Shown: piece after piece, positions 1 through 43,517 of the stretch | Layout of the letters: each line of letters opens with the position of its first letter | Numbering within the stretch: the first letter of the stretch is position 1 | NCBI GenBank assembly: GCA_947476955.1 | Contig: CANJSS010000007.1 | Coordinates: forward strand, 1 to 43,517 | From: Flavobacteriales bacterium | GTDB taxonomy: Bacteria; Bacteroidota; Bacteroidia; Flavobacteriales_D; Crocinitomicaceae | Reading direction: 5' to 3' | Length of the DNA stretch: 43,517 nt | Made by a program: the position numbers and the translations under genes | Notes under the pieces: model-generated | What the model saw: the letters and a program-made list of their open reading frames with translations, nothing else | Databases searched by the model: none | What the model was told of the DNA's origin: nothing

Positions 1-66
1 ATAGATATTCCAGAATTGAAAGTTGAATATGAAGAAGATGGTCAGTTTAAGTTTAAATTCAACTAG
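1..66 (+). CDS. C-terminal fragment of an unidentified protein
   Basis: The first frame is open from the window edge and encodes 21 residues, ending in DGQFKFKFN and a TAG stop. The run of charged residues followed by alternating Lys/Phe could be the last beta strand of a domain, but the piece is too short to assign. It reads in the same direction as the Hpt gene downstream, 88 bases away. A promoter-like box in that gap suggests the Hpt gene can be transcribed on its own. Confidence 0.5.
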   Translation: MDIPELKVEYEEDGQFKFKFN

Positions 67-96
67 TTTAAAAATCGTACATCGGATTTAAAACAT

Positions 97-104
97 TAAC
101 TTTG
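97..104 (+). promoter_or_regulatory. Candidate -7 box upstream of the Hpt gene
   Basis: TAACTTTG matches the Bacteroidota -7 consensus TAnnTTTG exactly. I see no TTG at the expected -33 spacing, so only half of the promoter is supported. It would give a leader of about 45 bases before the ATG at 155. Confidence 0.4.
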
Positions 105-154
105 TAGAAGCCCCTTTTTAAAACACACTATAATTAAACGCAATACTTAAATAC

Positions 155-514
155 ATGCTCAGTAGTAAGGAACACTTTGATTTAATTCGAATTAAAGAAA
201 AATCGAATGGAGACCTTGTTTTCTTAGGGGATATTTATGCTGAATTTTTATTGGAAATACCAAAAAAGATGCACTCCATCAAAATGTTTCTTAAAGAAAA
301 TAAGAAGGACGAGATCTTAAAAATATGCCACAGTTTAATTGGAATATTACCTCTTTTTGGAATGGAATCTTCTTTAACTATTATACTTAAAATAAAATCG
401 CAACTCCAACAAAATGGAATAGATAATGCAATTCAAAAACAATTTGAAGAATTAGATTTCATTTTAAAGAGCGTATTAATTGAGATGGAAATGGAAATTT
501 CAAAATTGAGCTAA
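155..514 (+). CDS. Histidine phosphotransfer (Hpt) domain protein
   Basis: This 119-residue protein looks like a free-standing Hpt domain, the four-helix module that relays phosphoryl groups between response-regulator receivers in phosphorelays. The segment ending KICHSLIG at residues 56-62 aligns with the Hpt active-site helix (usually AHxLKG), with His59 as the predicted phosphorylated residue. The Lys normally two residues after the His is Ile here, which departs from the consensus. The spacing to the preceding helix (LGDIYAEFLLEIP) fits the family. No sensor kinase or receiver gene is visible beside it, although the gene cut off at the left edge is unknown. The family call rests on pattern recognition and would benefit from a profile search. 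Confidence 0.6.
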   Translation: MLSSKEHFDLIRIKEKSNGDLVFLGDIYAEFLLEIPKKMHSIKMFLKENKKDEILKICHSLIGILPLFGMESSLTIILKIKSQLQQNGIDNAIQKQFEELDFILKSVLIEMEMEISKLS

Positions 515-733
515 GTATTCGTCTCAGTCTACTAAAAACACGTTAGCCACAATTTATCAATAGAACATTTTTTTTGCAATTTTAATTTCATTGCTTTCCA
601 GTCCAAAAAAAAATAGACTAATCACTTAATATTCTGTCAGTAAATGTGTCATTTCGGCATAGAATAAGTCAATTATGATAAATAAATGACAATTTAGTCT
701 GTTCTCTCGTTAAATTTTCCTGTGGCATAAAGA

Positions 734-764
734 TTGAAGAATGCAAGACTCAGTTTAATATTTG
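734..764 (+). promoter_or_regulatory. Candidate dnaK promoter
   Basis: TTG at 734-736 is followed after 19 bases by TAATATTTG at 756-764, which resembles the Bacteroidota -33/-7 promoter with one extra base inside the -7 box. It would start transcription about 15 bases before the dnaK ATG. A second set of motifs lies further upstream (TGTCA at 635-639 and 647-651, GGCA at 656-659) and may carry heat-shock or alternative control. No CIRCE-type inverted repeat is present. Confidence 0.5.
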
Positions 765-784
765 AAAGTAAATAACAAAGCAAA

Positions 785-2686
785 ATGGGAAAAATAATTG
801 GAATTGACTTAGGAACTACCAATTCATGCGTTGCAGTAATGGAAGGAAATGAGCCGGTAGTAATTGCAAATTCAGAAGGAAAAAGAACAACACCTTCTGT
901 TGTAGCATTCGTAGAAGGTGGCGAGCGTAAAGTTGGAGATCCAGCAAAACGCCAGGCAATCACTAATCCGACTAAAACTATTTCTTCGATTAAAAGATTC
1001 ATGGGTTCTACCTTTGATGAAACGAAAAAAGAAGGCGAGCGCGTTCCTTACACAGTAGTAAAGGGAGACAACAATACACCACGTGTGAAAATTGATGAGC
1101 GCATGTATTCACCACAAGAAATTTCTGCAATGATTCTTCAAAAAATGAAGAAAACAGCAGAAGATTATCTTGGTCACGAAGTAACAGAAGCGGTTGTAAC
1201 TGTTCCTGCATACTTTAACGATGCGCAACGTCAAGCTACAAAAGAAGCTGGCGAAATTGCAGGTTTAACAATCAAAAGAATTATCAATGAGCCTACAGCA
1301 GCAGCTTTAGCTTATGGTTTAGATAAAAAAGGAATTGACCAAAAAATTGTTGTTTTTGATTTCGGTGGCGGTACACATGATGTATCCGTTTTGGAATTAG
1401 GAGACGGCGTATTTGAAGTATTGGCAACAGATGGCGACACGCACTTAGGAGGTGATGACGTGGATGAAGCAATTATTCAATGGTTGGCAGACGAATTTAA
1501 AAATGACGAAGGATTGAACCTACGGGAAGATCCAATGGCATTGCAGCGTTTGAAAGAAGCAGCTGAAAAAGCTAAAATCGAATTATCTTCAACAGCATCT
1601 TCTGAAATTAATTTACCATATATTATGCCGGTAAATGGCATTCCAAAACACTTGGTTAGAACACTATCCCGTGCGAAATTCGAGCAATTAATTTCTGATA
1701 TCGTAGAAAGAACTATCGCGCCATGTAGATCAGCAATGAAAAACGCAGGTTTATCCACAAGCGATATAGATGAAGTAATTTTAGTAGGTGGATCTACACG
1801 AATTCCAATCATTCAAGATGCTGTGCAACGATTCTTCGGAAAAGCTCCTTCTAAAGGAGTTAATCCTGATGAAGTTGTCGCTATTGGAGCTGCTATTCAA
1901 GGTGGTGTTTTAACAGGTGAAGTAAAAGACGTATTGTTATTAGACGTTATTCCTCTTTCTGTTGGAATTGAAACAATGGGTGGTGTTTTCACAAAATTAA
2001 TTGAAGCAAACACAACTATTCCATCTAAGAAATCAGAAGTTTTCTCTACAGCATCGGATAGCCAACCATCGGTTGATATTCACGTATTGCAAGGAGAACG
2101 CGCAATGGCTGCTGACAATAAAACCTTAGGTCGATTCCAGTTAACAGATATTCCACCAGCGCAAAGAGGAGTTCCACAAATTGAGGTAACTTTTGATATT
2201 GATGCAAATGGTATCATGAATATTTCTGCGAAAGATAAAGGAACAGGAAAACAACAATCTATCAAAATTGAAGCTTCTTCTGGTTTATCCGATGAAGAAA
2301 TAAAAAGAATGAAAGCAGAAGCGGAAGCAAATGCAGATTCTGATAATAAATTACGAACGGAAGCGGAATTAATTAACAAAGCGGATTCAACTATTTTCCA
2401 GACGGAAAGACAATTGAAAGAATATGGTGATAAAATTCCAGCTGACAAAAAGCAACCAATTGAAGATGCTTTAGCAGAATTGAAAGCAGAATACGAAGCT
2501 AGAAATGTTGACAACTTAGATGCAGCAATTGAAAAATTGAACAATGTATTCCAAGCAGCATCTCAAGAAATGTATAGTGCAGCTAACGCAGATGGATCTG
2601 CAGAAGGAGCATCCACAGAATCTACTCAAAATGCAGCAGATGAAGTAACAGATGTTGACTTCGAAGAAGTTAATGAGAAGAAGTAA
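785..2686 (+). CDS. dnaK: Chaperone protein DnaK (Hsp70)
   Basis: DnaK binds exposed hydrophobic segments of client proteins in the cytosol and cycles them with ATP, aided by DnaJ and GrpE, both encoded at 17.9-19.7 kb. The 633 residues are full length. They open with the phosphate-1 motif [13 protein letters not shown], followed by the actin-like ATPase with phosphate-2 motif [13 protein letters not shown] and the adenosine-binding [11 protein letters not shown] beta-sandwich substrate domain comes next, then a helical lid and a disordered acidic tail ending [12 protein letters not shown]. The His in GGGTHDVS replaces the Phe of E. coli DnaK; I believe this is common in Bacteroidota. The ATG at 785 leaves three residues before the conserved strand. 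The gene is transcribed alone and closed by an intrinsic terminator. Confidence 0.98.
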
Positions 2687-2703
2687 TTAACAACTCCATA
2701 CTT

Positions 2704-2738
2704 AAAATGGGAACTCGAAAGGGTTCCCATTTTTTTTT
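2704..2738 (+). terminator. Intrinsic terminator of dnaK
   Basis: The arms at 2704-2714 and 2723-2733 (core ATGGGAAC / GTTCCCAT) are perfectly complementary around an 8-base loop and run into a T tract. The hairpin begins 18 bases after the dnaK stop. Confidence 0.9.
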
Positions 2739-2830
2739 AATACAACTTAAAAAAAGTAAAACCGAATCACTTTGCAAACTTGAAAATTAAACGCAACGTC
2801 AATTTGTGCTTCTTTCCATTTTTGGGAAAT

Positions 2831-2861
2831 AAAAAACCGATGAAGAAAATCTCCATCGGTT
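2831..2861 (-). terminator. Intrinsic terminator of kup
   Basis: On the minus strand, AACCGATG and CATCGGTT (2854-2861 and 2835-2842) form an 8-bp stem with an 11-base loop, followed by six T residues. It lies 58 bases past the kup stop and faces the dnaK terminator across a short convergent gap. Confidence 0.85.
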
Positions 2862-2918
2862 GAATCAAGAATACTTAAAAACAACGAATCTTAATCGATA
2901 CGCGTCCATCTTTCTAGA

Positions 2919-4931
2919 TTACTTATCCATTTCAGGGTTGATGTTTTCACCGCGTGTCAATCTAACCTTACTTTTCTTTTCAGAATAATCTTCCCAATCT
3001 TCTACCAATTCTTGGTTATATTGTTTTGCAACGGTAATCGGAATATATTCTACCATAACGTTCGTCTTGTCTAAACCAAAATCTTCCGCTGGTTTAAGTC
3101 CTGTAGCTTTCACAAATCGGTAAGCCTTTACACAGATGGATTGGAACGCTGTTAATTTGTTATCCATTGCAATACGCGTATTTATCACGATGAATTTGAA
3201 ATCAGCCTCTTCAAATTCTCCCTTCACACAGTCGAATACACTTTCTCCTGTAAGTTCGCCTTTTTCAACCATTTTACATTGAATTTTACGCATCATGTAT
3301 TCGATTCGGTGTTCTTCTTTGAACCCGAGTTGTAGGTTAACATAATAGCAATGCTTGTCAATTACTTCATTCACCGTATAATGAACTCCCCATGGATCGC
3401 TTAAAATATCCAAATGCAAGAACCAAACAACACCTGCTTTTCGAGGGCGTTTTTTAAATAAAGAAAAGTAAACTGTAGCATCCAATTTGTTTGGGCTGTT
3501 GCTGCGCGTCGGATACACCAAATTTGACGCTTCGAATTGTATATTCTTATCCGCTTTTACTGCCTCTAATAAAGGAATTACATTTTTCATGGAAATATAT
3601 TCCGTAATATTTTTACGCAAAAGTCGCGCTTTGTAGTAAAGAAATAATAGCGTAAAAAAGGAAATTGCCAGGACGAGTGTAAACCATCCTCCGTGTACAA
3701 TTTTACCGAGATTGGAAAGTAAGAAAACACCCTCTATAGCTAGGAAAACTGAAAATATCCCGACGTATAAGATTTTCATTTTAGGATACTTCAATAATAA
3801 AAGGAAACCCAGTAAAATGGATGTCATTACCATATCAATCGTAATTGCCAATCCGTAAGTTGCTTCCATAGCAGTAGATTTACGGAAAATCGCTATTACA
3901 ACGAGACATCCGGCCATTAGAAACCAGTTGATTAAGGGAATGTAAATTTGTCCCATGTGATCCGTTGGATACTTTACTTTTAGATTAGTCCATAAATTGA
4001 GTTTTATTGCTTCATTCATTAATGTAAATACACCTGTAATTAATGCTTGTGATGCAATAATAGTTGCTGCAGTCGCTATTCCAATTGCAAAAGGCAACAT
4101 ACCATTCGGAACCATTGCATAAAATATTGTTTGTTTTGGTTCTAGTTCAAAACCAGGGGTTAAGCACAATGCAGCTTGACCGAGGTAATTCAAGACCAAT
4201 AAAGAGCTCATCATCGACCAACTGATTCGAATATTTACTTTTCCGCAATGTCCAAGATCAGAGTAGAGTGCTTCCGCTCCAGTTGTACATAAGAATACAG
4301 CCCCTAAAACCCAAAATCCACCTTCAACATTTACGATTAGATTGTATGCGTAATAAGGATTAAAGGCTTTCAATACTTCTGGGTTTTCAGAAATATTAAC
4401 CACACCGAGATACCCAAGGAACAAAAACCAAGCAAACATAACTGGTCCAAATGCCTTGCCAATTGCGCGCGTACCAAATTGCTGAACAGAAAAAAGTGCA
4501 ATAATTATTCCCACTACAATTGGTAATACTGGAAGATCTGGGTAAATATTGTTGAGTCCTTCTACTGCAGATGATATTGAAATTGCAGGAGTAATAAACC
4601 CATCTGCCAAAAGTGTTGCACAACCAATTAAAGCAGGGAAAATAATCCATTTTATCCGTTTAGCCTTAAGCAAAGCATACAAGGCAAATATCCCACCTTC
4701 CCCTTTATTATCGGCATTCAAAGCAAAATAAATGTATTTTACCGTTGCCAAAATTATCAGTGTCCAAATAACAGCTGATAATCCGCCATAGATCAAGTCT
4801 TTTGAAAAATCAGTCCCGTTTCCGGTGATTGCCTGAAATACGTAGAGAGGAGAAGTACCGATATCTCCAAAAACGATTCCTATCGTAATCAAGACGCCAC
4901 CAAGTGTCGTTTTATGGGTATTTAATGACAT
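2919..4931 (-). CDS. kup: KUP-family low-affinity potassium transporter
   Basis: Kup/HAK/KT transporters bring K+ across the inner membrane, probably by proton symport. The 670-residue length is near that of E. coli Kup. The N-terminal signature GDIGTSPLYVFQ at residues 22-33 is diagnostic. About twelve hydrophobic segments fill the first two thirds (for example SVQQFGTRAIGKAFGPVMF near 150), and a hydrophilic cytosolic C-terminal domain follows from about residue 460. The start at 4931 gives the expected short tail before the first helix. The gene stands alone, with terminators on both sides, so it is probably a single-gene unit. No regulatory RNA that would respond to K+ or c-di-AMP is evident in the 56 bases between it and the upstream terminator. 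Confidence 0.95.
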   Translation of the reverse strand: MSLNTHKTTLGGVLITIGIVFGDIGTSPLYVFQAITGNGTDFSKDLIYGGLSAVIWTLIILATVKYIYFALNADNKGEGGIFALYALLKAKRIKWIIFPALIGCATLLADGFITPAISISSAVEGLNNIYPDLPVLPIVVGIIIALFSVQQFGTRAIGKAFGPVMFAWFLFLGYLGVVNISENPEVLKAFNPYYAYNLIVNVEGGFWVLGAVFLCTTGAEALYSDLGHCGKVNIRISWSMMSSLLVLNYLGQAALCLTPGFELEPKQTIFYAMVPNGMLPFAIGIATAATIIASQALITGVFTLMNEAIKLNLWTNLKVKYPTDHMGQIYIPLINWFLMAGCLVVIAIFRKSTAMEATYGLAITIDMVMTSILLGFLLLLKYPKMKILYVGIFSVFLAIEGVFLLSNLGKIVHGGWFTLVLAISFFTLLFLYYKARLLRKNITEYISMKNVIPLLEAVKADKNIQFEASNLVYPTRSNSPNKLDATVYFSLFKKRPRKAGVVWFLHLDILSDPWGVHYTVNEVIDKHCYYVNLQLGFKEEHRIEYMMRKIQCKMVEKGELTGESVFDCVKGEFEEADFKFIVINTRIAMDNKLTAFQSICVKAYRFVKATGLKPAEDFGLDKTNVMVEYIPITVAKQYNQELVEDWEDYSEKKSKVRLTRGENINPEMDK

Positions 4932-4987
4932 AAAATAAAAATTTCGGTAAATGTAATTGAAATACTAAGAAATTAAGTGTTTGAAGC

Positions 4988-5018
4988 AAAAAAAAGTCCG
5001 CTAATAAGCGGACTTTTT
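4988..5018 (-). terminator. Terminator of the thrS-infC-rpmI-rplT operon
   Basis: AAAAAGTCCGCT and AGCGGACTTTTT (4991-5002 and 5007-5018) form a perfect 12-bp stem with a 4-base loop. On the minus strand it is followed by eight T residues. It sits 21 bases beyond the rplT stop and just upstream of kup. Its near symmetry suggests it could act in both directions. Confidence 0.92.
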
Positions 5019-5039
5019 ACTATATAGAGTTAAAATAAT

Positions 5040-5387
5040 TTATTTATTCACTGCATCACAAACCGCCTTGAAAGCTTCAGGGTGGTTCATAGCTAAATCT
5101 GCAAGAACCTTTCGGTTCAATTCAACGCCATTTTTGTGCACTGCTCCCATAAATTGAGAATAGCTCATTCCATGCTGACGTGCACCTGCGTTAATACGCG
5201 CGATCCACAAAGAACGGAAGTTTCTTTTCTTTTGCTTACGACCTTCATAAGCATAATTTAAACCTTTTTCTACTGCATTTTTTGCAACAGTCCAAACATT
5301 TTTTCTGCGACCAAAGTAACCTTTGGCAAGCTTCATCAAGTTTTTTCTACGAGCTCTTGATGCTACGTGATTTACTGATCTTGGCAT
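5040..5387 (-). CDS. rplT: 50S ribosomal protein L20
   Basis: L20 binds 23S rRNA early in large-subunit assembly and in many bacteria represses its own operon. The 115 residues match the family length. The start is the standard [20 protein letters not shown], with a very basic N-terminal extension, and a globular domain with [19 protein letters not shown] follows at about residues 71-90. It is the last gene of thrS-infC-rpmI-rplT, a widely conserved order. The 110-base gap from rpmI is unusually long for adjacent ribosomal genes. Confidence 0.98.
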
Positions 5388-5497
5388 AATTTTACGTTTT
5401 TTGATAAGGAGTGCAACTTTATTTCAGAAGACTTAGTTACTCGTTACCGGGTTAAACAATTTTAAACCTAATTGTAGTTTCGTCTGTAAAAAACAGA
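5388..5497 (-). other. rpmI-rplT intergenic leader, possible RNA structure
   Basis: This 110-base stretch separates two co-directional ribosomal genes. On the minus strand it contains the small hairpin TCTGT(N5)ACAGA right after the rpmI stop region, a bulged stem around GGTTTAAAATTGTTTAACC, and the tandem GTAACGAGTAAC. Such spacing could host a translational operator for L20, as known in other phyla, but I cannot recognise a published L20 leader motif here. Confidence 0.25.
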
Positions 5498-5695
5498 TTA
5501 CTTCATGCACAATTGCAATTTAATATTCGACTCATCTGCTTTGTGAACCAAACCATCTGCTGTCAAATTTCTCTTACGCTTAGTCGACTTCTTAGTCAAG
5601 ATGTGACTTTTAAAAGCGTGTTTTCTCTTAATTTTACCGCTTCCAGTGATTGTGAATCTCTTCTTTGCACTGGATTTAGTTTTCATTTTTGGCAT
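5498..5695 (-). CDS. rpmI: 50S ribosomal protein L35
   Basis: L35 is a small basic protein of the large ribosomal subunit. The 65-residue product begins [20 protein letters not shown] and carries the [15 protein letters not shown] region typical of the family. Length and composition are normal. It lies between infC and rplT, the expected place, with 94 bases separating it from infC. That gap contains a repeat also found downstream of purL. Confidence 0.97.
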
Positions 5696-5743
5696 CTCTC
5701 TTCGTTTTTAAACGTTACCTCTATATAGCATCTTTAGGGTTTT

Positions 5744-5792
5744 GGTATTCAGGATTTGGCAAACCAAATTCCGTGTTCCAAATTCCAAATTA
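5744..5792 (-). repeat. Degenerate AATTTGGAATTTGG intergenic repeat, copy 1
   Basis: Read on the minus strand, the sequence begins at the infC stop codon with TAATTTGGAATTTGGAA (5792-5776) and ends with AAATCCTGAATACC (5757-5744). The first block matches 15 of 17 bases, and the second 10 of 14, of a similar arrangement immediately after the purL stop (32827-32788). Between the blocks, GGAATTTGG and CCAAATCC can form a bulged stem. It looks like a small dispersed element or a shared 3'-end structure. Confidence 0.4.
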
Positions 5793-6341
5793 TTTATTTT
5801 TTTTCGGGTTGATCATGATAATCATTCTCTTCCCTTCCAACTTTGGCAATTGCTCTACTGCACCAATATCTGCTAATTCTTGCGCAAATTTCAACAATAG
5901 AATTTCCCCTCTGTCTTTAAACACAATCGTACGACCTCGGAAAAACACGTATGCTTTTACCTTTGAACCTTCTTCCAGAAATTTGCGTGCATGCGCCAAT
6001 TTGAACTGAAAATCATGGTCGTCTGTATTTGGTCCAAAACGAATTTCTTTCAAAACAATTTTACTTTGTTTGGCTTTCAATTCTTTTTGTTTTCGTTTTT
6101 GGTTGTATAAGAACTTTCGATAGTCCATGATTTTACAAACCGGAGGAACAGCATTTGGGGAAATTTCAACCAAATCCAAGTCTTGTTCTTCTGCCATTTT
6201 AATAGCATCAGAAGTAGTCATTACTTTCGGTTCTTCTCCTTCAATTACCAAACGAATTTCGCGAGATAGAATTTTCTCGTTTATTTTGTGTTGGTCTGCT
6301 TCCTCTCTTTTAACAAAAGGTTTTCTTGTGTTTTTTCTCAT
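5790..6341 (-). CDS. infC: Translation initiation factor IF-3
   Basis: IF-3 binds the 30S subunit, keeps it apart from 50S and proofreads the start codon and initiator tRNA. The 183 residues contain the N-terminal domain ([13 protein letters not shown], then [20 protein letters not shown] at about 52-71), a basic linker rich in Lys, and the C-terminal domain with [21 protein letters not shown]. In many bacteria infC begins with a rare AUU codon; here the start is an ordinary ATG at 6341, eight bases after the thrS stop, so translational coupling to thrS is likely. The order thrS-infC-rpmI-rplT is classical. Confidence 0.97.
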
Positions 6342-6349
6342 TTAATCAA

Positions 6350-8293
6350 TTAAACATTAGATGAAAGCTCATCTTCAATCGTTTTTTGTACTAGCTCGGT
6401 AAATTTTTCAATACCCATCGAACCTTTATCTCCCTCTGTGCGCTGCCGAACAGAAACTTCATTGTTTTCCGCCTCTTTTTCACCAACGATAAGCATAAAT
6501 GGGATTTTTTTCATCTCTGCCTCGCGAATTTTTTTACCGATTTTTTCATTTCGGTCATCAACGAAGCCGCGAATATCGTAATTATTTAGCAATTCTGAAA
6601 GTTTTTCTGCATACGCATTGTATTTATCCGAAATTGGTAAAATTGCATATTGCTCCGTCGCCAACCATAAAGGAAAATCTCCAGCGCAGTGCTCTAGTAA
6701 AACGGCTACAAATCTTTCCATCGAACCAAACGGTGCGCGGTGAATCATCACCGGGCGGTGTTTTTGGTTGTCGGAGCCTGTATATTCCAACTCGAAACGT
6801 TCCGGTAAATTATAATCTACTTGAATTGTTCCCAATTGCCATTCACGTCCGAGCGCATCCTCTACCATGAAATCCAATTTTGGACCGTAGAATGCCGCTT
6901 CGCCATATTCGATAACGGTAGTCAATTCTTTTTCAGCTGCTGCTTCAATAATTGCATTTTCAGCCTTTTCCCAATTCTCATCACTTCCGATATATTTGGA
7001 AGGATTTTCTTTATCTCTAAGTGAAATTTGAGCCTTGAAATTGGTAAAGGATAAGGTTTTAAATATATACAAAACCAAGTCAATTACTTTTTTAAATTCA
7101 TCTTTTACCTGATCCTGCGAACAAAAAATGTGCGCATCGTCCTGGGTAAATCCACGCACACGCGTTAAACCGTGCAATTCTCCCGATTGCTCGTACCTGT
7201 AAACCGTTCCAAATTCGGCAAAACGAACCGGTAATTCTTTGTAAGAACGCGGTCGTGCTTTAAAGATCTCACAATGGTGCGGACAATTCATTGGTTTCAA
7301 CAAAAATTCTTCGCCTTCATCTGGCGTGCGAATCGGTTGAAAAGAATCTGCACCATATTTGGCGTAATGTCCTGATGTAACGTATAATTCCTTGCTTCCA
7401 ATATGTGGTGTAATCACTTGATCATAGCCACCTTTTCGTTGTGCTTTTTTCAAGAAATTCTCCAATCTCTCGCGTAATGCTGCACCTTTCGGGAGCCACA
7501 ACGGTAAACCTTGACCAACACGTTGGGAAAAGGTAAACAATTCTAACTCTTTTCCAAGTCTTCTGTGATCACGGCGTTTTGCTTCTTCAACCTTTTCTAA
7601 ATATTCGGTCAATTCCGCTTGTTTAGGAAAGGTAATTCCATAAATCCGAGTCAATTGCTTGTTCTTTTCGTCGCCTTTCCAATATGCACCTGCTATAGAG
7701 GTTAATTTCACTGCTTTTATAAATCCAGTATCTGGAATATGCGGGCCTCGGCAAAGATCCGTGAAATTTCCTTGTGTGTAAAAGGTAATCGTTCCATCTT
7801 CCAATCCTTCCAACAATTCTAATTTATACGGATCTTCTTTCTTCGTAAAATAAGCAATCGCGTCCGATTTTGATATTTCCTGGCGCAAAAATGAATTTCG
7901 TTCTTTCGCAAGTTCTTTCATTTTTTGCTCAATCTTTTCCAAATCTTTTTCGGAGATGGAATACTCCATTAAATCAATATCGTAGTAGAAGCCATTCGCA
8001 ACGGGCGGACCAATTGCTAATTTGATTCCTGGGAAGTAAAATTCCAATGCTTCCGCCATAATATGCGCGGAGGAATGCCACATGGTTGATTTACCTTCTT
8101 TATCATTCCAGGTGAGTAATTGCAAGGTGCAATCGTTCAATAATGCGCGATTTGCGTCAATTACCTGTCCGTCAACTTTAGCGGCAAGTACATTTCGAGC
8201 AAGTCCTTCAGAAATACTTTTTGCTACATCCAAAGCGGTTGTTGCTTTCTCGTATTGCTTGATGGATCCATCCGGAAGTGTTACATTAATCAT
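6350..8293 (-). CDS. thrS: Threonyl-tRNA synthetase
   Basis: This cytosolic enzyme charges tRNA-Thr and hydrolyses mischarged Ser-tRNA. The 647 residues show an N-terminal TGS domain (1-60) and an editing domain with HSSAH (His73, His77) and Cys181/His185, which match the E. coli editing residues. The class II catalytic core contains [12 protein letters not shown], with Cys337 as the expected zinc ligand, and a C-terminal anticodon-binding domain follows. All key residues I can place are present. It is the first gene of the operon and has its own -7 box about 20 bases upstream. I see no T-box, and no tRNA-like operator is recognisable in the short leader. Confidence 0.98.
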
Positions 8294-8314
8294 GTGTCAA
8301 TAAAATTTTGCAAA

Positions 8315-8322
8315 CAAAGATA
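8315..8322 (-). promoter_or_regulatory. -7 box of the thrS operon
   Basis: On the minus strand TATCTTTG is an exact TAnnTTTG match, 21 bases before the thrS ATG. The -33 region reads TTTAC rather than TTG at the right distance, so this end is weak. Confidence 0.5.
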
Positions 8323-8348
8323 GTTATTCGATTAAATGTAAAGCCTAT

Positions 8349-8385
8349 AAAAAACCGAATTAACACTATAAATGAATGGTTTTTT
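8349..8385. repeat. AT-rich inverted repeat between thrS and comEC
   Basis: AAAAAACC at 8349-8356 and GGTTTTTT at 8378-8385 are perfect complements separated by 21 bases, in the gap between two divergent genes. Most pairs are A-T, so a stable RNA hairpin is doubtful. It may simply reflect base composition. Confidence 0.3.
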
Positions 8386-8423
8386 TTATAAAATCATAAA
8401 AAATTACTATTTTGCAGTGTATT

Positions 8424-10421
8424 ATGCTAAACCGCTCGATATCCAACTTTCCTTTTTATCGCCAACCTTTTGGTCTGTTGACAATCAGTCTTTTTATCGG
8501 AATTTTAATTGGATTTGAATACAAATTATCCCATATTCTGTTGCCTTTACTTGCACTTACAGTCTTTGCAGCCGCGGTTATTCTATCAATTCGGGATTCT
8601 TTCAACAATGGAATATTTCTATTATTTACTGCTTTAATTTTCATATTGATCGGCATGTTCCATGTGCAAAATAAAATACATATTGGAAATGAATTTGGGA
8701 TGGATACTGTTTACCAAAAAGGCGATGTAGTGCTTGTCCGATTAACCGAAGTAGGTCCATCGGACAAAGAATGGAAAAAAATGACGGGCGAAATAAAACG
8801 TATTTACAAAAACGATAGTTCTTTTCGTGCGGACGAATCTATTTTATTGTTCTTACAAGGCATAGATTCAAAACATAAAAAGGGCGATGAACTTCTAATT
8901 TCCTCGGAAATAAGTCTGATAAAAAACACCGGAAACCCAGGTGAATTTGATGCTACAAACTATTGGAATAAAAAAGGTTTCAACTATCTTTCCTTCGTTG
9001 GTGAGGAAAATTACAGCGTGTTAAGCCGTTACAAACAAAATTGGCTCGAGAATGGTCTCACTGTTTTACAAACCTATCTCAGCGAATCACTTGAAAATAA
9101 TTTGCGCGGAAATGAATTAGCAATAGCACAAGCATTAATATTAGGCGATAAATCTTTGCTAGATGTTGAGACAAGAAATAGTTTTTCGAACACAGGTGCT
9201 ATGCATGTATTGGCTGTTTCGGGATTACACATTGGGCTCATCATGCAATTATTACTTGTTATTTTAAGTCAATTTTCCTCCATTCTATCCAAAAAAAATG
9301 CTGTATTTACAGTAGTTGTCATTCTTTGGATTTATGCTATTGTAACAGGACTTTCACCTTCAGTGATACGCGCTGTTTTTATGTTTTCAGTCTTATTCAT
9401 TTCTCAGGTAAGTGGAAAACAATACGACCCAATGAATGTGCTTTTCTTTACCGCCTTTGTGCTTTTATTATTAAATCCTTTAACCTTATTTGATATTGGT
9501 TTTCAATTATCCTTTCTAGCAATGGTTGGGATATTTTTATTTTATAAACCGATTGAAAAATTGATTTTTGTTAAAAATAAAATACTTCAAAAAGTTTGGC
9601 AGGGAACAGCAATAGGATTTGGCGCGCAACTCATGACAACACCAATTTCCTTGTACTATTTTCACCAGTTTCCAAATTACTTTGTCTTAACAAATATTGG
9701 ATTAATGGCTACTTCAGGCTTAATTTTAGGCTTGGGAATTTTCATTTTTTCCATTAGCTGGTGGCATCTTGGAGCTGGAATAGTCGGCGCAGCGCTTTCC
9801 TTAATTATTTTTATTTCATTTGTTTTTATTGAATGGGTGGAAAAATTACCCGGAGGATTGGCTCAAGGCTTCGAGTTACCCTTTTCCCTGGTTGTTGGAA
9901 TGAGCGTTTTAATAATATTGCTTTTTTTGGTAATACGAAAAAAGATGCATAAAATAATAGCGTATTGCTTTGGTTTAGGGATGTTGTTAATGCTAGTGTA
10001 CAACCGAAATCAAAATTTAATTCGGGAAGAAATATGTGTTTTCAATTCGCGACAAGTAATTGTAACGATTCGGAAAAATCAGGAATTATTTTGTTTTTAT
10101 CAGGCTGAAAAAGAAGATTTTAAAAAAGTGAAATACGTTGTCGAAGCCTACTTGAAATTGCATCCAGGCAAAGTGCGTTATTTTTCAATGCAGAAAAAAA
10201 ACTGGCACATTCAATCTAAAACAACAGAGATTCAGACAAGAAAAATTTCAAATAACTTTGTTGTTTCTGTGAATAAAAAAGATTATTTCATTTATTTAAA
10301 CGACTATTCGAAACCAAGCGAATTATTTAAATCCACTCATTTCACGCTAATTGGCATGCCGTGGATTGAAGGGGAAGTTGATCATTCGTTAAATGATGGC
10401 GCTTTTATTCAGAAAATTTAA
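8424..10421 (+). CDS. ComEC/Rec2-family DNA-uptake channel protein
   Basis: ComEC forms the inner-membrane channel through which single-stranded DNA enters during natural transformation. The 665 residues show an N-terminal membrane pair with a soluble insert (DUF4131-like; VLVRLTEVGPSDKEWKKM). The polytopic Competence domain follows, with the hallmark LILGDKSLLD, FSNTGAMHVLAVSGLHIGL and GLSPSVIRA. About ten membrane segments are predicted. The C-terminal metallo-beta-lactamase domain of the long form is absent: the last 130 residues have no HxHxDH motif. I chose the ATG at 8424 because a TTG four codons earlier falls inside a promoter-like TATTTTGC. The gene converges on the next, and their stop codons overlap in TTAA. 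Confidence 0.9.
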   Translation: MLNRSISNFPFYRQPFGLLTISLFIGILIGFEYKLSHILLPLLALTVFAAAVILSIRDSFNNGIFLLFTALIFILIGMFHVQNKIHIGNEFGMDTVYQKGDVVLVRLTEVGPSDKEWKKMTGEIKRIYKNDSSFRADESILLFLQGIDSKHKKGDELLISSEISLIKNTGNPGEFDATNYWNKKGFNYLSFVGEENYSVLSRYKQNWLENGLTVLQTYLSESLENNLRGNELAIAQALILGDKSLLDVETRNSFSNTGAMHVLAVSGLHIGLIMQLLLVILSQFSSILSKKNAVFTVVVILWIYAIVTGLSPSVIRAVFMFSVLFISQVSGKQYDPMNVLFFTAFVLLLLNPLTLFDIGFQLSFLAMVGIFLFYKPIEKLIFVKNKILQKVWQGTAIGFGAQLMTTPISLYYFHQFPNYFVLTNIGLMATSGLILGLGIFIFSISWWHLGAGIVGAALSLIIFISFVFIEWVEKLPGGLAQGFELPFSLVVGMSVLIILLFLVIRKKMHKIIAYCFGLGMLLMLVYNRNQNLIREEICVFNSRQVIVTIRKNQELFCFYQAEKEDFKKVKYVVEAYLKLHPGKVRYFSMQKKNWHIQSKTTEIQTRKISNNFVVSVNKKDYFIYLNDYSKPSELFKSTHFTLIGMPWIEGEVDHSLNDGAFIQKI

Positions 10422-11593
10422 GCCTTCGCTCTAGGATTTGCAAATGCTTTTACATCTTCATCCGAAATATTATTTCCACATAGAATAATTAAGCGTTCAA
10501 TAATATTTCGAAGTTCGCGGATATTTCCCGACCAATCGGTTTGCTTTAAGGCTTCCAATGCATCTTCGGTAAATGATTTTCGAGGAACTCCGTGTTCGGC
10601 GCATACCATTGTCATAAAATGATCTGCAAGAATCGGAATATCATCCCGACGCTCATTTAGCGAAGGAACATGAATTAAAATAACTGCTAATCGGTGGTAC
10701 AAATCTTCACGGAAACGACCCGCTTCAATTTCTTTGCGTAAATCCTTGTTAGTTGCGGCGATTACGCGACAATCTACTTTTATATCCCGTTCACCACCTA
10801 CGCGTTGGATTACATTTTCTTGCAGTGCACGCAACACTTTTGCCTGAGCACTTGCGGACATATCCCCTATTTCATCCAAGAACAATGTTCCACCGGAAGC
10901 CAATTCAAATTTTCCTTTTTTGTCTTTTACAGCAGAAGTAAAAGCGCCTTTTTCATGACCAAACAATTCGCTTTCAATTAATTCGGAAGGAATTGCTGCA
11001 CAATTCACTTCAATAAATTGCATTTTTCGTCGGTTGGAATTGTCGTGTAAAGATCGCGCCACCAATTCCTTTCCCGTTCCATTTTCACCGGTAATTAATA
11101 CCCTAGCATCAGAAGGAGCAACCTTCTCAATCATTTCCTTGATCTTGAAAATACCTTCTGTTTCTCCGATGATAGAACTGCCTTTGAACCGCTTAACCGT
11201 TGTTTTCAATTGCTTTGTTTCTTCAACTAATCCTGTTTTTTCTCTTGCATTTCGTATGGTTACCAAAATACGGTTCAAATCCAATGGTTTTTCAATGAAA
11301 TCAAAAGCACCTTTTTTAATCGCCTGAACAGCAGTATCGATGTTTCCGTGTCCACTAATCATAATAACAGGTGTTTCAACTTTTGATTTCAATAATTCAT
11401 CTAGCACTTCCATGCCGTCCATCATTGGCATTTTGATATCGCAAAAAATAACATCGAACGATGCGGCAAGCGCTTTTTCCAAACCTTCCTTTCCGTTTTC
11501 TGCTTCCTCAACAGTAAAGTCCTCAAATTCTAGGATTTCACGCATTGCTCTTCGGATAGCCCTCTCGTCGTCGATAATTAATATTTTTCCCAT
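10418..11593 (-). CDS. NtrC-like sigma-54 response regulator without DNA-binding domain
   Basis: Enhancer-binding proteins of this class use ATP to open sigma-54 promoters after phosphorylation by a sensor kinase. A receiver domain (1-118) holds the predicted phosphorylated Asp52 in FCDIKMP. An AAA+ domain (about 140-375) holds Walker A GENGTGKE (169-176), the sigma-54-contact loop GAFTSA (216-221, usually GAFTGA), Walker [12 protein letters not shown] (234-244) and arginine-finger REDLYHRL. The protein stops at residue 391, right after the AAA+ lid, and lacks the usual C-terminal Fis-type helix-turn-helix. I see no frameshift that would restore one. From memory, similar short regulators occur widely in Flavobacteriia. 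No partner kinase is adjacent. Confidence 0.93.
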
Positions 11594-11698
11594 GCTGTTT
11601 TTATTTGGGATAAAGATACGAATGAATTTGGGATTATCTTCTTATAGTCGATGCTGCCTGCGGCGGTTGGGATTTTGAAAATAAACTTTCATTATTAT

Positions 11699-11728
11699 TT
11701 GAAAGTTTAGAAATTTTTAATATATTTG
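11699..11728 (+). promoter_or_regulatory. Bacteroidota promoter of the GbsR-type regulator operon
   Basis: TTG at 11699-11701, a 19-base spacer and TATATTTG at 11721-11728 match the consensus fully. The box ends only four bases before the ATG at 11733, so the transcript probably begins at or next to the start codon. Confidence 0.7.
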
Positions 11729-11732
11729 ACCT

Positions 11733-12236
11733 ATGGAATTAAAAGAAGCATCGGATAAATTCATTCAAAATTGGGCGCAACTCGGCACAAACTGGGGCAT
11801 TAACAAAACGATGGCGCAAATACATGCTTTGCTTTTAATTTCGAAAAATTCACTTTCCGCTGAGGAAATAATGGAAAAACTACTTATTTCCCGAGGAAAC
11901 ACGAATATGAATGTTCGTGCTTTAATAGACTGGGGTTTGGTTTACCGAGAATATAAAATAGGTGAGCGTATGGAATTTTTTCGCGCAGAAAAAGACATCA
12001 ACAAAGTTGGTAGATGCATTGCTCGCGAGCGTAGAAAAAGAGAAATTGAACCTGTAATAAGCTTACTTAAAGAACTTTCAAGTGAAAAATTAGGAACTAG
12101 CCCTGAAGCGAAAGAATTTACCAAAGTAACAAAAGACATACAAGAATTTTCTACAACGATAGATGGATTTCTTGAAAAATTCAGCAAAACCGATGAAAAT
12201 TGGTTTTATGCAATATTGCTTAAATTAATGAAATAA
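11733..12236 (+). CDS. GbsR/MarR-family transcriptional regulator
   Basis: This 167-residue protein resembles GbsR-type winged-helix repressors. The segment WGINKTMAQIHALLLISKN (residues 21-39) is the characteristic first helix. It is followed by LSAEEIMEKLLISRGNTNMNVRALIDWGLVYREYKIGER, a helix-turn-helix plus wing at about 41-79. The remaining half is helical and probably mediates dimerisation. It opens a three-gene run with a small membrane protein and an epimerase-like protein, which it may control. The start at 11733 is favoured because there is no other Met before residue 27, inside the DNA-binding domain. The ligand is unknown. Confidence 0.8.
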   Translation: MELKEASDKFIQNWAQLGTNWGINKTMAQIHALLLISKNSLSAEEIMEKLLISRGNTNMNVRALIDWGLVYREYKIGERMEFFRAEKDINKVGRCIARERRKREIEPVISLLKELSSEKLGTSPEAKEFTKVTKDIQEFSTTIDGFLEKFSKTDENWFYAILLKLMK

Positions 12237-12272
12237 TTTTTTTACTATTAACTTTCAAAAATTTCTGAAACT

Positions 12273-12677
12273 ATGAAACAATTAAAAACAAAAAAACTTC
12301 TTCAAATCGATATTTCGATTCAAGTTTCCATTCTTATTCTCACCTTTTTCGCTATCGTTACTACTGAGCTGGGTTATGCCTTTATACTATTTTACTTTGT
12401 ACTTGGAGGATATCAGTTGCTAAGTTTTACGCTGCATTACTTACTCAGAAAAAAGAGAAAAGGAAAAACCGCAGTTTACGCCAATATAATTTTAACTGCT
12501 TTGATTGGTTTAGTAATTTGTGTTCTGCTTCAATCTATTCCACAACTTGAATTTATGCCGATATTTTTCTATTTAGTCATGCTACTATTTCTAGGTCCTT
12601 TTCTTGCAATTTATTACCTGATTATTTCTGTATTAGATATTCAGGAAATTAAAAAACAACTTCTAAATGCCAACTAA
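12273..12677 (+). CDS. Small four-helix membrane protein, unknown function
   Basis: I do not recognise a named family. The 134 residues contain four hydrophobic stretches, roughly 13-32, 37-57, 69-88 and 96-118, with basic loops (RKKRKGKT at about 59-66) that place the N-terminus and the second loop in the cytosol. A short charged tail (IQEIKKQLLNAN) follows. There is no signal peptide. It begins 36 bases after the regulator gene and overlaps the next gene by 11 bases, so the three are probably co-transcribed. It might be a stress or envelope protein under the regulator, but nothing in the sequence says so directly. Confidence 0.65.
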   Translation: MKQLKTKKLLQIDISIQVSILILTFFAIVTTELGYAFILFYFVLGGYQLLSFTLHYLLRKKRKGKTAVYANIILTALIGLVICVLLQSIPQLEFMPIFFYLVMLLFLGPFLAIYYLIISVLDIQEIKKQLLNAN

Positions 12678-13566
12678 AATGGAAACAAAAAAAGTAGTAA
12701 TCGCTGGTGGAACAGGATTTATCGGTTCTTATTTAGCTAAACGTTTCACCGAGAAAGGTTATACCGTTCATATAATTTCCAGGTCCAAAAAACATCTTAA
12801 TTGGAAGGAAACTGAAAAAGTTATAAATGCAATTTCTGGTGCAGAACTGCTATTAAATTTCACCGGTAAATCTGTGGATTGTCGCTACAATTATAAAAAC
12901 AAATGGAAGATCTTAACCTCCAGGACGGAAAGCACGTTGCACTTACACAAACTTGTTGCAGCCTGCCCTATTCCACCAAAAATGTGGTTTAACTCTAGTA
13001 CTGCAACGATTTACCGCCATTCGGAAGACCGACCGATGACGGAAGATGAGGGGGAAATTGGCACTGGATTTTCTGTTCATGTAGCCGAAAGCTGGGAAAA
13101 TGCTTTTTTTTCTAAAGAACTAGCACATACCAAACAAATTGCGCTTCGCATTGCAATAGTTTTAGGAAAAGGCGGTGCGCTTGTTCCGCTAAAGGCCTTA
13201 ACAAAATTTGGATTTGGCGGAAAACAAGGTGATGGAAATCAAATGGTAAGCTGGATTCACATTGAAGATCTTTATGAAAGCATCCATTTTTTGCAACACC
13301 TCGAGAATCCTGCTAAAATTTATAATTGTTCTGCACCAAATCCACTAAGAAATGATTCATTTATGCGAGAACTGCGCTCTTCAATGCATGTTAAAATTGG
13401 AATCCCTTTACCAAAAAAGCTTTTGGCGTTTGGGGCATTTTTTATACGAACAGAACCGGAAATGATATTAAAAAGTCGCTGGGTGCTACCGGAAAGATTA
13501 TTAAATGCGGGTTTTGAATTTAAACACAAGGAAATAACCAAGGCATTAACCGATTTGAAAACCTAA
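12667..13566 (+). CDS. TIGR01777-family NAD(P)-dependent epimerase-like protein
   Basis: This is an atypical short-chain dehydrogenase of the YfcH/SDR39U1 group, whose substrate is unknown. The Rossmann motif GGTGFIGSYL begins at residue 14. A central NSSTATIYR stretch, VAESWENA and LGKGGALVPLK match the family, and the C-terminal part (FGAFFIRTEPEMILKSRWVLPERL) matches its DUF1731 end domain. The ATG at 12667 overlaps the preceding gene; a second ATG at 12679, directly after that gene's stop, would give an N-terminus closer to family norm and may be the real start. It ends a three-gene operon, 36 bases from the convergent phosphatase gene, with no evident terminator between. Confidence 0.85.
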   Translation: MPTKMETKKVVIAGGTGFIGSYLAKRFTEKGYTVHIISRSKKHLNWKETEKVINAISGAELLLNFTGKSVDCRYNYKNKWKILTSRTESTLHLHKLVAACPIPPKMWFNSSTATIYRHSEDRPMTEDEGEIGTGFSVHVAESWENAFFSKELAHTKQIALRIAIVLGKGGALVPLKALTKFGFGGKQGDGNQMVSWIHIEDLYESIHFLQHLENPAKIYNCSAPNPLRNDSFMRELRSSMHVKIGIPLPKKLLAFGAFFIRTEPEMILKSRWVLPERLLNAGFEFKHKEITKALTDLKT

Positions 13567-13602
13567 CACCATCAACACTATTCGAAGTTGGAAGTTTCTA
13601 AT

Positions 13603-14487
13603 TTAGGCAAATGCTCCTTCTTTCAAGGAACATGGCGAAATAAAAACTCTTTTGATGTTTAATTGCTCCAAAACCCATTGCGTTTTCACAGCTGCAATTG
13701 GCGCCATTTTCTTTCGTATCGGAATGATCCAGTCGTTTTGATCGCGTTCAAATTGTGTTGAATTAATAATTGAAACCAAGCATTCTTGCAAATGTTCCAA
13801 TGATATTTCCATGGCTTCAATTTTCTCCGGAAACGGCTCGTTGTGAATTAATTCGTAAAATGTTTCAAAACTTCCTGCCGCACCAACGAGAATATGTTCT
13901 TGTTTTCCGGCGAAAAAACCATTGGCATTCTCGTCGAGCCAATTTTTAATCTGTTCAATATCTTTTCGGGTCAGCGGGTCATGAAAATCAACCAATTGGT
14001 AAATTCTGGATACGCCAATATCCAAACTTACTAAATCCGTAATGCCATTTTTATCGGCAAAAACAAATTCCGTGCTTCCTCCGCCAATATCCATTACTAC
14101 TGAAGCCTCCTCAAAATCGTATGTCCACTTTACCCCTTTATAGATCAATTCAGCTTCACGCAAACCAGAGACAATTTCAATAGTGATTCCAAATTTAACT
14201 TTTACTTGTTTAATAAAATCACCTGAATTCGATGCTCCTCGTAAAGCCGAAGTTCCGATTCCTTTTATCGATACAACTTCGTATTGGTCACACACAATTT
14301 TAAAATGTTCCAATGCTTTAATCCCTCTTTCGAAAGCTTCAGGAGCCAAAAAACCAGCATTAATTCCGCCCATTCCAAGTGAAACACCTTCCTTTTCGGA
14401 ATGAATTACACGAAAACCCTCGGAATCCGTTACTCCGATTAAAAGATTGAACGTATTTGTTCCAAGATCTATTACCGCTTTGCGCAT
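13603..14487 (-). CDS. Ppx/GppA-family phosphatase
   Basis: Members hydrolyse polyphosphate or the pentaphosphate alarmone pppGpp. The 294 residues cover only the two actin-like domains: DLGTNTFNLLIG at residues 7-18 (phosphate-1) and VVMDIGGGSTEFVF at about 150-163 (phosphate-2). The C-terminal HD-type domain of E. coli Ppx (513 residues) is missing, as in other short members. Which substrate it prefers cannot be read from the sequence. It starts one base after the ABC permease stop, so it is almost certainly the third gene of that operon. The functional link to export is unclear. Confidence 0.9.
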   Translation of the reverse strand: MRKAVIDLGTNTFNLLIGVTDSEGFRVIHSEKEGVSLGMGGINAGFLAPEAFERGIKALEHFKIVCDQYEVVSIKGIGTSALRGASNSGDFIKQVKVKFGITIEIVSGLREAELIYKGVKWTYDFEEASVVMDIGGGSTEFVFADKNGITDLVSLDIGVSRIYQLVDFHDPLTRKDIEQIKNWLDENANGFFAGKQEHILVGAAGSFETFYELIHNEPFPEKIEAMEISLEHLQECLVSIINSTQFERDQNDWIIPIRKKMAPIAAVKTQWVLEQLNIKRVFISPCSLKEGAFA

Positions 14488-14488
14488 T

Positions 14489-15823
14489 TTACATCTTTTT
14501 CAGCCACTTCAACATCAAACTCAATTTGATTCGATGTCCATACTGTAAGATACCATTTTTATATAAGCGCCCGGCAATTAATAGGACAAAAATTGCACTC
14601 AATACTAAAATAAACAACGAAAGAAAAAGTTGGTATCCTTGTCCAGGGGTATATCCTTGCGACAATTTCACCATCACAACAACTGGTGACGTAAATGGAA
14701 AATAATGGAAAAATACAGCCAAGGAACTATCTGGATTTTCGAGCGCAAAATAGCCAGCATATAAAGCAAAGCAGAGGATAAAAATAATTGGTAGAATAAA
14801 CTGTTGTCCATCACTTTCTGAGCCGGAAGTCGCACCAATTGCTGCAAAAAATGCTCCATAAAACAAATATCCAACTACAAAAAACAACAGGAAATAAGCC
14901 GTCATCGTTCCAAATTGAACTCTTTCATATACCAAGTCAACGAATTCATTATATTCCTTGTTGACAAAAAAATAATCATTGGTTTGCTGCTTCACCTCTT
15001 CTGTCATTTGGGCAACATTCATATTTGCAGCATCCATAAGATCCGGAAAAAGTGTTTCCCGCAAAAAGAAGAGTCCAAAACCTATAATTATAATCCAAAT
15101 TGCAAACTGTATAAAAGCGGCAATTCCAATGCCAATTATCTTACCCGCCATGAGCTGATTAGGCCGCACGGAAGCCAATAAAACCTCTATAATTCGATTA
15201 CTTTTTTCCAAAGTTACGCTTCGCAAAATTGTCATTCCAAATAGGAAAATAAAGAGAAAAATTACTGTGCCAAAGAAAAAACCAACCCAAGCTCGGAGAT
15301 CTGATGCTTCATCTAATGGATCGTAGGCATTTCGAAAGGCGATATTGAGTGGTTGTTTAATTTTCCGGAAGGCGGAAACCGATAAATTGGTAAATTCTGC
15401 TACCATCACTTCTTCCAGGCGTCTTTCTATATGAAATTGCAGCCGTGTTTGCATGCGAACAGAAGGTTTTTCCCTGAAAAATATAAACGCTGTTTTATTG
15501 GAAAGAACTTTCTCATTTATTTCAATCATAGCATCAAACGGTTGGAATTGTTTGGCATCGCGAAACTCTTCTAATTCGATATAGTCGTTTACAAAACTGT
15601 ATGTTATTGACTTATCATCATTTGCTAAAATCTTAGCATCCATAATACCTGTAGGATCCGATATCAAGACATTCCAACGTTGTTTTCCTTCGCCGCCATA
15701 AGCAAACAAAAAATAGGCCGCCAAGAGTATAATTAGCGGACCAAAAATTGAGAAAAGCAAGAAGGAACGTGCACCAATTCGCTCATTTAATTCTCTACGG
15801 GCTATTAACCAACTGTTACGCAT
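14489..15823 (-). CDS. ABC-2 type exporter permease (NatB-like)
   Basis: This is the membrane half of an ABC exporter. The 444 residues have one membrane helix near the N-terminus (FLLFSIFGPLIILLAAYFLF, about 22-41), a large external domain (about 45-180), and five or six helices in the C-terminal half starting near GFFFGTVIFLFIFLFGMTIL. The segment SNRIIEVLLASVRPNQLMAGKIIG is typical of the NatB/YhaP branch. Its start overlaps the end of the ATPase gene by 8 bases, showing the pair is translated together. Sodium, drugs or lipids are possible substrates; none can be chosen from sequence. Confidence 0.9.
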   Translation of the reverse strand: MRNSWLIARRELNERIGARSFLLFSIFGPLIILLAAYFLFAYGGEGKQRWNVLISDPTGIMDAKILANDDKSITYSFVNDYIELEEFRDAKQFQPFDAMIEINEKVLSNKTAFIFFREKPSVRMQTRLQFHIERRLEEVMVAEFTNLSVSAFRKIKQPLNIAFRNAYDPLDEASDLRAWVGFFFGTVIFLFIFLFGMTILRSVTLEKSNRIIEVLLASVRPNQLMAGKIIGIGIAAFIQFAIWIIIIGFGLFFLRETLFPDLMDAANMNVAQMTEEVKQQTNDYFFVNKEYNEFVDLVYERVQFGTMTAYFLLFFVVGYLFYGAFFAAIGATSGSESDGQQFILPIIFILCFALYAGYFALENPDSSLAVFFHYFPFTSPVVVMVKLSQGYTPGQGYQLFLSLFILVLSAIFVLLIAGRLYKNGILQYGHRIKLSLMLKWLKKM

Positions 15824-16745
15824 TGTTCGCCTCCTTTCTAGGATTTACCATATCGATAAATACATCTTGCATGGAAGGTAAAACTTCCCATGCTGCTTCG
15901 ATTTTCACCTGTCCAATAAGTGCTGTCAATAAGTCTTCAAAAGAATTATCCCCGCGCATTTTTACCCGTGCAATAAATTTGTCGTCGCCCAATATTTCTT
16001 TGTCTGTCAATTCAAAACTTGTCCACAAAGCAGTAACGAAAGCAATCATACTTCCTCTAAATTTAATGGCAAATTCGCCGGTTTTTCTTGCTTCTTGGAT
16101 TTCAGAAATTCTACCTTCCATTATTTTTTTGGATTGGTGAATCAAAGCAGCACGATCGCAAATTTCTTCTACACTTTTCATATTGTGTGTAGATAGAATT
16201 ATCGTTTTTCCTTTGGCTTTCATTTCCACTAATTCCTGCTTGATTAATTCAACATTTACGGGGTCAAAACCACTTAATGGCTCGTCGAGAATGAGTAATT
16301 TTGGCTCGTGCAATACCGTACAAATGAATTGAACTTTTTGCGCCATTCCTTTGGAAAGTTCCTCAATGCGTTTTTTTCGCCAATCGGCAATATCAAATTT
16401 TTCTAGCCAGTATTCCAGCTGCATTTTCACATCTCTTTTGGACAATCCGCGCAATTGACCCAGAAATAATGCATGATCTTCTACTGTCATTGTTCGGTAT
16501 AAACCTCTTTCTTCCGGTAAATAACCAATCATGGATTGGTGGTGCTGCGTCATTAAATCGCCGTTAATTCGCACATAGCCATTATCTGGCTCAATAATAC
16601 GATTGATGATTCGAATTAGTGTTGTTTTTCCTGCGCCATTTGGACCTAGGAGACCAAAAATCTCACCCGCTTCGATACGCAATGAAATATCATCTAAGGC
16701 AAGATTACGGAAAAATGATTTTGAAACATGTTGAATTTCGAGCAT
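15816..16745 (-). CDS. ABC transporter ATP-binding protein (NatA-like)
   Basis: This ATPase powers the exporter encoded next to it. The 309 residues contain Walker A GPNGAGKTT (34-42), a Q-loop region (MIGYLPEERGLYRTM), a degenerate signature ELSKGMAQKVQF, Walker B LLILDEPLSGFDP and the switch LSTHNMKSVEEICD. The YLPEERGLY motif and the extra C-terminal domain of about 90 residues fit the NatA/YhaQ branch rather than short lipoprotein-type ATPases. It is the first gene of ATPase-permease-phosphatase. No strong promoter is visible in the 154 bases upstream; TAGTTTAG near 16768 (minus strand) is only a weak candidate. Confidence 0.93.
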   Translation of the reverse strand: MLEIQHVSKSFFRNLALDDISLRIEAGEIFGLLGPNGAGKTTLIRIINRIIEPDNGYVRINGDLMTQHHQSMIGYLPEERGLYRTMTVEDHALFLGQLRGLSKRDVKMQLEYWLEKFDIADWRKKRIEELSKGMAQKVQFICTVLHEPKLLILDEPLSGFDPVNVELIKQELVEMKAKGKTIILSTHNMKSVEEICDRAALIHQSKKIMEGRISEIQEARKTGEFAIKFRGSMIAFVTALWTSFELTDKEILGDDKFIARVKMRGDNSFEDLLTALIGQVKIEAAWEVLPSMQDVFIDMVNPRKEANNA

Positions 16746-16899
16746 GGGAATACATTGAAAAGGCTAAACTACTAAAAATGTTTTAACGGTGTTAGCAAGC
16801 AGGCGACAAAGAAAGTGTAAATCAAATTAAAAAATACTTAAGAGGACATTTTCCGCAATTGAAAGCACTCGTTTCGAATCTACTTTTGAGCTTCTTCAA

Positions 16900-17808
16900 T
16901 TAACTGAATAATTTTTCTTTCCAGTTTTTCCAGCCGTAAAATTTCGAAAACAACAGCAGGAATAGCGGTTGAATGAGAAGAATTGTCAACAAACTATCCC
17001 AGCCAAAAGTTGGTTTGCTATGGTCTATAAAAAGTGCATCGGTCTGAAAAGCTTGCCATTCATTCGTTAAAATCAAAGCTGCAAAAATGTTATTTACAGC
17101 GTGGTAGCCCATGGATAATTCCAAGCCATCATCCATCAATGTCAGTAACCCGAGAAATATTCCAGTTCCAATATAATACACCATAACGCCATAACCCAAC
17201 GTTTCCACTTCGGGATTTGCACTGTGCAGCAATCCAAAAAGAAATCCGGTCAAAACCACACTTATCCAGCCTTTTTTATAGAGTTTCCCAAATCCTTGAA
17301 ATAAATATCCCCGAAATAGAACTTCTTCGCAGGTTGTTTGCACTGGAATTAAAAAGAATGAAATTAATAATAATGGAAAAAAAGTTGCTGCATTAAAATT
17401 CCATGTAATGGATGGATTTGAAAACATTGTAAGCGCCAAGAAAAGAGACATAACCGTTCCCCAAATGAAAAATAGTGCAAAAAATCGTTTCCAGTCAAAT
17501 TTTATTCGATTGGTTAGAACGGATAGAATTGGTCTTTTATGCAAAAATTTAACCGCAAGTAGGAGCGCTATCAATGCAAAAATGAATGGTAGAATCAGGT
17601 AAACCAAGAATTTATTTTGACCAAGATATTCGGCAATACTTGGAGCGTTTTCTTTTTGAAATTCCTCCAATCCACCAGAATACAAGGAAAGTTCTGCCAA
17701 CAATGGAATCTGTCCGATTACTATGTAGGCGATTAACACCAAAGTAAGTGTTAAAAAATAGGTTGAAAAGAGATTGGTACCTTTATTTGCGTTTTGTAAG
17801 AAAGACAT
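16900..17808 (-). CDS. CPBP-family intramembrane glutamic-type protease
   Basis: This group (Abi/CAAX protease and bacteriocin-processing relatives) cuts substrates within the membrane. The 302 residues have about eight hydrophobic segments. The three family motifs are intact: CEEVLFRGYL with Glu161, Glu162 and Arg166; FGLLHS with His195; and GYHAVNN with His236 and Asn240. An active enzyme is therefore likely. The substrate is unknown. The gene is monocistronic between the dnaJ terminator and the ABC operon. Its start at 17808 lies only 14 bases from that terminator, so its promoter must overlap the terminator or dnaJ tail, or it depends on read-through. Confidence 0.9.
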   Translation of the reverse strand: MSFLQNANKGTNLFSTYFLTLTLVLIAYIVIGQIPLLAELSLYSGGLEEFQKENAPSIAEYLGQNKFLVYLILPFIFALIALLLAVKFLHKRPILSVLTNRIKFDWKRFFALFFIWGTVMSLFLALTMFSNPSITWNFNAATFFPLLLISFFLIPVQTTCEEVLFRGYLFQGFGKLYKKGWISVVLTGFLFGLLHSANPEVETLGYGVMVYYIGTGIFLGLLTLMDDGLELSMGYHAVNNIFAALILTNEWQAFQTDALFIDHSKPTFGWDSLLTILLIQPLFLLLFSKFYGWKNWKEKLFS

Positions 17809-17821
17809 GTTGTAAAGTTAT

Positions 17822-17852
17822 AAAAAAAGGCCGTTAGGAAAATTCCACGACC
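17822..17852 (-). terminator. Intrinsic terminator of grpE-dnaJ
   Basis: On the minus strand GGTCGT and ACGGCC (17852-17847 and 17834-17829) pair with one G-U wobble around a 12-base loop that contains GGAATTTTCC. Seven T residues follow. It lies 77 bases beyond the dnaJ stop. Confidence 0.7.
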
Positions 17853-17928
17853 ATTTTTGTTATTTGAATAATTGGCAGCTTGAATGCGATTAGCTTATTG
17901 AGCCTTTACCCTTTTGTCTGATAAAATC

Positions 17929-19056
17929 TTATTGAAACATATCTTTCATTCTTGAAAAAAAGCTTTTGTCGTTTTTATCCGGACTAGGTTTAAAATTATC
18001 GCTGTTTTTCATTTTTTCTAACATCTCACGTTCTTCTTTGGAAACCTTTTTCGGTGTCCACACATTAATATGCACAAACAAATCTCCTTGTCCGTGGCGC
18101 TGTAAATGCGGAATTCCTTTCCCTTTCAATCTCAAAACTTTTCCGCTTTGTGTTCCCGGCTCCACTTTAATTTTAGCTTTTCCGCTGACAGTTGGAATTT
18201 CAATTGATTCACCGATTACGGCATCCACAAAATTCACAAATGCTTCGTAATGCAAATTATCGCCATCGCGCTTCAGTTCTGGATGTTCTGTTTCTTCAAT
18301 TAAAACGATTAAATCTCCTGGAATGCCATTAAATGGTCCGGCATTTCCTTTACCTGTTACGCTCAATTGCATTCCTTCTTCAACACCTGCTGGAATTTCT
18401 ATCTCAATAACTTCTTCTTGCCTTTTTAAACCCTGAGGGTCTGAATCTGCAGGTTTTTTATCGATCATTTTTCCAGCGCCTTGGCAAGTAGGACAAACCG
18501 ATTGCGTTTGCATTGCGCCAAGAAATGTCTGCGCAATTCGTGTAACTCGTCCAGTACCGTTGCATGTTTGACACGACTTGTACGTTACGCCTTCCGCATT
18601 AACCAGTTTATTGACTTTTATTTTCTTTTTTACGCCTTCCGAAATTTCCTCGAGTGTCAATTTCATTTTTACGCGCAAATTAGTTCCTTTAACGCTTCTA
18701 CTTCCTCCATTTCCTCTACTTCCACCAAAACTACCTCCGCCACCGAAAGCACCGCCAAATACATCGCCAAACTGGGAGAAGATATCATCCATATTCATGC
18801 CGCCACCGCCGCCAAAACCACTTTGTCCGCCAACTCCAGCATGTCCAAAACGATCATATTTTGAGCGTTTTTCACTATTGCTTAGAATTTCGTATGCTTC
18901 CGCTGCTTCTTTGAATTTTTCCTCTGCAGATGCATCATCCGGATTTTTGTCAGGATGGTATTTCAATGCCAATTTGCGGTACGCTTTTTTAATCTCCGCT
19001 TCGTCTGCATTTTTGGAAATACCTAATATTTCGTAAAAATCTCTTTTTTGACTCAT
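17929..19056 (-). CDS. dnaJ: Chaperone protein DnaJ (Hsp40), two-motif zinc domain
   Basis: DnaJ delivers clients to DnaK and stimulates its ATPase. The 375 residues show a J domain with HPD at 34-36, a Gly/Phe-rich linker (about 72-120), a zinc domain, and two C-terminal beta domains with [11 protein letters not shown] and a terminal helix. The zinc region carries only two CxxCxGxG motifs, CQTCNGTG (162-169) and CPTCQGAG (188-195), instead of four; the flanking motifs 1 and 4 are missing. By spacing, the remaining pair corresponds to zinc centre II, the one tied to DnaK cooperation. I believe this form is common in Bacteroidota. It follows grpE by 56 bases. Confidence 0.97.
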
Positions 19057-19112
19057 TCCCTATGGGATTTTAATATGTGTGGGCAGAATTTGTGAATATA
19101 TTCTGCATAAAA

Positions 19113-19661
19113 TTATTGACCAACAACTACTTTAGCGAATCGAATTACTTTATCGTTTAAATAATATCCTTTTTCAACGTCCTCGATAACTTTTCCTTTT
19201 TCCTTATTGGAAGGAGCAGGAACGTTGGCAATTGCTTCGTGCATTTCACTATCAAACGGCTGACCTTTTGCCTCCATCGCTTTCAAACCTTTGGTTTCTA
19301 AGTTATTTTTGAATTTATTGAAAATCAAATGGAAACCTTCCTTAACACCATCAATTTCTTCGGCCTTTTGATTATTTACAATTGCACGTTCGAAATCGTC
19401 CAAAACTGGCAGTAAATCGATAAGAATTCCAGCGTTTGCTGTACTAATCAATTCAACACGCTCCTTATTTGTTCGTTTTCTATAATTATCAAATTCAGCA
19501 TACAGCCGAAGAAAACGATCATTCAATTCGGCGTATTTTTCTTCTGGAGTAGGCTCGCTTTTTTCTTCTGGTACTTCATCAGCAGCTGTTTCAGCAACAA
19601 CTTCGTTCTCGTTTTTCACGTTTTCGTTTTCCGGATTATGCATTTCTTTTTTTTCTGCCAT
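19113..19661 (-). CDS. grpE: Nucleotide exchange factor GrpE
   Basis: GrpE dimers release ADP from DnaK. The 182-residue product has an acidic disordered N-terminus, a long coiled coil (about 40-110, including AELNDRFLRLYAEFDNYRKRTNKE) and a C-terminal beta wing (FDSEMHEAIANVPAP, then KGYYLNDKVIRFAKVVVG). I chose the ATG at 19661; a TTG three codons upstream would add residues of no family value. It is first in grpE-dnaJ, read from a -7 box at 19691-19698, and is separate from dnaK, 17 kb away in this window. Confidence 0.96.
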   Translation of the reverse strand: MAEKKEMHNPENENVKNENEVVAETAADEVPEEKSEPTPEEKYAELNDRFLRLYAEFDNYRKRTNKERVELISTANAGILIDLLPVLDDFERAIVNNQKAEEIDGVKEGFHLIFNKFKNNLETKGLKAMEAKGQPFDSEMHEAIANVPAPSNKEKGKVIEDVEKGYYLNDKVIRFAKVVVGQ

Positions 19662-19690
19662 TGTTCGCAATTTTAGTAATTGTGGCTTGT

Positions 19691-19698
19691 CAAAGATA
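19691..19698 (-). promoter_or_regulatory. -7 box of grpE-dnaJ
   Basis: TATCTTTG on the minus strand matches the -7 consensus exactly, 29 bases before the ATG. It is immediately preceded by TTGGCAG, and further up by TGACATCCTGTC. The spacing from GG to the G of TTTG is 12 bases, which also loosely resembles a sigma-54 -24/-12 pair with a poor -12 end. Neither reading is proven. Confidence 0.55.
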
Positions 19699-19873
19699 CT
19701 GCCAATATTCTAATTCGGACAGGATGTCAGCGAACTGCAGTAGGAGTGTGAAAAGTTGACATTCAAAAAAAATCAAAAATTCAAAAAAGTCTCGAGATTG
19801 TATAAAAAAAATACTTCGAATTGAATTGTTGACAATTTTCAATACATTCACTAAATTTCCTGAATGAGTTCAT

Positions 19874-19881
19874 TAAATTTG
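19874..19881 (+). promoter_or_regulatory. -7 box of the SGNH-SGNH-MBOAT operon
   Basis: TAAATTTG matches TAnnTTTG exactly and lies 19 bases before the TTG codon chosen as the start of the first gene. No TTG is present in the -33 window. It supports a short leader and the TTG start, since no ATG occurs between it and the coding frame. Confidence 0.5.
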
Positions 19882-19900
19882 CAGTATTAAACGAATTATA

Positions 19901-21379
19901 TTGAAAGAAATAAAGCCCTTCCAAGTCCTAGTTTTCGTATTGGGGATTTTACTTATTTTATTGCCAATCGCCTTATATGTGCCAAAAAACGGTTGGAATA
20001 TTGCCGGACTTAACATTAATTTTCTCGGCAAGGAAAGTTTATGGCATCCAACGGAACAAATAAAGAAAGATATTACAACACTTGTTGCAAAGGTGGACAC
20101 AACAAGTATTGAAATTGAAATAGATACATTAATAAAGCACCGAAATGGATCTAATGGAAACATGGGTGCGCCAAATGGAGGAACTTTATCTTCCGAAAGT
20201 GCGACAGAAATACATTTAAATGAAACTGGTTTAAGCAACCTGCACGTCTTCTTCAGGAAGTTACAAGATGCTGCGAATTATGAAAAAAAATTACACATTC
20301 TGCATTATGGCGATTCGCAGATTGAGGGCGATCGAATGACTGCTTACATTCGCCAGCGCATTCAAAATCAATTTGGTGGAAATGGACCAGGATTAATTCC
20401 TGCAATGAATGTATACAATACCTTCACTTTTAAGCAAACCTATTCGGATAATTTCATGCGTTACACGTGTTTTGGTGGTAATAAACTTAAAAATAGAAAA
20501 TATGGATCAATGGGATCTGCTGCTCGTTTCTCACCAGAATTGGATAGTGCCAGATTACAACGAGAAACAACAGTAAAAGAAGCATGGATTGAAATTTCAC
20601 CGGGAAAAAGTTCGTATTCTAGATCCCGCGAGTACAATAATATTTCCATGTATTACAATAGTTGCCTAAAACCTTGTTTGGTTAAAGTTTTTCAAAATGG
20701 AAATTTAATTCACGAGGATAGTTTAATACAAGATGGGAAAGCCCACACGTTGGATTTAAATTTTCCTACTACTCCTGGTAAACTGAAATTTGTTTTTTCT
20801 GCTGCTGTCAGTCCAACTATCAGTGGGTTTTCCTTAGAAGGTGATTTTGGTGTGCAAGTCAGTAATATTGGCATGCGTGGTTCGAGCGGAATGATTTTCG
20901 GGTCAATGGATCAAACTATTTTGGCGAAAATGTATGCGGATTTAAACACAGAATTAATTCTCATGCAATTTGGTGGAAACTCTGTTCCATTTTTCAAAGA
21001 CAGCAGTTCTGTTCGTTCTTATGCGAATTCCTTTAAAAGTCAATTAAACACGATTAAGAAATTACGTCCTTCGGCTGCGATATTGGTTATTGGGCCAAGT
21101 GATATGTCGAAATTAGAAAATGGTATTTTTGTAAGTTATCCTTATTTATCTTATTGCGTTGCGCAAATGAAAAAAGTCACACTGGAAGTTGGAGGCGGTT
21201 ATTGGGATCTTTATTCCGCAATGGGTGGTAAAAACTCAATGCCTTCATGGGTAGAAAAAGGACTTGCTGGAAAAGATTACATTCATTTCAGTAACCAGGG
21301 AGCAAGCATAATTTCTCAACTTTTCTTTGATGCATTTGCTGCAGAATTTGCAAAATGGCAATTAAACACAATCGAATAA
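19901..21379 (+). CDS. Membrane-anchored SGNH-hydrolase-fold protein, likely glycan O-acyl transfer
   Basis: The 492 residues begin with a membrane anchor (QVLVFVLGILLILLPIALYVP, about 8-28), so the rest is probably periplasmic. The SGNH catalytic blocks are readable: block I HYGDSQIEGD with Ser139, a Gly-Asn pair in MQFGGNSVPF (block III), and block V DYIHF with Asp459 and His462. The intact triad suggests acyl-ester chemistry, either deacetylation or acetyl transfer as in AlgX/AlgJ or PatB. The start is a TTG codon, since no ATG precedes the anchor in frame and the frame is closed at 19874. Twelve bases separate it from a second SGNH gene, and an MBOAT gene follows. Confidence 0.8.
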   Translation: MKEIKPFQVLVFVLGILLILLPIALYVPKNGWNIAGLNINFLGKESLWHPTEQIKKDITTLVAKVDTTSIEIEIDTLIKHRNGSNGNMGAPNGGTLSSESATEIHLNETGLSNLHVFFRKLQDAANYEKKLHILHYGDSQIEGDRMTAYIRQRIQNQFGGNGPGLIPAMNVYNTFTFKQTYSDNFMRYTCFGGNKLKNRKYGSMGSAARFSPELDSARLQRETTVKEAWIEISPGKSSYSRSREYNNISMYYNSCLKPCLVKVFQNGNLIHEDSLIQDGKAHTLDLNFPTTPGKLKFVFSAAVSPTISGFSLEGDFGVQVSNIGMRGSSGMIFGSMDQTILAKMYADLNTELILMQFGGNSVPFFKDSSSVRSYANSFKSQLNTIKKLRPSAAILVIGPSDMSKLENGIFVSYPYLSYCVAQMKKVTLEVGGGYWDLYSAMGGKNSMPSWVEKGLAGKDYIHFSNQGASIISQLFFDAFAAEFAKWQLNTIE

Positions 21380-21391
21380 AACAGGTGCACT

Positions 21392-22711
21392 TTGATTCTT
21401 AAAGCAATTGGTTTTCTAATTTTTCTTTCACTGATCTTTACATTAAAGGGTCAGGAGCAAGAAAACGAGCCAATTTCCGACTCACTTAATATGTATTGCT
21501 TTCCAGACTATGCTATTTTGGATTCCGCTGTAGGAAATCGTTATCCATTTATGGTAATTGAAAAAAATAATTTTCAGTTCTTCACTGCTGAAAGTCCTAA
21601 TTGGGAGCATTTCTACCATGAATTCAATGCGATGGTTAAAGAAAAGGACAGAAAATTAAATTTCTACCATCTTGGAGGGTCTCATATTCAAGCGGATATT
21701 TATTCGCATGATTTTCGAAGTTTTTTACAATCGAATTGGGCAGATATTTCTGGAGAACGAGGAATAGTCTTTCCATTTGATTTGGCGAATACCAACAATC
21801 CAGCGAATTATTTTTTTTCATCTCCTAATCATTGGACTGCATACCGCAGCATAAGCCAACGCCCTGAAACTATTGATTATGGTTTAATGGGAGCAGCATT
21901 AATTTGCAACGATTCTCTTATTACAATTTATTTCAGACACGACAGAACGAATGTGAAACCGCCATTTTCAAGTATTCGTATTTACCATAACAAAGGAGAA
22001 TTGCCATTTGAGTTACAGTTTGGAGAAGCAGAATTATTAGTGAATCGCGTGGAACATAATCCGGCGATTGGGTATACCGATGTTTATTTCACGGATTTAA
22101 TTGACACCTTGGATCTACAATTTTCCAGAATAACGGAGCATGTAATTGGACTAGAAATTTATGGTTTTCAATTTATGAATAGCGATCCGGGAATTTCTTA
22201 CACCTCCATTGGAATAAATGGTGCAGGACTCTATACCTACTTGGCGAATGAAAATTTTGAAGAACAATTAATGGCATATCCACCAGACTTTTTTACTTTT
22301 TCCGTTGGAACAAACGATGCAAATGTTCCTTTCGACAGATTTGACCCCCAAGTTTATAAGCTAAATTTGGAGAAAATGATGCGAATTGTTTTGAAAGTAA
22401 ATCCAAAATGCGCGATTCTACTTACTGTTCCAAACGATTCGTATTACCATAAAAAATATTTAAATAGAAATATTGCTCGTCAACGGGAAGTAATTATAGA
22501 ATTAGCGGAAAAATACCAACAGCCTGTCTGGGATGTTTACGGTTTAATGGGAGAATTAGGATCCTCTAAACTGTGGTTTAACAATGGACTTATGCAAAGT
22601 GATATGGTACATTTTACATCCATCGGTTATCATTTAAAAGGCGATTTGATGATTGATGCTTTTGTGAAATACCTCGGGCAGATGAAAAAAATAGATGAAA
22701 TAAAAAAATAA
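21392..22711 (+). CDS. Secreted SGNH-hydrolase-fold protein, partner of MBOAT
   Basis: This 439-residue protein starts with a signal peptide (MILKAIGFLIFLSLIFTLKG) and is probably periplasmic. Block I reads HLGGSHIQAD with Ser97, so the usual Asp before the Ser is Gly. Block III is SVGTNDANVPF and block V is DMVHF with Asp404 and His407, so the catalytic residues remain. The region YGLMGAALICND to FRHDRTNV probably belongs to an inserted beta domain. The start is TTG at 21392, exactly where the signal peptide should begin. The gene sits between another SGNH gene (12 bases) and the MBOAT gene (4 bases), which argues for work in one complex. It may have arisen by duplication from its neighbour, but similarity is low. 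Confidence 0.78.
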   Translation: MILKAIGFLIFLSLIFTLKGQEQENEPISDSLNMYCFPDYAILDSAVGNRYPFMVIEKNNFQFFTAESPNWEHFYHEFNAMVKEKDRKLNFYHLGGSHIQADIYSHDFRSFLQSNWADISGERGIVFPFDLANTNNPANYFFSSPNHWTAYRSISQRPETIDYGLMGAALICNDSLITIYFRHDRTNVKPPFSSIRIYHNKGELPFELQFGEAELLVNRVEHNPAIGYTDVYFTDLIDTLDLQFSRITEHVIGLEIYGFQFMNSDPGISYTSIGINGAGLYTYLANENFEEQLMAYPPDFFTFSVGTNDANVPFDRFDPQVYKLNLEKMMRIVLKVNPKCAILLTVPNDSYYHKKYLNRNIARQREVIIELAEKYQQPVWDVYGLMGELGSSKLWFNNGLMQSDMVHFTSIGYHLKGDLMIDAFVKYLGQMKKIDEIKK

Positions 22712-22715
22712 ATAA

Positions 22716-24380
22716 ATGGATCGTTTTTGGCAAATATTTTCTTTCGATGATAAAGAACCACTGATTTTTTCACAACTGGATTTTTGGCTGTTTTTCTTGC
22801 TCGTTATGGTTGTTTTTTCAGCTATACACAAGTTCTTTCTGGTTCGAAGTATTTTCTTGACAGCAATCAGTATTTTCTTTTATTTCAAAGCATCGGGGCT
22901 ATTTATTATTCTCCTTGGGATGAGTTTAATCGGAAATTATTTTTTTGGTAAATGGGTACATACTGCCAAAACACCAAATTCAAAGAAATGGCTAATTGGT
23001 ATAGCTGCTTTTTTAAATATAACTGTATTGGCCTATTTCAAATACGCCTACTTCTTTACAGATTCCTTCAATGAAATGTTTCATACAGATTTCCAGATTT
23101 TCAACCATTTATCGTATTGGGGGAATAGCTTTTTTGATGGAAATTACTTTGCTGTAGATCAAATAATTTTGCCTATTGGGCTTTCTTTCTTTACGTTTCA
23201 AAGTATTTCGTATTTCATTGATATTTATCGAAAAGAGGTTGAACCAGTAACTAACTTTTTTGACTACACATTCTTTGTTACGTTTTTTCCGCATTTATTA
23301 TTAGGTCCGATTGTTCGAGCAAAAGACTTTCTTCCACAGATTCGACAACCATACGCATTGAATAAAGACGATTTTAGCGGTGCGATAATTCAAATAGTAA
23401 AAGGTTTACTGAAGAAAATTGTTCTAGCAGATTATATTGCTGTTCATTTTATAGACAAAGTAGTTGAAACTCCAGAAGCATTTCCAGGTTTCGTGAGTAT
23501 TTTGGCAATGTGGGGATATTCCTTGCAAATTTATGGGGATTTCTCAGGTTATACAGATATTGCAATTGGCTTATCCCGATTAATGGGCATCAAATTACTT
23601 GAAAATTTTAATTCTCCCTACAAAGCAACTAGCGTTGCAGATTTTTGGAGAAGGTGGCACAAATCATTAGGCTCTTGGCTACGCGACTATTTATATATTC
23701 CATTGGGTGGAAATAAATCGGGAGGTATTGGAACCTACATCGCAACAGTTATCATTTTTGTTTTCCTCATTTTTATTACGCAATGGTATGAACTTATCTT
23801 TGTCTACATTGGATTAACTGCCATATATATATTTGGTGTTTTGGTTATACCGAATTTCAAAAAATACATTCACCGTGATTTAAACCTTCTCATTACGATG
23901 GTTGTAGGTGGTTTATGGCATGGCGCAAGTGAAAATTTCGTGATTTGGGGAACAATGAACGGACTTGCATTAATTCTATACAACCATTGGAAAAAGATCT
24001 CACCATACGAAAACAAAAGTTGGCTGCTTGTTCATTTCTGGAAAGTTTTCCTAACCTTCAATTTTATCACTTTTACCAGAATCTGGTTTCGTTTGGAAGA
24101 AGAGGGCGCACCAATGGCAATGCTTAACCATATTTGGAATAAGTTTGACTTGGAATGGACAACATTTATAAGCGTATTAACTACTTACCAAAGTGTTTTT
24201 TGGGTAATATTAGTTGGATATATTCTCCATTGGCTGCCGCAAAATATAAAAGCGCTTTGGGAAAATTTATTCAAAAGTTTTTCCATGCCTGTTCAAGCAA
24301 TTGCAGTTGCAATAATTGTGATTTTGATGTACCAAGCAGTTTCGGATACATTCAAGCCATTTGCCTATTTTGAATATTAA
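22716..24380 (+). CDS. MBOAT-family O-acyltransferase (AlgI/PatA/DltB-like)
   Basis: Membrane-bound O-acyltransferases of this type take an acyl group, usually acetyl, from a cytosolic donor across the inner membrane for O-modification of extracellular polymers. The 554 residues have about eleven hydrophobic segments. The family motifs are present: PIGLSFFTFQSISYFID, DFWRRWHKSLGSWLRDY with His315, and GGLWHGASENFVIWG with His402, which matches the catalytic His of AlgI. It is the last gene of a tight SGNH-SGNH-MBOAT operon; in alginate and peptidoglycan systems SGNH partners complete the transfer. No polymerase or glycan-synthesis gene is adjacent, so the acceptor is unknown. Its stop overlaps the convergent paaZ stop. 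Confidence 0.93.
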   Translation: MDRFWQIFSFDDKEPLIFSQLDFWLFFLLVMVVFSAIHKFFLVRSIFLTAISIFFYFKASGLFIILLGMSLIGNYFFGKWVHTAKTPNSKKWLIGIAAFLNITVLAYFKYAYFFTDSFNEMFHTDFQIFNHLSYWGNSFFDGNYFAVDQIILPIGLSFFTFQSISYFIDIYRKEVEPVTNFFDYTFFVTFFPHLLLGPIVRAKDFLPQIRQPYALNKDDFSGAIIQIVKGLLKKIVLADYIAVHFIDKVVETPEAFPGFVSILAMWGYSLQIYGDFSGYTDIAIGLSRLMGIKLLENFNSPYKATSVADFWRRWHKSLGSWLRDYLYIPLGGNKSGGIGTYIATVIIFVFLIFITQWYELIFVYIGLTAIYIFGVLVIPNFKKYIHRDLNLLITMVVGGLWHGASENFVIWGTMNGLALILYNHWKKISPYENKSWLLVHFWKVFLTFNFITFTRIWFRLEEEGAPMAMLNHIWNKFDLEWTTFISVLTTYQSVFWVILVGYILHWLPQNIKALWENLFKSFSMPVQAIAVAIIVILMYQAVSDTFKPFAYFEY

Positions 24381-26425
24381 TTTTGATCCAATTTCTTTAC
24401 CATAGTTAAGATTGTAGCCATTGCTACTGTTTCTCCGGTTTCATCGTAAACGTCTACCAAAAATTTCACAATTCCTTTGGCGATATCCTCTTCAGATTTC
24501 TTTTCCTGATCCACTTTTTCTTTAACGGTAAATCGTACACCAATTGTTGCACCTGGATAAACTGGTTTTGTAAACCGTGCATCTTCCAAACCATAATTCA
24601 ATAAGACAGGGCCTTTTTTAGGATCTACGAATAATCCAGCGGCTTTAGATAAAATAAAATAACCATGTGCAACGCGGCGTTCAAATATTGTTCCTTCCAA
24701 AGAAGTTGCATCCATGTGCGCGTAGAAATTATCTCCTGAAACGTTTGCAAAGTTCACAATATCAGCATCCGTAACCGTATGTTTATGTGTAAAAACAGTT
24801 TCGCCGATGACTAACTCTTCAAAATGTTGTCGGAACACGTGCGGATTAGCTTCAGGCATTTTTGCACCAACCTGAAATTGCTGTGTAATCCGAGTGATAG
24901 TTGTTGGATGTCCCTGAATTGCCGTTCGTTGTAAATAATGCAAAACGCCACGCTTTCCACCCATTTCTTCGCCACCACCCGCTCGACCAGGTCCGCCATG
25001 CGTCAATAATGGCATTGGAGAACCGTGACCTGTGGATTCTTTTGCACAATCTTTATTTAACACTAGAATTCGACCGTGCATACTTGCTGCACCGATTACA
25101 TATTCCATCGCTTCTTGATCATCTGGCGTTACAATCGAAGAAACGAGCGAACCTTTGCCCATTTTTGCCAATTCAATAGCTTCATCTAATGTTTTATATG
25201 GCATTACTGTCGCAACCGGACCAAAAGCTTCAATTTCATGAACATCTGTATTATTGAACGGATCATTATTACTAAATAGAATTGGCGAGAAAAATGCACC
25301 TTTGTTTTTGTCTGCACCTACAACTTCAAAATCGTCTAGCGATCCAAAAACAATTTTTTGCGACTTCGCTAATTGTTCTACGCTTGCTCGAACACTTTCT
25401 ACTTGTCCACGAGTTGCAAGAGATCCCATTCTTACACCTTCCATACTTGGATTCCCAATTACAGTGGTTGCGAGACGCGCTGCAATCGCTTTTTCAACCT
25501 CATCGGTCAAATTTTCCGGCACAATTATTCGTCGAACCGCCGTACATTTTTGTCCAGCTTTAACGGTAATTTCCTTTGCTGCTTCTTTTATGAATAAATT
25601 AAATTCTTCCGTTCCAGGAACTGCTTTTTCACCTAAAATAGTTGCGTTTAGAGAGTCTGCTTCCAAATTGAACATGACGCTATTTTGAACAATCTGAGGA
25701 GAAGATTTTAATAGTAAACCTGTCGAGGCGCTTCCAGTAAATGTTACCATGTCTTCAGATGAAACGCTATCAAGAATTCCTCTTGCCGACCCACATACCA
25801 ATTGCAATGCGCCTTCAGGGAGAATTTTTGATTCTATAATATCGTGCACCATAACTTCCGTTAAATAGCAAGTTGCACCGGATGGTTTTACTATTGCAGA
25901 AACACCGGCCATCAAATTGACAGCAATTTTTTCCAACATTCCCCAAATTGGGAAGTTGAAGGCATTAATATGAATTACTACTCCCTCTCTAGGAACCATA
26001 ATGTGGTGGCCGATAAACGAACCGTTTTTTGATAATGGAGCAGCCACACCATCCACATAATAAGGAAGGTCAGGAAATTGGCGCCGCAGCGAAGCATTCG
26101 CAAATAAATTTCCAATTCCGCCCTCAATATCAATCCAAGAATCGATGCGCGTTGCACCAGTCCACGAACTTACTTCGTAATATCTTTCTTTTTTAGTCAT
26201 TAGATGCAAGGCCAATGCTTTTAGCATTCTTCCTCTTTCCTGAAAAGTCATTTTACGCAGTGCGTGGCCACCAGTTTTTCGGCCATAATCCAACATTGCA
26301 GCAAAATCCAAACCTATACTGGAAGCTTCGCCAATTTTTTCACCTGTAATCGCGTTAAAGAGATTTGCTTCTGTCCCTTCACCATCGAACCATTTTCCTA
26401 ACGCATAACTTTGATACCGTTGCAT
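24377..26425 (-). CDS. paaZ: PaaZ: oxepin-CoA hydrolase / aldehyde dehydrogenase fusion
   Basis: PaaZ opens the ring of oxepin-CoA with its MaoC-like domain and oxidises the resulting aldehyde with its dehydrogenase domain, in aerobic phenylacetate breakdown. The 682-residue length is almost the same as E. coli PaaZ (681). The dehydrogenase part shows FNLEAD with Glu255 and AGQKC with catalytic Cys294. The C-terminal MaoC part (from about 535) shows GDNFYAH with Asp565 and His570, four residues shifted from the E. coli catalytic pair. No other paa gene is in the window. A complete promoter on the minus strand lies about 145 bases upstream, leaving a long leader with palindromes. Confidence 0.93.
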   Translation of the reverse strand: MQRYQSYALGKWFDGEGTEANLFNAITGEKIGEASSIGLDFAAMLDYGRKTGGHALRKMTFQERGRMLKALALHLMTKKERYYEVSSWTGATRIDSWIDIEGGIGNLFANASLRRQFPDLPYYVDGVAAPLSKNGSFIGHHIMVPREGVVIHINAFNFPIWGMLEKIAVNLMAGVSAIVKPSGATCYLTEVMVHDIIESKILPEGALQLVCGSARGILDSVSSEDMVTFTGSASTGLLLKSSPQIVQNSVMFNLEADSLNATILGEKAVPGTEEFNLFIKEAAKEITVKAGQKCTAVRRIIVPENLTDEVEKAIAARLATTVIGNPSMEGVRMGSLATRGQVESVRASVEQLAKSQKIVFGSLDDFEVVGADKNKGAFFSPILFSNNDPFNNTDVHEIEAFGPVATVMPYKTLDEAIELAKMGKGSLVSSIVTPDDQEAMEYVIGAASMHGRILVLNKDCAKESTGHGSPMPLLTHGGPGRAGGGEEMGGKRGVLHYLQRTAIQGHPTTITRITQQFQVGAKMPEANPHVFRQHFEELVIGETVFTHKHTVTDADIVNFANVSGDNFYAHMDATSLEGTIFERRVAHGYFILSKAAGLFVDPKKGPVLLNYGLEDARFTKPVYPGATIGVRFTVKEKVDQEKKSEEDIAKGIVKFLVDVYDETGETVAMATILTMVKKLDQN

Positions 26426-26504
26426 ACTTTCTATTTAGAACTTTAAAATTAATGATTCTTAAATCAATACCGCTGAAGTAGTAAAAATCATTTTTATTTT
26501 TTTT

Positions 26505-26535
26505 ATCGATACTTTTTGTTGTTTTATCGATAAAA
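26505..26535. repeat. Two TATCGATA palindromes 20 bp apart in the paaZ leader
   Basis: TATCGATA occurs at 26505-26512 and again at 26525-26532, the second within the 14-base perfect palindrome TTTTATCGATAAAA (26522-26535). The centres are exactly 20 bp apart, about two helical turns, a spacing typical of sites for paired dimers. The second site fills the spacer of a plus-strand promoter. It lies upstream of the paaZ start and downstream of the predicted paaZ promoter. Confidence 0.55.
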
Positions 26536-26547
26536 TAGTTATATTTG
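26519..26547 (+). promoter_or_regulatory. Plus-strand promoter facing the dus gene end
   Basis: TTG (26519-26521), an 18-base spacer and TATATTTG (26540-26547) form a complete consensus promoter pointing away from paaZ. No convincing gene lies downstream: the next 166 bases hold only a palindrome, and then dus is read on the other strand. It could make a small or antisense RNA, or it may be chance in AT-rich DNA. Confidence 0.4.
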
Positions 26548-26569
26548 TAGTCAAAAGGTGATTTTCTTT

Positions 26570-26597
26570 CAAATCTAAATCTCCTACCTGATTACAA
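26570..26597 (-). promoter_or_regulatory. paaZ: Predicted paaZ promoter
   Basis: On the minus strand TTG (26597-26595), a 17-base spacer and TAGATTTG (26577-26570) match the Bacteroidota consensus in full. Transcription would begin near 26563, about 138 bases before the paaZ ATG, and would cross the two TATCGATA sites. An AGTGTCA half-site lies just upstream at 26613-26619. Confidence 0.55.
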
Positions 26598-26633
26598 ACC
26601 AACCATTTTTTTAGTGTCAATGAGCATATAATT

Positions 26634-26663
26634 TATTTATAGTGTCACTTGACACTATAAATA
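26634..26663. repeat. Perfect 14-bp inverted repeat, probable operator
   Basis: The arms 26634-26647 and 26650-26663 are exact reverse complements around a 2-base centre; the core is AGTGTCACTTGACACT. The tight centre suits a dimeric DNA-binding protein better than an RNA hairpin, and no T tract follows on either strand. A third half-site, AGTGTCA, stands at 26613-26619. The cluster sits just upstream of the predicted paaZ promoter. Confidence 0.65.
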
Positions 26664-26713
26664 TGAATGAACCTATTTTATATGTTCTCACGTGCAACAT
26701 TGAGAATGTAAAT

Positions 26714-27706
26714 TTAAACGAATTCGAAATTATTTTCATTTTCCGCAACGAACCTTAGTATTTCATTGATTTCTTGCAGATCAAAGGAAGTTACTAGTTT
26801 CATGCGGTAATCTTTAAAGTGAGCAATTCCTTTAAAATAATTCGTATAATGGCGCTTCATTTCAGCAATTGCTAAGGTTTGACCTTTCCATTTTACGCTC
26901 ATATCCAGGTGTTCTATAGCCGCTTCCACGCGATCCTTAATAGTCGGAGGCGCTAAATATTGGCCAGTAGCCATAAAATGTTTAACTTCCTTAAAAATCC
27001 AGGGATAACCGATACTTGCTCTGCCAATCATTATTCCATCCACGCCGTAACGATTTTTATATTCCAGTGCTTTTTCTGGGGTATCGATATCGCCATTTCC
27101 AAAGATTGGAATACGCATGCGTGGATTATTTTTCACTTCGCCAATTAAAGTCCAATCCGCATCTCCTTTATACAGTTGAACCCGCGTTCTACCATGAATA
27201 GAAATGGCCTCTACCCCAACGTCTTGGAGTTTTTCCGAAGTACTGACAACAAATTTAGTTTCATTATCCCAGCCCAAACGGGTTTTGATAGTTACAGGTA
27301 AATTCGTTTCTTTTACAATTGCATCCGTCATCCGAATTAGCTTTGGAATATCTTGCAGCATCCCTGCTCCAGCCCCTTTACACGTAACTTTTTTTACAGG
27401 ACAACCAAAATTAATATCGATAATATCTGGATTTGTTTTTTCGATTATACGTGTTGCTTCCCGCATGCTCTCGATATCGTAACCGAATATTTGAATCCCC
27501 ACCGGGCGTTCGTATTCGTAAATGTCCATTTTTTGAACACTTTTCGCTGCATCCCGAATCAATCCTTCGGAGGAAATGAATTCCGTGTACATCAAATCTG
27601 CCCCGTGTTTTTTGCAAAGTGCTCGAAAAGGCGGGTCACTCACATCCTCCATTGGAGCCAATAAAAGTGGAAATTCACCTAATTCTATGTCACGGATTTT
27701 TACCAT
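26714..27706 (-). CDS. tRNA-dihydrouridine synthase (DusB-like)
   Basis: This flavoenzyme reduces uridines in tRNA D-loops using NADPH. The 330 residues show an FMN-binding TIM barrel beginning PLLLAPMEDVSDPPFR and the catalytic DINFGCPVKKV with Cys102. The HGRTR and GNGDI motifs follow, then GVDGIMIGRASIGYPWIF, and a helical C-terminal tRNA-binding domain with EMKRHYTNYFKG. I placed the start at the ATG at 27706 rather than 14 codons upstream because a -7 box lies inside the longer version and the shorter start leads straight into the barrel. The subclass (DusB) is inferred from motif style. The gene stands alone. Confidence 0.92.
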   Translation of the reverse strand: MVKIRDIELGEFPLLLAPMEDVSDPPFRALCKKHGADLMYTEFISSEGLIRDAAKSVQKMDIYEYERPVGIQIFGYDIESMREATRIIEKTNPDIIDINFGCPVKKVTCKGAGAGMLQDIPKLIRMTDAIVKETNLPVTIKTRLGWDNETKFVVSTSEKLQDVGVEAISIHGRTRVQLYKGDADWTLIGEVKNNPRMRIPIFGNGDIDTPEKALEYKNRYGVDGIMIGRASIGYPWIFKEVKHFMATGQYLAPPTIKDRVEAAIEHLDMSVKWKGQTLAIAEMKRHYTNYFKGIAHFKDYRMKLVTSFDLQEINEILRFVAENENNFEFV

Positions 27707-27710
27707 GGTG

Positions 27711-27718
27711 CAAAGATA
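27711..27718 (-). promoter_or_regulatory. -7 box abutting the dus start codon
   Basis: TATCTTTG on the minus strand matches the consensus and is followed by CACC and then the ATG. Only four bases separate box and start codon, so a leaderless or nearly leaderless mRNA is predicted. The -33 region is not a clear TTG. Confidence 0.5.
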
Positions 27719-27832
27719 GGGATTTTTTGAATTAAGATTTTCCAGCAAATAGGATTAGGCTTTGCATAAGCATTTATGAAAAACCGGATGGCTATCAAAA
27801 ACAGTCCCGTCAATTTCTTATGGTATTACATT

Positions 27833-29431
27833 TTATTCGAAAATAATTTTTTGAGCCGAACTTCCTTGATTGGATTGAAAAACAACAACATATACTCCCG
27901 AGGCTTCTGGGAAACTTATCTCTGTGACCTTTTCCAATATCAACTGGGAAAATACTTCTCTACCCGAAAGGTCGACAATTGTAAGCAATCCTTCACTATC
28001 AATCTGTTCTAAATTGATTGAAAAAGTGCCTGTTGATGGATTCGGAAATAACTTAAATGTAAAAAGTTCTTCTTCGATAATGGCATTGAAGCTTTCAACC
28101 TCGCACGGAAATACGAATGGCGAATTATACAGACTTCGCAAGCTACCGGCAATATTAATTACATTTTGGACATTTCCTAATCGAGTACTTGACTTGTCGT
28201 AAATAAATGCATAATCAGAACAAATAGAAGTCCCTGCAGACAATATATCTTCCGAAATGGTAAAAATTCCCCGTCTATCCCCATTTGGATTGTTGATATT
28301 GCCTTCATGCCAAGCCGTCGGATCATTTGGATTCCCTGAAAATAAAAAATTGGTTGGTGAATTGGAAACTCCAGTACTACCTTGGTAGCCTAGGCCCCCA
28401 TAAAGCCATGGCGAACCGTCTCCCCATTTTGCATTCATAAAATTCCAAATGACATCAATCCCTCCAATTTGTAATTCGTATGGCGCTTGAGTAGTGCCTG
28501 TGAAATACGCAAAGGAATGCATATCGTGACTCAAGCTGACAATCCCTTGACACGGCGGATTTAAACCATATCCTGGTTTGCCAGCATCTGCCTCGTCATT
28601 CTCATCCCCATTGTAACCAAATGCTACACTATTTGCACTGTTACAACCAATGTAATCATCCGTATAATTACCAATATCAAAATCTATAAATATAGTTTGT
28701 TTATAATTGTGATAATTTGTATTGCTTCGATTAATCACTCTAACATTTAAAAAAGTAGTATTATTTAAATAATCGCCAGAATTATATTGGTAAAACATAC
28801 CATGTAATTCTATACCCAAAGAATTTGGATTTGACCCAGAACGATCATTCAAGATTACATAAACAGCTTCATCGCCGCGAATATCTGGATAATCCCCATC
28901 CGACGGGGTATAAATTCCATCCCCATTATTATCTATATAGGGAGCTAATTGAGCTACAACGCCAAGACTTACATCACCATTTCCTGGCCAATCAAGTAAT
29001 GATTGAGGAATAGAATAACCAACATTCGAATAATTCGAAATATGATTATTAATTTCTAGTTTTGTTACCTCCCAAATTGACTCTTGATATTGGTTACTGT
29101 AGTCCAAAGATGTATATTGTCCAGAATTTGCAATTGGACCTGAATGCAAATGATAAGGTGTAAAATTTGAACCATAATGTCCAGAACTAAAATATACATC
29201 ACCATATTGATCTTCTGCTCCGACCCAAAAAGCACCCAAAAATATTGTTGATAGACCTGAACCTTTTGGAATTTCATACCCGGCACTTCCTATGATACTG
29301 TTGTTGAAAAAAAAACCTTCATCGCCTATTATAGCCGAAGCATTATTTTTATCAATAATTCTGGTGTTATTAACTTGAGAATTGCAAGAAATTGCAACAA
29401 GCATAGCGGATAAGTTGATCAAGATTTTCAT
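27833..29431 (-). CDS. Secreted protein with T9SS type A C-terminal sorting domain
   Basis: This 532-residue protein has a signal peptide (MKILINLSAMLVAIS, followed by CNSQ; the lipobox is weak) and ends with the type IX secretion sorting domain. That domain starts near residue 459 with FKLFPNPSTGTFSI, passes through VDLSGREVF and GVYVVVF, and finishes QKIIFE. It is thus probably exported through the outer membrane and anchored or released. A DNNGDGIYTPSDGDYPD stretch (167-183) looks like a calcium-binding loop. The central part is rich in Asn, Gly and Tyr, with no enzyme motif that I recognise. The ATG at 29431 is preferred over an upstream TTG. No T9SS machinery gene is nearby. Adhesion or a matrix role is possible but unproven. 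Confidence 0.85.
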   Translation of the reverse strand: MKILINLSAMLVAISCNSQVNNTRIIDKNNASAIIGDEGFFFNNSIIGSAGYEIPKGSGLSTIFLGAFWVGAEDQYGDVYFSSGHYGSNFTPYHLHSGPIANSGQYTSLDYSNQYQESIWEVTKLEINNHISNYSNVGYSIPQSLLDWPGNGDVSLGVVAQLAPYIDNNGDGIYTPSDGDYPDIRGDEAVYVILNDRSGSNPNSLGIELHGMFYQYNSGDYLNNTTFLNVRVINRSNTNYHNYKQTIFIDFDIGNYTDDYIGCNSANSVAFGYNGDENDEADAGKPGYGLNPPCQGIVSLSHDMHSFAYFTGTTQAPYELQIGGIDVIWNFMNAKWGDGSPWLYGGLGYQGSTGVSNSPTNFLFSGNPNDPTAWHEGNINNPNGDRRGIFTISEDILSAGTSICSDYAFIYDKSSTRLGNVQNVINIAGSLRSLYNSPFVFPCEVESFNAIIEEELFTFKLFPNPSTGTFSINLEQIDSEGLLTIVDLSGREVFSQLILEKVTEISFPEASGVYVVVFQSNQGSSAQKIIFE

Positions 29432-29662
29432 GGTTCTAATTTTCAACCAAACTACAAAATTTTAATTCCGGTAAAATACAGGAAGAAACACATTGTGTTG
29501 AAAAGATACATGTCTAATCTTCTAAACACTTCAGATTAAAAACAATAGGTTCTTTTGTTGTGGCTGATTTTACCCGACATGCAGTCATGAAAGCTCTTAG
29601 TATGGAAAATTCTCTGTTTTAAGCCTTAAAATCCAATTGATAGTATTTCTCTTAAAATGTTC

Positions 29663-29697
29663 AAAAAAAAATCCCACCAATTACTCGGAAGGATTTT
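29663..29697 (-). terminator. Intrinsic terminator after phnA
   Basis: On the minus strand AAAATCC pairs with GGATTTT across a 16-base loop that can pair further (TCC with GGT-G). A run of nine T residues begins in the second arm. It lies 22 bases past the phnA stop and closes the murA operon. Confidence 0.65.
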
Positions 29698-29718
29698 AAC
29701 AAAAAAGTATACTTTAAA

Positions 29719-30294
29719 TTATTTTTTCACGTACTGCGTTAGAATCACTATGGATTGTCCCTCGATTTTTCCTTCAATTTGTTCGGCGTTATCGTGTACT
29801 AGTCGGATATTTCGAACTGCAGTTCCGCGTTTTGCTGAAAATGTTGCGCCTTTAACGTCTAATTCTTTTGTTAACGTGACGGTATCTCCATTTTGCAAAA
29901 TTGCGCCATTACTATCTTTGTGAACAATCTTATCGTCATCACTTTCGCCTTCACCAGTAGATTTTGCCCAAGTCATTGTTTCTTCGTCCAAATACATCAT
30001 ATCCAAGAGGTCTTGCGGCCATCCTTCTGATTTTAGTCGGTTCAACATTCTCCATGCAACAACTTGTACCGCTGGAACTTCGCTCCACATACTGTCGTTT
30101 AAACATCTCCAATGGTTAGCATCCATTGGTTTTTCTTCGGAAACTTGCTCTAAGCATGTTTCACAAATAACACAATTCTCATCCGTATTTTTTGGATTTC
30201 CTGGTGCAACAGTATATGCAGATAGGTTTGAAGTCGCTGAACACAACTCACATTTCTCACCACTTCGTTCAGCCAATTTCTTATCGATACTCAT
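29719..30294 (-). CDS. PhnA/YjdM-family zinc-ribbon protein
   Basis: PhnA-type proteins were named from a phosphonate operon, but most have no proven role in it. The 191 residues carry an N-terminal zinc-binding region with C15ELC18 and a second cluster C41VIC44ETC47. The family C-terminal domain follows, including DSNGAILQNGDTVTLTKELDVKG near residues 127-149 and a short barrel to the end. It is the last gene of DUF4290-murA-tlpA-phnA, six bases after tlpA. No phosphonate genes are present, so the name should not be taken as function. Confidence 0.88.
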   Translation of the reverse strand: MSIDKKLAERSGEKCELCSATSNLSAYTVAPGNPKNTDENCVICETCLEQVSEEKPMDANHWRCLNDSMWSEVPAVQVVAWRMLNRLKSEGWPQDLLDMMYLDEETMTWAKSTGEGESDDDKIVHKDSNGAILQNGDTVTLTKELDVKGATFSAKRGTAVRNIRLVHDNAEQIEGKIEGQSIVILTQYVKK

Positions 30295-30300
30295 CTTGAA

Positions 30301-30816
30301 TTATTTAATAAATTTATCCAAAGCCAAGTGTAATCCTAACCCTCTTAATTCTTGTCCTTTTGCAACTATATTACCTTCACCATCGACTAAAAAGCCGGAA
30401 GGAATAGAATAAACCTGGTATAATTTTGAAACAACGCCATCTTTGTCCCAACCGTGGTATTTCCATACTAGTTTATCCTCAGAAATTGCTTTTTTCCAGG
30501 CGTCTTCATTTCTATCCAACGACACGCTGTACACTTCAAAGCCGCTAGCATTCTTGAATTTTTTTGACTTGTATTTAGTATATGCTTCTACAACATTTGG
30601 ATTTTCCTTTCTACACGGTCCGCACCAAGAAGCCCAAAAATCGATTAAAACCATTTTACCCTTCAACTTAGAGAGTTTCACGGTTTTTCCACTCGGCGCT
30701 ACCAAAACAATATCCGGCGCTTTTTCTACCGTTTGTTGTGATTTTTCTTCCGATGAAGATTGGAAAGCAAAACCAATCCCAACGATTAATGCAACTAAAA
30801 ATATGGTATATCTCAT
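30301..30816 (-). CDS. TlpA-like thiol-disulfide oxidoreductase
   Basis: The 171 residues have a signal peptide (MRYTIFLVALIVGIGFAFQ), so the thioredoxin domain acts in the periplasm. The active site is FWASWCGPCRKENP with Cys65 and Cys68, and the cis-proline loop SIPSGFLVDGEGNIV is present. These features fit the TlpA/ResA group that keeps periplasmic cysteines reduced, as in cytochrome c maturation. The start codon overlaps the last base of murA, so the two are translationally coupled. The link to peptidoglycan synthesis is by position only. Confidence 0.9.
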   Translation of the reverse strand: MRYTIFLVALIVGIGFAFQSSSEEKSQQTVEKAPDIVLVAPSGKTVKLSKLKGKMVLIDFWASWCGPCRKENPNVVEAYTKYKSKKFKNASGFEVYSVSLDRNEDAWKKAISEDKLVWKYHGWDKDGVVSKLYQVYSIPSGFLVDGEGNIVAKGQELRGLGLHLALDKFIK

Positions 30817-32123
30817 TATCCTATTCTTCTAATGTCCGCACCAAGATTATTCAATCGAATTTCGATATCTTGGTAGCCGCGGTCTATTTGTTCTATATTG
30901 TGAATGACGCTTTTTCCTTCAGCAGAGAGTGCAGCAATTAAAAGTGAAACTCCAGCTCGAATATCTGGAGATGTCATTTGAATTCCTTTTAGAGGATGCT
31001 GTTTGTTCAATCCGATTACAGATGCTCTGTGTGGATCGCACAAAATAATCTGTGCTCCCATATCTATTAATTTATCTACGAAGAACAAGCGAGATTCAAA
31101 CATTTTTTGATGAATCAAGACAGAGCCTTTGGCTTGTGTTGCAACGACAAGAATAATGGATAAAAGATCTGGTGTAAATCCTGGCCATGGTGCATCTGCA
31201 ATTGTCATAATGGAACCATCGATAAATGTTTCTATCTCGTATTGTTTTTGTGCAGGCACAAAAATATCGTCTCCTCGACGTTCCAATTTAATTCCCAAGC
31301 GGCGAAAAACATTTGGAATTATACCAAGGTTATCCCAGCTCACGTCCTTTATGGTTATTTCAGAGCTTGTCATTGCTGCCAATCCAATAAAACTTCCAAT
31401 TTCAATCATATCTGGAAGAATCCTATGGAAGCATCCTTTCATTTCTTTGACACCTTCAATATGCAACATATTCGAACCAATACCCTCGATTTTTGCGCCC
31501 ATTGCATTCAGCATCTTTGCCAATTGCTGCAAATATGGTTCACATGCAGCATTATAGATTGTCGTTTTTCCTTCGGCCATTACAGCGGCCATTAGGATAT
31601 TTGCAGTTCCGGTAACGGATGCTTCATCCATGTGGATATACGTACCTTTTAATTTTTTTGCTTCGATGGAATAAAAATGTTCGCCGGCATCGTAGTTGAA
31701 CTTTGCACCCAACATGGTGAAACCTTCAAAATGTGTATCCAAGCGTCTACGACCAATTTTATCGCCACCTGGTTTCGGGATAAAACCTTTTCCAAATCTT
31801 GCTAACAAAGGACCGACAATCATAATAGACCCACGAAGTGATCCTGCACGTGTTTTGAAATCTTCTGTTTCCAGGTATTCCAAATCAATATCTTTTGCTT
31901 GAAAAATAAAGGTTCCTTTTTCAACTTTCTCAATTTTAACACCCATTGTTTGTAGCAAATTAATCAATTTGTTTACGTCAATGATATCCGGAACATTGGA
32001 AATGGTAACTTTTTCAGTAGTTAGAAGCGGAGCACATAAAACCTGCAAAGCTTCATTTTTAGCACCTTGCGGGATTAACTCCCCTTTTAAAGGTTTACCA
32101 CCATAGATTTCAAACGAAGCCAT
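30816..32123 (-). CDS. murA: UDP-N-acetylglucosamine 1-carboxyvinyltransferase (MurA), Asp active-site variant
   Basis: MurA makes the first committed step of peptidoglycan synthesis, adding enolpyruvate from phosphoenolpyruvate to UDP-GlcNAc in the cytosol. The 435 residues cover both EPSP-synthase-like domains, with QGAKNEALQ at 19-27 and the active loop PGGDKIGRRRLDTH at 118-131. In E. coli the loop residue is Cys115, target of fosfomycin; here it is Asp121, as in mycobacterial and chlamydial MurA. The enzyme should still work but should not react with the drug. The gene follows the DUF4290 gene by two bases and overlaps tlpA. Confidence 0.97.
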   Translation of the reverse strand: MASFEIYGGKPLKGELIPQGAKNEALQVLCAPLLTTEKVTISNVPDIIDVNKLINLLQTMGVKIEKVEKGTFIFQAKDIDLEYLETEDFKTRAGSLRGSIMIVGPLLARFGKGFIPKPGGDKIGRRRLDTHFEGFTMLGAKFNYDAGEHFYSIEAKKLKGTYIHMDEASVTGTANILMAAVMAEGKTTIYNAACEPYLQQLAKMLNAMGAKIEGIGSNMLHIEGVKEMKGCFHRILPDMIEIGSFIGLAAMTSSEITIKDVSWDNLGIIPNVFRRLGIKLERRGDDIFVPAQKQYEIETFIDGSIMTIADAPWPGFTPDLLSIILVVATQAKGSVLIHQKMFESRLFFVDKLIDMGAQIILCDPHRASVIGLNKQHPLKGIQMTSPDIRAGVSLLIAALSAEGKSVIHNIEQIDRGYQDIEIRLNNLGADIRRIG

Positions 32124-32125
32124 GC

Positions 32126-32761
32126 TTATTGTTTTTTAAATTTCTTTTTTTGTTTTTGCTTAAAATTCGTTTTTGTACGCTTGTTTTGACTTATTCCAAG
32201 TCCCATTGCGCGCAAAATAGTATTTGTATTCACTAATTCGTCTGGATTTTCAAGGATTAAATCTCCTTTTGAAAGTTCTTTTAACTGCTGGGCAATTACA
32301 TTGTTTTCGACTGCATCGTTGTTGTATGCTAAAAACTGAACTTTCATGAAATTTGCCATTGTATTTTTCAAATAATCCCGCTCATTTTCATCTGAAATGT
32401 TTCTAGATCCTTCTAAAATTCTTTGCGTATAACTTCCATAATGGCCGAATCGAATTGTATTTTTTGGATATTCCATAATTTGAGGCTTTTCATTTAAAAC
32501 CTCTTGTTTTGGAATTTCGTAGGGTGAATCCACATCCAATTTAAAATCAGACATGACAAATAAATGCGTCCAAAGCTTATGACGAAAATCGTCAACATCT
32601 CTCAAGTGAGGATTTAACTGACCCATAACTTCGATTATGGCACGCGTTGCGCGATTTCGTTCTTCACGATCTGCAATTTTCATGGCATGCGCAATCATAT
32701 TTTGCACATTTCGACCATATTCTGGCAAAATTAATTTGCCTCGTGTTGTATTGTATTCCAT
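32126..32761 (-). CDS. DUF4290 domain protein
   Basis: I recognise the start (MEYNTTRGKLILPEYGRNVQ, residues 1-20) as the Bacteroidota-specific DUF4290 family, which has no known function. The 211 residues are largely helical, with conserved-looking FRHKLWTHLFVMSDF (about 59-73) and GHYGSYTQRILEG, and end in a very basic tail rich in Lys and Gln (TNFKQKQKKKFKKQ) that could bind nucleic acid or membranes. There is no signal peptide, so it is cytosolic. It is two bases from murA, and I recall this pair being neighbours in other Bacteroidota, which hints at a role near cell-wall synthesis. Confidence 0.85.
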   Translation of the reverse strand: MEYNTTRGKLILPEYGRNVQNMIAHAMKIADREERNRATRAIIEVMGQLNPHLRDVDDFRHKLWTHLFVMSDFKLDVDSPYEIPKQEVLNEKPQIMEYPKNTIRFGHYGSYTQRILEGSRNISDENERDYLKNTMANFMKVQFLAYNNDAVENNVIAQQLKELSKGDLILENPDELVNTNTILRAMGLGISQNKRTKTNFKQKQKKKFKKQ

Positions 32762-32775
32762 TCAATAGATGTATT

Positions 32776-32827
32776 GATTCGGAATTCGGAACTCAGAATT
32801 TAATCCCAAATTACAAATTCTAAATTA
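32776..32827 (-). repeat. Degenerate AATTTGGAATTTGG intergenic repeat, copy 2
   Basis: Directly after the purL stop on the minus strand lies TAATTTAGAATTTGTAA (32827-32811), followed by AAATTCTGAGTTCC (32801-32788) and GAATTCCGAATC. The two blocks match, in order, those after infC (5792-5744), with a 9-base rather than 18-base spacer. The copy fills most of the 66-base gap before the DUF4290 gene. Confidence 0.4.
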
Positions 32828-35068
32828 TTAATTTTCCAGTATAATTCCCAAAGCGTTATTATACAGATCTTTGGCTTCGTTAATGAATCCAAAATGTTCA
32901 TCATCCACCATAAGTTTGCCTTTAGTGACGTGTCCAAGCAAAGTGAACGAAACCCCTGAATCCATCATAAACTCTATAAAGTCTTCCTCTTGTTCTTCTG
33001 AAACTGTAATAACAACTCTGCCTTGTCCCTCACCAAATAAAAACGCATCTTCACGAATTTCAGAGTCCGTAACTATATCAAAACCAAGCTCGCGTGGTAT
33101 GGACATTTCTACTAAAGTAATATATAATCCGCCATCAGACACATCGTGTGCCGCATTTATTAATTCATTCTGAATCAAACCTTTCACCATGTGTTGCATT
33201 GCGAATTCTTTTTCCAGATCAAAATAAGGAGCAGGAGAAGCTTTCACTCCCAAGTAAGTCGCTAAATATTCAGAGGAAGAAATATCATTAGTAGATTCTC
33301 CGATTATGAAAATCAAATCTCCTTTTTGTTTAAAATCCAGCGTCATGATACGATCTTTGTCCTCCACGATTCCAATCATCCCAATTGTTGGAGTTGGAAA
33401 AACAGGCACTTCAACACCATTAATTACCGATTGATTGTAAAAGGAAACATTACCACCAGTAACCGGCGTTTCAAATTTGAGACATGCCGCAGACATTCCT
33501 TTTATTGCGCCAACAAATTGCCAATACGATTCTGGATTATATGGATTTCCAAAATTCAAACAGTTTGTTATTGCACTTGGAACGCCACCTGCACAAACAA
33601 TATTTCGAGCTGCTTCAGAAACTGCAATCATAGTTCCAACTTCTGGATCTGCGTTTACATATCTCGAATTACAATCGACTGTCATTGCAAGTCCTTTGTT
33701 GGTGCCTTTAATATTCACAACTGCCGCATCCGATGGACGGTTGGTCGTCATCGTTCTAGTTCCAACCATAGAATCATATTGCTCATAAACCCAACGTTTA
33801 GATGCAATATTTGGAAGTTGCAGTAATTTGATAGCCACTTCTTTTAGATCATCCGGTTGCTTAACGCTATCGATAGAAAACTTTTTAAATTCTTGGTAAT
33901 AAGCAGGTTCCTTATATTCTCTCTTATATTGTGGTGCTCCGCCTCCAAGCACGAGCGATTCAGCCGGAACATCTCCAACCAGCTCTCCTTCCATAAAATA
34001 ACGCACGCGATCCGAGTCGGTAACAACACCAATTTCTTCAGCATGTAAATCCCATTTATCAAAAATACGTTTTACGATATCTTCTTGTCCTTTTGCAACG
34101 ACAACGAGCATTCTTTCTTGCGATTCTGAGAGCAAAATTTCGTAAGGCAACATATTTTCTTGACGCGTTGGAACTTTATCCAAATGAATATCCATTCCAA
34201 CACCGCCTCCAGCGCTCATTTCACAGGTAGAACACGTAATTCCTGCTGCACCCATGTCCTGCATTCCCCGAATAGCATCTGTTTGCGTCAATTCCATCGT
34301 TGCTTCCAGAAGTAGTTTTTCCATAAAAGGATCGCCTACTTGAACAGATGGTAAATCGTTTGCAGAATCTTCTGTAATATCTTTTGAAGCAAAAGCCGCA
34401 CCTGCAATACCGTCTTTTCCTGTTGCAGAACCAACAATAAATACTGGATTTCCTGGACCTTGTGCCTTTGCTGAAATTATCTTTTTAGTATCTATAATTC
34501 CGGCTGAAAATGCATTGACCAATGGATTGGTGTTGTAGGAATCGTCGAAGAAAACTTCTCCCCCAACGATCGGAATACCGAAAGCATTTCCATAATCGCC
34601 AATACCTTTCGTTACTCCCTTCACCAACCATTTCGTGCGATCGTTTTCAATATTTCCAAAACGCAGGGAATTCAACTGCGCAATTGGCCTAGCTCCCATT
34701 GTGAAAATATCTCGGTTAATTCCACCAACACCAGTTGCTGCACCTTGATATGGTTCTAAAGCACTTGGATGATTGTGAGATTCAATTTTGAAAACACAAC
34801 CGAGTCCATCGCCAATATCCACCAAACCGGCATTTTCTTCACCAGCTTTAACGAGCATGTGGGAACCATCTTTTGGTAAAGTTTTTAGCCAAACGATTGA
34901 ATTTTTGTACGAACAATGTTCCGACCACATAACAGAATATACTGCTGTTTCTGTGAAATTTGGCGTTCTTCCTAAAATTTCTTTTATCATTTCAAATTCG
35001 TCGGGACGTAATCCTAATTCGACTGCTTGATCTAAAGTTGCTTCTTGCTGTAACGTACTGCTTTCCAT
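32828..35068 (-). CDS. purL: Phosphoribosylformylglycinamidine synthase II (PurL, small form)
   Basis: PurL catalyses the fourth step of purine synthesis, converting FGAR to FGAM with ATP and ammonia delivered by the separate subunits PurQ and PurS. The 746 residues match the small Bacillus-type enzyme rather than the 1,300-residue proteobacterial fusion. Motifs include [14 protein letters not shown] at 44-57, the nucleotide site [34 protein letters not shown] and [12 protein letters not shown]. PurQ and PurS are not in the window. A -7 box lies just upstream. The 66 bases after its stop hold a repeat, so read-through into the murA operon is possible. Confidence 0.97.
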
Positions 35069-35085
35069 AAATACAAAATGTGCTA

Positions 35086-35093
35086 CAAAAGTA
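35086..35093 (-). promoter_or_regulatory. -7 box of purL
   Basis: TACTTTTG on the minus strand is an exact TAnnTTTG match, 17 bases before the purL ATG. No good TTG is found at -33. No purine riboswitch is recognisable in the short leader. Confidence 0.5.
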
Positions 35094-35243
35094 TATATTT
35101 TTTGTGGAGATTTTATCGTTTTTTTGTATTAAAAATTGAGGCCTTGGTAGAATAAATTTGAAGAAAAAAAACACTTACTGTCGTTTTTTCCGTTGCGCTA
35201 ACACCTAAAAAAAATAGCGTTGAATTTCGGAACAAACCTTTAA

Positions 35244-36017
35244 TTATTCTCCTAATCGAATTCGAATACCAACAGAAGTATTAAATATCCAATTCCGCAC
35301 ATCTTTTGGTGGTTTTGAATCGTAGAAATTATTGAATTCAAAACGGAAATCTATTCTTTTGAACGTGCTAAAGGTAAGGGTGTATTGTCCCATGAACCTG
35401 AAATCATTCAGATTGTTCCAAAGTGGTTGAAAATACGTTACGGCACTAAAGGAAAATGTTGATTTGGGATTGAAGTACCAGGAAATATAGTTGCTAGAAC
35501 GTAGGTTTTTCTGGATAATATCGGAAGATTGAATCGCTTCATATTCATAAAGTGTTGACATGCCTGCAAAAATTCGATAGCCATTTTTATCCAATGCCTT
35601 AATGCGTAAGCCCGTTCCTACTAGCGATCGCAAACGCTGATCCAACATTTGATTATATTGTGTTTGGGCGTAACTTTCCCATTTCCATGGACTTTTTTTT
35701 GTGCTATTTTTCTTGTTTAAGCGATAAGCGTATCGAAAGTGAACCATTCCCGTATTTGCATAAACCCGATCAGCACCTTTGGAATAATACCAATCTGTTA
35801 AAAACAAGTAATAATGCTTTTTGGTTTTGTATTGTAATCTTGGTCGAAAAGTTGCATTTAAAAGAAGGTCTTTATTTTGTACTGCAGAAAATCCTGCGTC
35901 AAAAGCGCCACTCCAGCCAGAAGTATCATCGTAAATTCTTCTGTTTTCAATATTAACAACTTGAGAATTCACTAGCCAGGTAATTAGGCTAAAATAAAAA
36001 CAAAACGCTATTTTCAT
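35244..36017 (-). CDS. DUF481-like outer-membrane beta-barrel protein
   Basis: The 257 residues begin with a signal peptide (MKIAFCFYFSLITWLVNSQ) and then show alternating-polarity beta strands rich in Tyr, Phe and Arg, ending RNWIFNTSVGIRIRLGE, as expected for an outer-membrane barrel. The pattern (SGAFDAGFSAVQNKDLLLNATFRPRLQYKTKK region; TGLRIKALDKNGYRIFAGMS) resembles the DUF481/YdiY family, whose function is unknown. I chose the ATG at 36017 because the longer version would overlap lptG and precede the signal peptide with unrelated sequence. It starts four bases after lptG, in the operon tgt-lptG-DUF481, so an envelope-assembly role is plausible. Confidence 0.75.
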   Translation of the reverse strand: MKIAFCFYFSLITWLVNSQVVNIENRRIYDDTSGWSGAFDAGFSAVQNKDLLLNATFRPRLQYKTKKHYYLFLTDWYYSKGADRVYANTGMVHFRYAYRLNKKNSTKKSPWKWESYAQTQYNQMLDQRLRSLVGTGLRIKALDKNGYRIFAGMSTLYEYEAIQSSDIIQKNLRSSNYISWYFNPKSTFSFSAVTYFQPLWNNLNDFRFMGQYTLTFSTFKRIDFRFEFNNFYDSKPPKDVRNWIFNTSVGIRIRLGE

Positions 36018-36021
36018 GCTG

Positions 36022-37095
36022 CTATTTTTGAGCAAATCGGTAGAGAATATAAGCAACCAAGCCGAATAATGCGTTGGGAACCCATACGGCAATGTACGCT
36101 GGGAAACCGACATTCATTGCAGCGACAGTTGTAACTTTCATAGCAAAAATATAGACAAAAATAATCCCTAATCCCAAAGCGATATTCACGCCTATTCCTC
36201 CGCGTTTTTTTCGTGACGCAACGGCAACACCAATAATTGTAAGTATATAGGTCGCAAATGGATAGGATGTTCGTTGGTATAATTCTATTTCATACATTGG
36301 AACATTTCCCGAACCTTTTTCTTTTTCCCGTCGAATAAACGATTTGAGTTCGGAATACGTCATCGCCTCCGCTACATTATCGCGTTGTGCCATTTCCTCC
36401 ATTTTAAAATTAAAAATGGTATCTTTTGTTTTACCTTCAATCATTTGATCGTTCGGATAACCAATATATCTTTCAAAATAATCGTTGAGTTTCCATTTAT
36501 TTGTTCCGTCGATATTCTGAGCTGTTCGTGCTTTGATGAAATAAATAAGGCTGTCCCCTTGCCATTGTTCCAATGTAAAATCATTCACTTCATTTTTTTC
36601 AGCATAATAACTAGAGAAATAGACAACTTGATTGCCTGGATATTCGGCGTGGTAATCCTCCACATTAATTGCATCTCTGTAGTATTTCTCTTCAAAATCC
36701 AAGCGACTTTGATTTGACTTCGGCAAGATGAAATGGTTCAAAATCAAGGAAATAATCATTAAAAAAGTTGCAGAAATCATGTAAGGGCGTAGAAAGCGAT
36801 GGAATGGTTTACCACTGTTCCACATAGGGATTATTTCCGTGTCCTGTGCCATTTTTGCTGTAAACCAAATGACAGAAACAAAAATAATCATAGAGGAGAA
36901 CATGTTTCCAAAATAGAGTACAAAGTTCAAGTAATACTCAAAAATAATCGCTGAAATAGGCGCTTGATTCGTTATAAACTCACTCAAACGTTCGGATAAA
37001 TCAAAAACCATAGCAAGAAGCATTATCACTCCCAACATGAAAAAGAAAGTTGTTAAAAACTTACGTATGATATAGCGATCTAGTATTTTAAGCAT
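36022..37095 (-). CDS. LptF/LptG-family permease of the lipopolysaccharide exporter
   Basis: LptF and LptG form the membrane core that, with the LptB ATPase, extracts lipopolysaccharide from the inner membrane. The 357 residues have three helices in the first 120 residues (MLKILDRYIIRKFLTTFFFMLGVIM start, a family hallmark), a periplasmic jelly-roll domain (about 130-265), and three C-terminal helices (YPFATYILTIIGVAVASRKKRGG, then LGLGIIFVYIFAM). The start resembles LptG more than LptF. It begins three bases after tgt. LptB and the second permease are elsewhere. Confidence 0.9.
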   Translation of the reverse strand: MLKILDRYIIRKFLTTFFFMLGVIMLLAMVFDLSERLSEFITNQAPISAIIFEYYLNFVLYFGNMFSSMIIFVSVIWFTAKMAQDTEIIPMWNSGKPFHRFLRPYMISATFLMIISLILNHFILPKSNQSRLDFEEKYYRDAINVEDYHAEYPGNQVVYFSSYYAEKNEVNDFTLEQWQGDSLIYFIKARTAQNIDGTNKWKLNDYFERYIGYPNDQMIEGKTKDTIFNFKMEEMAQRDNVAEAMTYSELKSFIRREKEKGSGNVPMYEIELYQRTSYPFATYILTIIGVAVASRKKRGGIGVNIALGLGIIFVYIFAMKVTTVAAMNVGFPAYIAVWVPNALFGLVAYILYRFAQK

Positions 37096-37098
37096 GCA

Positions 37099-38229
37099 TT
37101 ATAATCGGTTTTTCAATCTTGGAATCATCTGATTTTTCCATTCCGTAAAAGTATTAGCTAAAATTTGAACTCGTGCTTCCCGCATCAATTCTAAATAAAA
37201 GGCAAGATTATGAATCGTGGCAATTTGAATTCCTAAATTTTCCTTGGATTTTATTAAATGGCGAAGATACGATTTGGTATATACCTTATCCACATACGCC
37301 GTTCCATTAGAATCCAATGGTGAAAAATCCATTTCCCATTTAGCATTTTTTATATTGATAATTCCTTCAGAGGTGAATAACATTCCATGTCGAGCATTTC
37401 TACTTGGCAAAACACAATCGAACATATCTACTCCCATAGAAATACACTCCAATAAATTCGCAGGTGTACCAACGCCCATTAAATACCGTGGTTTATCAGC
37501 AGGTAAAATGGCGCAAACAAGATCTGTCATACTGTACAATTCCTCATCTGGCTCCCCTACCGACAAACCACCGATTGCATTACCAACCGCATTGTGCGAA
37601 GCAATTGTTTCTGCAGATTCCTCCCGAAGGTCCTTGTAAACACTTCCCTGAACAATAGGAAATAGCACTTGGTCGTAACCATATTTTGGTTCCGTTTCAT
37701 TCATTTGATTCATGCATCTTTGCAGCCAACGATGTGTCATGTGCATGGATCGTTTAGCATAATCGTACGCACATGGATACGGCGTACATTCATCAAATGC
37801 CATAATTATATCCGCACCAATTGTGCGTTGAATATCGACTGCTCTTTCTGGTGTGAAGAAATGGTAACTCCCGTTTATATGAGATTGAAACTTCACGCCT
37901 TCTTCAATAATTTTTCTAGATCCTGACATGGAATAAACTTGGTAACCACCGCTATCGGTCAACATTGGTCTTTCCCATCCAATAAATTGGTGAAGACCTC
38001 CAGCCGCTTCAATTACTTCTAATCCAGGTCTTAAAAAAAGATGGTACGTATTTCCTAAAATTATTTGAGCGGAAACATCTTCTCTTAATTCTTGTTGGTG
38101 AACACCTTTAACTGTACCAGCTGTTCCTACCGGCATAAAGATTGGAGTTTCTATGGCACCATGGTCGGTATGAAAGATTCCTGCTCTAGCTTTGCTTTTT
38201 ATATCTGTATGTAGTAAATCGAAGTGCAT
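37099..38229 (-). CDS. tgt: Queuine/preQ1 tRNA-guanine transglycosylase without zinc cysteines
   Basis: Tgt swaps guanine 34 of tRNAs for Asp, Asn, His and Tyr with preQ1 on the way to queuosine. The 376 residues carry DSGGYQVYS with Asp92, the substrate loop GGLSVGEP, and FDCVLPSRNARHG with the nucleophile Asp271. The usual zinc site CxCxxC followed by a His is altered: the stretch SPLDSNGTAYVDKVYTKSYL (303-322) has no cysteine, while the His of ATIHN (His340) remains. The ATG at 38229 was chosen because an upstream TTG lies inside the promoter box. It is first in tgt-lptG-DUF481. Confidence 0.95.
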   Translation of the reverse strand: MHFDLLHTDIKSKARAGIFHTDHGAIETPIFMPVGTAGTVKGVHQQELREDVSAQIILGNTYHLFLRPGLEVIEAAGGLHQFIGWERPMLTDSGGYQVYSMSGSRKIIEEGVKFQSHINGSYHFFTPERAVDIQRTIGADIIMAFDECTPYPCAYDYAKRSMHMTHRWLQRCMNQMNETEPKYGYDQVLFPIVQGSVYKDLREESAETIASHNAVGNAIGGLSVGEPDEELYSMTDLVCAILPADKPRYLMGVGTPANLLECISMGVDMFDCVLPSRNARHGMLFTSEGIINIKNAKWEMDFSPLDSNGTAYVDKVYTKSYLRHLIKSKENLGIQIATIHNLAFYLELMREARVQILANTFTEWKNQMIPRLKNRL

Positions 38230-38253
38230 AACATTGTTGAAAAATAAACGCTG

Positions 38254-38291
38254 CAAAGATACATGTATTTCATTATGTGTCCCATCTTTGC
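38254..38291. promoter_or_regulatory. Divergent promoters of tgt and the glycosyltransferase
   Basis: On the minus strand TATCTTTG (38261-38254) precedes tgt by 24 bases. On the plus strand CATCTTTG (38283-38290), one mismatch from the consensus, precedes the glycosyltransferase ATG by 20 bases. The two boxes make a natural inverted repeat GCAAAGAT / ATCTTTGC, so the start sites are close and may be co-regulated. Confidence 0.5.
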
Positions 38292-38310
38292 ACCAAAGCT
38301 TTGAATAGAA

Positions 38311-39450
38311 ATGCGATTTTTACCATCATTTGAATTTGGATTACCCTTATTTATATTTTATGTGTTCGTTGCGGCGGGAGCAATTCAACTTATATTCACA
38401 TTGGTAGTTTTCGGAAAATTAGCGCTTTACAAGAAGAAACCGCAGCTCGAAGAAACCAATCTACCTCCGGTAAGCATCATTTTGGCCGCTCGAAATGAAT
38501 CAGATAATCTATTTGAAAACTTACCATTTCTATTACAACAAAATTATCCCGAATTTGAAGTGATTGTTGTGAATCACCAATCCATTGATGATTCCGTATA
38601 TTTATTGCACGCCTACAAGCAACAGTTTCCTAATTTACATATTATTGAAATTGCTAAAAATCCGCATTTGAAACCCGGTAAAAAACTTGCTTTAACATTG
38701 GGTATTAAAGGTGCGAAATATGAAAATCTACTTTTAACAGATGCAGATTGTAAACCGGCTTCAGGAAATTGGTTAAAGAGCATGGCCTCACAATTTATTC
38801 CGGGCAAAGAAATTGTTCTAGGTTACGGACCATACTTGCGTGAAAAAGGCTTTTTGAATAAACTAATTCGCTTTGATACTGCCTATATCGCAATGAGTTA
38901 TTTTTCGATGGCTTTAGAAAAAATGCCTTTTATGGGGGTAGGTCGGAATCTTGCGTATACCAAATCGGTGTTCAATTCCGTGAATGGTTTCAAATCGCAC
39001 TATTTTATTTCTTCAGGTGACGATGATCTTTTTATTCAAGAAGCCGCTAAAAAAGGTAACTATGCAATCAATTTAGATCCAGAATCTTTTTGCTATTCAG
39101 AGCCAAACACTACGTGGGAAAGTTGGATTCGACAAAAAACAAGGCATTATAGCGCCTCTAGTCGATATAATGTTATTAAAAAGTGGCTGTTAGGAATATA
39201 CCCCTTCACCTTGTTATTATTATGGATTTCATTTGTTATTTTGCAAGTGAATTCCGAAGATTACCGTTGGATTGTTTTATCGGTATTTCTTTTTGTAGTA
39301 GTTTTAAAATGGTGGATACAAAGCTTGTGTTTTTTAAAATTAAAGGAAAAGAAATTTATCCTATTTCTTCCTTTATGGGATCTTTTTTATGCACTATTAA
39401 TGCCGATGCTATTTTATTTGTCGGAAAAGAAAAAAACAAATAGATGGTAG
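38311..39450 (+). CDS. Family 2 glycosyltransferase, membrane-bound
   Basis: The 379 residues have an N-terminal membrane helix (FGLPLFIFYVFVAAGAIQLIFTL), a GT-A catalytic domain with PVSIILAARNESDNL at about 52-66 and the metal-binding TDADCKPAS. An acceptor-side SSGDDDLFIQEA follows, then RQKTRHYSAS, which resembles the QxxRW motif of processive enzymes, and two or three C-terminal helices. It probably transfers sugars to a lipid or polysaccharide at the inner-membrane face. The donor and acceptor are unknown. Its last 7 bases overlap the start of the sigma-factor gene, so the two are translationally coupled. Confidence 0.88.
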   Translation: MRFLPSFEFGLPLFIFYVFVAAGAIQLIFTLVVFGKLALYKKKPQLEETNLPPVSIILAARNESDNLFENLPFLLQQNYPEFEVIVVNHQSIDDSVYLLHAYKQQFPNLHIIEIAKNPHLKPGKKLALTLGIKGAKYENLLLTDADCKPASGNWLKSMASQFIPGKEIVLGYGPYLREKGFLNKLIRFDTAYIAMSYFSMALEKMPFMGVGRNLAYTKSVFNSVNGFKSHYFISSGDDDLFIQEAAKKGNYAINLDPESFCYSEPNTTWESWIRQKTRHYSASSRYNVIKKWLLGIYPFTLLLLWISFVILQVNSEDYRWIVLSVFLFVVVLKWWIQSLCFLKLKEKKFILFLPLWDLFYALLMPMLFYLSEKKKTNRW

Positions 39451-40049
39451 AAGGGGAACATTTATCGGATAAAGCGCGATTCGACCTAATCCTTGTTGAA
39501 GCAGCAAAAAAAGGAGATCAATCAGCGTATGCGCAATTGATGGATCGTTACCGTGAATCTATCTATTACATGATGTTCAAGATGGTTCGTCACCAAGAAG
39601 ATGCCGATGATTTAACCATTGAAGCATTTGGAAAAGCATTTAGCCGATTGGAACAATATTCGCCAAGTTATGCATTTAGTACCTGGTTATTTAAAATCGC
39701 ATCCAATAATTGTATTGATTTTATTCGCAAAAAAAGAATCAAGGTCACATCGATGGATACAGGTTATACAACGGACAATGGAGAAGTGATTTTTGTGGAC
39801 GCTAAGGCACATACATTGAATCCAGAAGAAACAATCATCCATGGACAAAAAGTAATCCACATGCGGATGCTAGTGAGTAAACTGAAGCCTCGATATAGAC
39901 AACTAGTGGAAAAACGGTACTTCGAGGAGTTAAGTTACGAAGAAATTGCGGAAGAGCTCAACCTTCCATTAGGGACTGTTAAAGCACAACTTTTTCGTGC
40001 ACGTGATTTTTTATCCAGTATGATTGAAAAAACGAAGGACTCAATTTGA
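39444..40049 (+). CDS. ECF-type RNA polymerase sigma factor
   Basis: This 201-residue protein directs RNA polymerase to a set of promoters. Region 2 (about 25-92) includes YRESIYYMMFKMVRHQEDADDLTIEAFGKAF and the -10-binding FSTWLFKIASNNCIDFIRK. Region 4 (about 135-190) includes the helix-turn-helix SYEEIAEELNLPLGTVKAQLFRAR. Unlike most ECF factors it has no anti-sigma or membrane-sensor gene next to it. It overlaps the upstream glycosyltransferase gene, and rsmG follows after 53 bases. The linker between regions is of ordinary length. Confidence 0.92.
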   Translation: MVEGEHLSDKARFDLILVEAAKKGDQSAYAQLMDRYRESIYYMMFKMVRHQEDADDLTIEAFGKAFSRLEQYSPSYAFSTWLFKIASNNCIDFIRKKRIKVTSMDTGYTTDNGEVIFVDAKAHTLNPEETIIHGQKVIHMRMLVSKLKPRYRQLVEKRYFEELSYEEIAEELNLPLGTVKAQLFRARDFLSSMIEKTKDSI

Positions 40050-40059
40050 TTGCATTTCG

Positions 40060-40067
40060 TAATTTTG
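40060..40067 (+). promoter_or_regulatory. Candidate -7 box of rsmG
   Basis: TAATTTTG matches the -7 consensus exactly, 35 bases before the rsmG ATG, but lacks a TTG at -33. A short hairpin, CCAGG(N9)CCTGG at 40074-40092, lies in the leader. Confidence 0.35.
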
Positions 40068-40102
40068 TGTTACCCAGGACGAAACAGCCTGGAAAATGAA
40101 AA

Positions 40103-40732
40103 ATGAGTATGCAAACAATAAATAAATATTTCCCGAATCTTAGCGAGAAACAACTGGATCAATTTTCGCAATTGGAATCGTTATTTAAGTTCTGGAATGA
40201 GCAAATCAATGTAATTTCAAGAAAAGATACTGAAAATTTTTACGAAAGACACGTTTTACATTCACTTGGTATTGCAAAAGTTATTGAATTTTCAGATGGA
40301 AGTGAAATTTTAGACATTGGAACTGGAGGAGGATTTCCAGGAATTCCTTTGGCTATATTATTCCCAAACTGTTCTTTTACACTCGTGGATTCCATTGGAA
40401 AAAAAATCAAAGTTGCAAACGAGGTCGCTGCAGCAATTGGGTTAACAAATGTGCAAGGGATTCACGAACGCGCAGAAAATATTTCAGAAAAATTTGACTT
40501 TATTGTAAGTCGCGCTGTAACTGCAATGCCTTCCTTTCTACAATGGACCAAGGGGAAATTCAAACTTTCCAAAAAACATGCTTTGGCAAATGGAATTCTT
40601 TACCTGAAAGGTGGTGATTTATCAGAAGAAATGAAACCTGTTAAACAAAAGAATAAAATCTACAATTTAAGTGATTTTTTCTCAGAAGATTTTTTCGAGA
40701 CAAAAAAAGTAGTTTACGTTAAAGGGAATTAA
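40103..40732 (+). CDS. rsmG: 16S rRNA (guanine-527-N7) methyltransferase RsmG
   Basis: RsmG (formerly GidB) methylates G527 of 16S rRNA with S-adenosylmethionine. The 209 residues have the binding motif EILDIGTGGGFPGIPLA at 68-84, an N-terminal helical part with WNEQINVISRKD and FYERHVLHS, and VSRAVTAMPSFLQW. This matches the family in order and length. The ATG at 40103 is the first suitable one; an earlier ATG at 40096 is in another frame. The end lies 73 bases from a convergent unknown gene, with no strong terminator between. Confidence 0.96.
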   Translation: MSMQTINKYFPNLSEKQLDQFSQLESLFKFWNEQINVISRKDTENFYERHVLHSLGIAKVIEFSDGSEILDIGTGGGFPGIPLAILFPNCSFTLVDSIGKKIKVANEVAAAIGLTNVQGIHERAENISEKFDFIVSRAVTAMPSFLQWTKGKFKLSKKHALANGILYLKGGDLSEEMKPVKQKNKIYNLSDFFSEDFFETKKVVYVKGN

Positions 40733-40805
40733 AATATTATTTTGTAATGGACACATTATGCTCCATCCAACAATTTTGATTTAGCTGCAATTATTTTTTT
40801 TTTGA

Positions 40806-41348
40806 TTATGAATTCAGCCTGTATTTTTTGAAAAATGCATCCCAATTCCAAATGAAATTTGAGATTACCTCATCCATTCGTTTTAAGAAAAGTGGATTTG
40901 GGGCCTGCATACGTTTAAAATATTCATCTTGAAACTCATTCAAATTATATTTTACAAATAGTGCCTTAGACATACCATAAACCATATTCTTTGAAGGATG
41001 ATTTATCCGTGAAATAAAAGATTGGTAATCGCGTATCATTTTTGAAAAATCCAATGCGCTCATTTCGTACATTTTGGACAATTTCTCAAAAATGATTTTT
41101 TCTACGCGAACAGCCTGATCTGCATCGAAGGTACTTTCTAGAAAAGATAGATTTCCAACAATCACAACCAGTGCGAATTCGCCATTTTGATTTTCAGAAA
41201 TTCCTGGACTCTTTACAAATACAACATCTTCATTTATCAGCTGGGCAACTTCTTTGAAACCATTGTCAACAGTTTCATAAATCGCATTGATAAATATATT
41301 GGCAACTTGGTTGTCTGTTAATTTACGTTTTAAAATAGAACTCAACAT
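40806..41348 (-). CDS. Uncharacterised cytosolic protein
   Basis: I do not recognise this 180-residue protein. It begins MLSSILKRKLTDNQVANIFINA, has no signal peptide or membrane segment, and seems mostly helical. A middle strand (GEFALVVIVGNLSFLES) separates an N-terminal part from a C-terminal one with aromatic-rich ISNFIWNWDAFFKKYRL. The ATG at 41348 was chosen over a GTG ten codons earlier because a perfect -7 box TAACTTTG overlaps that GTG. It is convergent with rsmG and 157 bases from the phosphatase gene upstream. Its family may be restricted to Bacteroidota. Confidence 0.7.
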   Translation of the reverse strand: MLSSILKRKLTDNQVANIFINAIYETVDNGFKEVAQLINEDVVFVKSPGISENQNGEFALVVIVGNLSFLESTFDADQAVRVEKIIFEKLSKMYEMSALDFSKMIRDYQSFISRINHPSKNMVYGMSKALFVKYNLNEFQDEYFKRMQAPNPLFLKRMDEVISNFIWNWDAFFKKYRLNS

Positions 41349-41377
41349 AAAAATAGTTTGTTGTTTATTGTTTAACA

Positions 41378-41385
41378 CAAAGTTA
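41378..41385 (-). promoter_or_regulatory. -7 box of the uncharacterised gene
   Basis: TAACTTTG on the minus strand matches the consensus exactly, 29 bases before the ATG at 41348. The tandem GTTTTCAAC copies at 41423-41431 and 41435-41443 lie just upstream, 12 bp apart, and might be a regulator site. Confidence 0.45.
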
Positions 41386-41505
41386 AAAGGCTACAACAGT
41401 GATTTACAGTATTCAAAAGAAGGTTTTCAACTAAGTTTTCAACAACTTTAAAGAAAAATCCTTTTTTAGAATTCCACTTATCTTAACACAATAGATATTA
41501 GGTAT

Positions 41506-43158
41506 TTAATTTCCTAGAACTTCCAAAATAGGTTCTCCTGTCATTGCTCCAGCGCGCTGTAAAAAAAGCAAATGGGTAAGTGTTGCCGCAATATCTGCAA
41601 TAACGATTTTTCTGAAAACTTCTTGTCTTGGGATTCCTTTGCCATACCAGATTAATGGCACATGGGTATCGTAATTAAATGCTGAACCATGGCTCGTTCC
41701 TTTATGTGTAGTTTCGGTTTTTACTGATTTAGGAAGAAATCCAGGTTCTAAAATAAATAGTACATCGCCACTTTCTTTTGCGTGAAATCCCTTTCGAACC
41801 ATTTCGCGCCATTCATCATCATTTCCTGCCTGCATTAATTGCTCGGCTGTATAAACGCTCTTGACACCTTCCCATTGCGCAACAGATTCTGCTATAAAGT
41901 CTGCAACTGTCATTTTATTTATTTTTAAAGAGGATATTGCTGCGTGATTCAGATAAATATTCAGATTTTCTTGAGCGAGTATCAAATCTTGTCCGAATTT
42001 TGTTTCCACAGCAGACTTTAAATTAGCCATTTTTTCCTCTAAAAAAACATACCCACCAGGCAATTTTTTATCTACTAAATATTGTGGTACGGGTACAACA
42101 GCATGATCCGCAGTTATAAAAAGTGCAAAACTATTTTTACCAACTGTTTGCTCCAATTCATTTATTAACCGAGCAATTTCCTGGTCTAAACGAATATAAA
42201 TATCTTCCATTTCTACCGAGTACGGACCAAAAGAATGTCCAACAATATCTGGAGTGGAATAACTAATACATAGCATATCTGTTTGCGGATTTTTCCCTAA
42301 TTCCTCCGAATTTAAAGATTGAATTGCCAAATCGGTTAAGTATGTATTTGCAAATGGCGTGGTGGTAAAAACAGAATAATTTGTCCCTGAATTATTCATC
42401 GTTTTTAAATCGTATGGAAATGTTGGTGTTGTTTTCCCAGGTAAAAGATTTTCATATTGCGAATTATCCGGTCCACTTTCGCTGTAAGCAGAAATATCCA
42501 AAAAAGTATTCCACGTTAGCTGCATATAACTATCCACGCGATTCTGGGCATTAAAGTCAGCCACCCATTTTGGCAGCTCCTTCTTGAAAAAGGAACTTGT
42601 AATAAATTTTCCCGTGGCATAATCGTACCAATAGGAACCGTCACTTAAATGGCCTCCAGGAAGAATTGCACCGCGGTCTTTTATGGACATTGAAATGACC
42701 TTTGCGGAAGGATACGTTAATTTCAATTGATCGGTAATTGTATTTGTCTTTAAGTTTTTTGGCGAGCACATACCATAAGTGGAGCTTGTTCCAATGGATT
42801 GTACATTTTTATCTTCCACGCAACCGATTTCCGCACCTGTTTCTCGCTCAAACCATTCATTTCCAACTATTCCATGGTTATTAGGTGTTGTTCCGGTATA
42901 AATAGAAGCATGACCAGGGCCGGTAAACGTTGGAACATAATTATACTCCATATTTCTGCAATTTGTGCCTTTTTCCATAATTTTACGGAATCCATTTTTT
43001 CCAAATTTATCCTGGTATCGGTACAAATATTCGTAACACATTTGATCGATAACAATACCAACAATTAATTTTGGTGCAGCTGATTTTTGGGCAGTGGCAG
43101 TGGTAAAACCGACTAAGATGAATGCAAAAATGAAGAAGTTCTTCTTATAAATTTTCAT
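41506..43158 (-). CDS. PafA-type alkaline phosphatase
   Basis: This is an alkaline-phosphatase-superfamily monoesterase like PafA of Elizabethkingia. The 550 residues begin with a signal peptide ending TATAQ (about 23). The active-site set is complete and nearly in PafA numbering: Asp38 (VIDQM), nucleophile Thr79 (PTFTGPGH), Asn100 (VGNEWF), Lys160 and Arg162 (SIKDRG), Asp304 and His308 (TPDIVGH), Asp351 and His352 (ADHAV), and a C-terminal GTSHG. The Lys/Arg pair and Asn indicate monoesters rather than diesters. The protein should act in the periplasm or outside, releasing phosphate. No Pho-type operator is obvious upstream. The ATG at 43158 fits the signal peptide. Confidence 0.93.
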   Translation of the reverse strand: MKIYKKNFFIFAFILVGFTTATAQKSAAPKLIVGIVIDQMCYEYLYRYQDKFGKNGFRKIMEKGTNCRNMEYNYVPTFTGPGHASIYTGTTPNNHGIVGNEWFERETGAEIGCVEDKNVQSIGTSSTYGMCSPKNLKTNTITDQLKLTYPSAKVISMSIKDRGAILPGGHLSDGSYWYDYATGKFITSSFFKKELPKWVADFNAQNRVDSYMQLTWNTFLDISAYSESGPDNSQYENLLPGKTTPTFPYDLKTMNNSGTNYSVFTTTPFANTYLTDLAIQSLNSEELGKNPQTDMLCISYSTPDIVGHSFGPYSVEMEDIYIRLDQEIARLINELEQTVGKNSFALFITADHAVVPVPQYLVDKKLPGGYVFLEEKMANLKSAVETKFGQDLILAQENLNIYLNHAAISSLKINKMTVADFIAESVAQWEGVKSVYTAEQLMQAGNDDEWREMVRKGFHAKESGDVLFILEPGFLPKSVKTETTHKGTSHGSAFNYDTHVPLIWYGKGIPRQEVFRKIVIADIAATLTHLLFLQRAGAMTGEPILEVLGN

Positions 43159-43179
43159 GAAACATTGTTTTTGGTGATT

Positions 43180-43187
43180 CAAAAATA
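43180..43187 (-). promoter_or_regulatory. -7 box of the PafA-type phosphatase gene
   Basis: TATTTTTG on the minus strand is an exact TAnnTTTG match 21 bases before the ATG. It supports the start at 43158 rather than the longer reading frame that begins upstream. Confidence 0.45.
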
Positions 43188-43517
43188 GTGAAAGCAAAAG
43201 GATAGATTAGAATTTTATTGTTAAATTAAAACTAGACCATAATATTAAAAATATTTGAGAAATATACTTTCAAGCCATTCAGCATAAATTCAACTTAATT
43301 AATTGATAAATTTTCAAAAATTAATTAAGTTGAATATAAAATTTGCAAATATTTGTTGAATTTAAGAATCAAAAAAAGTAGTGAGTATTAATTTATTTCA
43401 GTAAGATTCAAAAGTGATTGCTATCTTTAAAAAGTAAAATATCAAGCTGCTAATCCAAATGTCGAAAAAAACAGTGATTTCAACTTTATAGGACTTTTAG
43501 CAATACGTTGATTGAAT
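43188..43517. other. Right-edge region without assignable gene
   Basis: These 330 very AT-rich bases hold no convincing gene. On the plus strand an ATG at 43459 gives only ten codons. On the minus strand one frame is open from the edge to a TGA at 43442-43444 (ending SLFFSTFGLAA), which might be the tail of a gene beyond the window, but nothing confirms it. TATCTTTA at 43419-43426 resembles a -7 box with one mismatch and could serve a gene to the right. A perfect inverted repeat is listed separately. Confidence 0.4.
43288..43335. repeat. Perfect 17-bp inverted repeat
   Basis: ATTCAACTTAATTAATT (43288-43304) and its exact reverse complement (43319-43335) flank a 14-base loop. With only two G-C pairs per stem and no T tract next to it, it does not look like an ordinary terminator. 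Six bases further on, ATTTGCAAAT (43341-43350) is another perfect palindrome. The pair may be a protein-binding region or an unusual end-of-transcript structure. Confidence 0.55.

Follow-up and report, generated by a model that had tools for sequence, protein, structure and literature searches.

The region upstream of paaZ in a Flavobacteriales bacterium: an apparently ordinary intergenic control region with one candidate regulator site

The stretch of DNA upstream of paaZ in this Flavobacteriales bacterium reads as an ordinary intergenic control region that carries one plausible, if modest, candidate site for a regulator. Judged from the sequence and its relatives, the likely main promoter of paaZ, designated here P2, lies outside the stretch that was originally described; it appears to be the better supported promoter, and it was missed in the initial annotation. 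The interpretation that we favour, with the balance of probability tipping modestly towards it, combines P2 and a more distal promoter, P1, with a direct repeat that would be the site of a regulator, a hairpin after dusB that would be specific to this species, and a plus-strand promoter match that would have arisen by chance.

The locus and the comparison set

The window, by which is meant the whole 43,517-nucleotide stretch of DNA that was analysed, is one contig (C7) of a draft genome (G000) of 2.70 Mb that is 95% complete. The motifs in question sit within a gap of 288 bp between two genes, both of which are located on the minus strand. The first, dusB (26714–27748), is the upstream neighbour of paaZ and encodes a tRNA dihydrouridine synthase (TIGR00737, 317.8 bits with a cut-off of 293.3); the second, paaZ itself (24377–26425), encodes the bifunctional phenylacetate degradation protein with its Aldedh and MaoC domains (TIGR02278, 855.6 bits with a cut-off of 562.8). 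Elsewhere, the genome has two copies of paaA, on contigs C5 (L122) and C120 (L123), both of which score above the family cut-off, together with one weak match below it. The PaaE model matches two adjacent ORFs on C5, of which one exceeds its cut-off and the other falls short of it.

For comparison, paaZ upstream regions at 110 loci were taken from two collections and reduced to 98 distinct regions; one locus (L110) was left out because its start is missing, and 11 others, by subtraction, are repeats of the last 120 bases of another region. Among the relatives recovered by way of paaZ, those with names are for the most part MAGs that bear the label Flavobacteriales or Crocinitomicaceae. A script assigned the start codons of paaZ in this set, perhaps wrongly in some cases, and the region from L006 has a length of just 147 nt. 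In the sister species (G018), the paaZ protein is 98% identical to that of the window, and the DNA of the locus is 87% identical over about 5 kb. In two other genomes, G002 and G009, the place upstream of paaZ that dusB occupies in the window is taken by a divergent ORF. The paaZ protein tree contains 43 rows, namely those with more than 81.5% identity plus L030.

The proximal promoter

P2 (26444–26451, minus strand) is recognized by a -7 box, TAATTTTA, that lies 26 nt before the paaZ ATG, with a predicted start near 26439. A box of the form TANNTTT[AG] is present at -42 to -20 in 46 of the 98 upstream regions, whereas 500 shuffles that preserve single-base composition only give 6.2 on average and 13 at most; in the remaining 52 regions, a strict box was not found in that interval. 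The sister species also has TAATTTTA at -26, and G002 and G009 carry TAATTTTA or TATTTTTA at -27. Within the window, a -7 box is found at -22 to -29 before 6 of the 25 genes checked (those with ATG starts among the 34 listed), and paaZ is one of the six. A TTG about 17–19 nt upstream of the P2 box is absent in the window. Across the set, a TTG at N17–21 precedes 2 of the 46 P2 boxes, versus 4 of 46 at a control distance, so there is no excess. In a study of F. psychrophilum (PMC9723704), the median 5' UTR is given as 24 bp and the -7 boxes are placed at -12 to -5; by that placement, transcription from P2 is predicted to begin about 14 nt ahead of the ATG.

The distal promoter and the direct repeat

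P1 (26570–26597, minus strand) had been described as a promoter of full consensus, and so it is: TTG (26597–26595) is followed by N17, TAGATTTG (26577–26570), and then AAAG, with a predicted start near 26565. In the window, it matches the Bacteroidota sigma-A pattern TTG-N17-19-TAnnTTTG exactly, while G002 and G009 have a spacing of N16 and the -7 box of the sister species reads TGAGTTTG. Four of the 98 upstream regions (those of the window, the sister species, G002, and G009) contain the core TTG-N16/17-T[AG]NNTTTGAAAG at -172 to -177, compared with 6 of 29400 shuffled sequences that keep dinucleotides. Across these four genomes, the -7 box begins at -152 to -158. Thus, P1 is probably a real promoter.

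Between P1 and P2 lies a direct repeat, TCGATAAA-N13-TCGATAAA, with a period of 21 bp (26502–26530, minus strand), which is the candidate regulator site. This element had originally been reported as two TATCGATA palindromes spaced by 20 bp. Both are indeed there, at 26504–26511 and 26525–26532, and the second falls within the spacer of the plus-strand promoter match, as was noted; however, their start-to-start distance is 21 rather than 20, and what is conserved is the direct repeat, because the half-sites in G002 and G009 are not palindromes. In the form YCGATWAA-N13-YCGATWAA, the repeat and the P1 core co-occur in exactly 4 of the 98 regions, and in all four the two units are located at -104 to -106 and -83 to -85 from the paaZ ATG. 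In 98000 shuffled sequences, again with dinucleotides kept, the repeat is never seen (11 times if any spacing from 0 to 40 is allowed), although both this pattern and that of the P1 core were written after the four regions had been seen. A looser form, TCGATWAA-N11-14-TCGATWAA, gives 8 matches in 26 genomes of the genus, 3 of them before paaZ, versus 3 in all for the reversed control. Since the paired TCGATA element and the P1 core recur at fixed positions in three other genomes, one regulator site is plausible.

It might be argued that the direct repeat reflects nothing but chance resemblance, or that it has been inherited neutrally in a few relatives. Consistent with this, it is present in just those four regions, the four genomes amount to two pairs of related genomes, and its genome-wide enrichment is little or none. 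However, the exact 21-bp period, the constant distance to the ATG, and the shuffled sequences (with the proviso, given above, on when the pattern was written) all argue for something more, and in the paaZ tree the four repeat-bearing genomes fall into two lineages with starred branches between them, which force two changes. Chance or neutral inheritance is judged doubtful. As the tree is a gene tree, ancestry with losses, exchange, and convergence are all compatible with it.

Because genome-wide enrichment is little or nil in the four genomes, there is no evident regulon that shares the direct repeat. With up to two mismatches and both strands searched, the matches number 67 in the window's genome (63 for the reversed control), 56 in the sister species (41), 85 in G002 (73), and 71 in G009 (65), with no clear excess. 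The surroundings of other matches were inspected at 15 of 30 loci and at two later ones; many of these matches lie inside ORFs, and the rest are in gaps of unrelated genes. A pattern that combines the repeat with TATTTTTA matched G009 alone among 240 genomes, a result that says little because three of the four regions lack TATTTTTA. No tandem YCGATWAA was seen in the paaA stretches searched. In the portions of the literature covered on phenylacetate regulators of Bacteroidetes, 21-bp direct repeats, and paaZ of Flavobacteriia, nothing was found on the site described here.

Similar elements were observed at a few other places. In G009 (C33), three YCGATWAA-like units with a 21-bp period (L144, 1501–1550) follow an ORF that by eye is response-regulator-like and precede an ORF of 150 aa. 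A YCGATWAA-like pair in G019 (C2; L037, 1501–1529) lies in the gap of two divergent ORFs that also look, by eye, like response regulators. In G002 and G009, a similar pair of 21-bp period, with 1 and 2 mismatches, is present in the same gap before an ORF that appears by eye to be RNase H-like (L142 and L160, 1501–1529).

The inverted repeat downstream of dusB

The dusB-proximal part of the gap contains a perfect 14-bp inverted repeat with a spacer of 2 nt (26634–26647 and 26650–26663) and a third copy of AGTGTCA (26613–26619, plus strand), both as originally described. Neither was found in the sister species. The inverted repeat begins 51 nt past the dusB stop and forms a strong hairpin, with an RNA folding energy of -15.1 kcal/mol on each strand (z of -6.95 on the minus strand and -5.10 on the plus strand). 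Because no U-tract follows it, it is referred to here as a hairpin after dusB and not as a proven terminator, and it is not listed by the terminator scan. An exact copy of its core, AGTGTCANNTGACACT, occurs in 1 of the 26 genomes of the genus, not being found in the other 25, and in 2 of 240 genomes of the family. The second of these copies, in G144, is contained in AAAAAAAGGAGTGTCAATTGACACTCCTTTTT between converging ORFs, in a hairpin flanked by an A-tract and a T-tract, and is apparently part of a terminator. Furthermore, in a DNA search of the 240 family genomes, with at most 3 candidates scored for each genome listed and among the matches listed, the sister species matches the paaZ-proximal part of the gap (query positions 114–288), 14 other genomes give short matches of about 24–62 bases that all lie beyond query position 134, and the dusB-proximal 113 bp has no match in the 239 other genomes.

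An alternative is that the AGTGTCA inverted repeat serves as an operator particular to this species, bound by a repressor or activator that recognizes the palindrome and acts on P1 from upstream. The perfect 14-bp symmetry and the additional half-site would suit such a role, and no arm of 14 bp or longer arose when the 288-bp gap was shuffled 2000 times with dinucleotides kept (at least 12 bp in 9 shuffles and at least 10 bp in 57), a test chosen after the motif had been seen. However, the genome contains a single exact site: searching for AGTGTCANNTGACACT elsewhere yielded no exact or one-mismatch copy, and the two matches with two mismatches both lie inside ORFs, one of them in an ORF that is ribosomal-protein-like by eye and the other towards the 3' end of an ORF of 289 aa. 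Neither AGTGTCA nor TGACACT was found in the stretches searched around the two paaA copies, and larger stretches there (L125 and L126) hold only four isolated 6-mers, GTGTCA or TGACAC. In the places searched, the inverted repeat thus does not recur at co-regulated genes or at orthologous sites, as the operator of a regulon would be expected to do, and the identical core belongs to the apparent terminator of G144. An operator is therefore considered unlikely, and a hairpin after dusB is the likelier reading.

The plus-strand match and the density of motifs

The plus-strand promoter-like match (26519–26547) consists of TTG (26519–26521), N18, and TATATTTG (26540–26547), and its -7 box faces that of P1 at a distance of 22 bases, as was reported. 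Although the sequence is there, the full form is present in one of the four related upstream regions, the window's own; it was not found in the sister species, and G002 has TATATTTG on the plus strand with no TTG at N16–20. The match is thus most likely due to chance. A scan of the window with Rfam gave no match at the gathering score.

From these elements, the initial annotation had suggested two regulators and possible transcriptional interference or a small RNA. Spelled out, one regulator would act on the AGTGTCA palindrome and one on TATCGATA, and the convergent promoters would result in interference or in an antisense small RNA against the 3' end of dusB. All of the elements exist, their geometry is indeed convergent, and they exceed shuffles. 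Across the 2000 shuffles described above, two or more copies of TATCGATA never occurred, and two or more full promoters occurred in 2 (one or more in 84), although these tests too were selected post hoc. Yet the full plus promoter, the inverted repeat, and the half-site are all missing from the sister species, G002 lacks the appropriately spaced TTG, the inverted-repeat core is nearly confined to this genome, and the dusB-proximal DNA is without a match among those listed. Seen in this light, interference, a small RNA, and a second regulator are unsupported, and the proposal as a whole is very improbable; the parts of it that find support are P1 and, as one plausible regulator site, the direct repeat. 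As for TATCGATA itself, the suggested genome-wide search shows it to be common, with 77 sites versus 43 for the pattern read backwards.

The cluster was also said to be far denser than other gaps. Among the 14 gaps longer than 60 bp between the 34 listed genes, this is the sole one with two strict promoters; however, relaxed -7 boxes number 3 here and 4 in the 858-bp gap at 4932–5789, and a perfect inverted repeat that is longer, at 17 bp with a loop of 14 nt, is present elsewhere in the window, at 43288–43335. Two other perfect inverted repeats, at 4991–5018 and 2704–2733, have A- and T-rich ends and are terminator-like. A scan of 24000–29000 for sigma-70-type promoters, whose consensus is not that of the Bacteroidota, found 16, with 16.4 expected.

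A model for paaZ and its relation to known systems

Taken together, these results suggest a model in which a putative regulator that binds the direct repeat would sit between the two promoters, at about -91 to -63 of P2 and +36 to +64 of P1. From this position it could either help P2, whose -7 box has no TTG at the customary spacing, or block elongation from P1. The dusB transcript would most likely carry, at its 3' end, a species-specific hairpin formed by the 14-bp inverted repeat. A stronger version holds that a dedicated regulator in this Crocinitomicaceae-type genus reads the 21-bp repeat and switches between the two paaZ promoters, the site having been retained or having re-evolved in two lineages despite the differing upstream neighbour gene; this is offered tentatively, as an idea that is more probably wrong than right. 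To our knowledge, gene control in uncultured Crocinitomicaceae has been little studied, and for that reason a site that lends itself to testing, next to a catabolic gene, has some value, although it is not surprising. The case also shows how comparison with relatives can sort out an eye-catching cluster of motifs: the promoter close to paaZ, beyond the stretch first described, recurs in about half of the relatives; P1 and the direct repeat have support across four genomes; and the palindrome, which is private, is perhaps no operator.

Direct-repeat operators with a 21-bp period are known for regulators of the AraC/XylS type. Like them, the candidate site lies upstream of a promoter and consists of two asymmetric half-sites separated by two turns of the helix; it differs in that the half-site, YCGATWAA, is matched to no known family, and its regulator is putative. 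The hairpin after dusB is like that of an intrinsic terminator in its strength and its position shortly past a stop codon, and unlike it in having no U-tract. Phenylacetate (paa) genes are controlled by regulators of the PaaR/PaaX type, and this control has reportedly been studied in Burkholderia and for TTHA0973 of Thermus. A regulator acting here would likewise govern a paa gene, although neither the AGTGTCA motif nor the tandem YCGATWAA accompanies paaA in the stretches searched. Finally, with respect to the sigma-A promoters of Flavobacteriia, as given in PMC9723704 (-7 box TAnnTTTG), P2 differs in that its box ends in A rather than G and has no TTG at the usual distance, whereas the -7 boxes of both P1 and P2, and the short leader predicted for P2, are like those of this class.
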